Assembly (NCBI RefSeq): GCF_030056575.1
Contig: NZ_JASHHX010000027.1
Location: 1-44,030, forward strand
Direction: 5' to 3'
Origin: Rhodoblastus sp. 17X3
GTDB lineage: Bacteria; Pseudomonadota; Alphaproteobacteria; Rhizobiales; Beijerinckiaceae
Length of the DNA stretch: 44,030 nt
Below are positions 1-44,030 of the stretch, piece after piece (within the stretch, counting starts at the first letter, position 1; the number at the start of each line of letters is the position of its first letter). The notes under the pieces were generated by a model that was not told the origin of the DNA, made no database searches, and was given only the letters and a program-made list of their open reading frames with translations. Made by a program: the position numbers and the translations under genes.

Positions 1-315
1 AAGCAATCTGCGATTGACTATTATTCGGCGTGTGACGACGATAATTTCGCGAAGCAAAAAAAAGTCGTCGACCGTAGACGTGAGATCGTCCGGAAACTCG
101 ATGCTTTTGGGACCCAAGGCCGCCTCGCTTTAATGCCCCTCCTCGCCGATGCCGACCAAGGGGTGCGAGTTCTCGCCGCCGCCTTTCTTCTCAAGGTCAG
201 CCCCGAGCAGGCGATCCCTGTGCTTCGTGAAATCAGCAAAGGTCCAACATTTTTCCCGCGGATTGCCGCAGGGAATTTTCTCGACAGTTACGCCAAAGGA
301 AAGTGGAATCGGTAA
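1..315 (+). CDS. DUF2019-like (HEAT-like helical) protein, 5' end outside window
   Basis: The reading frame is open from the first base and ends at a TAA at 313-315, so the N-terminus lies upstream of the window. About 104 residues are visible. The text is helical and repeat-like (RLALMPLLADADQGVRVLAA, then SPEQAIPVLREI), resembling DUF2019/HEAT-like proteins in which a short helical repeat ends with a conserved proline/alanine segment. No catalytic residues are apparent. The family has no assigned biochemical role; such genes are often scattered singly. The ATG at 133 is internal and is probably not the true start, because the upstream codons continue the same helical pattern. Family assignment is from memory of the pattern and is moderate. 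Confidence 0.55.
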   Translation, partial: KQSAIDYYSACDDDNFAKQKKVVDRRREIVRKLDAFGTQGRLALMPLLADADQGVRVLAAAFLLKVSPEQAIPVLREISKGPTFFPRIAAGNFLDSYAKGKWNR

Positions 316-429
316 GCGCCCATAGCAAGTGGCGCAAGGTAATTTCGACGCTTAGGACGCGATCCATGGTAGCGGCTTGGGCGTATGATCGGCGGCAATA
401 TTTTGTGTAACTTATTGTTTTTATTAAAA

Positions 430-506
430 TGGTAGCGGAGGAGGGACTCGAACCCCCGACACAAGGATTATGATTCCTCTGCTCTAGCCGGCTGAGCTAC
501 TCCGCC
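430..506 (-). tRNA. tRNA-Met (CAU), elongator type
   Basis: Read on the minus strand, this 77-base segment folds as a tRNA. The acceptor arm GGCGGAG pairs with CTCCGCT (G-T at one end), there is a D-arm with AGCTC..GAGC, an anticodon stem GAGGA/TCCTT around loop ATCATAA (anticodon CAT), a T-arm with GGTTCGAGTCC, and an encoded CCA end. The 5' GGCGGAG and the loop sequence match alphaproteobacterial elongator tRNA-Met. CAU is also used by tRNA-Ile2 (lysidine-modified) and initiator tRNA; the initiator is unlikely because the three G-C pairs at the base of its anticodon stem are missing. Confidence 0.93.
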
Positions 507-583
507 CCCGAAGCGCGGCAAAGCCGCGCCTCAAGTGGGCGGTCTATAGTCCGCCGCCGCCGCCATTGTCAAGGAATGCGCGC

Positions 584-1243
584 CTAATTAATCCGCTCGA
601 TGCGAGCGAGCGTGAAAAGCCCCAGCGGCGCGATCTTGCGGCGCTCGACAAGGCGCATATCGGAGCGCGCGGCGATCCAGTCGCCGAGAACCGCCCAGGG
701 AAATTCCGGCCGCCAGCCAAGCGAGGCGGATTTCTTGCCGAGCCAACTTTCGGCCCAGGCGATCGGCCCTGATTCGGCGCCGACATGATTGACGAGGACG
801 ATCTCGCCGCCCGGCTTCAAAACCCGCGCCAGTTCGTCCAGCGTCGCGGCGGGATCGGGCACGACCGTCAGCACATAGGGCGCGACGACCGCGTCGAAAT
901 GAGCGGCGGGAAAGGCCAGCCGTGTGGCGTCCATCACGCAGAGGCCGGCGACCTGCAACAGCCTTTCATTGGCCGCGCGCATCTGGGCCCGGCGCAGCAT
1001 TGGCTCCGACAGATCGACGCCGACCACCGAGACGTCAGGGTCGAACATGGGCAGTTCCAGCCCGGTGCCGACGCCGACATCGAGAATCAGGCCGCCCCGC
1101 CTCTGCGCCGCGGCGACGGCGGCGCGCCGGCCCGGCGCCATGACCGCCGCGAAGGCGAGGTCATAGACCGGCGCCCAGCGGGCATAGGCCTCCTCGACAT
1201 GCGCATTCTCCAGCTGCGCGATTTCGCGGCGCGCTTCCGTCAT
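584..1243 (-). CDS. pmtA: class I SAM methyltransferase, PmtA-type phosphatidylethanolamine N-methyltransferase
   Basis: 219 residues. Rossmann motif I is clear ([12 protein letters not shown], residues 54-65), followed by the acidic end of strand 2 ([11 protein letters not shown]) and a post-[14 protein letters not shown] segment. The N-terminal YARWAPVYD and the motif I context match the soluble Rhodobacter/Sinorhizobium PmtA family, which converts phosphatidylethanolamine stepwise to phosphatidylcholine using S-adenosylmethionine. The ATG overlaps the stop of mnmA (ATGA at 1240-1243), so the two genes are probably translationally coupled. A UbiE-like quinone methyltransferase is the main alternative, but the length and the N-terminal motif favour PmtA. 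Confidence 0.72.
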
Positions 1244-2445
1244 GCGCTGGCCGCGCGCGACAGCGGCTCGACGGCAACGGTCGCGGCTTGCGTGCTGCGG
1301 ATGAAGCCGCCGCCAAGCACGCGGGCGCGCGGCTCGGCGTTTTCGTAAAACACGCAGGCCTGGCCTGGCGCGACGCCGCTTTCGTCATCGACGAATTCGA
1401 CGCAGATCTCGCCATTGCGGCTTTCCAGCACCGCCGGCACCGGCGGGCGCGTCGAGCGCACCCGCACGGCGATCTCAAGCCCCGCTGCCGCCATGTCGTC
1501 CAGCGCGCCGGGGCCGATCCAGTTGACGTCGCGCAGCGCCACCTGCTTGGTCGCCAGCGCCGAGCGCGGCCCGACCGTGACGCGCGCCTTCGCGGCGTCA
1601 ATCTTGACCACATAAAGCGGCTCGCCCGCGCTCGCGCTGGCCGAACCCAGGCCGAGGCCGCGCCTTTGCCCGATGGTGTAATGCATGACGCCGGAGTGGC
1701 GGCCAAGCACGCGGCCGTCGACATGGACGATCTCGCCCGGCGCGGCGGCCTGCGGCGCCAGACGCTCGACAATATCGCTGTAACGTCCGGTCGGCACGAA
1801 GCAGATGTCCTGGCTGTCCGGCTTGTCGGCGATGGCGAGGCCGAAACGGCGCGCATGTTCGCGCACCTCGGGCTTGCTCATCTCGCCCAGAGGAAAGCGC
1901 AGCAACTGCAATTGCTCGCGCGTGGTGGCGAACAGGAAATAGCTCTGGTCGCGGTCGGAATCCTTGGCGCGATAGAGCGCGCGCTCTGGCCCGTCGGCGC
2001 GCGAGGCGATGTAATGGCCGGTCGCCAGCGCGTCGGCGCCGAGATCGCGGGCCATGTCGAACAGATCGGTGAACTTGATCTGCTGGTTGCAGGTCACGCA
2101 GGGAATCGGCGTCTCGCCCTCGGCGTAGGATTGCGCGAAGGCGTCGATCACCTTGGCGCGGAAGCGAGTCTCGTAATCCAGCACGTAATGCGGAATGCCG
2201 AGGCGGGCGGCTGCCTGCCGGGCGTCGAAAATATCCTGGCCCGCACAGCAGGAGCCGGGGCGATGCTCGGCCTCTCCCTGGTCATAGAGCTGCATGGTGA
2301 CGCCGACCACGTCATAGCCCTGCTCCTTCAGCAGGGCCGCGACCACCGAGGAATCCACGCCGCCCGACATGGCCACGACCACGCGGCATTGCTCCGGGGC
2401 GCCCGGCAGGTCGAGACTGTTGAGAGGGTTCGTTGCGGCGTCCAT
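1240..2445 (-). CDS. mnmA: tRNA-specific 2-thiouridylase MnmA
   Basis: 401 residues from the chosen ATG at 2445. The PP-loop SGGVDSS (27-33) binds ATP, and the catalytic pair is visible as Cys116 in PCVTCN and Cys215 in SQDICFVP. The enzyme adenylates and thiolates U34 of the Glu, Gln and Lys tRNAs, using sulfur relayed from IscS through Tus-like carriers. The open frame extends 27 codons further upstream, but that segment is low-complexity and unlike the family, so the start at MDAATN is preferred. It is the first gene of an apparent mnmA-pmtA pair with a four-base stop/start overlap. Confidence 0.95.
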
Positions 2446-2804
2446 GAATGCAGGTCTTGCCCGTGGGCTGTGCCGTCCCTCGGGACGGCGGAGTAACGGC
2501 GCGCGAACCGCGCCGGGCTTCCCCACTTTGGCGCGCTCCGCCTGTTCTTACTTCAATAAGCCGTCCGCCCTCCTTTTTCAACGCGTTTGGCGCAAACCCT
2601 CCGACGTCGAAAATGGTTAACGCGAAATTCCCGCCTGTTCCGATCCAGAACATTTTAGCCAATTCGCTAAGAATTTGGCAAGAAACCCCCGTTCAAACAA
2701 GTGTTTATCGCTCATTTCCGAGTGATTTGCTTAGCCGTTTTTTAAGCCCCTCGCGTTAGGCTGAAATCCTAGTCAGGGTTCTCCGCGTAACGTGAGTATC
2801 AAGC
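2446..2804. promoter_or_regulatory. divergent mnmA/sciP intergenic region with candidate CtrA boxes
   Basis: 359 bases with no convincing gene. It must contain the promoters of mnmA (leftward) and sciP (rightward). Two sites resemble the CtrA consensus. ATGGTTAA at 2613-2620 reads TTAACCAT on the minus strand. TTAG-N7-TTAA lies at 2731-2745, about 60 bases before the sciP ATG, and differs from TTAA-N7-TTAA at one base. In Caulobacter, CtrA activates sciP directly, so the position fits, but binding here is inferred. Confidence 0.5.
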
Positions 2805-3080
2805 ATGACCGAGCCCCACCGTCCGAGGGTCAAATATGTCATCGGTCCCGATGGCAGTCCGTTGACCATCGCTGACCTGCCCCCGCCCTCGACCAAACGG
2901 TGGGTGATCCGACGCAAGGCGGAAGTTGTGGCCGCCGTCCGAGGCGGACTGCTTTCGCTGGAAGAAGCCTGTAGCCGCTATACGCTGACTGTGGACGAAT
3001 TCCTGTCCTGGCAGATGTCGATCGACCAGCATGGCCTCGCCGGCCTGCGCACGACCCGTCTGCAGCAATATCGCATGTAA
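2805..3080 (+). CDS. sciP: SciP, CtrA inhibitory protein (DUF1153)
   Basis: 91 residues, the usual SciP length. The hallmark text VKYVIGPDGSPLTIADLPP, then KRWVIRRKAEVVAAV and LSLEEACSRYTLTVDEFLSW, and the ending GLRTTRLQQYR, are near-invariant in alphaproteobacterial SciP/DUF1153 proteins. The central part is a helix-turn-helix of the Trp-repressor type. In Caulobacter, SciP binds CtrA and blocks transcription of CtrA-activated genes in swarmer cells. Candidate CtrA boxes lie upstream and ctrA itself lies 2.1 kb downstream, consistent with a local regulatory circuit. A hairpin terminator follows the stop. Confidence 0.94.
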   Translation: MTEPHRPRVKYVIGPDGSPLTIADLPPPSTKRWVIRRKAEVVAAVRGGLLSLEEACSRYTLTVDEFLSWQMSIDQHGLAGLRTTRLQQYRM

Positions 3081-3107
3081 ATCGGTGCGCCCCTGAAAAG
3101 CCCCTGG

Positions 3108-3134
3108 ACGCCGGCCTGAAAGCCGGCGTTTTTT
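3108..3134 (+). terminator. intrinsic terminator after sciP
   Basis: An eight-base perfect stem ACGCCGGC (3108-3115) pairs with GCCGGCGT (3122-3129) around the loop CTGAAA, and a run of T residues follows (3129-3134). It lies 28 bases after the sciP stop and slightly overlaps the stop end of the convergent membrane-protein gene. Confidence 0.88.
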
Positions 3135-4185
3135 ATTGCGGCTTGCCTTGGGGCTTGGCTTCCGGCTTTCCATGCAGCGGGGCCCGGCCTTCGGCCTTTT
3201 CCTCGGCGAGGTGATGATGGTGCACGATCGCCTCGGCGAGCCGGCGCCGCTCGAAGGCCAGGACGACGAAAATCGCGATGACGAGCGGGATCAGCAGATA
3301 GAGCAGGCGAAACAGCAGCAGCGCCGCCAGCACGCCTTCATGCGGCGCCCCGGGCATGCTTTTCAGGAACACAAGCTCGAACACGCCGAGTCCGCCGGGC
3401 GCATTCGAGGCGAGCGCGGCGGAAAATGAAAAGATGAACACCGCGACCACGACGAGAAAGCCGGGATTGCCCTGCTCCGGCAGAGCGAAATAGATGATGC
3501 CCGCCGCGCCGAGGATTTCCGCCGGCGCCGCGACCAGCTGCCGCAACACGATATCCCATTTCGGATAGGCGATTCGGGCGCCGCGAAGGGTCAGCGACGG
3601 CAGCCGCAGCAGCGAGCCGACGACATATAGCGCGATGAGGCCAAGACAGGCGAAGCCGATCGTCCGCGCCGTCGAGGCGTGCGTCAGGAACGCTGGCAGG
3701 ATATCGTCAAGCTGGGCGAGGGCCTGCGGCCGAACCAGCAGCGCCACGCCCCCGACCAGAACTTCGCCCAGCAGGAAAGTCAGCGAGCAGAGCGCCACAA
3801 GCACCGCGATCTGCGCCGTGTTGAGGCCCTTGGAGGTGTAGCCGCGATAGCGCACCATGGCGCCAGAGACCACGGAGGCGCCGATGTTGTGCGACAGGGC
3901 GTAGGTGGTGAAAGAGCAAAGCGTGATGAAACGCCAGGAAATATGGCGCACGCCCAGATGCAGCAGCGCAATCCAGTCGTAAAAGGCCAAAGCGATATAG
4001 GCCACGATGGTCGCGCAGAAGGACAGGAAATAATGCGACGGTGGGATCGCCTTGAAGGCGGCGATCAGCTGCGGCCCGAGCGACTGGCCGCGAAATTCCT
4101 GGAACAGCAGCCAGAAGGACGCCACGACGGCGGCAAGTCCAAGCGCAGGCCAGAAATAATCGAGATTGCGTTTGATGAAATCCAT
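3133..4185 (-). CDS. YbhN/UPF0104-family integral membrane protein (LPG synthase TM-like)
   Basis: 350 residues with about eight hydrophobic segments, beginning FWPALGLAAVVASFWLLF and ending LLYLLIPLVIAIFVVLAF. The conserved core SHNIGASVVSGAMVRYRGY and NAPGGLGVFELVFL are family markers of the YbhN/UPF0104 group, which resembles the flippase half of lysyl-phosphatidylglycerol synthase MprF. The soluble aminoacyl-transfer domain is absent, so lipid lysylation cannot be assigned. The C-terminal tail is unusual: a His run (HHHH) followed by a Lys/Pro-rich end (GKPEAKPQGKPQ). It probably acts in the inner membrane on lipids or envelope components; the substrate is unknown. It converges with sciP. 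Confidence 0.82.
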   Translation of the reverse strand: MDFIKRNLDYFWPALGLAAVVASFWLLFQEFRGQSLGPQLIAAFKAIPPSHYFLSFCATIVAYIALAFYDWIALLHLGVRHISWRFITLCSFTTYALSHNIGASVVSGAMVRYRGYTSKGLNTAQIAVLVALCSLTFLLGEVLVGGVALLVRPQALAQLDDILPAFLTHASTARTIGFACLGLIALYVVGSLLRLPSLTLRGARIAYPKWDIVLRQLVAAPAEILGAAGIIYFALPEQGNPGFLVVVAVFIFSFSAALASNAPGGLGVFELVFLKSMPGAPHEGVLAALLLFRLLYLLIPLVIAIFVVLAFERRRLAEAIVHHHHLAEEKAEGRAPLHGKPEAKPQGKPQ

Positions 4186-4308
4186 CCGGGCCCTGCAATG
4201 CTCGAACAGCGCCGGACGAATTGCCGCGCCAGCCTGCGCATCCTTTGCAACAGGCGGGCGTCAAGCGCAAGCCCGGATTGGCCCGGCGCCTGACAGGGGA
4301 TGTACCGT

Positions 4309-4707
4309 TCAGGCCCGCGCGCCGCGCAGGTTCCCGAATTCCGGGACGTCGCGGGACATGTCGCCCAGCACGGAGGTCTTTTCGCGGCCTTCCAGCACCT
4401 GAGCCTTGGTCAGCTCCTCATTGGCCTGGTCGAACAGGACCCGGGCCTCTTCGAGCTGGCCCTTCAGCTCATCGGCCGAGTGCAGCAGGTTCTCGCGCCG
4501 CGTGCGGGCTGCGCGGGCATAGGTCGAATAGGCGTAATGGGCGGTGTCCTTGACCCCGGACTTCTGCTCCTCGGAGGCGATCTCGCGTTCGAGCTCCGCC
4601 GCCATGCGATTGAATTCCGCGATCATCATTTCGATCTGCGTCAGGCGGCGGCGTTTTTCCTCCACCTGGAAGCGCTTGAGACGGACGAGCGTATCTCGCG
4701 ATTTCAT
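4309..4707 (-). CDS. fliJ: FliJ-like flagellar export chaperone
   Basis: 132 residues starting at MKSRDTLVRLKRFQVEEKRR, with GGAG about nine bases upstream on the minus strand. The protein is almost wholly alpha-helical and charged, with heptad-like spacing throughout (IEMMIAEFNRMAAELEREI, ADELKGQLEEARVLFDQANE), as expected for FliJ. FliJ is a coiled-coil that connects the export ATPase FliI to the FlhA gate in the flagellar type III system. In many alphaproteobacteria a fliJ-like gene sits next to ctrA, as here (divergent). Sequence similarity alone is weak for coiled coils, so the call rests on size, the N-terminal pattern and the neighbourhood. Confidence 0.72.
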   Translation of the reverse strand: MKSRDTLVRLKRFQVEEKRRRLTQIEMMIAEFNRMAAELEREIASEEQKSGVKDTAHYAYSTYARAARTRRENLLHSADELKGQLEEARVLFDQANEELTKAQVLEGREKTSVLGDMSRDVPEFGNLRGARA

Positions 4708-5225
4708 CACTACAAACTCCAAGGACGCTGGCTGAAAGACTCTTTCAACCACGTGACGTAATTTCCGCGAGACAGCCGGAGATTGCCGTATGGAGGTTGC
4801 CGTTTCCTTACCGGAAAGCGCGAAATCCCACCGTTTCGCCAAATTTGTTGCGAGATGCGGTAAAAGCCACGATGCCTGTAAGGCTTCGTTAACCCCCATG
4901 CTTAACACTCCTTATCAAAGCTCCCGCCCACGCGCCGACCGGGGCGCCGAAACGGGAGCGGCAGGGCGCGCATGCGTCAGCCGGAGGGCTGGCCGACCGC
5001 CTTTCCACAATTGATTTTTCGTTGCGGCCGAGGAGTTTACGCAACCAGACGGAAAACGACGCCGAATGCCCTTGCCAGAGGGAATCACTCTTTGTTAACC
5101 ATTCGGTATTAAGCGTTTTTCACAATGATTTGCGTGGGCGCTCGTCTTGGGCTGATGGCATGCCGCTAGCCCGGCGGCGGTTTCGGCCGGCGTCGCAATC
5201 CTTGGGGGCGGGGTGAGGACTTCAC
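4708..5225. promoter_or_regulatory. fliJ-ctrA divergent control region with TTAACCAT and GANTC sites
   Basis: 518 bases without a credible gene. It carries several cell-cycle-type sites ahead of ctrA. GAATC (a CcrM GANTC methylation site) is at 5082-5086. An exact TTAACCAT (CtrA half-site) at 5095-5102 is followed by another TTAA at 5109-5112. TTAA-N9-TTAA is at 4889-4905, nearer fliJ. In Caulobacter, ctrA expression is controlled by CcrM methylation, GcrA and CtrA autoregulation. The arrangement is seen in the sequence; the function is inferred. Confidence 0.55.
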
Positions 5226-5927
5226 ATGCGCGTATTATTGATCGAAGACGACAGCGCAACCGCGCAGAGCATCGAACTGATGCTCAAGTCCGAGAATTTC
5301 AACGTTTATACGACCGACCTCGGTGAAGAGGGCATCGATCTCGGCAAGCTTTATGATTACGACATCATTTTGCTCGACCTCAACCTGCCCGACATGTCGG
5401 GCTATGAAGTTCTGCGCACCCTACGCGTCGCCAAGGTCAAGACTCCGATCCTGATCCTCTCGGGTCTTGCCGGCATCGAAGACAAGGTGAAGGGCCTCGG
5501 CTTCGGCGCCGACGACTATCTGACCAAGCCCTTCCACAAGGACGAACTGGTTGCCCGCATTCATGCGATCGTCCGCCGCTCCAAGGGCCACGCCCAGTCG
5601 GTCATCGCCACCGGCGATCTGGTGGTCAATCTTGACCAGAAGACCGTCGAGGTCGGCGGCGCCCGCGTGCATCTGACCGGCAAGGAATACCAGATGCTGG
5701 AGCTGCTCTCGCTCCGCAAGGGCACCACGCTGACCAAGGAAATGTTCCTCAACCACCTTTATGGCGGCATGGACGAGCCGGAACTGAAGATCATCGACGT
5801 CTTCATCTGCAAATTGCGCAAGAAGCTCGCCAACGCCAGCGACGGCCGCAATTACATCGAGACCGTCTGGGGCCGCGGCTACGTGCTGCGCGAACCCTCC
5901 GACGCCGACGAGCGCATCACGGCCTGA
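5226..5927 (+). CDS. ctrA: cell-cycle response regulator CtrA
   Basis: 233 residues. The receiver domain (1-120) has the acidic pair D8-D9, phospho-acceptor D51 in [13 protein letters not shown], and K101 in YLTKPF. The OmpR-type winged helix (about 125-225) contains [17 protein letters not shown] and [14 protein letters not shown], which are diagnostic of CtrA. CtrA binds TTAA-N7-TTAA sites and controls chromosome replication initiation, division and flagellar genes; it is phosphorylated through the CckA-ChpT relay. The upstream region holds candidate CtrA and CcrM sites, and sciP, encoding its inhibitor, is nearby. A terminator follows 33 bases after the stop. Confidence 0.97.
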
Positions 5928-5960
5928 GGCGGCCCGCCAGCCCAACAGCGCCCGCAACGA

Positions 5961-5994
5961 AAAACCCCGCCGGTCCGGCGGGGTTTCTTTTTGC
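5961..5994 (+). terminator. intrinsic terminator after ctrA
   Basis: The GC-rich stem AAACCCCGCCG pairs with CGGCGGGGTTT around a very short loop, and TTTC then TTTTT follow. Placement directly after ctrA and the T-rich tail make this a typical rho-independent terminator. Confidence 0.88.
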
Positions 5995-5995
5995 T

Positions 5996-6077
5996 CAAAG
6001 CGTATTCGAGCGAAGAAAACGCGTCAAAGCAAAAGCCTTGAGCCCCAATCCGATTCCATCGGATCGGGCCTCTAGAA
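5996..6077. repeat. fragment resembling a Rhizobiales intergenic palindromic repeat
   Basis: The stretch runs from CAAAGCGTATTCGAGCG through AAGAAAACGCGTCAAAGC to GAGCCCCAATCCGATTCC and ends ATCGGATCGGGCCTCTAG. It looks like a shortened copy of an abundant palindromic intergenic element of Rhizobiales, with the usual middle segment missing. A seven-base dyad ATCCGAT-TCC-ATCGGAT (6048-6064) forms its right half. Its last bases supply the TAG stop of the adjacent oxidoreductase gene. The family recognition is from memory and was not searched. Confidence 0.55.
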
Positions 6078-7079
6078 CTCCAGGCAGATCTTGCCGAAAT
6101 GCCTGTTGGTCTCCTGATATTGGAAGGCGGCGACGATGTCCTCGAGCGGAAAGCTCCGGTCGATCACCGGCTTCATGCCATTGGCGTCGATCGCGCGAAT
6201 CATGTCGGCCTGCTGGCGCCGGCTGCCGACCAGGACGCCCTTCAGCTGCAATTGCTTCAACAAAGCCGTGATCATCGAGAACTCGCCGGAGAGTCCGCTG
6301 AGAATGCCGATGAGCGCGATATGGCCGCCGAGCCGCGCCGCGATCATGGATTGCTCCAGCGTACCGGGGCCGCCGACATCGATGACATGGTCAACGCCGC
6401 GGCCGCCGGTGAGGCCGCGCGCGATTTCCGCCCAGTTCGGGTTCTTGCGATAGTCGATCAGGTGATCCGCGCCGAGCGCTTCGAGTTTCGCCAGCTTTTC
6501 GGCGCTCGACGAGGTGGCGATGACGGTCGCGCCCGCCATCTTGGCGAATTGCAGCGCGAAAATGGAGACGCCGCCCGTGCCTTGCACAAGAACCGTCTCG
6601 CCGGCCTTGAGGCCGCCATCGTCATGCAGGGCGCGCCAGGCGGTCAAGCCGGCCGTGGTCAGGGTCGCCGCTTCCGCATGGGAAAAATTTTTCGGCGCAT
6701 GGGTGAAGGCGCCGATCGGCGCGGTGACGATTTCACGGGCGTAGCCGTCCTGTCCGTCGCCCGGAACGGTTGCGAAATCTGCGAAAGGCGGCGCGCCGTC
6801 GCTCCATCCGGGGAAAAAGGCGCTGACGACGGCGTCGCCGACCGCGAATTCCGTGACCCCGGCCCCGACGGCCGTCACCAGTCCCGCGCCGTCGGCCATG
6901 GGAATGCGCGGCTCGCTCGGCCCCCACATGCCGCTGACCACGGCGTAATCATGATAATTCAGGGAATTGGCGTGCAGGCGCACGGTGATTTCGCCCGCCG
7001 CCGGCGGGCTGGCGTCGCGCTCGCCCGGGACCACCCGGTCAAATCCGCCGCCGGGTTGCACGATCATCGCCTTGGCCAT
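6072..7079 (-). CDS. zinc-type MDR alcohol dehydrogenase / quinone oxidoreductase family protein
   Basis: 335 residues from MAKAMIVQPGG, preceded by an excellent GGGAGG site. A GroES-like N-terminal domain (LHANSLNYHDYAVVSGMWG, then IPMADGAGLVTAVGAGV) is followed by a Rossmann domain with VLVQGTGGVSIFALQFAKMAGA (about 160-180) and SSSAEKLAKLEALGADHLIDY. The catalytic Cys/His zinc ligands of true alcohol dehydrogenases are not evident, so a zinc-free NADPH:quinone reductase or enoyl reductase activity is more likely than alcohol oxidation. The substrate cannot be told. The frame is open about 60 codons upstream, but that portion is antisense shadow of the response-regulator gene. The 3' end overlaps a repeat element. 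Confidence 0.85.
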   Translation of the reverse strand: MAKAMIVQPGGGFDRVVPGERDASPPAAGEITVRLHANSLNYHDYAVVSGMWGPSEPRIPMADGAGLVTAVGAGVTEFAVGDAVVSAFFPGWSDGAPPFADFATVPGDGQDGYAREIVTAPIGAFTHAPKNFSHAEAATLTTAGLTAWRALHDDGGLKAGETVLVQGTGGVSIFALQFAKMAGATVIATSSSAEKLAKLEALGADHLIDYRKNPNWAEIARGLTGGRGVDHVIDVGGPGTLEQSMIAARLGGHIALIGILSGLSGEFSMITALLKQLQLKGVLVGSRRQQADMIRAIDANGMKPVIDRSFPLEDIVAAFQYQETNRHFGKICLEF

Positions 7080-7158
7080 CAAAAACCTCCCTGTGTTTTG
7101 AGGCCATTTCAACCCGGTGGTGCCCGGGCGGCAAGAGGCCTTTGGGAGGGGAAGGGCG

Positions 7159-7527
7159 TCAGGCGACCAAGCCCACGTCCTCGAATTTCTCCTGCATGCC
7201 GCGACGGTCGAACGGCTTGAACAGCACGTCGTCCGCGCCGGCGCGCAACACGCGGCCAATCACCATCGGATCGTTTTCCGTCGCGCAGAAGATGATTTTC
7301 GCCGCGTCGCCGCCCGGCAGGCGGCGGATCGCGCGCAAAAGCTCCAGCGAGTCGCCCCCAGGCAGGCTGCTGTCGAGCAGGATGACCTCGGGCATCTGCT
7401 GTTCGCAGATTTGCAGCGCCTTGGCGCCATCGTCGGCCTCGACGCTCTGGAAATGCAAGAGCCCCAGAATGCGGCCGGAGACCATGCGGATCACCGCCGA
7501 ATCGTCAACGACTAGACCCCGTTTCAT
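7159..7527 (-). CDS. single-domain response regulator (CheY/DivK-like)
   Basis: 122 residues forming one receiver domain and nothing else. The phosphorylation pocket is complete: D8-D9, D52 in VILLDSSLPGGDS, a T/S switch in FCATEND and K104 in VLFKPFD. Without an output domain it should act by protein contact, for instance in chemotaxis or a phosphorelay. No kinase or chemotaxis gene is adjacent, so the partner is unknown. The gene is on the same strand as the MDR oxidoreductase (79 bases downstream) and may be cotranscribed with it. Confidence 0.88.
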   Translation of the reverse strand: MKRGLVVDDSAVIRMVSGRILGLLHFQSVEADDGAKALQICEQQMPEVILLDSSLPGGDSLELLRAIRRLPGGDAAKIIFCATENDPMVIGRVLRAGADDVLFKPFDRRGMQEKFEDVGLVA

Positions 7528-7612
7528 TCCACATCCCCCGAAACCGCCGCCGCGCGAGCAGGCGCGCAGGCTGTGATTGTGGGGCGAAGCCCTGAAGAAA
7601 CCGCTAATAGGG

Positions 7613-7646
7613 GCGCGCCGGCCGAGATTCGCGGCGGCCGGCGCGC
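7613..7646 (-). terminator. perfect 12-bp hairpin downstream of trxB
   Basis: GCGCGCCGGCCG (7613-7624) pairs perfectly with CGGCCGGCGCGC (7635-7646) around a ten-base loop. It lies 11 bases past the trxB stop. There is no T-run, so termination is plausible but not certain; the stem could also protect the 3' end of the trxB transcript. Confidence 0.55.
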
Positions 7647-7656
7647 ATGATTTCCA

Positions 7657-8616
7657 TCAGCCGTGCTTGGCCGCCAGCCAGCGTTCGGCCTCCAGCGCGG
7701 CCATACAGCCGAGGCCTGCCGCCGTGACCGCCTGGCGATATTTATCGTCGGCGACGTCGCCCGCCGCGAAAACGCCTTCGACATTGGTCGCGGTCGAGTC
7801 GGGCGCGGTCTTGATATAGCCGTTGCTCTTCAATTCGATCTGGCCGGCGAAAAGCTCGGTGGCGGGCTTGTGGCCGATGGCGATGAAAACGCCGTCGAGC
7901 GGAAGCGTTTCGGTCGCGCCGGTCTTCACATTCTTGATGCGCAGCGCCTCGACCGAAAGCGGCGCCTCGCTGCCCAGAATCTCATCGACCGCGCTGTCCC
8001 AGCGGATCTCGACATTGGGCCGCGCGAGCAGGCGCTCCTGCAGGATGCGCTCGGAACGCAGCGAATCGCGGCGGTGGATGAGCGTGACCTTCTCCGCGAT
8101 ATGGGAGAGGTAAAGCGCCTCCTCGACCGCCGAATTTCCGCCGCCGACCACCGCGACCTTCTTGCCGCGGAAGAAGAAGCCGTCGCAGGTGGCGCAGGCC
8201 GAGACGCCAAAGCCCTTGAACTTTTCCTCGCTCGTCTCGCCCAGCCATTGCGCCTTGGCCCCCGTCGCGATGATCAGCGAATCTGCCGTATAGACCTGCC
8301 CCGAATCGCCGGTGATCTTGAACGGCCGCTGGCCCAGCTCAACCTGGGTGACGTGGTCGCTGACCAGACGCGCGCCGACATGCTCGGCCTGAAGCCGCAT
8401 CTGCTCCATCAGCCAGGGGCCCTGGATGGGATCGGCGAAGCCCGGATAATTCTCGACGTCCGTCGTGATCATCAATTGCCCGCCGGCGTCGAAGCCCGAG
8501 ATCAGGATCGGCTCGAGCATGGCGCGGGCGGCGTAAATGGCGGCGGTATAGCCCGCGGGGCCGGAGCCGATGACGACGACTTTGGCGTGGATGGGCGACG
8601 TTTCGGCGTTCGACAT
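7657..8616 (-). CDS. trxB: thioredoxin reductase TrxB
   Basis: 319 residues, standard length for the low-molecular-weight enzyme. The FAD-binding GSGPAG is at 17-22, the redox-active CATC at 141-144, the NADPH-binding GGGNSA at 158-163 with HRRDSLR at 181-187, and the C-terminal FAD contact AAGDVADDKYRQAVTAAG. It transfers electrons from NADPH to thioredoxin in the cytoplasm. GTGGAG lies five bases before the ATG. The leader contains a perfect 12-bp hairpin only 26 bases upstream of the start, which could influence expression. Confidence 0.97.
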   Translation of the reverse strand: MSNAETSPIHAKVVVIGSGPAGYTAAIYAARAMLEPILISGFDAGGQLMITTDVENYPGFADPIQGPWLMEQMRLQAEHVGARLVSDHVTQVELGQRPFKITGDSGQVYTADSLIIATGAKAQWLGETSEEKFKGFGVSACATCDGFFFRGKKVAVVGGGNSAVEEALYLSHIAEKVTLIHRRDSLRSERILQERLLARPNVEIRWDSAVDEILGSEAPLSVEALRIKNVKTGATETLPLDGVFIAIGHKPATELFAGQIELKSNGYIKTAPDSTATNVEGVFAAGDVADDKYRQAVTAAGLGCMAALEAERWLAAKHG

Positions 8617-8641
8617 GAAAACTCCACTTTAAACCAGCTCT

Positions 8642-8669
8642 CCTTGACCGCGACACGTCGCGGTCAAGG
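8642..8669. promoter_or_regulatory. perfect 12-bp stem-loop in the trxB leader
   Basis: CCTTGACCGCGA (8642-8653) pairs exactly with TCGCGGTCAAGG (8658-8669) around CACG. It lies between the upstream terminator hairpin and the trxB ribosome binding site, 26 bases from the start codon. It may be an operator dyad, a leader structure or a second terminator. No T-run follows on either strand. Confidence 0.5.
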
Positions 8670-8705
8670 CATCCCTCGCATAGGCTCGGCGGCGCAGTCG
8701 CGCCT

Positions 8706-8738
8706 AACAAAGACTCGCAGGTTCTCACCTGCGAGTCT
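8706..8738 (-). terminator. terminator after the CCG-domain iron-sulfur gene
   Basis: AGACTCGCAGGT (8711-8722) pairs perfectly with ACCTGCGAGTCT (8727-8738) around TCTC. Read on the minus strand the stem is followed by TTTGTT. It lies 70 bases after the stop of the iron-sulfur gene. Confidence 0.75.
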
Positions 8739-8807
8739 CTAAATACGGCGGCGGAGCGCGGCTGCGCTTCTCAGGTCCGCAGGAGATAGGTCAAAGCTGG
8801 GCTTTCC

Positions 8808-10187
8808 TCAAGCCGGGACGAGCGAATCCCGCAACAGCACCGCCATATGCACGGGTTTGCGGCCGGAACCGTCCTTGATCTGATGGCGGCAGGAGAACCC
8901 ATCCGCCACGATCACGTCCTGCGGCCTGGCCGCGCGGACCGCCGGCAGCAAGGCGAGTTCCGCCATTTTCTGCGAGGCTTCGTAATGTTCGGCCTCGAAT
9001 CCAAACGAACCCGCCATGCCACAGCAGCCGGACTCGATCAGCTCGAAATCAAGCCCCGGCACGAGGCCCAGCGTCTTGCGCAACGACTTCATCAGGCCAA
9101 AGGCTTTCTGGTGGCAATGGCCATGGGCGTAGACCTTGACGCCCTCCGGCGCCTTCAGCGGCAGCTTCAGCCCGCGCAGCGCCTCGCGCGCGATGAATTC
9201 CTCGAACAGATAGAGGTTCTTGCCGAGCGCGCCGATTTCGGCTCCGAGGCCGAGGCTGAAGAATTCATCGCGCATCGAAAGCAGGCAGGACGGCTCCAGC
9301 CCGACGATCGGCGCGCCGGCCTCGATCGCGGGTTTGAGCGCGGCGATCACGCGGAGCGCCTCGGCGCGCGCCTTGCCCACCATGCCCATGGAGAGAAAGG
9401 TGCGCCCGCAGCACAAGGAGCGATTGGGTTCGGGATCGTCCGGCGCAGGCTGCGCGATCCGAACGCGATAGCCGCCCGCGGTCAGGACCGCGACGGCGGC
9501 TTCCGCGATTTCAGGATCGAAATGCTGGGCGAAAGTGTCCGCGAACAGCCAGACGTCGCCGCGTTCGCCGAAGCCGAGCGGCCCCTTGGCCGCGAAAGGC
9601 CCCTTGGCGGCGAAGGGCTTGACGGCGAAGGGCTTGGCGGCGGGCGGAGGCAGGGGCCTCCGCGACGTCAGCCCCAGAAACTTTTCCGCAGCCCAGGCGA
9701 CAGGCGGCAAGGCGTTGCGCGTCAGGGCCAGCCAGCGCGCGGGGCGCCGCCAGCGGCCGAGCCAGGCCGGGAGTCCGCCGAACAATCTTGTCCGAAACGA
9801 GACGCCATGCGCGTCATTGCGCTGGGCGAGATATTCGGTCTTGATCAGCACCATGTCCACGGCGCTGGGACATTCCTTCTTGCAGGCCTTGCAGGACACG
9901 CAGAGGTCCATGGCGGCGGCGAGGCGCGAATCGCCGAAGGGATCGTCGCCATAGTCGCCGTTGAGCGCCGCCTTGAAGGCCGCGACCCGCGCCTCGGTGG
10001 AATGGGCGGGATCATGGGTGATGCGGAAACTTGGGCACATCACGCCGCGCCCTTCGGTCTGGCAGGCGCGATTGTGCATGCAGACCGCCACGGCCTTCGC
10101 GTAATTGCCACCGCGGGCGGGAATGCCGGAATAGGCGTCGCCAATGCCGTAAGTGTCGTAGCCCGACCAATCCAGATGCGTCTTCAT
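8808..10187 (-). CDS. (Fe-S)-binding CCG-domain protein, like the C-terminal half of FAD-linked 2-hydroxyacid dehydrogenases
   Basis: 459 residues from MKTHLDW, with GGGAG five bases upstream. Two iron-sulfur motifs are visible: C36..C42..C51-P and the classic CVSCKACKKECP (96-107). Two cysteine-rich CCG domains follow, with CCGRTFLSMG and CCGMAGSFGFEAEHYE, typical heterodisulfide-reductase/GlpC-like modules. The text around HDPAHSTEARVAAF matches the iron-sulfur half of YdiJ-type FAD-linked lactate/hydroxyglutarate dehydrogenases, but no FAD domain is fused or adjacent. Residues 183-205 contain a low-complexity AKPF/AKGP repeat that looks like a recent expansion. It is 51 bases downstream of glpD on the same strand, so an electron-transfer role for glycerol-3-phosphate oxidation is possible but unproven. 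Confidence 0.78.
   Translation of the reverse strand: MKTHLDWSGYDTYGIGDAYSGIPARGGNYAKAVAVCMHNRACQTEGRGVMCPSFRITHDPAHSTEARVAAFKAALNGDYGDDPFGDSRLAAAMDLCVSCKACKKECPSAVDMVLIKTEYLAQRNDAHGVSFRTRLFGGLPAWLGRWRRPARWLALTRNALPPVAWAAEKFLGLTSRRPLPPPAAKPFAVKPFAAKGPFAAKGPLGFGERGDVWLFADTFAQHFDPEIAEAAVAVLTAGGYRVRIAQPAPDDPEPNRSLCCGRTFLSMGMVGKARAEALRVIAALKPAIEAGAPIVGLEPSCLLSMRDEFFSLGLGAEIGALGKNLYLFEEFIAREALRGLKLPLKAPEGVKVYAHGHCHQKAFGLMKSLRKTLGLVPGLDFELIESGCCGMAGSFGFEAEHYEASQKMAELALLPAVRAARPQDVIVADGFSCRHQIKDGSGRKPVHMAVLLRDSLVPA
9580..9655. repeat. short in-frame imperfect repeat in the iron-sulfur gene
   Basis: Variants of a GGCCCCTTGGCCGCGAAA unit repeat several times, encoding alternating AKPF and AKGP-type units between the iron-sulfur and CCG domains. 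The copies are similar but not identical. Confidence 0.7.
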
Positions 10188-10238
10188 GCGTGCTCCCGCC
10201 GTCAAGGCGAGCAAGCAAAAATCCCGCCATCGCGGCTT

Positions 10239-11801
10239 TCAGGACTGCGCCGCCAACCAGGCGTCCAGCGCTTTGGGAACGTCGGCCGACGCCCACAGGC
10301 CGAGCTTCGAGCGGCGCCATAATATGTCGTCCGACGTCCCCGCCCATTCCCGCGCAAAAAGATGCTCGACCTCCGCCTCGCTCAGTCCGAGGCCAAAGTC
10401 CCGGCCGAGATCCTCGCGCCGCCGCGCCGAGCCAAGGAAAGCAAGGCACAGCGTTCCATAGGCGCAAGCGAGACGCCGCGCTTCGGCGGCGCGAAGAAAG
10501 GCGTACCGCGCCTGAAGATCGCTTGCGAAAACGTCGAGATCGCCGCCGGGCAGATCGCCGCCCGGGAGGATCGCCGAGGCGGTCCAGGCTCCGCCGCGCG
10601 CGCCGAGGCAGGCGGCGGCGCGGTCCACGACCTGTTCCGCGACACGGCGATAGGCGGTGAGCTTGCCGCCCAAAATGCTGATGAAGGGTGCGCCGTCGGC
10701 CTGACCCTCGTCCAGCGCGTAATCGCGGCTGGCGCGCGCCGCCGCCTTCGTCCCGTCATCGACCAGAGGCCGCAGCCCGGCGAAAGACCAGACCACGTCT
10801 TCCGGCGCGACGGCGCGCGCGAAAAAGGCGTTCGCCGCCCGACAGAGATAGGCGATCTCCTCGCTCATGACGGTCACTTCGTCGGGCGCGCCGGAAAAGT
10901 CCGCGTCGGTCGTGCCGATCAGGGTGAAGTCGCGCTGATAGGAAATGGCGAAGACGATGCGCCCGTCGCCGGTCTGGAACAGATAGGCGCCGTCATGCCC
11001 GAACAGCTTTGGGACGACGATATGGCTGCCGCGCACCAGCCGCAGGCGCGGGCGCTCCGCCTTGCCGGCGAGAATGCCGTCGGCCCAGGGACCGGCGGCG
11101 TTGACGATGAGGCGCGCGGAAACGCCCCATTCGGTTTCCGTGACCTCGTCGCGAAGGATGCCGCGCCAGCCCCCAATCCCGGGCTCGGCGCGCAAAAATC
11201 TGGTCCGCGTGAAAATATCCGCGCCGCGATCGGCGGCGTCGCGGGCGTTGAGCACGACGAGGCGGGAATCGTCTACGCGGCAATCTGAATAGGCGAAGGC
11301 CCTGCTCAGATACGGCTTCAGCGGCGCGCCTTCCGGCGCGCGGCGCAGATCGAGCGACGAGGCGCCGGAGAGCTTTTCACGCGCGCCGAGATGATCATAG
11401 AGGAACAGCCCGAGCCGCAGCAGCCAGGCCGGCCGCGCGCTGGGCAGGACCGGCACGACGAAGCGCAGGGGCTGGATGAGATGCGGCGCGATCCGCCACA
11501 GCGTTTCGCGCTCGACCAAAGCCTCGCGCACCATGCGGAAATCGCCACTTTCCAGATAACGCAAGCCGCCATGTATGAGCTTGGTGGATTTCGACGACGT
11601 CCCGCTGGCGAGATCGTCCATTTCCACGAGCGCAACCTTGTAGCCGCGCCCCGCCGCGTCGCGCGCGACGCCGCAGCCGTTGATCCCGCCGCCAATGACG
11701 AGGAGGTCGTATTCCGTCCGTCCGCCGTTCACGCCGGTCCCCGCGCTCACGCTCTTTGAGTCGCTTTTCGCGATCTTCGGGCCGCGGGCGTCCGGCGTCA
11801 A
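10239..11801 (-). CDS. glpD: aerobic glycerol-3-phosphate dehydrogenase GlpD
   Basis: Up to 520 residues. The FAD-binding dinucleotide motif is VIGGGINGCGVARDAAGRG (35-53), followed by GTSSKSTKLIHGGLRYLE, a strong GlpD signature, then NAAGPWAD and GGKLTAYRRVAEQVVD. The enzyme oxidises sn-glycerol-3-phosphate to dihydroxyacetone phosphate at the inner membrane and passes electrons to quinone. The outermost start is a TTG at 11801; a GTG at 11732, with GGGGA just upstream and only eight codons before YDLLVIGGG, is an equally good start and removes an N-terminal extension. No glpK or glpF is nearby. The iron-sulfur gene follows on the same strand. Confidence 0.93.
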   Translation of the reverse strand: MTPDARGPKIAKSDSKSVSAGTGVNGGRTEYDLLVIGGGINGCGVARDAAGRGYKVALVEMDDLASGTSSKSTKLIHGGLRYLESGDFRMVREALVERETLWRIAPHLIQPLRFVVPVLPSARPAWLLRLGLFLYDHLGAREKLSGASSLDLRRAPEGAPLKPYLSRAFAYSDCRVDDSRLVVLNARDAADRGADIFTRTRFLRAEPGIGGWRGILRDEVTETEWGVSARLIVNAAGPWADGILAGKAERPRLRLVRGSHIVVPKLFGHDGAYLFQTGDGRIVFAISYQRDFTLIGTTDADFSGAPDEVTVMSEEIAYLCRAANAFFARAVAPEDVVWSFAGLRPLVDDGTKAAARASRDYALDEGQADGAPFISILGGKLTAYRRVAEQVVDRAAACLGARGGAWTASAILPGGDLPGGDLDVFASDLQARYAFLRAAEARRLACAYGTLCLAFLGSARRREDLGRDFGLGLSEAEVEHLFAREWAGTSDDILWRRSKLGLWASADVPKALDAWLAAQS

Positions 11802-11817
11802 TTTGCGCCCGGAACAG

Positions 11818-11850
11818 CAAAACGCCGCCGGGCCAGCCGACGGCGTTTTG
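11818..11850 (-). terminator. terminator downstream of frmA
   Basis: CAAAACGCCG (11818-11827) pairs perfectly with CGGCGTTTTG (11841-11850), with a further CCG/CGG-rich loop. It begins 22 bases after the frmA stop on the minus strand and ends just before the outer glpD start, separating the two genes. Confidence 0.72.
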
Positions 11851-11871
11851 TCCGCGACGCGAAGCGCGAGA

Positions 11872-12999
<1,128 letters not shown>

Positions 13000-13001
13000 G
13001 G

Positions 13002-13042
13002 AAAAAAACCTTTAAATGGGAAGGGATTACTTGCCCATTTAA
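13002..13042 (-). terminator. attenuator-like stem plus T-run in the frmA leader
   Basis: Read on the minus strand, TTAAATGGG (13042-13034) pairs with CCCATTTAA (13020-13012) across a 13-base loop. AGG and seven T residues follow at 13008-13002, ending only two bases before the frmA ATG. It could end transcription from the small upstream gene, attenuate frmA, or occlude its ribosome site. Confidence 0.5.
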
Positions 13043-13151
13043 GTCGCTTGCAGCTTTCCGCGCAATCTCCGCCTGCGATTATAAGGACAATTTCAGAATC
13101 GCCGGCAGAAAAGCCAAAGAAAAGATATTGCGGCGCACGCGCCGCGGCGCT

Positions 13152-13388
13152 TTACTCATTGGCGGCGGTCGATGTCGTTTTGCGCCGCACACATTGCGTC
13201 TTCATATAAACGGTTTCGCCAAGGCCTTCGCGCAGGGCCCCACGCGCCATCGACTCCTGAAAGCCGCGCATGCAGGCGAATTCGCTCTCGACCCGGGTCG
13301 AAATGACGTCAATGGCCCGCGATTCGTCGCAGGACTGCGGCGGGGTCGACAACTGACAGACAAGAACCAAAGCGGTGAAAACGGTCAT
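13152..13388 (-). CDS. small exported two-plus-cysteine protein, unknown
   Basis: 78 residues from an ATG with GGAGGA four bases before it. The hydrophobic N-terminus MTVFTALVLVCQLS is followed by C-containing segments PPQSCDESRAIDV, EFACMRGF and a C-terminal YMKTQCVRRK. The pattern (hydrophobic start, Cys after PQ, one central Cys and a C-terminal Cys) resembles short alphaproteobacterial hypothetical proteins that often sit singly in genomes. No function is known to me. It is divergent from the metallo-hydrolase gene and upstream of frmA on the same strand. Confidence 0.65.
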   Translation of the reverse strand: MTVFTALVLVCQLSTPPQSCDESRAIDVISTRVESEFACMRGFQESMARGALREGLGETVYMKTQCVRRKTTSTAANE

Positions 13389-13487
13389 GCCATCCTCCAG
13401 AGTCTCCTGCGGCGCGCCTCGGCCGACAGGATCATTGGGAAACAAGCCACCATTGCTCTGCCCCTTCCCGCCCAGGGGCAGGAAAGG

Positions 13488-14438
13488 ATGAAGCGGGCGT
13501 TTCTCTCCGGCATTCTCACCGCGCAGATTTTCTTGGCTGTCGCGCTGGCCCAGCCGGCGCAAGCGCCGGTCGAGGCCGCGAGGCCTTTTGTCGCGGAGCA
13601 GACGGCCCCCGGCGTTTACGTCGTTGTCGGGGAGACTGCGCTTTCTTCTATACAAAATGCGGGCCAGATCAGTAATTCCATTTTTCTGATCGGAAAAGAG
13701 GCGATCGCGGTCGTCGATACGGGCGGCAGCGCCTTGGCTGGCCGACGCTTGCGCGCGACCATCCGCACTTATTCCGATCTGCCCATCCGTTACGTCGTCC
13801 TGACGCATGACCATCCTGACCATATTCTCGGCGCTGCCGCATTTTTAGGCGACAACGCCGTTTTTATAGGCCACCGCAATCTGCCGGAGGCCCTGCAGAC
13901 CCACGCGGCGGATTATCTTCGCCACGCGCGCGAGGATGTCGGCGCGGACGCATTTGCCGGCACGCGCGTCATCGCGCCGACGCTTTTGGTCGATTCCGCC
14001 CAAACCATCGACATTGGCGACCGCCCGCTGAAGCTGGAGGCCTGGCCCGTCGCGCACACCAATTGCGACCTGACCGTACTGGACGAGAAAACCGGAACCT
14101 GGCTGCTCGCCGACCTGATCTTCTCGGGCCATATCCCGGCGCTCGACGGCAATCTCAACGGCTGGATCGCGGCGCTGGAGCGCCTCAAGACGCTCCCGGC
14201 CGCACGCATCGTCCCCGGCCACGGCCCCGCCTCGATGGCCTGGCCCGACGCAGCCGCGCCGATCGAAACCTATCTGCGCGTTTTGCGCGAAGATGTGCGC
14301 GCGTCGCTCCGCGCCGGAGAGACCATCCGCGAGGCCGCCGCCAAGGCGGCCGCGTCTGAGCGCGGCAAATGGGAATTATTCGACGACTTCAACACCCGCA
14401 ACGCGACCGCCGCCTATCACGAGCTGGAATGGGAATAA
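13488..14438 (+). CDS. quinoprotein relay system zinc metallo-hydrolase (MBL fold, SoxH-like)
   Basis: 316 residues from MKRAFLSGIL, with a signal peptide ending near AQA (about residue 26). The metallo-beta-lactamase zinc motif THDHPDH is at 106-112, with later ligands in PVAHTNCDL, LLADLIFSGH and VPGHGP. The family is the exported SoxH-like hydrolase repeatedly found with PQQ-dependent dehydrogenases and SoxYZ-like carriers (quinoprotein relay system). Its substrate is unknown; a sulfur- or thioester-bound group on the SoxYZ-like carrier is a reasonable guess. The xoxF cluster starts 300 bases downstream on the same strand, and the SoxYZ-like gene is five genes on. Confidence 0.85.
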   Translation: MKRAFLSGILTAQIFLAVALAQPAQAPVEAARPFVAEQTAPGVYVVVGETALSSIQNAGQISNSIFLIGKEAIAVVDTGGSALAGRRLRATIRTYSDLPIRYVVLTHDHPDHILGAAAFLGDNAVFIGHRNLPEALQTHAADYLRHAREDVGADAFAGTRVIAPTLLVDSAQTIDIGDRPLKLEAWPVAHTNCDLTVLDEKTGTWLLADLIFSGHIPALDGNLNGWIAALERLKTLPAARIVPGHGPASMAWPDAAAPIETYLRVLREDVRASLRAGETIREAAAKAAASERGKWELFDDFNTRNATAAYHELEWE

Positions 14439-14737
14439 TCATTTCGCATTTGCGAAATAAAAACCGCCTCCGCCGCCGCCGCCAATGCATTCAACTAAGT
14501 GCGTACCTAACAGCCTCTAAGCCAAATATAAAACTCATAAGCCTTGTCGCCTCGTTGCTACGCTCGAATGCTGCTTGTACATTTTTTTGGTCATAAAAAT
14601 GACCGCGCCCCTGAAATCGACAGTTCGGCAATTTGTTCGCCTTCTGTCGAGGGGCAAAGAAAAAACTGGCTCAGAGCGGCCAATACCTCGGCAGCCGAAG
14701 AAAAAGACGGAAGCCGTTGCGTTTCGGAGGAACACCT
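14439..14737 (+). promoter_or_regulatory. xoxF upstream region with two palindromes
   Basis: 299 bases with no gene. ATTTCGCA-TT-TGCGAAAT (14441-14458) begins two bases after the metallo-hydrolase stop. GGTCAT-AAAA-ATGACC (14589-14604), preceded by seven T residues, sits 134 bases before the xoxF ATG and is a candidate operator. The leader ends with CGGAGG seven bases before ATG, a strong ribosome binding site. Promoter boxes could not be assigned with confidence. Confidence 0.55.
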
Positions 14738-16540
14738 ATGAAGAGGCTTTACGCATCTCTGCTTTCTGCTACCGCGCTGTCGCTGAGTGCGCCGGCGTTC
14801 GCTAACGATTCCGTCCTGAAGGCCGAGAAGGATCCCAAGCAGTGGGTCATTCAGACGGGCAATTACGCCAACACGCGCTATTCCGAGTTGAACCAGATCA
14901 CCGCCGCCAATGTCGGCAAGCTGGCCCCCGCCTGGAGCTTCTCGACCGGCGTGTTGCGCGGCCATGAAGGCGCGCCGATCGTCGTCGGCGACGTTATGTA
15001 TGTGCATACGCCGTTCCCGAATATCGTTTACGCCCTCGACCTGAAAAACGAAGGCAAGATCCTCTGGAAGTATGAACCCAAGCAGGATCCGAACGTTATT
15101 CCGGTGATGTGCTGCGACACCGTCAACCGCGGTCTCGCCTTTGCCGACGGCAAGGTCTTCCTGCATCAGGCCGACACCACAGTCGTGGCGCTGGATGGCA
15201 AGACCGGCAAGGTCGTCTGGTCGGCGGTCAACGGCGATCCCAAGCGCGGCGAGACCAACACCGCGACCGTCATGCCGGTCAAGGACAAGGTCATCGTCGG
15301 CATCTCGGGCGGCGAATTCGGCGTTCAGTGCCATGTGACCGCCTATGACATCAATAGCGGCAAGCGTGTCTGGCGCGCCTATTCCGTCGGTACGGACGAT
15401 CAGATCCTGCTCGATCCGGAAAAGACCACCGTGCTCGGCAAGCCCGTCGGCAAGGATTCCTCCATCAAGACCTGGCAGGGCGATCAGTGGAAAACCGGCG
15501 GTGGCTGCACCTGGGGCTGGTATTCCTATGACCCGGACCTGAACCTGGTCTATTACGGCTCGGGCAATCCCTCGACCTGGAACCCGAAGCAGCGTCCCGG
15601 CGACAACAAGTGGTCCATGACCATCTTCGCCCGCAACCCGGACACGGGCATGGCGAAGTGGGTCTATCAAATGACCCCGCATGACGAATGGGACTATGAC
15701 GGCATCAACGAAATGCCGCTGGTCGAACAGAAGATCGACGGCAAGGACCGCAAGCTCCTGGTGCATTTCGACCGTAACGGCTTCGGCTACACGCTCGACC
15801 GCACCAACGGCGATCTGCTGGTGGCGGAAAAATACGATCCGGCCGTCAACTGGGCGACCAAGGTCGATATGGACCGCAGCAGCCCGACCTTCGGACGTCC
15901 GATGGTCGACAAGCGGTTCTCGACCGAAGCCAATGGCGAGGACGTGAACTCCAAGGGCATCTGCCCGGCGGCTCTCGGCTCGAAAGACCAGCAGCCCGCC
16001 GCCTACTCGCCGAAGACCGGCCTGTTCTACGTGCCGACCAACCATGTCTGCATGGATTACGAGCCGTTCCGCGTGAGCTACACCCCGGGCCAGCCCTATG
16101 TCGGCGCGACCTTGGCGATGTATCCGCCGGAAGGCCAGACCAACATGGGCAATTTCATTGCCTGGGACGCCACCAAGGGCAAGATCGTCTGGTCTGACCC
16201 CGAACAGTTCTCGGCTTGGGGCGGCGCTCTCGCCACCGCCGGCGACATCGTCTTCTATGGCACTCTCGAGGGCTACCTGAAGGCGGTCGATTCCAAGACC
16301 GGCAAGCTGCTCTACAAATACAAGACCCCGTCGGGCATTATCGGCAACGTGATGACCTATCAGCACGCTGGCAAGCAGTATGTGGCCGTTCTGTCCGGCG
16401 TCGGCGGTTGGGCCGGCATCGGCCTCGCGGCTGGCTTGACCGATCCGCATGCGGGTCTGGGCGCGGTCGGCGGCTATGCCGCCCTCAGCGACTATACCTC
16501 GCTCGGCGGCGTGCTGACGGTCTTCGCCCTCCCCGATTGA
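14738..16540 (+). CDS. xoxF: lanthanide-dependent methanol dehydrogenase XoxF (PQQ)
   Basis: 600 residues with a signal peptide ([10 protein letters not shown]...APAFA, cleavage near 22). The vicinal disulfide Cys125-Cys126 is in PVMCCDTVN. Metal ligands are Glu193 in GGEFG, Asn277 in GSGNP and Asp319 in EWDYDGIN. Asp321, two residues on, is the extra acidic residue that distinguishes lanthanide XoxF from calcium MxaF, where Ala is usual. Tryptophan-docking propeller motifs recur. The enzyme oxidises methanol in the periplasm and passes electrons to cytochrome c. No mxaF-mxaI pair is in the window. A strong 13-bp hairpin separates it from xoxG. Confidence 0.97.
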
Positions 16541-16557
16541 TCGCCACACCCACTCCG

Positions 16558-16594
16558 AGCCGGGCGAGTCGCAAGACTCGCCCGGCTTCTTATT
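16558..16594 (+). terminator. strong hairpin between xoxF and xoxG
   Basis: AGCCGGGCGAGTC (16558-16570) pairs perfectly with GACTCGCCCGGCT (16575-16587) around a GCAA tetraloop, followed by TCTTATT. It lies 17 bases past the xoxF stop. It is likely a terminator or a 3'-protective stem that lowers xoxG expression relative to xoxF. Confidence 0.85.
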
Positions 16595-16696
16595 CGGTCA
16601 GACTTGTTCGGTTAGTTCTGGCTTTTGTTAGACCTGGCGTTCGCGTTTCGAGCCGCCCGACGCGGGCAGGCGTGAGGATAGCTGCGCCCAAATGAT

Positions 16697-17275
16697 ATGA
16701 CGATTGGAACCCGCGTCGTGAAAGATTTCGCTTCAGCAAGACCCGCCCGCCAGACGGCCAAAAAGCGGTTCGCAGCCTCTCTGTTCGCGGTTGTCGCCGC
16801 GCTCGCCGTCGCCGGAGCCGCGCAGGGCGAGCCCAAGCAGCCGGCGAAAAACGACGATGGCAGATATTATGACGCCGAAGGCAATCCGACCTATCGGGTC
16901 GACGCGGACGGCAAGACGGATTGGACCACTTATTCCGGCTTCCAGCGTTACAATGCGGAATGCCTGCGCTGCCATGGTCCCGACGGCATGGGCTCGAGCT
17001 ATGCGCCCGCCCTCGTCGACTCGCTCAAGACAATGGATTACGCCACCTTCCTCGCCACCGTCGCGCAGGGCCGCAAAAATCTCGTGAATGGCCAGGAAAA
17101 GGTCATGCCGCAGCTCGGCGAAGACAAAAACGTGATGTGCTACATCGACGATATTTATGTCTATCTCAAAGCCCGTTCCGACGACGCGATTGGTCGCAAC
17201 CGTCCGCCGGGGCATGATCCCAAGGGCAAGAGCTGGCAGGCGGCGCAAGATTCCTGCATGGGCGCGCCGAGTTGA
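16697..17275 (+). CDS. xoxG: XoxG-like c-type cytochrome, methanol-metabolism related
   Basis: 192 residues with a signal segment (FAASLFAVVAALAVAGAAQG). One haem-binding CLRCH is at 89-93 and a probable axial Met137 in KVMPQL. Two further cysteines (C148 and C188) give the four-Cys pattern of the methanol-related cytochrome family. XoxG is the periplasmic electron acceptor of XoxF. The ATG at 16697 has no visible ribosome binding site; the GTG at 16718, preceded by GGAA, would give a 185-residue product with the same signal peptide. xoxJ follows after ten bases. Confidence 0.92.
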   Translation: MTIGTRVVKDFASARPARQTAKKRFAASLFAVVAALAVAGAAQGEPKQPAKNDDGRYYDAEGNPTYRVDADGKTDWTTYSGFQRYNAECLRCHGPDGMGSSYAPALVDSLKTMDYATFLATVAQGRKNLVNGQEKVMPQLGEDKNVMCYIDDIYVYLKARSDDAIGRNRPPGHDPKGKSWQAAQDSCMGAPS

Positions 17276-17285
17276 CGCAGCGCCG

Positions 17286-18167
17286 ATGAAGCGGCGCGCG
17301 AGCCCATTGAACGCCAGCTTCTCCGCGGCCTGCCTGTTGGCTTTGCTTTCCGCGGGGCCGGTTGCGGCGCAGACAAGTCCCGATCTCGTCTCGCGCGACC
17401 GCCTGCGCGTCTGCGCCTCGCCGGCGGACCTGCCTTTCTCCAACAAGGAGAAGCAGGGCTTCGAAAACAAGATCGCAGAACTCGTCGCGGAAGAACTGAA
17501 ACTTCCGCTGCATTATTTCTGGATGCCATCAGGCCCTGGCTTCATCCGCAATACGCTTCTGTCCGACATGTGCGACCTCGTCATCGGCTACGCCTCCGAG
17601 GCCGACCTGGTCGATCATTCCAATCCCTATTACGCATCGACCTATGTTCTGGTGACGCACAAGGGCGGCAAGTTCGAGGGCGTCGACCATCTCGACGACC
17701 CGCGCCTGAAGGATGCGAAGCTCGGCGTCATCGCCCGCACGCCCCCGGTCGACCATCTGATGGCGCTCGGCATGCTCGACAGCGCGAAGAGCTATTCGCT
17801 GCTGGTGGACCGCCGCTTCGCCTCGCCAGCCGAGGACGCTCTGCACGATGTTGAGACGGGCGAAACCGACGCGGCCATTCTTTGGGGACCGATCGGCGGC
17901 TATTTCGCCCGGAAGGCGTCGCCGCCGCTCGTCGCGACCGAGCTCCACACCGACAAACGCCCACCCTTCATCTTTCGCGTCGCCTTCGGCATGCGCGCCG
18001 GCGAGACGGAATGGAAGCACAAGCTGAACGACATCATCCGCAAGCGGCAGAAGGACATCGACGCGATCCTTACCAGTTATGGCGTGCCGCTGGCGCCGGT
18101 CGAGGCCGCGCCGATCCAGGGCGCTCCGAACGACGCGCCGCATCCGGAGCGGAGCGACCCGCGATGA
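17286..18167 (+). CDS. xoxJ: XoxJ, quinoprotein-dehydrogenase-associated periplasmic binding protein
   Basis: 293 residues from MKRRASPLNAS, with a signal peptide ending near VAAQ. The body has the fold pattern of a type II solute-binding protein: LRVCASPADLPFSNKEKQGFENKIAELVAEEL at the start, CDLVIGYASEADLVDHSNPYY in the middle, then AAILWGPIGGYFA. XoxJ/MxaJ proteins are found with methanol dehydrogenase genes and are thought to help activate or assemble the apo-enzyme rather than to serve an ABC transporter; none is encoded here. The stop overlaps the next ATG by four bases. Confidence 0.93.
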   Translation: MKRRASPLNASFSAACLLALLSAGPVAAQTSPDLVSRDRLRVCASPADLPFSNKEKQGFENKIAELVAEELKLPLHYFWMPSGPGFIRNTLLSDMCDLVIGYASEADLVDHSNPYYASTYVLVTHKGGKFEGVDHLDDPRLKDAKLGVIARTPPVDHLMALGMLDSAKSYSLLVDRRFASPAEDALHDVETGETDAAILWGPIGGYFARKASPPLVATELHTDKRPPFIFRVAFGMRAGETEWKHKLNDIIRKRQKDIDAILTSYGVPLAPVEAAPIQGAPNDAPHPERSDPR

Positions 18168-18709
18168 ACAGGCGAAAAGCGCTGGCTTTCGCGCTCGCGG
18201 GATTCGCCCTCGCTACCCTCGCCGCCGCCGCCGCGCCGCCCGAACCACCCGGCTATCGCCTCGACGATTACCAGTCCCCGACGCCGGACACGTTCAACGG
18301 CGAACCGGCGCTGAGCGTCGAGGCCGCGAAAGCCGCCTGGTCCGATCCCAAGACCATCTTCATTGACGTGCTGCCGCATCCGCCCCGCCCCGAAGGCCTC
18401 CCGAAAGGGACAATCTGGCAGGAAAAACCTCATGCCGGCATAGCGCGGTCGATCTGGCTGCCGGAAGTCGGCCGCGGGGCCCTGGCGCCGGAGACCGAGG
18501 CCTATTTCAGCCGCAGCCTTTCCGAAATCACCGGGGGCGACAAGGACGCGATTCTGGTATTCTACTGCAAACGCGCCTGCTGGATGTCCTGGAACGCCGC
18601 CAAACGCGCCGCCTCCATGGGCTACAGCCAGGTCCGCTGGTATTCGGACGGAATCGAGGGATGGCGGGAAGCGGGACTGCCAACCGAAACGATCGCTCCG
18701 CGACCATAA
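18164..18709 (+). CDS. PQQ-associated CXXCW-motif rhodanese-like protein
   Basis: 181 residues with an Ala-rich signal peptide (FALAGFALATLAAAAA). A rhodanese-like domain spans about 50-175. The active-site loop is YCKRACWMSWNAAKRA with Cys135, Cys139 and Trp140, the hallmark of the PQQ-dependent catabolism-associated CXXCW family (spacing here is C-x3-C-W). A rhodanese-type cysteine next to a SoxYZ-like carrier suggests periplasmic sulfur or thiol chemistry, but no reaction has been assigned to my knowledge. It is translationally coupled to xoxJ (ATGA) and 33 bases ahead of the SoxYZ-like gene. Confidence 0.87.
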   Translation: MNRRKALAFALAGFALATLAAAAAPPEPPGYRLDDYQSPTPDTFNGEPALSVEAAKAAWSDPKTIFIDVLPHPPRPEGLPKGTIWQEKPHAGIARSIWLPEVGRGALAPETEAYFSRSLSEITGGDKDAILVFYCKRACWMSWNAAKRAASMGYSQVRWYSDGIEGWREAGLPTETIAPRP

Positions 18710-18742
18710 GGCTGCGAAACGCGCCAGAACGAGGAGGACGCC

Positions 18743-19552
18743 ATGCTGACGAAACGGACTCTTTTACACGCGGCTGTTCTGGCGCTGGCGGCGCCCGCCG
18801 CGCTGCGCGCCGAGATCAATACGCCCGAGAACGAGGACAGCTGGAAATCCCTCAGGACCCAATTTTTCGGCGACCGTCCGATCGGCGCGGGGGATGGCTT
18901 TATCGTCCTGAACGCCCCCACGCGCGCGGAAGACGCGGCGCTTGTGCCGATCGATCTGATGTTCCCTGCGCGCGGCGCCGGGGACGACAGGGTCAAGGCG
19001 GTCACGCTGATCGTCGATGAAAATCCCATGCCCATGGTCGCGACGCTTCAGCGCGGCCGCATCGACAAAGGCCCGTTCGCCTTTTCGCTGCGCATTCGAG
19101 TCAATTCCTATTCCAATGTCCGCGCCATCGCCGAGACGGAGAGCGGCGCGCTGCATATGGCGCGCGTCTTCGTCAAGGCGGCGGGGGGCTGTTCGGCGCC
19201 GGCCGGCAAGGACCCGGAAGAAGCGCGGGCCGCCGCGGGGAAGATGCGCTTCCGCACTTTCGCCGCGACCGGACGCGATGAGGCGCAGGTCCAGATCCGG
19301 CACCCCAACTATTCCGGCATGCAGATGGATCAGGAAACCCGGCTCTACACGCCGGCCTGGTATATCGTCGCGGTGAAGGTTCTTCAGGGCGACGACCTGC
19401 TGTTCAGCATGGAGAACGGAATCTCGCTCAGCGAGGACCCGACCTTCCGCTTCACCTATCGCGCCAATGGCGCGCCGATCCGCGTCGAGGCGCGGGATTC
19501 GCGCGGAGCGGAATTCACCCGCGTCTTCTCCGGCAACGGCGATCCGGCCTGA
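18743..19552 (+). CDS. quinoprotein-dehydrogenase-associated SoxYZ-like carrier protein
   Basis: 269 residues with a signal peptide (LLHAAVLALAAPAALRA). The N-terminal SoxY-like half ends in AAGGCSAPAG, where Cys150 is the likely carrier residue, analogous to the GGCGG arm of SoxY. The C-terminal half (about 165-269) is SoxZ-like, with IRHPNYSGMQMDQETRLYTPAWYI. The fused SoxYZ form is typical of quinoprotein relay systems, together with the SoxH-like hydrolase at 13488. No sox thiosulfate-oxidation genes are present, so the carried group is unknown. GAGGAGG precedes the ATG. It closes the plus-strand xox block. Confidence 0.9.
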   Translation: MLTKRTLLHAAVLALAAPAALRAEINTPENEDSWKSLRTQFFGDRPIGAGDGFIVLNAPTRAEDAALVPIDLMFPARGAGDDRVKAVTLIVDENPMPMVATLQRGRIDKGPFAFSLRIRVNSYSNVRAIAETESGALHMARVFVKAAGGCSAPAGKDPEEARAAAGKMRFRTFAATGRDEAQVQIRHPNYSGMQMDQETRLYTPAWYIVAVKVLQGDDLLFSMENGISLSEDPTFRFTYRANGAPIRVEARDSRGAEFTRVFSGNGDPA

Positions 19553-19568
19553 CCCATAAGCGCGTAAC

Positions 19569-19604
19569 GCCAATCGTCATAGGTTGAGGCCTTTGACGAT
19601 TGGC
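19569..19604. terminator. perfect 11-bp inverted repeat between convergent operons
   Basis: GCCAATCGTCA (19569-19579) pairs exactly with TGACGATTGGC (19594-19604) across a 14-base loop. It sits 17 bases after the SoxYZ-like stop, where the plus and minus blocks converge. It lacks a T-run. A second, weaker dyad GATCGCG-CGGCAT-CGCGATC follows at 19681-19700, near the stop of the minus-strand gene. Confidence 0.5.
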
Positions 19605-19713
19605 AAGGAGCGAATGCGACCGAAGCCCGGCGAAAGACTGCCGTCTGGCGACGCCCTATGGGCTTACGCGAGGGGCTCCTGATCGCGCGGCATCGCGATC
19701 GGGATGAAAAAAG

Positions 19714-20094
19714 TCAGAAGCAGCGGATTTCCGCCTCGGCCTGTGCGCGGCGCAATTCCGCGACGATGTCATCGAAACGCGATGAGCTGCGAAAAGCGTT
19801 GGCGGCCTGCCCGACGCCCTGTCGCATGGACAGCACGGTCTCCGCCTCGACATATTTGTCATAGGGCAGGATCGCGGCGAGCATGTCCTGAGAGCAGGCG
19901 CATTTCTTCAGCACTTCGCGGGTCTGGCCATTGGCGGCCATGCAGGCGAACACATAATCGGCGCGCGCCTCGGTCGGATAGTCATTGACCGGATCGCCGT
20001 CGCCGGCCAAAGCCGGCGACGCGAAAACCAGCGCGAGAATGAGCGCCCCCGGAACGAGCCGCCAGGCGCGACGCTCAGCTCTTCTTGCCGTCAT
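19714..20094 (-). CDS. exported four-cysteine protein in the xox accessory block, unknown
   Basis: 126 residues from MTARRAERRAW, with a clear signal peptide (LVPGALILALVFASPALA, cleavage near 30). The mature part has C51 in YVFACMAANGQ, a CAC pair (C65 and C67) in VLKKCACSQDML and C125 just before the end. The text is compact and helical (YDKYVEAETVLSMRQGVGQAAN). I do not recognise a named family. Its first 20 bases overlap the end of the upstream 221-residue gene, implying coupled translation. The location between xox genes and PQQ-associated genes suggests a periplasmic role in methanol oxidation. Confidence 0.78.
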   Translation of the reverse strand: MTARRAERRAWRLVPGALILALVFASPALAGDGDPVNDYPTEARADYVFACMAANGQTREVLKKCACSQDMLAAILPYDKYVEAETVLSMRQGVGQAANAFRSSSRFDDIVAELRRAQAEAEIRCF

Positions 20095-20740
20095 AGCGCA
20101 ATGTCTCCTCGAGCAGCACCGCGCCGGCGGCGTCGCGGGCGGCGATGTCGATTTCATAGACTGCGCCCGGCAGATCGGGCGCAACGCGGAACACATAGGT
20201 CAGCGTGTCGAGCCCATTCATCCGCTCCTTTTGCGGGTCGTTCCTGAACGGAGCGATTTCGACGCGCCACGCCTTCGCCTGCCCGTCGATCTTGTCCGGC
20301 GCGGTCTGCGCCTCGCGCAAGGCGGCCCGAATGGCGTTCTTGAGATAGCGCGGATTGGCTCTGAACAGGGCCGACAATTGCTGGATGTTGTTCTCCAGCA
20401 TCAGGCTGATCACCGGGTTGCCCGACATGGACTCGAAGGGTCCAGCCGGCCGGCGGTGTTCCGCGCTGAACATGTCCACCCGCACATTGCGCTCCTCGGG
20501 GGCCTTGCCGGCCTCGTCGATCGTCAGCTTGACCTTGTCGTCGAAGGCCTTGCCATATTTGGCGGGATCGGCTGATTTCTGGCTGTAGGAATAGTTCAGC
20601 TCGTCGCCTGGATTCGTATTGGCCAGCTGCGGGGCTTCAAACAGGATGTCGGCGGCGGCGGGCGGCTTATCCTGCGCCAAAGCCGCGGCGGCGTTGAAAA
20701 ACAGAAGGCATGCAACAACAGGCCCCGGACGGAGCTTCAT
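20075..20740 (-). CDS. exported protein of the xox accessory block, unknown
   Basis: 221 residues with a signal peptide (VVACLLFFNAAAALA, cleavage near 22) and GGGAGAG before the ATG. The mature protein has no cysteine. It shows beta-rich stretches with alternating polarity (DELNYSYSQKSAD, DDKVKLTIDEAG, AWRVEIAPFRND, LTYVFRVAPDLPGAVYEIDIAA), suggesting a periplasmic beta-sandwich. No catalytic motif or known domain is apparent. It is coupled by overlap to the four-cysteine gene and lies downstream of the response-regulator gene, so the three may be one unit. Function unknown. Confidence 0.78.
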   Translation of the reverse strand: MKLRPGPVVACLLFFNAAAALAQDKPPAAADILFEAPQLANTNPGDELNYSYSQKSADPAKYGKAFDDKVKLTIDEAGKAPEERNVRVDMFSAEHRRPAGPFESMSGNPVISLMLENNIQQLSALFRANPRYLKNAIRAALREAQTAPDKIDGQAKAWRVEIAPFRNDPQKERMNGLDTLTYVFRVAPDLPGAVYEIDIAARDAAGAVLLEETLRYDGKKS

Positions 20741-20760
20741 ACTTCTCTCCCTTGCGAGCG

Positions 20761-20786
20761 CCCCGAGCGCCGTGCGGCGCTCGGGG
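20761..20786 (-). terminator. hairpin between response-regulator and unknown exported gene
   Basis: CCCCGAGCGCC (20761-20771) pairs perfectly with GGCGCTCGGGG (20776-20786) around GTGC. It lies 35 bases past the regulator stop and just before the ribosome site of the next minus-strand gene. No T-run is present, so partial termination or a processing stem is equally possible. Confidence 0.6.
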
Positions 20787-20821
20787 ACTTGACGTTTCTT
20801 GTTGGAGTCAGCGCCGTGCTC

Positions 20822-21526
20822 TCAGCGCGCGGCGCTCTTGTAGCCCGCCATGTCGAGCATGAAGCCGCGACCGCGCACCGTGCTGATGAACGGCCCGCCG
20901 ACGCGCGTGATCTCGGTGAATTTGGTGCGCAGATAGCCGAGATAGACGTCTACGACATTCAGCGAGGTGCAGCCCTGGTCGCCCCAAAGCTGGTCATAGA
21001 TTTCGCCGCGGCCGACCGGATGGTTGGCGTTGTCCATCAGGATCGCCAGCAACTCCGACTCGCGCTGCGTCAGCCGAATGTGGGCGTTGCCGTAATGGGC
21101 CTGGCGCGTGTGCATGTCGAGCACAAGCTGCCCGACCTTGCGGCGCTCGCTCGAGTCCGCCGAGATCGCATGGTGCATCAGATGCGCCCGCAGGCGCTCC
21201 ACCAGTTCATCGAACTGGAAGGGCTTGGCGATATAATCGTCAGCGCCCGCATTCAGGCCGCTGGCCCGATCGGCCGCCTTGTGGCGGTCGCTTAGAAAAA
21301 GGATCGGTTCGGTCCGACCATTGCGCCGCATGGCGCGGCACATCTCAAAATCGTGATTGTCCGGAGACGGCGTGTCGAACAAAACCGCGCATGGATTGAG
21401 CGCCTTGGCGGTTTCGACCGGGTCCTCTCCTTCGCCCACGAAAGTGACGTCAAACCCTTCCGCCTTGAGACCTTCGGCGAGCACGCCTCCGGCCACGAGA
21501 TCGGTTTCGATGATGAGAACATTCAT
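20822..21526 (-). CDS. OmpR-family response regulator within the PQQ/xox block
   Basis: 234 residues. The receiver (1-115) has phospho-acceptor D51 in VLFDTPSPDNHDFEM and K101 in YIAKPFQFDELVERL. The usual double-acid pocket reads E7-T8-D9, a mild departure. The winged-helix output (about 130-228) contains IRLTQRESELLAILMDN, VVDVYLGYLRTKF and FISTVRGRGFMLD. No sensor kinase is in the window. By position it is a candidate regulator of methanol oxidation or PQQ-linked genes, like the response regulators needed for methanol dehydrogenase expression in other methylotrophs; that is inference. Confidence 0.9.
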   Translation of the reverse strand: MNVLIIETDLVAGGVLAEGLKAEGFDVTFVGEGEDPVETAKALNPCAVLFDTPSPDNHDFEMCRAMRRNGRTEPILFLSDRHKAADRASGLNAGADDYIAKPFQFDELVERLRAHLMHHAISADSSERRKVGQLVLDMHTRQAHYGNAHIRLTQRESELLAILMDNANHPVGRGEIYDQLWGDQGCTSLNVVDVYLGYLRTKFTEITRVGGPFISTVRGRGFMLDMAGYKSAAR

Positions 21527-21797
21527 CGTTACTTGCCCTGCGTTTCACATTCCCCGCCGCCGACCTTGTTTGAGACTTGCGCTCGGTCGTTCGACGCCGC
21601 GAGGATAGAGCCTCGCTCTCACGCTCACAACTCACTCATGCCCCGATCGGGCGCGTTTTCGGGAAAAAAATCTTATTAAATTCGTCTTATATTTCTTATT
21701 TTATATATGTTGGCCTGACCTCAGCCACCCGTCAGCACCTGTTTTGGCGATTTGCTCCGGCCTTTGATGCGCCCTGAAGCCGCCAAATCCGGCAGTG

Positions 21798-22409
21798 TCA
21801 GAGACGCTGCTGGATCTTTCGGGCCATTTCGAACGCGCGGCGCTCCAACAAGATGGGCGTTTCGCAAACATAAGACAAGGCTCGTGAACGGTCGTCGAAA
21901 ATTCGCTTGTCCCATTTCAGGCTGGAAGCCGCGTCGTCGAGCGCCGAAGGCGAGGAAACGTCCTTCGACTCCTGCTCGTCGCTGATCTTGTCGGCCTCGG
22001 CGCGAATTTTCTCCGCCAGGAGATGCTGTCCCCGCGCATAGCGTACGACCCCCGAAATCACCCGATTGCGCTCGCTGTTGATGATGGCGAGCGCGCCGGC
22101 GAACACGCGCGTCAGCCGCACGGACTTGTCCGCGCCGGCGCTGGCCGCGAATTCGTCGATGAGGCCGTCCATCTCCGTTATCTGCGTGCGACGCGAGGCG
22201 AGCTTGCGCGCCAGGGCTGTTGCCCCGGAATCATCGTCCCAGGGGCCCGCCGACGCGAGATCGGGACCGGACCAGACGGCGGCCGGGCTGATCTCGCCGG
22301 TCCGCCGCTGGGCGCAGGGCCAGTCCGGATCCTCCGCCGGCTTCGCCAAAGCCGGCGCGGCTATGCCCAGCAGGAAGGCTAAGGCGACCAAAGGTGCGAG
22401 GCGGACCAT
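21798..22409 (-). CDS. exported two-cysteine protein of the PQQ block, unknown
   Basis: 203 residues from MVRLAPLVAL, with GGAGGA six bases upstream and a signal peptide ending near ALA (22). The mature protein begins KPAEDPDWPCAQRRTGEISPAAVWSGPDL, with Cys32, and has a second Cys182 in SYVCETPILLERRAFEMARKI. The two cysteines near opposite ends could pair. The middle is helical and charged. I recognise no domain, but the PDWPCxQR..ISPAAVWSGP opening looks conserved rather than random. It lies 36 bases after the beta-propeller gene and is probably in its operon. Role unknown. Confidence 0.8.
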   Translation of the reverse strand: MVRLAPLVALAFLLGIAAPALAKPAEDPDWPCAQRRTGEISPAAVWSGPDLASAGPWDDDSGATALARKLASRRTQITEMDGLIDEFAASAGADKSVRLTRVFAGALAIINSERNRVISGVVRYARGQHLLAEKIRAEADKISDEQESKDVSSPSALDDAASSLKWDKRIFDDRSRALSYVCETPILLERRAFEMARKIQQRL

Positions 22410-22445
22410 GCGAATTCCTCCAGAACCCTGACGGGTCCCCAATAG

Positions 22446-23426
22446 TTAGTGCGGAGACGAAGCCACTCCAAGCGGCGACTGGCCGACGGGGATGCTCTTG
22501 ACCACCTTGAGGCTCGCCACGTCGATCACGGAGACGTCGTTGGAATTGCCATTGGTGGTGAACAGCAGCTTTTCATCGGGCGTCAGCGCCAGATGCCAGA
22601 CGCGCTGGCCGACGAGCAGATATTTGCGAACCTCGAAAGTCTCGGCGTCCACCACCGCGACGCGATTGGCCGGCCCCAGCGCGACGAAGGCGGTCTTTCC
22701 GTCGCTGGTCAGCCGAATGCCGACCGGCTGGATTTCCTCGCGGGTCAGGCCGGGGATTTCGAACTTGATCTTCTTGATGATCTTGTGCGTCTTCGGATCA
22801 ATCACCGCGACGGCGCCGCCGACCTCGGAGCTGACCCATAGCCTTGAGCCGTCCTTGCTGAAGACCGCCACCCTCGGGCGCTTGTCGACCAGCACGCTGT
22901 CGATCAGCTTGAAGGTATGGGCGTCGATGAAATGGGCCATGCTGGTTGTTTCCGAGGTATTGACCAGCACATTGCCATCGGGGCTTAGCGCCATGCCCTC
23001 CGGCTCCACCCCCACCGGCACGCGGGCGACGATCTGGTTCTTCTCGATGTCGAGAACGGTGACCTCGGAATTGTCCTCATTGGAGATATAGAGCGGATTG
23101 CCGGAAGGGTTCATCGTGAACTGCTCCGGGTCCTTGCCAGAATCCAGCGTGCGCAGGAGTTTCATGGTGGAGGTGTCAATGACCTCGACGCCGTTCTCGT
23201 CGCTGGCGCAGATATAGAGATTCTTGCCGTCCGGGCTGACGAGAACGCCGCGTGGCCGCCGCCCGACCTTGACGGTCTTGACCACCGCCAGCTTCTCGCT
23301 GTCGATCACGCTGACATTATTGCTCTTCTCATTGGTCACATAGATCTGATAGGCCCCCGCCGGCAGGGCCGACGCGGCCCACAGGCCCGAGAGCGCCAGC
23401 GCGCCCCAAATTCCAAATCCACGCAT
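22446..23426 (-). CDS. PQQ-dependent catabolism-associated beta-propeller (YVTN repeat) protein
   Basis: 326 residues with an N-terminal signal (LALSGLWAASALPAGAYQ). Six to seven blades repeat the pattern IYVTNEKSNNVSVIDSEKLAVVKTV, LYISNEDNSEVTVLDIEKNQIV and LFTTNGNSNDVSVIDVASLKVVKSI. This exported YVTN-repeat family is a regular companion of PQQ-dependent alcohol dehydrogenases. The biochemical job is not established; a scaffold or binding role is likely. GGGGAG lies six bases before the ATG. The PQQ-linked binding protein is 25 bases upstream, so the two form an operon. Confidence 0.9.
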   Translation of the reverse strand: MRGFGIWGALALSGLWAASALPAGAYQIYVTNEKSNNVSVIDSEKLAVVKTVKVGRRPRGVLVSPDGKNLYICASDENGVEVIDTSTMKLLRTLDSGKDPEQFTMNPSGNPLYISNEDNSEVTVLDIEKNQIVARVPVGVEPEGMALSPDGNVLVNTSETTSMAHFIDAHTFKLIDSVLVDKRPRVAVFSKDGSRLWVSSEVGGAVAVIDPKTHKIIKKIKFEIPGLTREEIQPVGIRLTSDGKTAFVALGPANRVAVVDAETFEVRKYLLVGQRVWHLALTPDEKLLFTTNGNSNDVSVIDVASLKVVKSIPVGQSPLGVASSPH

Positions 23427-23451
23427 TCCAGTCTCCCCGCCTCCGCGGCGC

Positions 23452-24696
23452 TCAATTCATATGACAGGTCGTTTCCGGCAGGTCCGCGCCCAGCGTGTCG
23501 AGGACCGAGCGCTGGTGCAGGAAGCCCGGCTGCGGCGCGACGCCGACGATGGATTTCGGCTGGGCGTAGAGCAACACCTGCCTCAACTGCTGGTCCCACG
23601 GCCGGAAGCTCCCGGGCGAACCCTTGTAATTGGCCAGGTTGAAGTCCGGCCCGTCGAGAAAGGCCCGCAGCCCCTCCGGATTGGCGCTCTTCTGGTTTTG
23701 CGCGGCGTCGCCGATCGCCCGCGCCGCCATCCACGCCTGGTAATCGACCGGGCGCATCACGCGGCCGGCGAAGCGCAGGAAGCGGCTCTGCAATTGTTCG
23801 GCGCCCCAGGCGATATGGACCGCGCTCCAGGAGGTCGGAACAAGCCCCTGTGTGCCGAGAACCAGCTTCGGGTCGGCGGTGCGATAGAGAAGGAAGTCGC
23901 CGAAATCGGCGGCCTCGTCAGCCACGACGATGACGTCATAATCCCCGCCGCGCGCGAAGTTCAGGGCCTCGGCCTCGGTGATGTTGTCGCCGCGCGCCCG
24001 GGCCAGCGGGCCAAAGGTCCACGGCTTCTCCGCGACGATCTTGAGGCCGAATTTCCGCGCCGAAGCGCGAAAGGCGGCGGCATAGGCGGCGTCGGCCTCG
24101 CCCGGCCCGATGACCAGCAGCGCGCGGGTCCAGCGCCGCACGAGCAGGAACTGCGCCAGCGCGTCGGTCAGCATGGCGCGGCTCGGCGCGATGTGGAACA
24201 GGTTGGCGCGGCAATCGGGACCGCGCAGCCGGTCGTCCGGGGCGGAAGCATTGAACACCAGCGCGCCCGAGGGCCGCAGGGCGTCCGCCAACTGGAGCAG
24301 TTCCGCTGCCGGCAGATCGGCGATGAACAGGCGCAGGCCCTTGTCGGCCAGCTTGCGCGCCGCCTCGACAGGCGATTCCCCGGGCTCGACCAGCGCCTCA
24401 GTCAGCTCGAAGCTCTGCCCGGTGAAGGCGCCGGTCGTGTTGTTCTCCGAGATCGCGAGCGCCGCGCCCTTCACGCCTTCATCGCGCGGGACGGCTTCGA
24501 GATCGTAGAGCGGCGGCGGCGGCTTCGCATATGCAATATAGCCGATGTCGATCTTGAGCTTTTCCTGCGCCTGAGCGCCTTTCAACGCGCCGGCGCAAAG
24601 GCAGAAAGCGCAAAATGCCGCCCAGAGGACTGGACGGCGCCGCAAAGCAGCAAAAATCTTGAAACTACTTCCCATGTGAAGATTATTCTTGGACAT
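23452..24696 (-). CDS. ABC-type periplasmic binding protein of PQQ-dependent alcohol dehydrogenase systems
   Basis: 414 residues with a signal region (VLWAAFCAFCLCAGALKGAQAQ). The body resembles branched-chain-amino-acid-type (type I) binding proteins: GVKGAALAISENNTTGAF near the start, RWTRALLVIGPGEADAAYAAAFRASARKFG in the middle, and VHIAWGAEQLQSRFLRFAGRVMRPVDYQAWMAARAIG later. It matches the family accompanying PQQ-dependent alcohol dehydrogenases. The matching ATPase and permease genes, normally beside it, are absent in this window. The start codon has no strong ribosome site; an ATG at 24675 is an alternative. It heads the minus-strand PQQ block. Confidence 0.88.
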   Translation of the reverse strand: MSKNNLHMGSSFKIFAALRRRPVLWAAFCAFCLCAGALKGAQAQEKLKIDIGYIAYAKPPPPLYDLEAVPRDEGVKGAALAISENNTTGAFTGQSFELTEALVEPGESPVEAARKLADKGLRLFIADLPAAELLQLADALRPSGALVFNASAPDDRLRGPDCRANLFHIAPSRAMLTDALAQFLLVRRWTRALLVIGPGEADAAYAAAFRASARKFGLKIVAEKPWTFGPLARARGDNITEAEALNFARGGDYDVIVVADEAADFGDFLLYRTADPKLVLGTQGLVPTSWSAVHIAWGAEQLQSRFLRFAGRVMRPVDYQAWMAARAIGDAAQNQKSANPEGLRAFLDGPDFNLANYKGSPGSFRPWDQQLRQVLLYAQPKSIVGVAPQPGFLHQRSVLDTLGADLPETTCHMN

Positions 24697-24862
24697 TTGC
24701 TAAGACGTCAATGTGAAAATCATAAGCGATTTTTAAGACGGGGGTCAATGCGCGCCCTCAGGCCTTATGCCATAATCGTCACATGATAGTTTTAGCGCGA
24801 GACTTACCGCATAATCGCGCCAAGTCTTCCGAAAATATGGCCATTATTACTTGGAGTTCTAG

Positions 24863-25351
24863 ATGAGCACTCTATGGCTGGCCGCCATGGGCTTGCCCAC
24901 GATGCTTGCTGCTTTCGGCGTTTCCGCCAGAGCGGCGCCGACTCCCGTTCTTGTGATGCCCTTTGCTTTCGCTGACGACGGCGCGGCCGATCAGGCCGTC
25001 GCGCACGCCGGTCATCTCGAGCTGATGATGCGCGAACTGCGCGTCGCCATCGACCAGAAGGGCGTCTACCGCACCATTTCGCCCGATCCGATCCTGGCCG
25101 ATTTCATCGAAAGCGACGCCGCCTGCGTGCTGCAGCGGGCGCGCGATCTCGGCGCGACCTATGTTCTCGCCGGCGCCATACAGACGCTCGGCGCGACGGC
25201 CTCCAATGTATGGCTCGGCCTGTTCGACGCCGCCGACGGCCGGCGTCTTTCCTGCTGGCAATCGACCTTTCGCGGCGACAGCGACGAATCCTGGCGCCGC
25301 GCCGCAAATTTCCTTGGCGAAGAAATATCCGCCGCTCCGCTGCCGAATTGA
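24863..25351 (+). CDS. DUF2380-like exported protein
   Basis: 162 residues from an ATG six bases after GGAG. An N-terminal hydrophobic signal ([20 protein letters not shown]) precedes [13 protein letters not shown], then [50 protein letters not shown] and [22 protein letters not shown]. This is the pattern of DUF2380 proteins, related in layout to periplasmic proteins that resemble the TolB N-terminal fold. They occur near PQQ-dependent dehydrogenases; the role is unknown. It is divergent from the PQQ-linked binding protein and 94 bases before gfa. Confidence 0.75.
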
Positions 25352-25445
25352 AGCCCCGTCATCCGGCCGGCGCATTCGCGCAGGCCGCTTGCGCCTCGGA
25401 TATTCGGGTTATTCCGAGGCTTCGCAAAAACCCGAGGAGGAAGCC

Positions 25446-26021
25446 ATGACTGTCAGTATCCACCCCTCAGTCGACAACGGCGTCAGGCCCGGTCGCGCCG
25501 ATTTCGCCGGCGGCACGCTGAGCTGCAAATGCGCCCACGACCCCGTCAAGGTCACGATCAAGGGCAATGTCGCCCACAACCACGCCTGCGGCTGCACCAA
25601 ATGCTGGAAGCCGGCCGGCGCCAATTTCTCGGTGGTCGCCGTCGTTCCGCGCGACAACCTCTCCGTGACCGCCCATTCGGAGAAGCTGCACATCGTCGAT
25701 CCCAATGCGACGATCCAGCGCTATGCCTGCAAGGAATGCGGCGTGCACATGTTCGGCCGCATCGAAAACAAGGCCCATCCTTTCTACGGCCTCGATTTCG
25801 TCCATACCGAATTGTCGTCGGAAGAAGGGTGGGCGGCGCCGGAATTCGCCGCTTTCGTTTCTTCGATCATTGAATCGGGCTTCCCGCCGTCCCGCATGGG
25901 CGAAGTACGCTCGCGCCTGACGGAATTGGGCCTGCCGCCCTACGACGCCCTGTCCCCGGCGCTGATGGACGCGATCGCGACCCATATCGCGAAGGCTTCG
26001 GGCAAACTGGCGGCCGCCTGA
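25446..26021 (+). CDS. gfa: S-(hydroxymethyl)glutathione synthase (glutathione-dependent formaldehyde-activating enzyme)
   Basis: 191 residues from [10 protein letters not shown], with GAGGA before the start. The cysteine set is that of Gfa: CKC (27-29), ACGCTKCW (C48, C50 and C53) and CKECG (C95 and C98), which bind two zinc ions. Gfa accelerates the condensation of formaldehyde and glutathione to S-hydroxymethylglutathione, the substrate of FrmA. In-frame upstream codons exist but overlap DUF2380 and are not family-like. The next gene on the strand is fghA, and a terminator separates them. Confidence 0.95.
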
Positions 26022-26056
26022 CGGCATCGCGCGCCGCCAATCTGGCGATTAACCGA

Positions 26057-26098
26057 GCGTCGGAGAGCCCGGACAGGCTCCCCGACGCATTCCTTTTC
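26057..26098 (+). terminator. terminator after gfa
   Basis: GCGTCGG (26057-26063) pairs with CCGACGC (26082-26088) and inner GAGCC with GGCTC, with one A-C mismatch, around a six-base loop. ATTCCTTTTCC follows. It lies 36 bases past the gfa stop. Confidence 0.75.
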
Positions 26099-26140
26099 CG
26101 CCAGCCATTCAGACTGGCTTGATGATCCTGGAGTTCGACG

Positions 26141-26971
26141 ATGGAGACTGTTTCGACCAACAAATCCCATGGAGGCGTGCAGGGCGTCTATCGCCATGAA
26201 TCGCGTGAAACGAAATGTGCGATGACCTTTTCGGTATTCACGCCGCCGCAGGCCGAACGCGGCCCTGTTCCGGTGCTCTGGTATTTGTCCGGCCTGACCT
26301 GCTCCCACGCCAATGTCACGGAGAAGGGCGAGTTTCGCGCCGCCGCCGCCAAGCATGGCGTCATCATCGTCGCGCCCGACACGTCTCCGCGCGGCGCGGA
26401 CGTGCCCGATGAACCTGACAACTGGCAGTTCGGCTCCGGCGCCGGCTTCTACGTGGACGCGACGCAGGCGCCCTATGCCAAGAATTACCGCATGTATTCC
26501 TATGTGACCGAGGAACTGCCGGAGCTGATCGCCAATCATTTCCCCGCCGACATGACCCGGCAGGGCATTTTCGGACATTCCATGGGCGGGCATGGCGCCT
26601 TCACCATCGCGCTGAAACATCCCGAGCGTTTCAAGAGCTGCTCCGCCTTCGCGCCCATCGCCCAACCCTCGACCAGTGGCTGGTCGAAGCCGTCGCTGGA
26701 GAAATATCTCGGCCCCGACGAAAAGGCCTGGCGCGCTTATGACACGACCCTGCTGATCGCCGACGGCGCGCGCTTCAAGGAATTTCTGGTCGACCAGGGC
26801 GCCGCCGACAATTTCCTGCAGGACGGCCTGAAACCCTGGCTGCTGGAGGAGGCCTGCGCGGCGGCGGGGATTCCGCTGACCCTCCACATGCGCGAGGGCT
26901 ATGACCATTCCTATTATTTCATCTCGACCTTCATGGCCGATCATATCGCCTGGCACGCCGCCCGGCTCTGA
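26141..26971 (+). CDS. fghA: S-formylglutathione hydrolase FghA
   Basis: 276 residues, the usual length. The nucleophile Ser147 is in GHSMGGHG, with a probable Asp in [12 protein letters not shown] and His in [10 protein letters not shown] completing an esterase triad. The early [19 protein letters not shown] and [18 protein letters not shown] are esterase D signatures. It hydrolyses S-formylglutathione to formate and glutathione. GGAG lies seven bases before the ATG. With gfa just upstream and frmA at 12 kb, it forms the glutathione pathway for formaldehyde produced by XoxF. Confidence 0.97.
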
Positions 26972-26992
26972 CCCGCTTCGATGGACTGACCG

Positions 26993-27026
26993 AGCCGTCC
27001 AGCCGGAGCGGCTGGACGGCTTTGCT
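26993..27026 (+). terminator. terminator after fghA
   Basis: AGCCGTCCAGCC (26993-27004) pairs perfectly with GGCTGGACGGCT (27010-27021) around GGAGC, followed by TTGCTG. It lies 21 bases past the fghA stop. Confidence 0.8.
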
Positions 27027-27132
27027 GTCGCAGCGCTGTAACAAGGAAATGATGGAGTGGCGCGCCGCAACGTCCGGCGCCCGTTCAAAGGGCCGGGCCT
27101 TTCGCTGCGGCGTCGGAACCGGCGAGGACTCC

Positions 27133-29355
27133 ATGGACGATTTGGCGCGCATTCCCGAGCAGTCTCACGATGCGGGCGCGCAGGGCCGCGGCGCGCAGGG
27201 TCTGGACCTGCGGGAGTCGCCCGCGCGTTTCGTCAACCGCGAATTGTCCTGGCTGGCTTTCAATCGCCGGGTGCTCGAAGAAGCCCTGAACGAGCGCCAC
27301 CCGCTGCTCGAACGCCTGCGCTTCCTGTCGATTTCGGCCAATAATCTCGACGAATTCTTCATGGTGCGCGTCTCGGGCGTCATCGAACAGATCGAGGCCG
27401 GCGTCGCGACGGCGACCTTCGACGGCCTGACGCCGACCCAGCTTCTGGCCGAGATCCGCCGCCAGACGGGGAACATGACCACCGACCAGGCGGCGATCTG
27501 GCGCGAACTTCGTCTCCGGCTGGCGGATGAGGGCGTCGTCGTCGTCCCGCGCGCCGACTGGAGCGAGGCGGACCGCGCCGCGCTCGAAAGCCATTTCGTC
27601 AATCATGTCTTCCTGGCCGTCACGCCGATCGCCATCGACCCGACCCATCCCTTCCCCTTCATTCCCAATCTGGAAATGTCGGTGGTGCTCGACATCCGCC
27701 GCCACGATCACGACCGCGCCTTCCGCGGCCTGATCCGCCTGCCCGGCAAGCTGCAGCGCTTCATTCCGCTCGCGCCCACGCAAGGCTCCGCCCACGGTTC
27801 CTCGACCCGCTTCGCCGCCCTTGAGGACGTGGTCGCCGCCTTCGCCGCCATGTTGTTCCCTGAATGCGATTTCGCCTCGACCGGCCTGTTCCGCGTCGTG
27901 CGCGACCTCGATATCGAATTCGACGACGACGCCGAGAACGCCGACGATCTGGTCGAGACCTTCGAGGCGGCCCTGCGCGAGCGCAGGCGCGGCAATGTCA
28001 TCCGGGTCGAATTCAGCCCCGAAACGCCGCCGGACATGCGCGAATTCATCGCCGGACAGCTGAAACTGTCCTCGCTCGGCGATCTCGTCTGCGAAGACCA
28101 GCTGGCGCTGGCCACGCTGTCGCAGATCGTCGGCGCCGAGCGCCCCGAACTGAAATTCCCATCTTTCTCGGCGCGCTATCCCGAACGCGTGCGCGAATTC
28201 GAGGGCGATTGCTTCGCCGCGATCCGCAGCAAAGATTTCATCGTCCACCATCCTTATGAGACCTTCGACGTCGTGTTGCAGATGCTGCAGCAGGCGGCGC
28301 GCGACCCGCGCGTCGTTTCGATCAAGCAGACGCTCTATCGCACCTCGTCGAACAGCCCGATCGTCGCCGCGCTGATCGAGGCGGCGGGCGCCGGCAAGGC
28401 CGTCACCGCCTTGGTCGAGCTGAAAGCGCGCTTCGACGAGGAGGCCAATATCCGCTGGGCGCGGTCGCTGGAGCGCGCGGGCGTCCAGGTCGTCTATGGC
28501 TTCTCCGAACTGAAGACCCACGCCAAGCTGTCGATGGTCGCGCGCGAGGAAGCGGGCGAAATCGTCACGTTCTGCCATATCGGCACCGGCAATTATCACC
28601 CGATCACGGCGCGCATCTATACCGACCTCTCGGCTTTCACCGACGAGCCGGCGATTGGCCGCGACGTCGCCAGAATCTTCAATTTCATCACCGGCAATGG
28701 CGCGCTCGCCCCGCTGGAGCGCATGGCGATCTCGCCGGGCGGGATCAAGCGCCGCCTGCTCGACCATCTGGAACAGGAAATCGCCCATGCCGCGCGCGGC
28801 GAACCGGCCGCCTTCTGGGGCAAGTGCAATTCGCTGGCGGACCCGGAAATCATCGACGCGCTTTACGCCGCCAGCCAGGCCGGCGTGAAAATCGAACTGG
28901 TAGTGCGCGGCATCTGCTGCCTGCGTCCCGGCGTTCCCGGCCTGTCCGAAAACATCAAGGTGAAGTCGATCATCGGGCGCTACCTCGAACATTCGCGCAT
29001 TTACGCCTTCGGCTGCGGCCGCCAACTGCCCCATGCCGACGCCGCGCTCTATATCTCCTCGGCGGACCTGATGCCGCGTAATCTCGACCGCCGCGTCGAG
29101 ACCCTGTTCCCGATCGAGAATCCGACCATGCACGAGCAGGTGCTGAACCAGGTCATGCTCGCCAACCTGCTCGACAATGAGCAGAGCTGGGACATTCTGG
29201 AGGACGGAACCAGCCGCCGCGTGACGCTGGAGCCGAAGGAAGAGCCTTTCAACGCGCAGAATTACTTCATGACCAATCCGAGCCTTTCGGGCCGCGGCGA
29301 CGCTTTGTCGGACTCCGCGCCGCGCGATCTCGCCCGCTACAGCGATTCCGTCTGA
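27133..29355 (+). CDS. ppk1: polyphosphate kinase 1
   Basis: 740 residues from [10 protein letters not shown], preceded by GAGGA at four bases. Family marks are [19 protein letters not shown] near the start, [13 protein letters not shown], and the phospholipase-D-like core. The catalytic histidine is His463 in KTHAKLSM, and [11 protein letters not shown] follows (His482). SRIYAFGCG and [15 protein letters not shown] mark the C-terminal domain. The enzyme reversibly polymerises the gamma phosphate of ATP into polyphosphate at the membrane. The frame is open upstream to 27022, but those codons lack family similarity. No ppx is adjacent. Confidence 0.96.
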
Positions 29356-29436
29356 GGCTCGCGCCAAAAGGCGTCGACAAATGACGCGCCGCTCCCCAAT
29401 TTAGTGCGGGCGGCGTTTCCCTGCGAGGTCGGTTCG

Positions 29437-30654
29437 ATGCGGCGCGTGGTTCGACTTGCCTTGGCTCTGGTCGCGGCGCCCGTTTTCCTCACGGCGGCGC
29501 CGGCGCGCGCCGACCACGCCGACGAATTGCGCGCCACTCTCGCCAGGATCCAGTTGCCGCCGGGCTTCCATATCGCACTTTATGCCCTGACGCCGAACGC
29601 CCGCAGCCTGGCCCTCTCGCCGGATGGCGCGACGCTGATCGTCGGCAGTTCCGGGGCCAGGGTTTACAAGGTCGCGCTTGGGCCGGACTTGAAGGTCGCG
29701 CAGGGGCGGGACTTGAAGGTCGCGCAGGGGCGGGACTTGGCGGCAAAGGTCGAGCCCTTCGCGCCGGGGCAAAGTTTCACCCTGCCTAACGGCCCCTGCT
29801 TCGCGCCAGATGGAACCCTGTTCCTCGCCACTTTCGACCGCATTTTGCGTTTCGCTCCGCGCCCGGGCGGGGGCTGGGATGAAGACCATCCGCAACAGAT
29901 CGTCGCGCCGGGCGCCTTGATCCCGGCTGCGGAAAAGAAGCAGTCTCACGGCATGCGGGTCTGCCGCGTCGGTCCCGACGGCAAGCTTTATGTTGCGGTC
30001 GGCCAGCCGGACAATGTTCCGCCCAAGGACCGGCAGCCGCTCTATGCGAAATGGGGCATGGGCGGCATCCTGCGAATGGATCGCGACGGGACGAACAAGG
30101 AGATTTTCGCCAGCGGAATCCGCAACAGCGTCGGCATGGATTTCGAGCCGGGGACGGGCGTGCTGTGGTTCACCGACAATCAGGTGGACGGCATGGGCGA
30201 CGACATCCCGCCCGAGGAATTGAACAAGGCGCCGCGTGCGGGGCTGAATTTCGGCTTCCCCTGGTACGGCGGCGGCCATGTCCGCACCAAGCTCTATGCC
30301 GACGAGACGCCGCCCGACGACCTCGCCTTTCCCGAACTTGAACTCAACGCCCACGCCGCCGACCTCGGCATGATCTTTTCGCGCGGCGCCGTCTTTCCGG
30401 AATCATGGCGGGGGATTTTCATCGCCCAGCATGGGTCCTGGAACCGGAGCGTCCCCATCGGCGCGCGGGTGATGTTCGTTCCCTTCCGCGACGGCAAGCC
30501 GGGCCGGGCGATCCCCTTCGCGGAAGGCTGGAACCGTGGCGACGGCGGCTATTCGGGCCGCCCGGTCGCGCTCGCCGAATTGCCGGACGGCTCGCTGATC
30601 GTCTCTGACGATCAGGAAGGCGCGCTTTATCGGATTTTCTACGACGGGAAGTAG
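29437..30654 (+). CDS. sorbosone dehydrogenase / PQQ-type soluble glucose dehydrogenase-like beta-propeller
   Basis: 405 residues from MRRVVRLALAL, with GAGGT before it and a signal peptide ending at PARA. Propeller text includes LPPGFHIALYALTPNARSLALSPDG, KQSHGMRVCRVGPDGKLYVAVGQPDN, GIRNSVGMDFEPGTGVLWFTDN and FIAQHGSWNRS, characteristic of the L-sorbosone/soluble aldose dehydrogenase family, which may bind PQQ. Substrate unknown. An eight-residue repeat (KVALGPDL, KVAQGRDL, KVAQGRDL) lies in an early blade, encoded by a 24-base tandem duplication. It ends two bases from the convergent MFS gene, with no terminator between. Confidence 0.87.
   Translation: MRRVVRLALALVAAPVFLTAAPARADHADELRATLARIQLPPGFHIALYALTPNARSLALSPDGATLIVGSSGARVYKVALGPDLKVAQGRDLKVAQGRDLAAKVEPFAPGQSFTLPNGPCFAPDGTLFLATFDRILRFAPRPGGGWDEDHPQQIVAPGALIPAAEKKQSHGMRVCRVGPDGKLYVAVGQPDNVPPKDRQPLYAKWGMGGILRMDRDGTNKEIFASGIRNSVGMDFEPGTGVLWFTDNQVDGMGDDIPPEELNKAPRAGLNFGFPWYGGGHVRTKLYADETPPDDLAFPELELNAHAADLGMIFSRGAVFPESWRGIFIAQHGSWNRSVPIGARVMFVPFRDGKPGRAIPFAEGWNRGDGGYSGRPVALAELPDGSLIVSDDQEGALYRIFYDGK
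29685..29740. repeat. 24-base tandem repeat inside the sorbosone-dehydrogenase-like gene
   Basis: Two identical 24-base units (29685-29708 and 29709-29732) begin GGACTTGAAGG and end CAGGGGCG, with a third partial copy to 29740 and a degenerate copy before them. The unit is a multiple of three, so it adds DLKVAQGR residues in frame. Exact identity suggests recent slippage. Confidence 0.92.
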
Positions 30655-30656
30655 TT

Positions 30657-31871
30657 CTATCTTTTCCCGCCCGCCATGGCCTCCGCCTCCGGCCGCGCCC
30701 GCAAAGTCAGCATGGCCCAGACGCCCAGAAAGGGTCCAATCGCCAATATCGCGAAGGCGTAGCGCCAGCCGAGCCAATCCACCGCATAGGGCATGAGATG
30801 GATGCTGACCAGGGTCAGCAGAAAGCCGATGCAGGTCTGCGCCGTCAGCATGGCGCCGCGCAAGCTTGGGTCGCATAATTCCACCGTCGAGGCCGAGAAC
30901 TGCGCGGAATCCGCGATGACGGCGACGCCCCAGACAATGCCAACCGCAAGCACCGCCGTCGCGGAGCCCCCGAAGACGAAGCCGATCAGGATCGAGCACA
31001 GGCCGGACGCAGCCATGGCGACGCTCGTGACGAGGGTGCGGCCGAGACGGTCCGCGAAAAACCCGCCCAGCAGCGCGCCGAGCGCGCCCGAGCCGACGAT
31101 GAAAAATGTCGCGAGCGCGGGATGCAGCGGCGGGGCGTCGCCATAGCGGGCGCGAAAACTCGCCGCGACAAAGGCCCCGATCCAGGCCCACATCGCATAA
31201 AGCTCCCATTGATGGCCGAAATAGCCGAAATTGGAGAGGCGCAGGGGAACCGAACGCCAGCCCAGCAGCACGTTCGACCAGCGGAATTCCGGCGCGCGCG
31301 CCACATTGGGGCCAAGGCCGATGAGGCCCGCGAGCAAAGCGGCGAGCAGCGCGCCCGCGCTGGCGAACAGGATCGGCGCCCGCCAGTCCAGACCGCCCAG
31401 GGCGGCGGCAAGATGCGGCGAGGCCGAACCCAGCGTCAGCGCGCCGACGAGCAGGCCGATGAGCAGGCCGAGATCGCCGCGCGCCCAGGTCGCGGCCAGG
31501 GCCATGCCGACGGGATAGACCCCGGCGAGGCTCACGCCGGTGACGAAGCGCAGGACCGGCGCAACGGGCGAGACCGGCGGCAACAAGGCGGCGGCGCCGG
31601 TACAGATCGCCGCGACGAGGGCGGAAAGACGAAACAGCAGCCTCTTGTCGAGCCGGTCCGGCAGAGCCAGCAGCGCCGAAACAAAGGCGCCGGCGACAAA
31701 GCCTGCCTGCACGCTGGAGGTCAGCAGCGCGGCGAAAAAGGGGCTCAGCGGCTGCTGCGCCTTGATCGCCGCGATGGAGGCGTTGGAGGCGAACCAGCAG
31801 GCCATGGCGAGGACCTGGCACAGCAGAAGAATCGCGAGCGAACGGACGCGCCCCGGTTTCGCCTCGGTCAT
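30657..31871 (-). CDS. MFS transporter
   Basis: 404 residues from MTEAKPGRVRS, with GAGG five bases upstream. About twelve membrane helices are visible, starting SLAILLLCQVLAMACWFASNAS. Typical MFS loop motifs include GGFFADRLGRTLVTS (motif A-like, in the second half) and LPDRLDKRLLFR (first half). The opening resembles proteins annotated as CynX/NimT-like or general drug/anion transporters; the substrate cannot be inferred. It converges on the sorbosone-dehydrogenase-like gene and is divergent from the ABC exporter genes. Confidence 0.87.
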   Translation of the reverse strand: MTEAKPGRVRSLAILLLCQVLAMACWFASNASIAAIKAQQPLSPFFAALLTSSVQAGFVAGAFVSALLALPDRLDKRLLFRLSALVAAICTGAAALLPPVSPVAPVLRFVTGVSLAGVYPVGMALAATWARGDLGLLIGLLVGALTLGSASPHLAAALGGLDWRAPILFASAGALLAALLAGLIGLGPNVARAPEFRWSNVLLGWRSVPLRLSNFGYFGHQWELYAMWAWIGAFVAASFRARYGDAPPLHPALATFFIVGSGALGALLGGFFADRLGRTLVTSVAMAASGLCSILIGFVFGGSATAVLAVGIVWGVAVIADSAQFSASTVELCDPSLRGAMLTAQTCIGFLLTLVSIHLMPYAVDWLGWRYAFAILAIGPFLGVWAMLTLRARPEAEAMAGGKR

Positions 31872-32027
31872 GTCCCCTCCCCGTGCGGCCTCGCCGTCGT
31901 CCTGCATTCATAGAAGCCAAGGTGGAGCCCGCGCGCAAGCGGAACAAGCGGCCCTTTGCGCGCAGGCAATTGGCGCATCCCCCGCTTTCGTGCAAAAACA
32001 GCGCGCCTGTCGAGAGGATGATCGCGC

Positions 32028-32968
<941 letters not shown>

Positions 32969-32972
<4 letters not shown>

Positions 32973-33730
32973 ACTTCTCCGCCGTCCGCGCCATCTATCT
33001 GTTCGAACTCGCGCGCACCTGGCGCACCCTGTTCCAGAGCATCGCCTCGCCCGTGCTTTCGACGGCGCTTTATTTCGTCGTGTTCGGCTCGGCCATCGGC
33101 TCGCGCATGCAGCCCATCGACGGCGTGCCCTATGGCGCCTTCATCGTGCCGGGTCTGATTCTTCTCGCCGTGCTGACGGAGAGCGTCTCCAACGCGTCCT
33201 TCGGCATCTATCTGCCGCGCTTTACCGGCACGATCTATGAAATATTGTCGGCGCCCATCTCGGCCTTCGAGGTCCTGCTCGGCTTCGTCGGCGCGGCGGC
33301 GACCAAATCCGTCCTGCTCGGCCTGATCATTTTCGTCACCGCGCGGCTCTTCGTCTCCTTCGAGCTGGTTCACCCGCTCTGGTCGCTCTGCTTTCTGGTG
33401 CTGATTTCCGTCACTTTCGCTCTGTTCGGCTTCATTCTGGGCCTGTGGGCGGATGGATTTGAGAAATTGCAGATCATTCCGCTGATGGTCATTTCGCCGC
33501 TGACCTTTCTCGGCGGCACCTTCTATTCGATTGACATGCTGCCGCCGCTCTGGCGCGACGTCGCTCTGTTCAACCCCATCGTCTATCTGGTCGACGGCTT
33601 CCGCTGGGCCTTTTACGGCGTCGCCGCCGTGGGGCCGGCCATCAGCCTCGCCCTCACCCTGACCATGCTCGCCGTCTGCATCGGGCTGGTGGTCGCGATC
33701 TTCAAGACCGGCTACCGCCTGCGGACTTAA
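32969..33730 (+). CDS. ABC-2 type transporter permease (YadH-like)
   Basis: 253 residues, six or so membrane helices. It begins [40 protein letters not shown], a classic ABC-2 opening, and contains [24 protein letters not shown] and [22 protein letters not shown], the conserved loop of the family. It forms an export complex with the preceding ATPase; the substrate is unknown. The ATG overlaps the ATPase stop (ATGA). A series of three hairpins begins at its stop codon. Confidence 0.93.
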
Positions 33731-33833
33731 CGTCAACTTGCATTGAAAATGCCCGTTGACGTCCGCGCCGACTGGCGCGGCGGCGGCTGACGCCGCCGGG
33801 CGCCTCGACCATTGACAAGTCAAAGGTCGAGGC
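33730..33833. repeat. three consecutive perfect or near-perfect hairpins
   Basis: Hairpin 1 (33730-33762) pairs ACGTCAAC with GTTGACGT and, inside it, GCATT with AATGC around GAA. Hairpin 2 (33779-33797) pairs GGCGGCG with CGCCGCC around GCTGA. Hairpin 3 (33802-33833) pairs GCCTCGACC with GGTCGAGGC and, inside, TTGAC with GTCAA around AA, with one A-A mismatch between the two tiers. None has a T-run. They fill the gap between the ABC permease and the J-domain gene and may be 3'-end structures, an attenuator or a repeat element. Confidence 0.8.
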
Positions 33834-33950
33834 AATTGGCTTGATCCTCGACTCTGGCTCCGTTCCTGCATGCGGGACCGAAAAGGCGGGATCGCATCGG
33901 GAGCTTGGAGCAAATGCGACGCGCCGCGCCGGCAGCGGGAAGCGTTTCGC

Positions 33951-34451
33951 ATGAGCGACAATCATGAATGGGTGGTCTGGAACGGGTCGCTGGGCGTGCT
34001 CGACAGGGCGGCGATGGGCCGCGTCGAGCAGGATTCAACCGGACGCAACGCCTGGCTTGCTGAGCCCTATGACATTGTCGGCCCGTTCAATCTCGACGAA
34101 CTCGAAACGCTTGGCCTCATCGCTTTCGGCGCCTGCCTCGTCATGTCGCGGCGGAAATGGCAGGAGGATCAGACCGAGCTCCGGATGAAGGCGCGCGAAC
34201 AGCGCCGCGCCCAAGCCGAGCAATTCAACCGGGAATTCGCCAGACGCTTCGCCGAGCCGGACAACGACAGCGAGCATCGCGCGCTGCTGGATCTGCCGCC
34301 CGAGGGCGATCTCACGGCGGCCCAGGTCAATTCGGCCTTCCGCCGCCTTGCCAAGACCACTCATCCCGACGCCGGCGGCGACCATGACGCCTACTGCCGC
34401 CTGACGGAAGCCCGCGACGCCCTGCTCGAACAGGCGTCATCGGTGAATTAG
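33951..34451 (+). CDS. short J-domain protein with central hydrophobic segment
   Basis: 166 residues from MSDNHEW, with GGGAAG eight bases before the ATG. A hydrophobic stretch LETLGLIAFGACLVMS (51-66) is followed by a basic, coiled-coil-like region (RMKAREQRRAQAEQFNREFARRF) and a C-terminal half J-domain. AQVNSAFRRLAKTTHPDAGGDHDAYCRLTEARDALL has the HPD triplet at 138-140. The protein could recruit DnaK at the membrane or to a client. The J-domain at the C-terminus, rather than the N-terminus, is uncommon among co-chaperones but known in small alphaproteobacterial proteins. An in-frame extension upstream is not conserved-looking. Confidence 0.8.
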   Translation: MSDNHEWVVWNGSLGVLDRAAMGRVEQDSTGRNAWLAEPYDIVGPFNLDELETLGLIAFGACLVMSRRKWQEDQTELRMKAREQRRAQAEQFNREFARRFAEPDNDSEHRALLDLPPEGDLTAAQVNSAFRRLAKTTHPDAGGDHDAYCRLTEARDALLEQASSVN

Positions 34452-34468
34452 CTGCTGGACCGGCGAGA

Positions 34469-34726
34469 TCAGTACTGGCGCGCAGTCGAGGCGTGACGGC
34501 GGTGGTAATATCGGCGTCGGCCACAGCCGCCGCGCAGGCCGCAATTGATGCTCGGGCCGGCGGAATAGCCGATGACGCCGCCCGCGACGAGCCCGACCGG
34601 ACCGAAAACCAGCGCGCCGGCGCCCGCCCCGAGCAGACCGTCGAGGCCGCGTTCATCGGCCAAAGCCTCGGCGCTGGCCAGCGACAGTCCCAGCGCGAGC
34701 GCGGCGACGAACAATTTCCTGATCAT
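34469..34726 (-). CDS. small exported Gly-rich (glycine-zipper-like) protein
   Basis: 85 residues from MIRKLFVAALALGLSLASAEALA, a clean signal peptide. A Gly/Ala/Val hydrophobic segment follows (LLGAGAGALVFGPVGLVAGGVIGY), then CGLRGGCGRRRYYHRRHASTARQY, with two cysteines and a strongly basic end. The glycine-zipper segment suggests outer-membrane or membrane-surface association. GGGGGT lies six bases before the start. It is upstream of hemW on the same strand but 64 bases apart. No specific function is known. Confidence 0.75.
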   Translation of the reverse strand: MIRKLFVAALALGLSLASAEALADERGLDGLLGAGAGALVFGPVGLVAGGVIGYSAGPSINCGLRGGCGRRRYYHRRHASTARQY

Positions 34727-34790
34727 GAATCGACCCCCTGTTTTGGGCCGAGTCACCTCATGGAATTGTTCAAAATAAGGCGGCGAACGT

Positions 34791-35963
34791 TCAAGCAGCG
34801 AGATCGGCCACCACGGCGTCGAGCACGGGAAAGCCTTCCGAGGTCACGCGGATGCGGCCCTGCCGCGTATATTCCACCATCCCGTTGGCGATGAGATCGG
34901 CGACGCGCGAGGCCTCGAATCGCTTGCCCGTGAGGGCCTGGAAGCGCGCGGGGTCAATGCCTTCCGTCAGCCGCAGGCCCATCAGCAGGAACTCGTCGCC
35001 CTGGGCCTCCATCGACAGCGCCTCGTCCTCGACGAGGCCTGTGCCTTCGCTTTCCACCACGGTGAGCCACATTTCGGGATGCGGTTCGGTGGCGTGGGCG
35101 CGGCGCCCGCCCTTGGCGGCGACAATGCGGCCATGGGCGCCGGGGCCGACGCCGACATATTCGCCATAGCGCCAATAGATCAGATTGTGCCGGCTCTCGC
35201 TGCCGGGCCGGGCGTGGTTGGAAATCTCATAGGCCGGCATGCCCGCCTTTTCGGTCAGCTCCTGCGTCACGTCCCACAGGTCGCGCGCCACATCCGCCTT
35301 TGGAATCTTCAGCTTGCCGGCGCGATAGAGCTGCTCGAACATCGTGTCCGGCTCGATGGTGAGCTGGTAGAGCGAAAGATGTTCCGGCGCGCGGGCCAGA
35401 GCCTCGGTCAATTCGTGCGCCCAGACCTGCGGCGACTGGCCGGGACGGGCGTAGATCAGGTCAAAGGACATGCGATCGAAGGTCGCTCCCGCGATGTCCA
35501 GCGCGCGCATGGCTTCCTCGGCGCTGTGCATGCGGCCGAGCATTTTCAGATCGGCGTCGTTGAAAGCCTGCACGCCGAGCGAGACGCGATTGACGCCCGC
35601 CTGGCGATAGCCCCTGAAGCGCCCCGCCTCGACGCTGGTTGGATTGGCCTCCAGCGTGATTTCCGCCTTGGGATCGAGCTTCCACAGCTTGCCGATGGTT
35701 TCGATGATCGCTGCGACTGTTTCCGGCGCCATCAGCGAGGGCGTGCCGCCGCCGAAAAAGATCGACCGCACCTGCCGCCCTTGCGTGAGGGCGGCGCGAT
35801 GCTGCAACTCGGCCTGAATGGCGGCGAGAAAGCGCGGTTCATCAACCCCGCCCCGCCGGACATGGCTGTTGAAGTCGCAATAAGGACATTTCGACAAACA
35901 GAACGGCCAATGGACGTAAACGCCAAAGCCGGGGTCGGGAATCATGGGGGCGATGCTGGCCAT
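34791..35963 (-). CDS. hemW: radical SAM family heme chaperone HemW
   Basis: 390 residues with AAGGA just before the ATG. The radical SAM cluster motif is CLSKCPYCDF (residues 22-31), followed by FFGGGTPSLM, EITLEANPTS, NRVSLGVQAFNDADLKMLGR and a C-terminal HemN-like domain. HemW was long annotated as oxygen-independent coproporphyrinogen oxidase but lacks the extra cysteine of HemN and acts in heme delivery. In many alphaproteobacteria it follows rph and rdgB directly; here about 3.3 kb of unrelated genes lies between. Confidence 0.94.
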   Translation of the reverse strand: MASIAPMIPDPGFGVYVHWPFCLSKCPYCDFNSHVRRGGVDEPRFLAAIQAELQHRAALTQGRQVRSIFFGGGTPSLMAPETVAAIIETIGKLWKLDPKAEITLEANPTSVEAGRFRGYRQAGVNRVSLGVQAFNDADLKMLGRMHSAEEAMRALDIAGATFDRMSFDLIYARPGQSPQVWAHELTEALARAPEHLSLYQLTIEPDTMFEQLYRAGKLKIPKADVARDLWDVTQELTEKAGMPAYEISNHARPGSESRHNLIYWRYGEYVGVGPGAHGRIVAAKGGRRAHATEPHPEMWLTVVESEGTGLVEDEALSMEAQGDEFLLMGLRLTEGIDPARFQALTGKRFEASRVADLIANGMVEYTRQGRIRVTSEGFPVLDAVVADLAA

Positions 35964-36163
35964 GCGTCCTTATGCCATTTCTGGAATTTTCCGTCACGCG
36001 ACGCTTAACGAAATCTTCAGCTTGATTGCGACGAGGTTAACGCGGGGCCAGGCGCCGCGCGAGGCCTTGCTTTTCCGGCGCAAGACCAGCGAATGAGCCG
36101 ATTTTCATCCCTTTGGCCCGATGTCGCGATCTGGGCCGGCGACCGACCTTCATCTAATTTAAT

Positions 36164-36985
36164 TCATTCCCGTCTGAAGCTCGCCCCAAAGACCGCGCCG
36201 TCCAGGACAGGAGACCGGCCGCCGATTTCGCCGCGCGGGGCCGGCAGAGACAGATTGCCGGCCTTCATGGCGACTTCGGTGCGGTTCCTCGCGTTCAGCT
36301 TTTTCATGATGTTCCGAACGTGAACCTTGACCGTGCTCTCGCACATGTTCAGTTCATAGGCGATCACCTTGTTGGGCTTGCCCTGGCGAATCCCCTGGAT
36401 CACTTTCAGTTCGCGGACGGTCACGCCATTCTCGGCAACCTGTTCGGTCGCGGGCGTTGCCGCCTGCCTGGCCGAGAGGAGACATTGCGGCGGAACATAA
36501 GTGCCGCCCGCGCCGACAAATCTTATGGCCTGGGCGAAAACCTCAAACCCCGCGCTCATCGAGATATATCCGTTGGCCCCGGCGCCAATGACGGCCAGAG
36601 CCTCGTCCAGATTGTCGGTCTTCGCCAGCACCATGGAGCGAACCGGCGGATCAAAAGCCACCAGACGGGCAAGTTCAGATTCCGCTTCTTCGTCGGACAG
36701 CGAGTAGGTCGACAGGACGACCAGGGCCGAGGGGTCGAGTGCGGGAGACTGCGCCAGTTCAGACAGGCTCGCAAAAGCGGCGGCCTCGCCCGGCCAGTAA
36801 CTGTCGACGCTGCGCTGCAAGCAATCCCGAAGGAAGGCGTTGCGCTCGACGATCACAATCCGTCCCGCCACTTCGGATCTCACGCCCCGGGATTCCCTTT
36901 CTTCGGCCGCTCTATTGGCGCCCATGGCAAAAATGGATGACTTCACGCGCCATTCTCCGGGTATAGACCGCTCAGAAGCCAACAT
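36164..36985 (-). CDS. LuxR/NarL-type regulator with degenerate receiver domain
   Basis: 273 residues from MLASERSIPG, with GGGGGA six bases upstream. A receiver-like domain (about 41-165) keeps the fold (GRIVIVERNAFLRDCLQRSV, then GANGYISMSAGFEVFAQAI) but lacks the key residues: the double acid is V-E-R, the phospho-acceptor position reads LSTYS with Ser92, and the conserved Lys is absent from GYISMSAG. The C-terminal HTH (187-243) is intact: TVRELKVIQGIRQGKPNKVIAYELNMCESTVKVHVRNIMKKL. It is probably phosphorylation-independent. It is divergent from the YbjN-fusion gene across an AT-rich gap. Confidence 0.88.
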   Translation of the reverse strand: MLASERSIPGEWRVKSSIFAMGANRAAEERESRGVRSEVAGRIVIVERNAFLRDCLQRSVDSYWPGEAAAFASLSELAQSPALDPSALVVLSTYSLSDEEAESELARLVAFDPPVRSMVLAKTDNLDEALAVIGAGANGYISMSAGFEVFAQAIRFVGAGGTYVPPQCLLSARQAATPATEQVAENGVTVRELKVIQGIRQGKPNKVIAYELNMCESTVKVHVRNIMKKLNARNRTEVAMKAGNLSLPAPRGEIGGRSPVLDGAVFGASFRRE

Positions 36986-37653
36986 TGGTGATCCCCCTAC
37001 ATATATCTGAATACACAAGCGCATGAGAGCGCTTGACGACGACGATCTCGCTCTTATTGTAGTTTGCTAATTGCATTATTATAAATAAACTTGTTATTTC
37101 TATAAAACTAAAATCAAACCAATATGAAAGAAAAAACAATATTTCAAAATATCCATGTGACAAAAACACACATCAACTTTCGAAAGCGTGCGATAAAATT
37201 CGGCTCCAATCACGCCTGGCGTCGGCGGAACCGGCAGACGCGCAATAATGGCTGGCCGGAGCGCCCGCCTGATGCATTTCGACACTGTAGAAACTTGAGC
37301 CTTTGATACACACGACAATTTGACCGTTAGAAAAATGTCATATTTGTATAAAATTGTAAAATCGAATCGCAATACTTAGTAAATACGTGACTTTTTTCAT
37401 TTCGACTCAATGAGATGTGTCGCCTGATTGAATTGCATTAACTCGAAACTGTTAATTCGACGCCTTCCTCGGTCAAAGCACGGGATTGCAACATATTGCA
37501 TGAGATGGCGACGGCGCTCGGCTTCCCGCCTGAGTCATGACGCGACGCACTCGATATGCAGAATTTTATGAGCAGACATGTGCATGCATCATGGCTACGC
37601 TGTAGCGATATCGTTCCTTTCTGCCGTCCATTCCAGCCAGAGGCTCTGACAAA
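36986..37653. other. AT-rich gene-poor region between LuxR-type regulator and YbjN-fusion gene
   Basis: 668 bases, markedly richer in A and T than the rest of the window, holding the divergent promoters of the two flanking genes. A GC-richer patch at about 37200-37275 is embedded in it. TTAA-N10-TTAA occurs at 37438-37455. Short open frames exist on both strands but lack ribosome sites or family-like text, so none is called. No tRNA, transposase or clear terminal repeat was seen. Confidence 0.6.
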
Positions 37654-38862
37654 ATGTCCGTAAAAGCGCTCCTGAAAGCTTCGATCTGCCTGTTTGCCCT
37701 CATGGGATCGCAGGCCCGGGCGGAGAGCGCAAGCGAACTGGCTTCGGGCGCGATCAGCGGCTATGTCACCATCAAGGCCTTCGCCAACGTCTGCAAATTC
37801 GAGATCGAGAAGCCGATCGCCGGCGCGCTGGATTCCAACATCGCGGCGCTGGCGAGCAAGTTCAACGTGCCTGGCGCCGCCATGGACGCGATGATGAAGG
37901 AGAGCGTCAAACAGCTCAGCGGCCATGATTCCGAGACCTGCGTCTGGGGACCGGACAAATTCAACGCCATGGTTTCCGAGATGGCGAAGGAGCCGCTCGC
38001 CGCCGCCGCCAGGGCCGGAGTCGCGCAGGCGCAAATCCCGGCGTCGAAGGTTCCGCTGGCCCCTGTCCCCGCCGAGCCGCCGGCGGACGCCGTGAAACAG
38101 AAGGCGCAAAACGGCATCGGCGGCTATATGGCTATCGTGGCGATCTCGAAGCTGTGCGACTTCACCCTCGACCCCGCCGCCGTGAATACGATCCTCGGCA
38201 ACATCAACGTGTTGAAGCCGGGATCGGAGCTGACGGACAAGGAACTTGATGACATTCTTGACCGGACCGTCGCGACCTTCGGCGAGAACAAGCAGAAATA
38301 TTGCGGCCCCGGACAGGCGGCGTTCGTTTCCGGCGTAACGGAAATGGCGAAGCTTGCGGCAGCGGAAGCCGAAGGCAGCGGAATCAGGCTGAAACCCGTG
38401 GAGGCGCCCCAGCCCGCAGCCGCCGCAACGCCGGCGGGCGCAGCCGGCCCGGCGACCAGCATGATCACGGGCTCCGACGTCGACGCGATCGTAGCGATGG
38501 CCGCCCGTTACGGCGACGCCGCCCTGACCAAGGACAAGAACGGAAACCCCTATATCAAGAACCGCTCCAACGGCGCCGGCTGGACGATCTCGTTCTATGG
38601 CTGCGACAAGGGCGCCGACTGCAAATCAATCGAATTTTATCACGGCTTCGAAACCGACAACAAACCGACCAGCGCCCGGATCAACGAGTGGAACCAGAAA
38701 AAGCGCTGGAGCAAGGCCTATCTCGACCAGGATGGCGACCCGAACATCTCGTTCGACATCAACCTGCGTTACGGCGTGGCCCGCGGCAATCTGGAGGCTG
38801 ACATCGGCCGCTGGGTCGAAACGATCAGGGACTTCAAGGCTTTTGTCGGCGGCAAGAACTGA
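37654..38862 (+). CDS. exported protein: duplicated two-cysteine module fused to YbjN-like domain
   Basis: 402 residues with a signal peptide (LLKASICLFALMGSQARA, cleavage near 23). Module 1 (32-115) has GAISGYVTIKAFANVCKFEI with C47 and SETCVWGPDKFNAMVSEMAK with C96. Module 2 (153-235) has NGIGGYMAIVAISKLCDFTL with C168 and KQKYCGPGQAAFVSGVTEMAK with C217. The two cysteines are 49 residues apart in both, showing an internal duplication. A Pro/Ala linker leads to a YbjN-like domain (275-397): GWTISFYGCDKG, SIEFYHGF, then WNQKKRWSKAYLDQDGD. YbjN-like folds often bind partners; the function here is unknown. Confidence 0.82.
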   Translation: MSVKALLKASICLFALMGSQARAESASELASGAISGYVTIKAFANVCKFEIEKPIAGALDSNIAALASKFNVPGAAMDAMMKESVKQLSGHDSETCVWGPDKFNAMVSEMAKEPLAAAARAGVAQAQIPASKVPLAPVPAEPPADAVKQKAQNGIGGYMAIVAISKLCDFTLDPAAVNTILGNINVLKPGSELTDKELDDILDRTVATFGENKQKYCGPGQAAFVSGVTEMAKLAAAEAEGSGIRLKPVEAPQPAAAATPAGAAGPATSMITGSDVDAIVAMAARYGDAALTKDKNGNPYIKNRSNGAGWTISFYGCDKGADCKSIEFYHGFETDNKPTSARINEWNQKKRWSKAYLDQDGDPNISFDINLRYGVARGNLEADIGRWVETIRDFKAFVGGKN

Positions 38863-38898
38863 TCACGCCTTAAGCCGCCTTCGCCCCGGTCGCCCGAT

Positions 38899-39108
38899 TC
38901 AATAATCGCCGCTGCCGACCAGAGGATGGATGCCCCCGAGGCTGCGACTGCGGCGCGAAACGCGTGCGCGGCTGCTGCGTTTCGTCCCCACCTGCGCGAT
39001 CGGACCGGCTTTCGACAGCGATAGCGAGTTCGGGCTGAAGGCGGGAAAGGCGCCGGCCGCCGGCGCGCCGACCGCGCAGGCCAGGATCACGGCAAGAATA
39101 TAGCGCAT
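38899..39108 (-). CDS. tiny exported basic protein, unknown
   Basis: 69 residues with a signal peptide (YILAVILACAVGAPAAGA). The mature part is short and Ser/Arg-rich (FSPNSLSLSKAGPIAQVGTKRSSRARVSRRSRSLGGIHPLVGSGDY). GGGAGCC lies six bases before the ATG, which supports real translation. No family is recognised. It converges with the YbjN-fusion gene and precedes nothing obvious on its strand until the LuxR-type regulator. Confidence 0.6.
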   Translation of the reverse strand: MRYILAVILACAVGAPAAGAFPAFSPNSLSLSKAGPIAQVGTKRSSRARVSRRSRSLGGIHPLVGSGDY

Positions 39109-39231
39109 GGGCGTGGCTCCCTTCGAAGGGCGGCCGGTCGGGCGCGCCCTTGACCTGACGGCGAGACTAGCACGAATCGACCGCGCGGTGGAGGAGGAAC
39201 GCGGGGCGCAGACGCCCGGCGGCAGGAGCCT

Positions 39232-39861
39232 TCACTCCCGTGCGAGCAGGGCCGCCGCCAGCATCTGGAAGGCCCGGGCGCGATGCGACAGGGCTTTCGA
39301 GCCATCGGCCGGAATGCCGTGCTTCTCCTCGGCGCTCATCTCGCCGAAAGTGCGCTCGTAGCCGTCGGGGGTGAAGCAGGGATCATAGCCGAAGCCCGCC
39401 GTACCGCGCGGCGGAAAGGCGAGGTCGCCGAACACCTTGCCCTCGAAAGTCGCGGTTTCGCCGTCCGGCCAGGCCAGAGCCAGAGCCGAGACGAAATGGG
39501 CGCGGCGCGAGGGCGAGCCGGAATTGCGCACCTCGTCCTCGATCCGCGCCATGGCGGCGGAAAAATCCTTGCTCTCGCCCGCCCAGCGCGCGGAATAAAT
39601 TCCCGGCGCGTCGCCCAGCGCCTCGACGCAGAGGCCGGAATCGTCGGCCAAGGCCGGCAGGCCCGCGCCGTGAGCGGCGGCCCGCGCCTTGATCAGGGCG
39701 TTAGCGATAAAATCATCGCCGGTCTCCTCCGGCTCTGCCAGGCCGAGTTCGCCCGCCGAAACCGCCTCGATCCCAAAAGGCGCGAGCAATTCGCGCATTT
39801 CGCGCAATTTGCCCGCATTATGGGTGGCGATGACGATCTTGCCTTCAAGCTTGCGGCTCAC
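39232..39861 (-). CDS. rdgB: RdgB/HAM1 non-canonical purine NTP pyrophosphatase
   Basis: 209 residues. The N-terminal [19 protein letters not shown] is the substrate-loop signature, followed by [19 protein letters not shown] and [24 protein letters not shown], the catalytic region. [20 protein letters not shown] and HRARAF lie in the C-terminal part. The enzyme hydrolyses dITP, ITP and XTP to the monophosphates, keeping deaminated bases out of DNA. Its ATG overlaps the rph stop by four bases. hemW, which often follows rdgB in alphaproteobacteria, lies about 3.3 kb away. Confidence 0.96.
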
Positions 39862-40568
39862 GACTCGATCGCCTGCTTCTGCAACTCCACCAGCAGGTTC
39901 ACCCCGCTGCGGGCAAGGCCCAGCAGGGAGGTCAGTTCGGCTTCCGAGAACACCGCACCTTCCGCCGTCGCCTGCACCTCGACCAGCCCGCCCGAGCCGG
40001 TGATGACGAAATTTCCGTCGGTATGGGCGGAGGAGTCCTCGGCGTAATCAAGGTCCAGCACCGGCACGCCCTGATAAATGCCGCAGGACACCGCCGCGAC
40101 ATGCTCCTTGAGCGGCATGTCCTTGATCATCGAGCGGCCGCGCATCCATTTCAGGCAATCATGCAGCGCCACCCAGGCGCCGGTGATCGCCGCCGTGCGG
40201 GTGCCGCCATCGGCCTGCAGCACGTCGCAGTCCAGCGTGATCTGGCGCTCGCCCATGGCCTGCAGGTTGGTGACGGCGCGCAGGGAGCGGCCGATCAGCC
40301 GCTGGATTTCCTGCGTGCGGCCCGAGGGCTTGCTGGTTTCGCGCCGGGTGCGCGTATGGGTGGCGCGCGGCAGCATGGAATATTCCGCCGTGATCCAGCC
40401 CTTGCCCTGTCCGCGCAGCCACATCGGCGGCTTGTCCTCCAGCGAGGCTGTGCAGAGCACATGGGTTTCGCCGAATTTCACCAGGCAGGAGCCTTCGGCG
40501 TAACGCGCGACATTGCGCTGCATTGAGACGGGACGCATGACGTCCGGCGCACGATGGGATGGGCGCAT
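39858..40568 (-). CDS. rph: ribonuclease PH
   Basis: 236 residues from [14 protein letters not shown], the standard RNase PH opening; in-frame codons upstream are not family-like. Diagnostic segments include [73 protein letters not shown] and [18 protein letters not shown]. It is a phosphate-dependent 3'-5' exoribonuclease that trims tRNA precursors. It overlaps rdgB by four bases (ATGA), a coupled pair widely conserved in alphaproteobacteria. Confidence 0.96.
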
Positions 40569-40674
40569 GATTTCTCCTTCGAGTGTTGCCGCGCGTTGTA
40601 AAGGCTTGGCGCGCCGGCGCAAGAGGAAGTCGCCGCCGTCCGCCTGACGCGCCGCGCTCGACGCGATCGCGACG

Positions 40675-41856
40675 CTATGGCTCGCGCTCGATCGAGCCGC
40701 CCGCCGCCTCCTCTTCGCCCCGCACCTGGCCCAACGCGCGCCGCGCCCCATCCAGTTCGCCGCGAATGAGCCCCAACTCACGCCGCGCTTCGTCGAGTTC
40801 TCCGCGCATCAGACCGAATTCGGTTCGCACCGCATCGGGTTCGGTGCACATCTGGCCCAGGGCGCGCCGCGCTTCATCCAATTCGCCACGCATCTGCCCC
40901 AACTCGCGCCGCGCCGCATCAAGCTCGCCGCGCATCTGGCCCAACTCGTTTCGCGCCGCATCCAGTTCGCCCGGAAATACCCCCGGCTCGCGCGAGCTGG
41001 CCGCGTCCGCCGCCGGGATCTCGGAATTCCCGGTTCTCTCAAAGGCGAGGCGTTCTTCCAGCGCCCGCGCCAGGGATTCCCGCGCGCTCTCCTTTTCCGC
41101 CAACTCGCGTTCCGCCTTCCTCAAGCGGTAAACCACGGGACTCAGCGAGGTCGCGATGTCGCGCATGCCCTTCGTCCGCTCCCGCCCGATAGTGACTGGC
41201 CAGCTATGGAACCACGATTCGAAATTATCAATTTCGATCGCATGCGGCGTCAGCCCCGCGTTCCGAAAGGCCAGATTGGCCGACAATTGGTCCCGCCGCG
41301 AATAGCGGAAGACATGGGCGGCCCAGATTTCCAGCATTTTCCGGACGCTGGAATCAGCATGATCGCGCAAAAGGATCGCCGTCCAATAAGGTCTCTCCTC
41401 CAGCAGCGTCGGATCGAACAGCGCATAGTGGTTGATCTGCTCGAACAGACGGTTCGGATCGTCGAAGCCATAGCGAGTGACTTCAAGGAACTCGTCCAGC
41501 AGATTTTCACGATAGCTATGGGTCGGAATCGCCATGGGCGTATCGTTCAGGAAGGTCGCGAAGAGCGTTTCAGGCCGAACCTTCAGGATCACCGAATTGT
41601 CGATATAGAGGGACTGGTCGAACTCCGGTAGATGCACGTGCGGCCGGATTTTCAGGTCGCGCTGGCTGCGGATCGGATCCGTCGCGAATGTCGGCTCGAT
41701 CTGCTGGATTTTCCACGAGTCGCTCATCAGGTTCGGGTCGTCGGTCAGGCAGATGAACGGCAGTGAAGACTCCTTGGCGACCGCCTGCTCGTTCAAGAGT
41801 TCGTAGCCGCCCGTCAAGACCGTATAGACGCAGCGTGAAGGCATGATTCCATCCAT
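40675..41856 (-). CDS. DUF616-like glycosyltransferase with 14-residue repeat tail
   Basis: 393 residues from the ATG at 41856; ATG 41844 and ATG 41889 are alternatives, as no start has a strong ribosome site. The N-terminal domain ([24 protein letters not shown], then [24 protein letters not shown]) matches DUF616-type glycosyltransferases with a D-x-D-like acceptor region. A charged helix ([23 protein letters not shown]) leads to six 14-residue repeats ending the protein ([14 protein letters not shown] type). The tail should form a coiled coil or extended helical rod. The substrate is unknown, perhaps a surface polysaccharide. Confidence 0.75.
40720..40971. repeat. six 42-base tandem repeats encoding a heptad-pair tail
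   Basis: Six in-frame 42-base units encode [70 protein letters not shown] and [14 protein letters not shown]. Fourteen residues equal two heptads. The fourth unit is the most diverged, so the array has partly decayed. Confidence 0.93.
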
Positions 41857-42118
41857 TGCTCGGGCCAGAGGCGCCAGCCCCCGTCGCATAGCCCCGCGCT
41901 GAACGCGCCAAAGCCGCGAATAGCAATATAGGGTCAAATGATCGCCGCTTCGACCCAGCGGCCCGAGGCGTGCGGCATCGCTCCGGCATCCGACACGAAA
42001 TGCCGCCCCGGCAGGGGCGTGAACAGGCGGAAGCGCGGCCTTTTCTGAGCGGCGGAAAAACGCCGGCGCCTCTCCCTCCTCTCTTCCTTTCCCGCAGCCA
42101 GCCTGCTATTTGCGGCGC

Positions 42119-43924
42119 ATGAGCGCGCACAAGATCGAAAACATCCGCAATTTCTCCATCGTCGCCCATATCGACCATGGCAAGTCCACCCTCGCCGACC
42201 GGCTGATCCAGCAAACCGGGACCGTGGCCGCGCGCGACATGAGCGAGCAAATGCTCGATTCGATGGATATCGAGCGCGAGCGCGGCATCACGATCAAGGC
42301 CCAGACCGTCCGCCTCGAATACAAGGCCGAGGATGGCAAGACCTATATTCTCAACCTGATGGACACGCCCGGCCACGTCGATTTCGCCTATGAGGTGTCG
42401 CGTTCGCTCGCCGCCTGCGAAGGCTCGCTGCTGGTGGTGGACGCATCGCAGGGCGTGGAAGCCCAGACGCTGGCCAATGTCTATCATGCGCTCGACGCCG
42501 GCCATGAAATCGTGCCAGTGCTCAACAAGATCGACCTGCCCGCCGCCGAGCCGGACCGCATCAAGGCCCAGATCGAGGAAGTGATCGGCCTCGACGCCTC
42601 CGAAGCCGTGCCGATTTCCGCCAAGACCGGCATCGGCATCGATCTGGTGCTCGAAGCCATCGTGAAAAAGCTGCCGCCGCCGCAGGGCGACGAAAAGGCC
42701 CCGCTCAAGGCGCTGCTGGTCGACAGCTGGTATGACGCCTATCTCGGCGTCGTGGTGCTGGTGCGCATTTTCGACGGCGAGTTGCGCAAGGGCCAGAAAA
42801 TCCAGATGATGGCCGCCGACGCCCATTACGAAGTGGACCGCATCGGCGTGTTCCGCCCGAAAATGCAGGATGTCGCCAAGCTCGGCCCCGGCGAGGTCGG
42901 CTTCATCACCGCCCAGATCAAGCAGGTGGCCGACACCCGCGTCGGCGACACCATCACCGATGAGAAAAAGCCCTGCGCCGAGGCCTTCGCAGGCTTCAAG
43001 CCGGCCCAGCCCGTGGTGTTTTGCGGGTTGTTTCCGGTCGACGCCGCCGATTTCGAAGATTTACGCGCTGCGATGGGGCGGCTCAGGCTCAATGACGCCA
43101 GCTTCTCCTTCGAAATGGAATCCTCCGCCGCGCTGGGCTTCGGCTTCCGCTGCGGGTTTTTGGGCCTGCTGCATCTCGAAATCATCCAGGAGCGGCTGGA
43201 GCGCGAGTTCAATCTCGACCTGATCGCGACGGCGCCATCGGTGATCTACAAGATCATTATGAACAATGGCGAGACCATCGAGCTGCACAATCCCGCCGAC
43301 ATGCCCGATGTGGTCAAGATCTCCGAAATCCAGGAGCCCTGGATCAAGGCGACCATCCTGACGCCGGACGAATATCTCGGCTCGGTGCTGAAGCTGTGCC
43401 AGGACCGGCGCGGCGTGCAGGTCGATCTCAATTACGTCGGCAAGCGCGCCATGGTGGTCTATGAGCTGCCGCTCAATGAAGTGGTGTTCGACTTCTATGA
43501 CCGGCTGAAGTCGATCTCGAAAGGCTATGCCTCATTCGACTATCAGATCATCGATTACCGCCCCGGCGATCTCGTCAAGATGTCGCTGCTGGTCAACGCC
43601 GAGCCGGTGGACGCGCTGTCCATGCTGGTCCATCGCACCCGCGCCGAAATGCGCGGCCGCGCCATGTGCGAGAAGCTGCGCGAACTGATCCCGCAGCACA
43701 TGTTCCAGATTCCGATCCAGGCCGCCATCGGCGCGAAGATCATCGCGCGCGAGACGATCCGGGCGCTGCGCAAGGACGTAACCGCCAAATGCTATGGCGG
43801 CGACGTGACCCGCAAGCGCAAGCTGCTTGAGAAGCAGAAGGAAGGCAAGAAGCGCATGCGGCAATTCGGCAAGGTCGAAATCCCGCAGGAAGCCTTCATC
43901 GCCGCCCTGAAGATGGACAGCTGA
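42119..43924 (+). CDS. lepA: elongation factor 4 (LepA)
   Basis: 601 residues from the ATG at 42119; a TTG nine bases upstream is less likely. GTPase motifs are [14 protein letters not shown] (G1), [14 protein letters not shown] (G3) and [13 protein letters not shown] (G4). LepA-specific text includes [51 protein letters not shown] and the C-terminal domain [27 protein letters not shown]4 is a ribosome-associated GTPase involved in initiation and back-translocation under stress. It is monocistronic here by spacing. Confidence 0.98.
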
Positions 43925-43925
43925 C

Positions 43926-43943
43926 GCCCCGGCGAACCGGGGC
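43926..43943 (+). terminator. hairpin after lepA
   Basis: GCCCCGG (43926-43932) pairs exactly with CCGGGGC (43937-43943) around CGAA, two bases past the lepA stop. No T-run follows, so it may be a terminator or a 3'-end stem. Confidence 0.55.
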
Positions 43944-43963
43944 GCGCTGCGGCCAACGTCCGC

Positions 43964-44030
43964 TTACTGGTTGAAGATGGTCTGCGCCTGGACGATGGAC
44001 GGCGCGACGCCAGCGACGAATATGTCGAAA
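43964..44030 (-). CDS. 3' end of an unidentified gene, truncated by the window edge
   Basis: On the minus strand an open frame enters from the right edge and ends at a TAA (43966-43964). The visible 21 residues read FDIFVAGVAPSIVQAQTIFNQ. This is too little to assign a family. It converges with lepA, and the lepA hairpin lies in the 39-base gap between the two stops. Confidence 0.5.
   Translation of the reverse strand, partial: FDIFVAGVAPSIVQAQTIFNQ

Follow-up and report, generated by a model that had tools for sequence, protein, structure and literature searches.

The route by which a lanthanide and PQQ enter the periplasmic methanol dehydrogenase XoxF is the question raised by a locus of Rhodoblastus sp. 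17X3 that encodes three small exported proteins close to xoxF. We analysed a stretch of 44,030 nucleotides of contig NZ_JASHHX010000027.1 (the window) and the corresponding loci of related genomes. The three proteins very probably assist lanthanide-dependent methanol oxidation as accessory factors in the periplasm, and gene order marks them as likely orthologues of Orf6, Orf7 and LutG of Methylorubrum extorquens AM1. In this analysis the assignment is based on homology at matching places in close relatives of AM1, on gene order, on the near-complete co-occurrence of the 126-aa and 203-aa proteins with XoxF, and on conserved cysteines.

Gene content of the locus

The xox genes are located on the plus strand. 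XoxF (14738..16540, start codon picked by eye) matches TIGR03075 with 783.9 bits and carries a vicinal Cys-Cys pair (CC) and a D-x-D motif (DYD), the latter taken by us as a mark of lanthanide-type enzymes. The cytochrome c gene at 16697..17275, presumably xoxG in view of its position and CxxCH motif, and the gene for a periplasmic binding protein at 17157..18167, which we take from its position to be xoxJ, were called from open reading frame, translation and neighbour order. The same strand codes for a SoxH-like zinc metallohydrolase (TIGR04559; 13431..14438; 369.7 bits, cutoff 280), a CXXCW rhodanese-like protein (TIGR03865; 18164..18709; 204.4 bits, cutoff 128.05) and a SoxYZ-like carrier (TIGR04557; 18743..19552; 261.3 bits, cutoff 140).

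The genes for the 126-aa (19714..20094), 221-aa (20075..20740) and 203-aa (21798..22409) proteins are on the minus strand, as are those for a LutB-type beta-propeller (TIGR03866; 22446..23426; NCBIfam 496.6 bits, cutoff 287.3) and a LutA-type substrate-binding protein (TIGR03863; 23452..24696; NCBIfam 440.9 bits, cutoff 413.6). The first-pass annotation had the three genes sharing a strand with the surrounding PQQ genes; this holds for the beta-propeller and substrate-binding genes and fails for xoxFGJ and the CXXCW and SoxYZ-like genes, all of which run in the opposite direction. Its gene list for the block was right about the three genes and omitted a 234-aa OmpR-type response regulator (20822..21526, minus strand; Pfam Response_reg and Trans_reg_C) encoded between the 203-aa and 221-aa genes. 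All three proteins do carry the signal peptides ascribed to them, Sec-type sequences that end near A-x-A as read by eye.

Sequence features of the three proteins

The 126-aa protein contains Cys 51, 65, 67 and 125, with a C-A-C motif as originally described, and all four residues are kept in 119/119 aligned homologues. The 3' end of the 221-aa gene and the 5' end of the 126-aa gene share 20 nt, so that the translational overlap noted earlier stands. The accompanying description of the 221-aa protein as cysteine-free applies to its mature part and not to the precursor, whose single Cys (residue 11) is within the signal sequence. In the 203-aa protein the two cysteines near the ends are indeed present (Cys 32 and Cys 182), and they are kept in 99% and 100% of 110 homologues.

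Searches of Pfam and NCBIfam with the window members of the 126-aa, 221-aa and 203-aa families gave no convincing match, and 29, 26 and 28 diverse members, respectively, gave only scattered single-member matches (E 0.001-0.01), none of them shared. Profile searches against the PDB found no significant relative of the 126-aa and 221-aa proteins. The best PDB profile match of the 203-aa protein was a designed helical bundle (E 0.0025), which we judged to be coiled-coil noise. Structure models of the 126-aa protein (pLDDT 70.7, 11 sequences) and the 203-aa protein (pLDDT 85.4, 29 sequences) are both helical; neither matched a PDB entry at E<=0.001 in Foldseek, and the models are silent on function.

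Wherever it was found, the 221-aa gene adjoins the 126-aa gene upstream on the same strand (76/76 loci, representing 70 distinct places since six genomes were fetched twice). A single-sequence search recovered the 221-aa protein in only 6/80 genomes of the family, and profiles were needed. Only 61/99 genomes showed it next to the 126-aa gene, and the 203-aa gene belongs to the lut cluster; the three do not form one unit.

Predicted counterparts in Methylorubrum extorquens AM1

Judged by gene order, close relatives and gene numbering, the 126-aa, 221-aa and 203-aa proteins are the predicted counterparts of AM1 Orf6 (META1p1746), Orf7 (META1p1747) and LutG (META1p1784). Homologues of the 126-aa and 221-aa proteins are both present in 6/6 Methylorubrum-group genomes tested. 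In Methylorubrum rhodesianum (L285/L276) the order is pqqE-p221-p126-folP-folB-folK, with gene names read from translations and xoxJ beyond the stretch examined; this fits the AM1 numbering 1748-1747-1746-(1745-1743)-xoxJ 1742. The AM1 arrangement pqqE-orf7-orf6-three genes-xoxJ is thus matched as far as the third gene. In the window, by contrast, a lut-type block and the response regulator precede the pair, in place of pqqE. An identity of the three proteins with MxaE, MxaH and MxaB was dropped on the synteny with orf6, orf7 and lutG.

The case for LutG comes from Methylobacterium sp. Leaf123 (L197) and another Methylobacterium genome (L173), which share the order lutA-B-C-D-E-F-G-H-lanM (NCBIfam identified LutA, B, E and F; the TonB-type receptor was recognised by eye). 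In both, the homologue of the 203-aa protein is encoded between LutF and the TonB-type receptor LutH, the place of LutG, and the Leaf123 protein is 54% identical to that of the window. LutB and LutA homologues (68% and 58% identity to those of Leaf123) adjoin the 203-aa gene in the window as well, with the difference that lutA, lutB and lutG are contiguous there. The window gave no match to lutC, D, F or H, and for LutE only a generic ABC ATPase (32028..32972), which reached 174.8 bits against the TIGR03864 cutoff of 302.25 and was rejected. The permease beside it was likewise rejected as LutF, with no TIGR03861 match at 1e-20.

The three proteins had been suggested to be undescribed, a view that the AM1 gene order overturns, as mutants of orf6, orf7 and lutG have published phenotypes (PMC7391723). 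According to the portion of that paper available to us, deletion of any of the three slows or delays growth on methanol with lanthanum: the wild type grows at 0.16 per hour, the orf6 mutant at 0.03 per hour, the orf7 mutant at 0.08 per hour after a 9 h lag and the lutG mutant at 0.03 per hour after a 12 h lag (PMC7391723). In the same portion, orf6 and orf7 are required only when La3+ is supplied; complementation is described there for lutABEFG but for neither orf6 nor orf7 (PMC7391723), which makes polarity possible for these two.

Co-occurrence with XoxF

What is new here is the tight tracking of XoxF by the 126-aa and 203-aa proteins. Profile searches found the 126-aa protein in 99/397 genomes of the order and the 203-aa protein in 100/397, that is the same 99 and one more (G217); the best-looking candidates per genome were scored (11 for the 126-aa protein, 7 for the 203-aa protein, 3 for XoxF), and absences are accordingly not absolute. 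XoxF is present in the same 99 genomes, in 98 of them at E<=2.6e-205 and in G344 as a fragment (86%) at a contig edge. The other 298 genomes gave no 126-aa protein and no XoxF match beyond 1e-191; the 11 other genomes on the XoxF list score only 6.5e-171 to 2.4e-191 and are without both the 126-aa and the 203-aa protein. In G217 the 203-aa gene is present and neither the 126-aa gene nor XoxF was found, which is perhaps due to an assembly gap.

In a draw of 115 genomes from the phylum, the 10 genomes with strong 126-aa matches are also the 10 with XoxF. One of them, G531, belongs to another class and encodes 126-aa and 221-aa homologues beside xoxF-G-J; xoxF and the 126-aa gene are 3.4 kb apart. 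No 203-aa protein was found there, so LutG does not appear to be needed by every XoxF system. A borderline 126-aa match in G495, which gave no XoxF, covers 42 residues at E 9.4e-4 and was attributed to chance.

The earlier suggestion of a service to quinoprotein dehydrogenases appears to be right and can be narrowed to XoxF, which the proteins match genome by genome. The pattern that would have spoken against it, with homologues chiefly remote from xox/PQQ genes or in organisms lacking quinoproteins, did not appear: xox, pqqE, CXXCW or SoxYZ/SoxH-like genes are present around the 126-aa gene in 90/99 neighbourhoods. PQQ synthesis, represented by pqqC, is a poorer predictor of the 126-aa gene than XoxF, as pqqC occurs in 96/99 genomes with the gene and also in 43/298 without it.

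Proposed roles and alternative explanations

The best reading of these comparisons is that the 126/221 pair would help to assemble XoxF in the periplasm and that the 203-aa protein would be the LutG of lanthanide trafficking. Orf6, helical and probably stapled by disulfides, may bind apo-XoxF near XoxJ and promote either uptake of the lanthanide-PQQ cofactor or formation of the vicinal disulfide; Orf7 would lend assistance that is not always required. LutG would work in the periplasm with LutA/LutB and the LutEF transporter, as a helical partner that handles the lanthanide before XoxF receives it. More tentatively, and with somewhat less than even confidence, we propose that the Orf6 family is an obligate XoxF factor for proper loading or oxidation, lacking a family model and spread over at least two proteobacterial classes. 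The XoxF paired with it is probably of clade 5.

Within this order the small families Orf6 and LutG are each found nearly one to one with XoxF, and for Orf6 the pairing extends to one genome of another class. A gene long listed as having no role thereby becomes a specific candidate, annotators could give both families models and names, and the question of cofactor loading becomes testable with deletion strains like those published for AM1.

The three proteins might instead be members of a sulfur/redox relay whose other components are the CXXCW, SoxYZ-like and SoxH-like proteins and whose target is the vicinal disulfide of XoxF. Those proteins (TIGR03865, TIGR04557, TIGR04559) are likewise exported and share the neighbourhood, SoxYZ-like genes being found in 62, CXXCW in 53 and SoxH-like in 52 of 99 loci, and the four invariant cysteines of the 126-aa protein include a C-x-C. 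None of these three models finds a match in the 126-aa, 221-aa or 203-aa protein. The available part of a 2026 review ties proteins of these types to PQQ/lanthanide dehydrogenases and proposes that they form disulfides, stabilise the cofactor or protect PQQ (PMC12997753). We nevertheless consider such a relay unlikely: the mature 221-aa protein is cysteine-free, the two cysteines of the 203-aa protein are what a single structural disulfide requires, and loci L080, L095 and L113 have the 126-aa and 203-aa genes with xoxF and no Sox-like gene within reach.

Improbable too is a role of Orf6/Orf7 in electron transfer from XoxF to its cytochrome, like that of MxaD for the calcium enzyme. It would agree with the position of the 126-aa and 221-aa genes beside xoxG/xoxJ in several loci and with the La3+-only growth pattern that an MxaD homologue shares, in the text available (PMC7391723). 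Against it, Pfam gave no match to an MxaD-type or other domain common to more than one member.

A function of the 126/221 pair in making or exporting PQQ could be supposed from the location of the pair directly after pqqE in M. rhodesianum and in 17/20 loci of the order having both pqqE and the 221-aa gene. This seems very unlikely given the 43 genomes with pqqC and without the 126-aa gene, the location of pqqC on a different contig from the window in this genome, and the dependence on La3+ in the published account as far as available, as loss of PQQ should stop the calcium enzyme too.

The response regulator between the window genes could suggest that the three proteins sense lanthanide for the lanthanide switch and do not act on the enzyme, which we regard as very unlikely, as no kinase was recognised beside the regulator in the window and a homologue of the regulator was seen in just 33/99 loci of the 126-aa gene. 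In Methylobacterium loci, homologues of the regulator are encoded a few kb from the 221-aa and 126-aa genes.

Gene content of the block

The three exported proteins listed in the first-pass annotation are confirmed by ORF calls, on the minus strand and with lengths of 126 (19714-20094), 221 (20075-20740) and 203 residues (21798-22409). The translational overlap claimed for two of the genes is also seen, the last 20 nt of the 221-aa gene being shared with the beginning of the 126-aa gene. The block had been described incompletely in one respect: an OmpR-type response regulator (20822-21526), with no recognised kinase adjoining, lies between the 221- and 203-aa genes. Homologues of this regulator occur a few kb from the 221- and 126-aa genes in Methylobacterium loci; at a guess, it may be MxbM- or MxaB-like. 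Upstream of the three genes, the minus strand codes for a beta-propeller (TIGR03866) and a binding protein (TIGR03863). The plus strand carries TIGR04559, xoxF, xoxG, xoxJ, TIGR03865 and TIGR04557, where two genes are taken to be xoxG and xoxJ from their position.

By motif inspection, XoxF of the window possesses the vicinal Cys-Cys and an Asp-Tyr-Asp of the kind seen in lanthanide enzymes. Three proteins of this genome match XoxF at E ≤ 1e-100 (identities 100, 76 and 40%), none of them near the roughly 50% identity expected of MxaF (PMC9291206). The second XoxF, 74-76% identical, is encoded on another contig (G000:C26; L014:2137-3960), and no lut, 126-, 203- or 221-aa genes were found in the 14 kb examined there.

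Co-occurrence with XoxF

Consistent co-occurrence with xoxF had been proposed as a check on the first reading, and this is what we observe for the 126- and 203-aa proteins. Among 397 genomes of the order, the 126-aa profile matches in 99, the same genomes as carry a close XoxF, and the 203-aa profile in 100, namely these 99 and G217; only the best-looking candidates were scored per genome, so absences in these counts are not absolute. XoxF at E ≤ 1e-150 is present in 110 genomes, the same 99 and 11 others, in which scores reach only 6.5e-171 to 2.4e-191 and neither the 126- nor the 203-aa protein was found. The score is 2.6e-205 or better in 98 of the 99 positive genomes; the remaining one, G344, has an XoxF fragment (86% identical) at a contig edge beside the 126-aa gene. 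G217 has no match to the 126-aa protein or XoxF, and about 1.1 kb separates its 203-aa gene from the end of a contig. Since xoxJ-G-F and the 126-aa gene follow at the corresponding place in three loci of its genus (L080, L084, L090), an assembly gap may explain both absences.

The 98/1/0/298 table gives a Fisher p of 9e-94, for genomes that are, however, related. Nine genera (g47, g73, g78, g79, g85, g101, g104, g115, g159) mix positives and negatives, and in these XoxF and the genes for the 126- and 203-aa proteins were either all found or all missed, which argues against mere kinship. The pqqC gene was detected in 96 of the 99 positive and 43 of the 298 negative genomes. In 50 of the positive genomes, with no more than three candidates scored in each, nothing but XoxF matches at 1e-150; thus, it appears that the 126- and 203-aa proteins can be present without a calcium enzyme.

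Across 115 genomes of the phylum, the 126-aa profile has 11 matches, and the ten strong ones fall in the same ten genomes as XoxF at 1e-120. The other, in G495, is borderline (E 9.4e-4 over 42 residues, without XoxF) and was rejected. Nine of the ten were already in the order set; the new one, G531, belongs to another class and has the order xoxF, xoxG-like, xoxJ, 221-aa homologue (E 9e-45), formaldehyde-activating enzyme, 126-aa homologue (E 5e-25). Of eight further genomes searched for the 203-aa protein, four gave a match (Methylocella silvestris TVC, Hansschlegelia plantiphila and MAGs of Rhodoblastus and Elstera) and four did not (G531, G495, Ideonella aquatica and a Burkholderiales MAG).

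Around the 126-aa gene, the 99 loci (at most 20 kb each, but 44 kb for the window; some ended by contig ends) contain xoxF, G or J in 76 cases, a SoxYZ- or SoxH-like gene in 67, the 221-aa gene in 61 and pqqE in 21. Nine have none of the xox, pqqE, CXXCW and Sox-like set, two of these carrying lut genes. In 55 of the 99 genomes, less than 20 kb separates the 126-aa gene from the 203-aa gene.

Identity of the three proteins

Homologues of the 126- and 221-aa proteins are present in all six Methylorubrum-group genomes tested. Methylorubrum rhodesianum has the order pqqE-221-126-folP-folB-folK (pqqE and fol names read from translations), and the numbering in M. extorquens AM1 (xoxJ 1742, orf6 1746, orf7 1747, pqqE 1748; PMC7391723) has numbers for just three intervening genes from xoxJ to orf6. 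By position, as judged from gene order in relatives of AM1, the 126-aa protein is therefore Orf6 and the 221-aa protein Orf7.

A lanmodulin search provided named Methylorubrum and Methylobacterium contigs for gene-order comparison. Methylobacterium sp. Leaf123 (L197) has a TIGR03863 binding protein, TIGR03866 propeller, two small proteins, TIGR03864 ATPase, TIGR03861 permease, 203-aa homologue, TonB-type receptor (by eye) and lanmodulin, which fits the AM1 list lutA-B-C-D-E-F-G-H-lanM (PMC7391723); LutA to LutH homologues follow the same order in another Methylobacterium locus (L173 of G008). The 203-aa protein is 54% identical to Leaf123 LutG, and its neighbours 58% (LutA) and 68% (LutB). Homologues of lutA, B, E, F and G, at 40-60% identity, were reported in 2025 from Bradyrhizobium and Sinorhizobium strains (PMC12628762). 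In the window, lutA-lutB-lutG are contiguous (21798-24696) without lutC, D, E, F or H, as in two loci of the same genus (L007, L012).

On methanol with La3+, AM1 grows at 0.16 per hour and its orf6 mutant at 0.03, the orf7 mutant at 0.08 after a 9 h lag and the lutG mutant at 0.03 after a 12 h lag; according to the authors, orf6 and orf7 are required only if La3+ is supplied, and complementation is reported for lutABEFG (PMC7391723). The identity of the proteins and their function with the lanthanide methanol dehydrogenase are highly probable. Among the papers listed in a search of open literature, none was found to name an Orf6 family or to report that it co-occurs with XoxF.

Conserved residues and predicted structure

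None of the three proteins could be assigned to a known family: searches of Pfam-A and NCBIfam with 29 (126-aa), 26 (221-aa) and 28 (203-aa) diverse members, and those of the window, gave no convincing match, only single-member ones at E 0.001-0.01. Cys51, 65, 67 and 125, Asp70 and Glu120 are invariant in all 119 aligned sequences of the 126-aa family, and Trp30-Pro31-Cys32, Arg114, Arg169 and Cys182 are kept in 99-100% of 110 sequences of the 203-aa family; judged by these conserved residues, both families are real. The 221-aa family has no cysteine beyond residue 25 in 61 of 70 sequences. The 126-aa model consists of five helices (pLDDT 70.7 overall, 71-92 in blocks from residue 41 onward), with the cysteines predicted on helices 1, 2 and 5. 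The 203-aa model (pLDDT 85.4) is helical and includes one helix of 71 residues. Neither had a PDB match at E ≤ 0.001.

Possible functions

Orf6 would most likely act on XoxF itself: it was found alongside each close XoxF of the genomes sampled, its counterpart in AM1 makes a difference only when lanthanum is supplied, and its gene is often close to xoxJ. Relatives of XoxJ have been proposed to bind the apo-enzyme while it is still partly folded, so that the cofactor can be inserted (PMC12997753). The step could be metal-PQQ cofactor loading, vicinal disulfide formation or electron-transfer aid; a loading or oxidation step, taken on its own, is a tentative proposal with somewhat less than an even chance. 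Orf7 would be a helper of Orf6, given its place beside Orf6 in 61 of 99 genomes and its milder deletion phenotype, and LutG would be part of lanthanide trafficking.

LutE and LutF of Leaf123 (L197:4271-5907) have their second-best scores against DrrA/DrrB-type exporter models, whereas LutEF is treated as a lanthanide carrier into the cell (PMC7391723); the direction of transport may be worth a look. Beside lutA, the plus strand codes for a DUF3280-type protein (24863-25351); of the 129 loci searched, 16 have weak homologues of it, at 23-35% identity. This gene is followed at 25446-26971 by a glutathione-dependent formaldehyde-activating enzyme (TIGR02820) and an esterase resembling, by eye, S-formylglutathione hydrolase. 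The presence of the formaldehyde-activating enzyme here and within the xox block of G531 (L296) suggests that a formaldehyde step is linked to this block.
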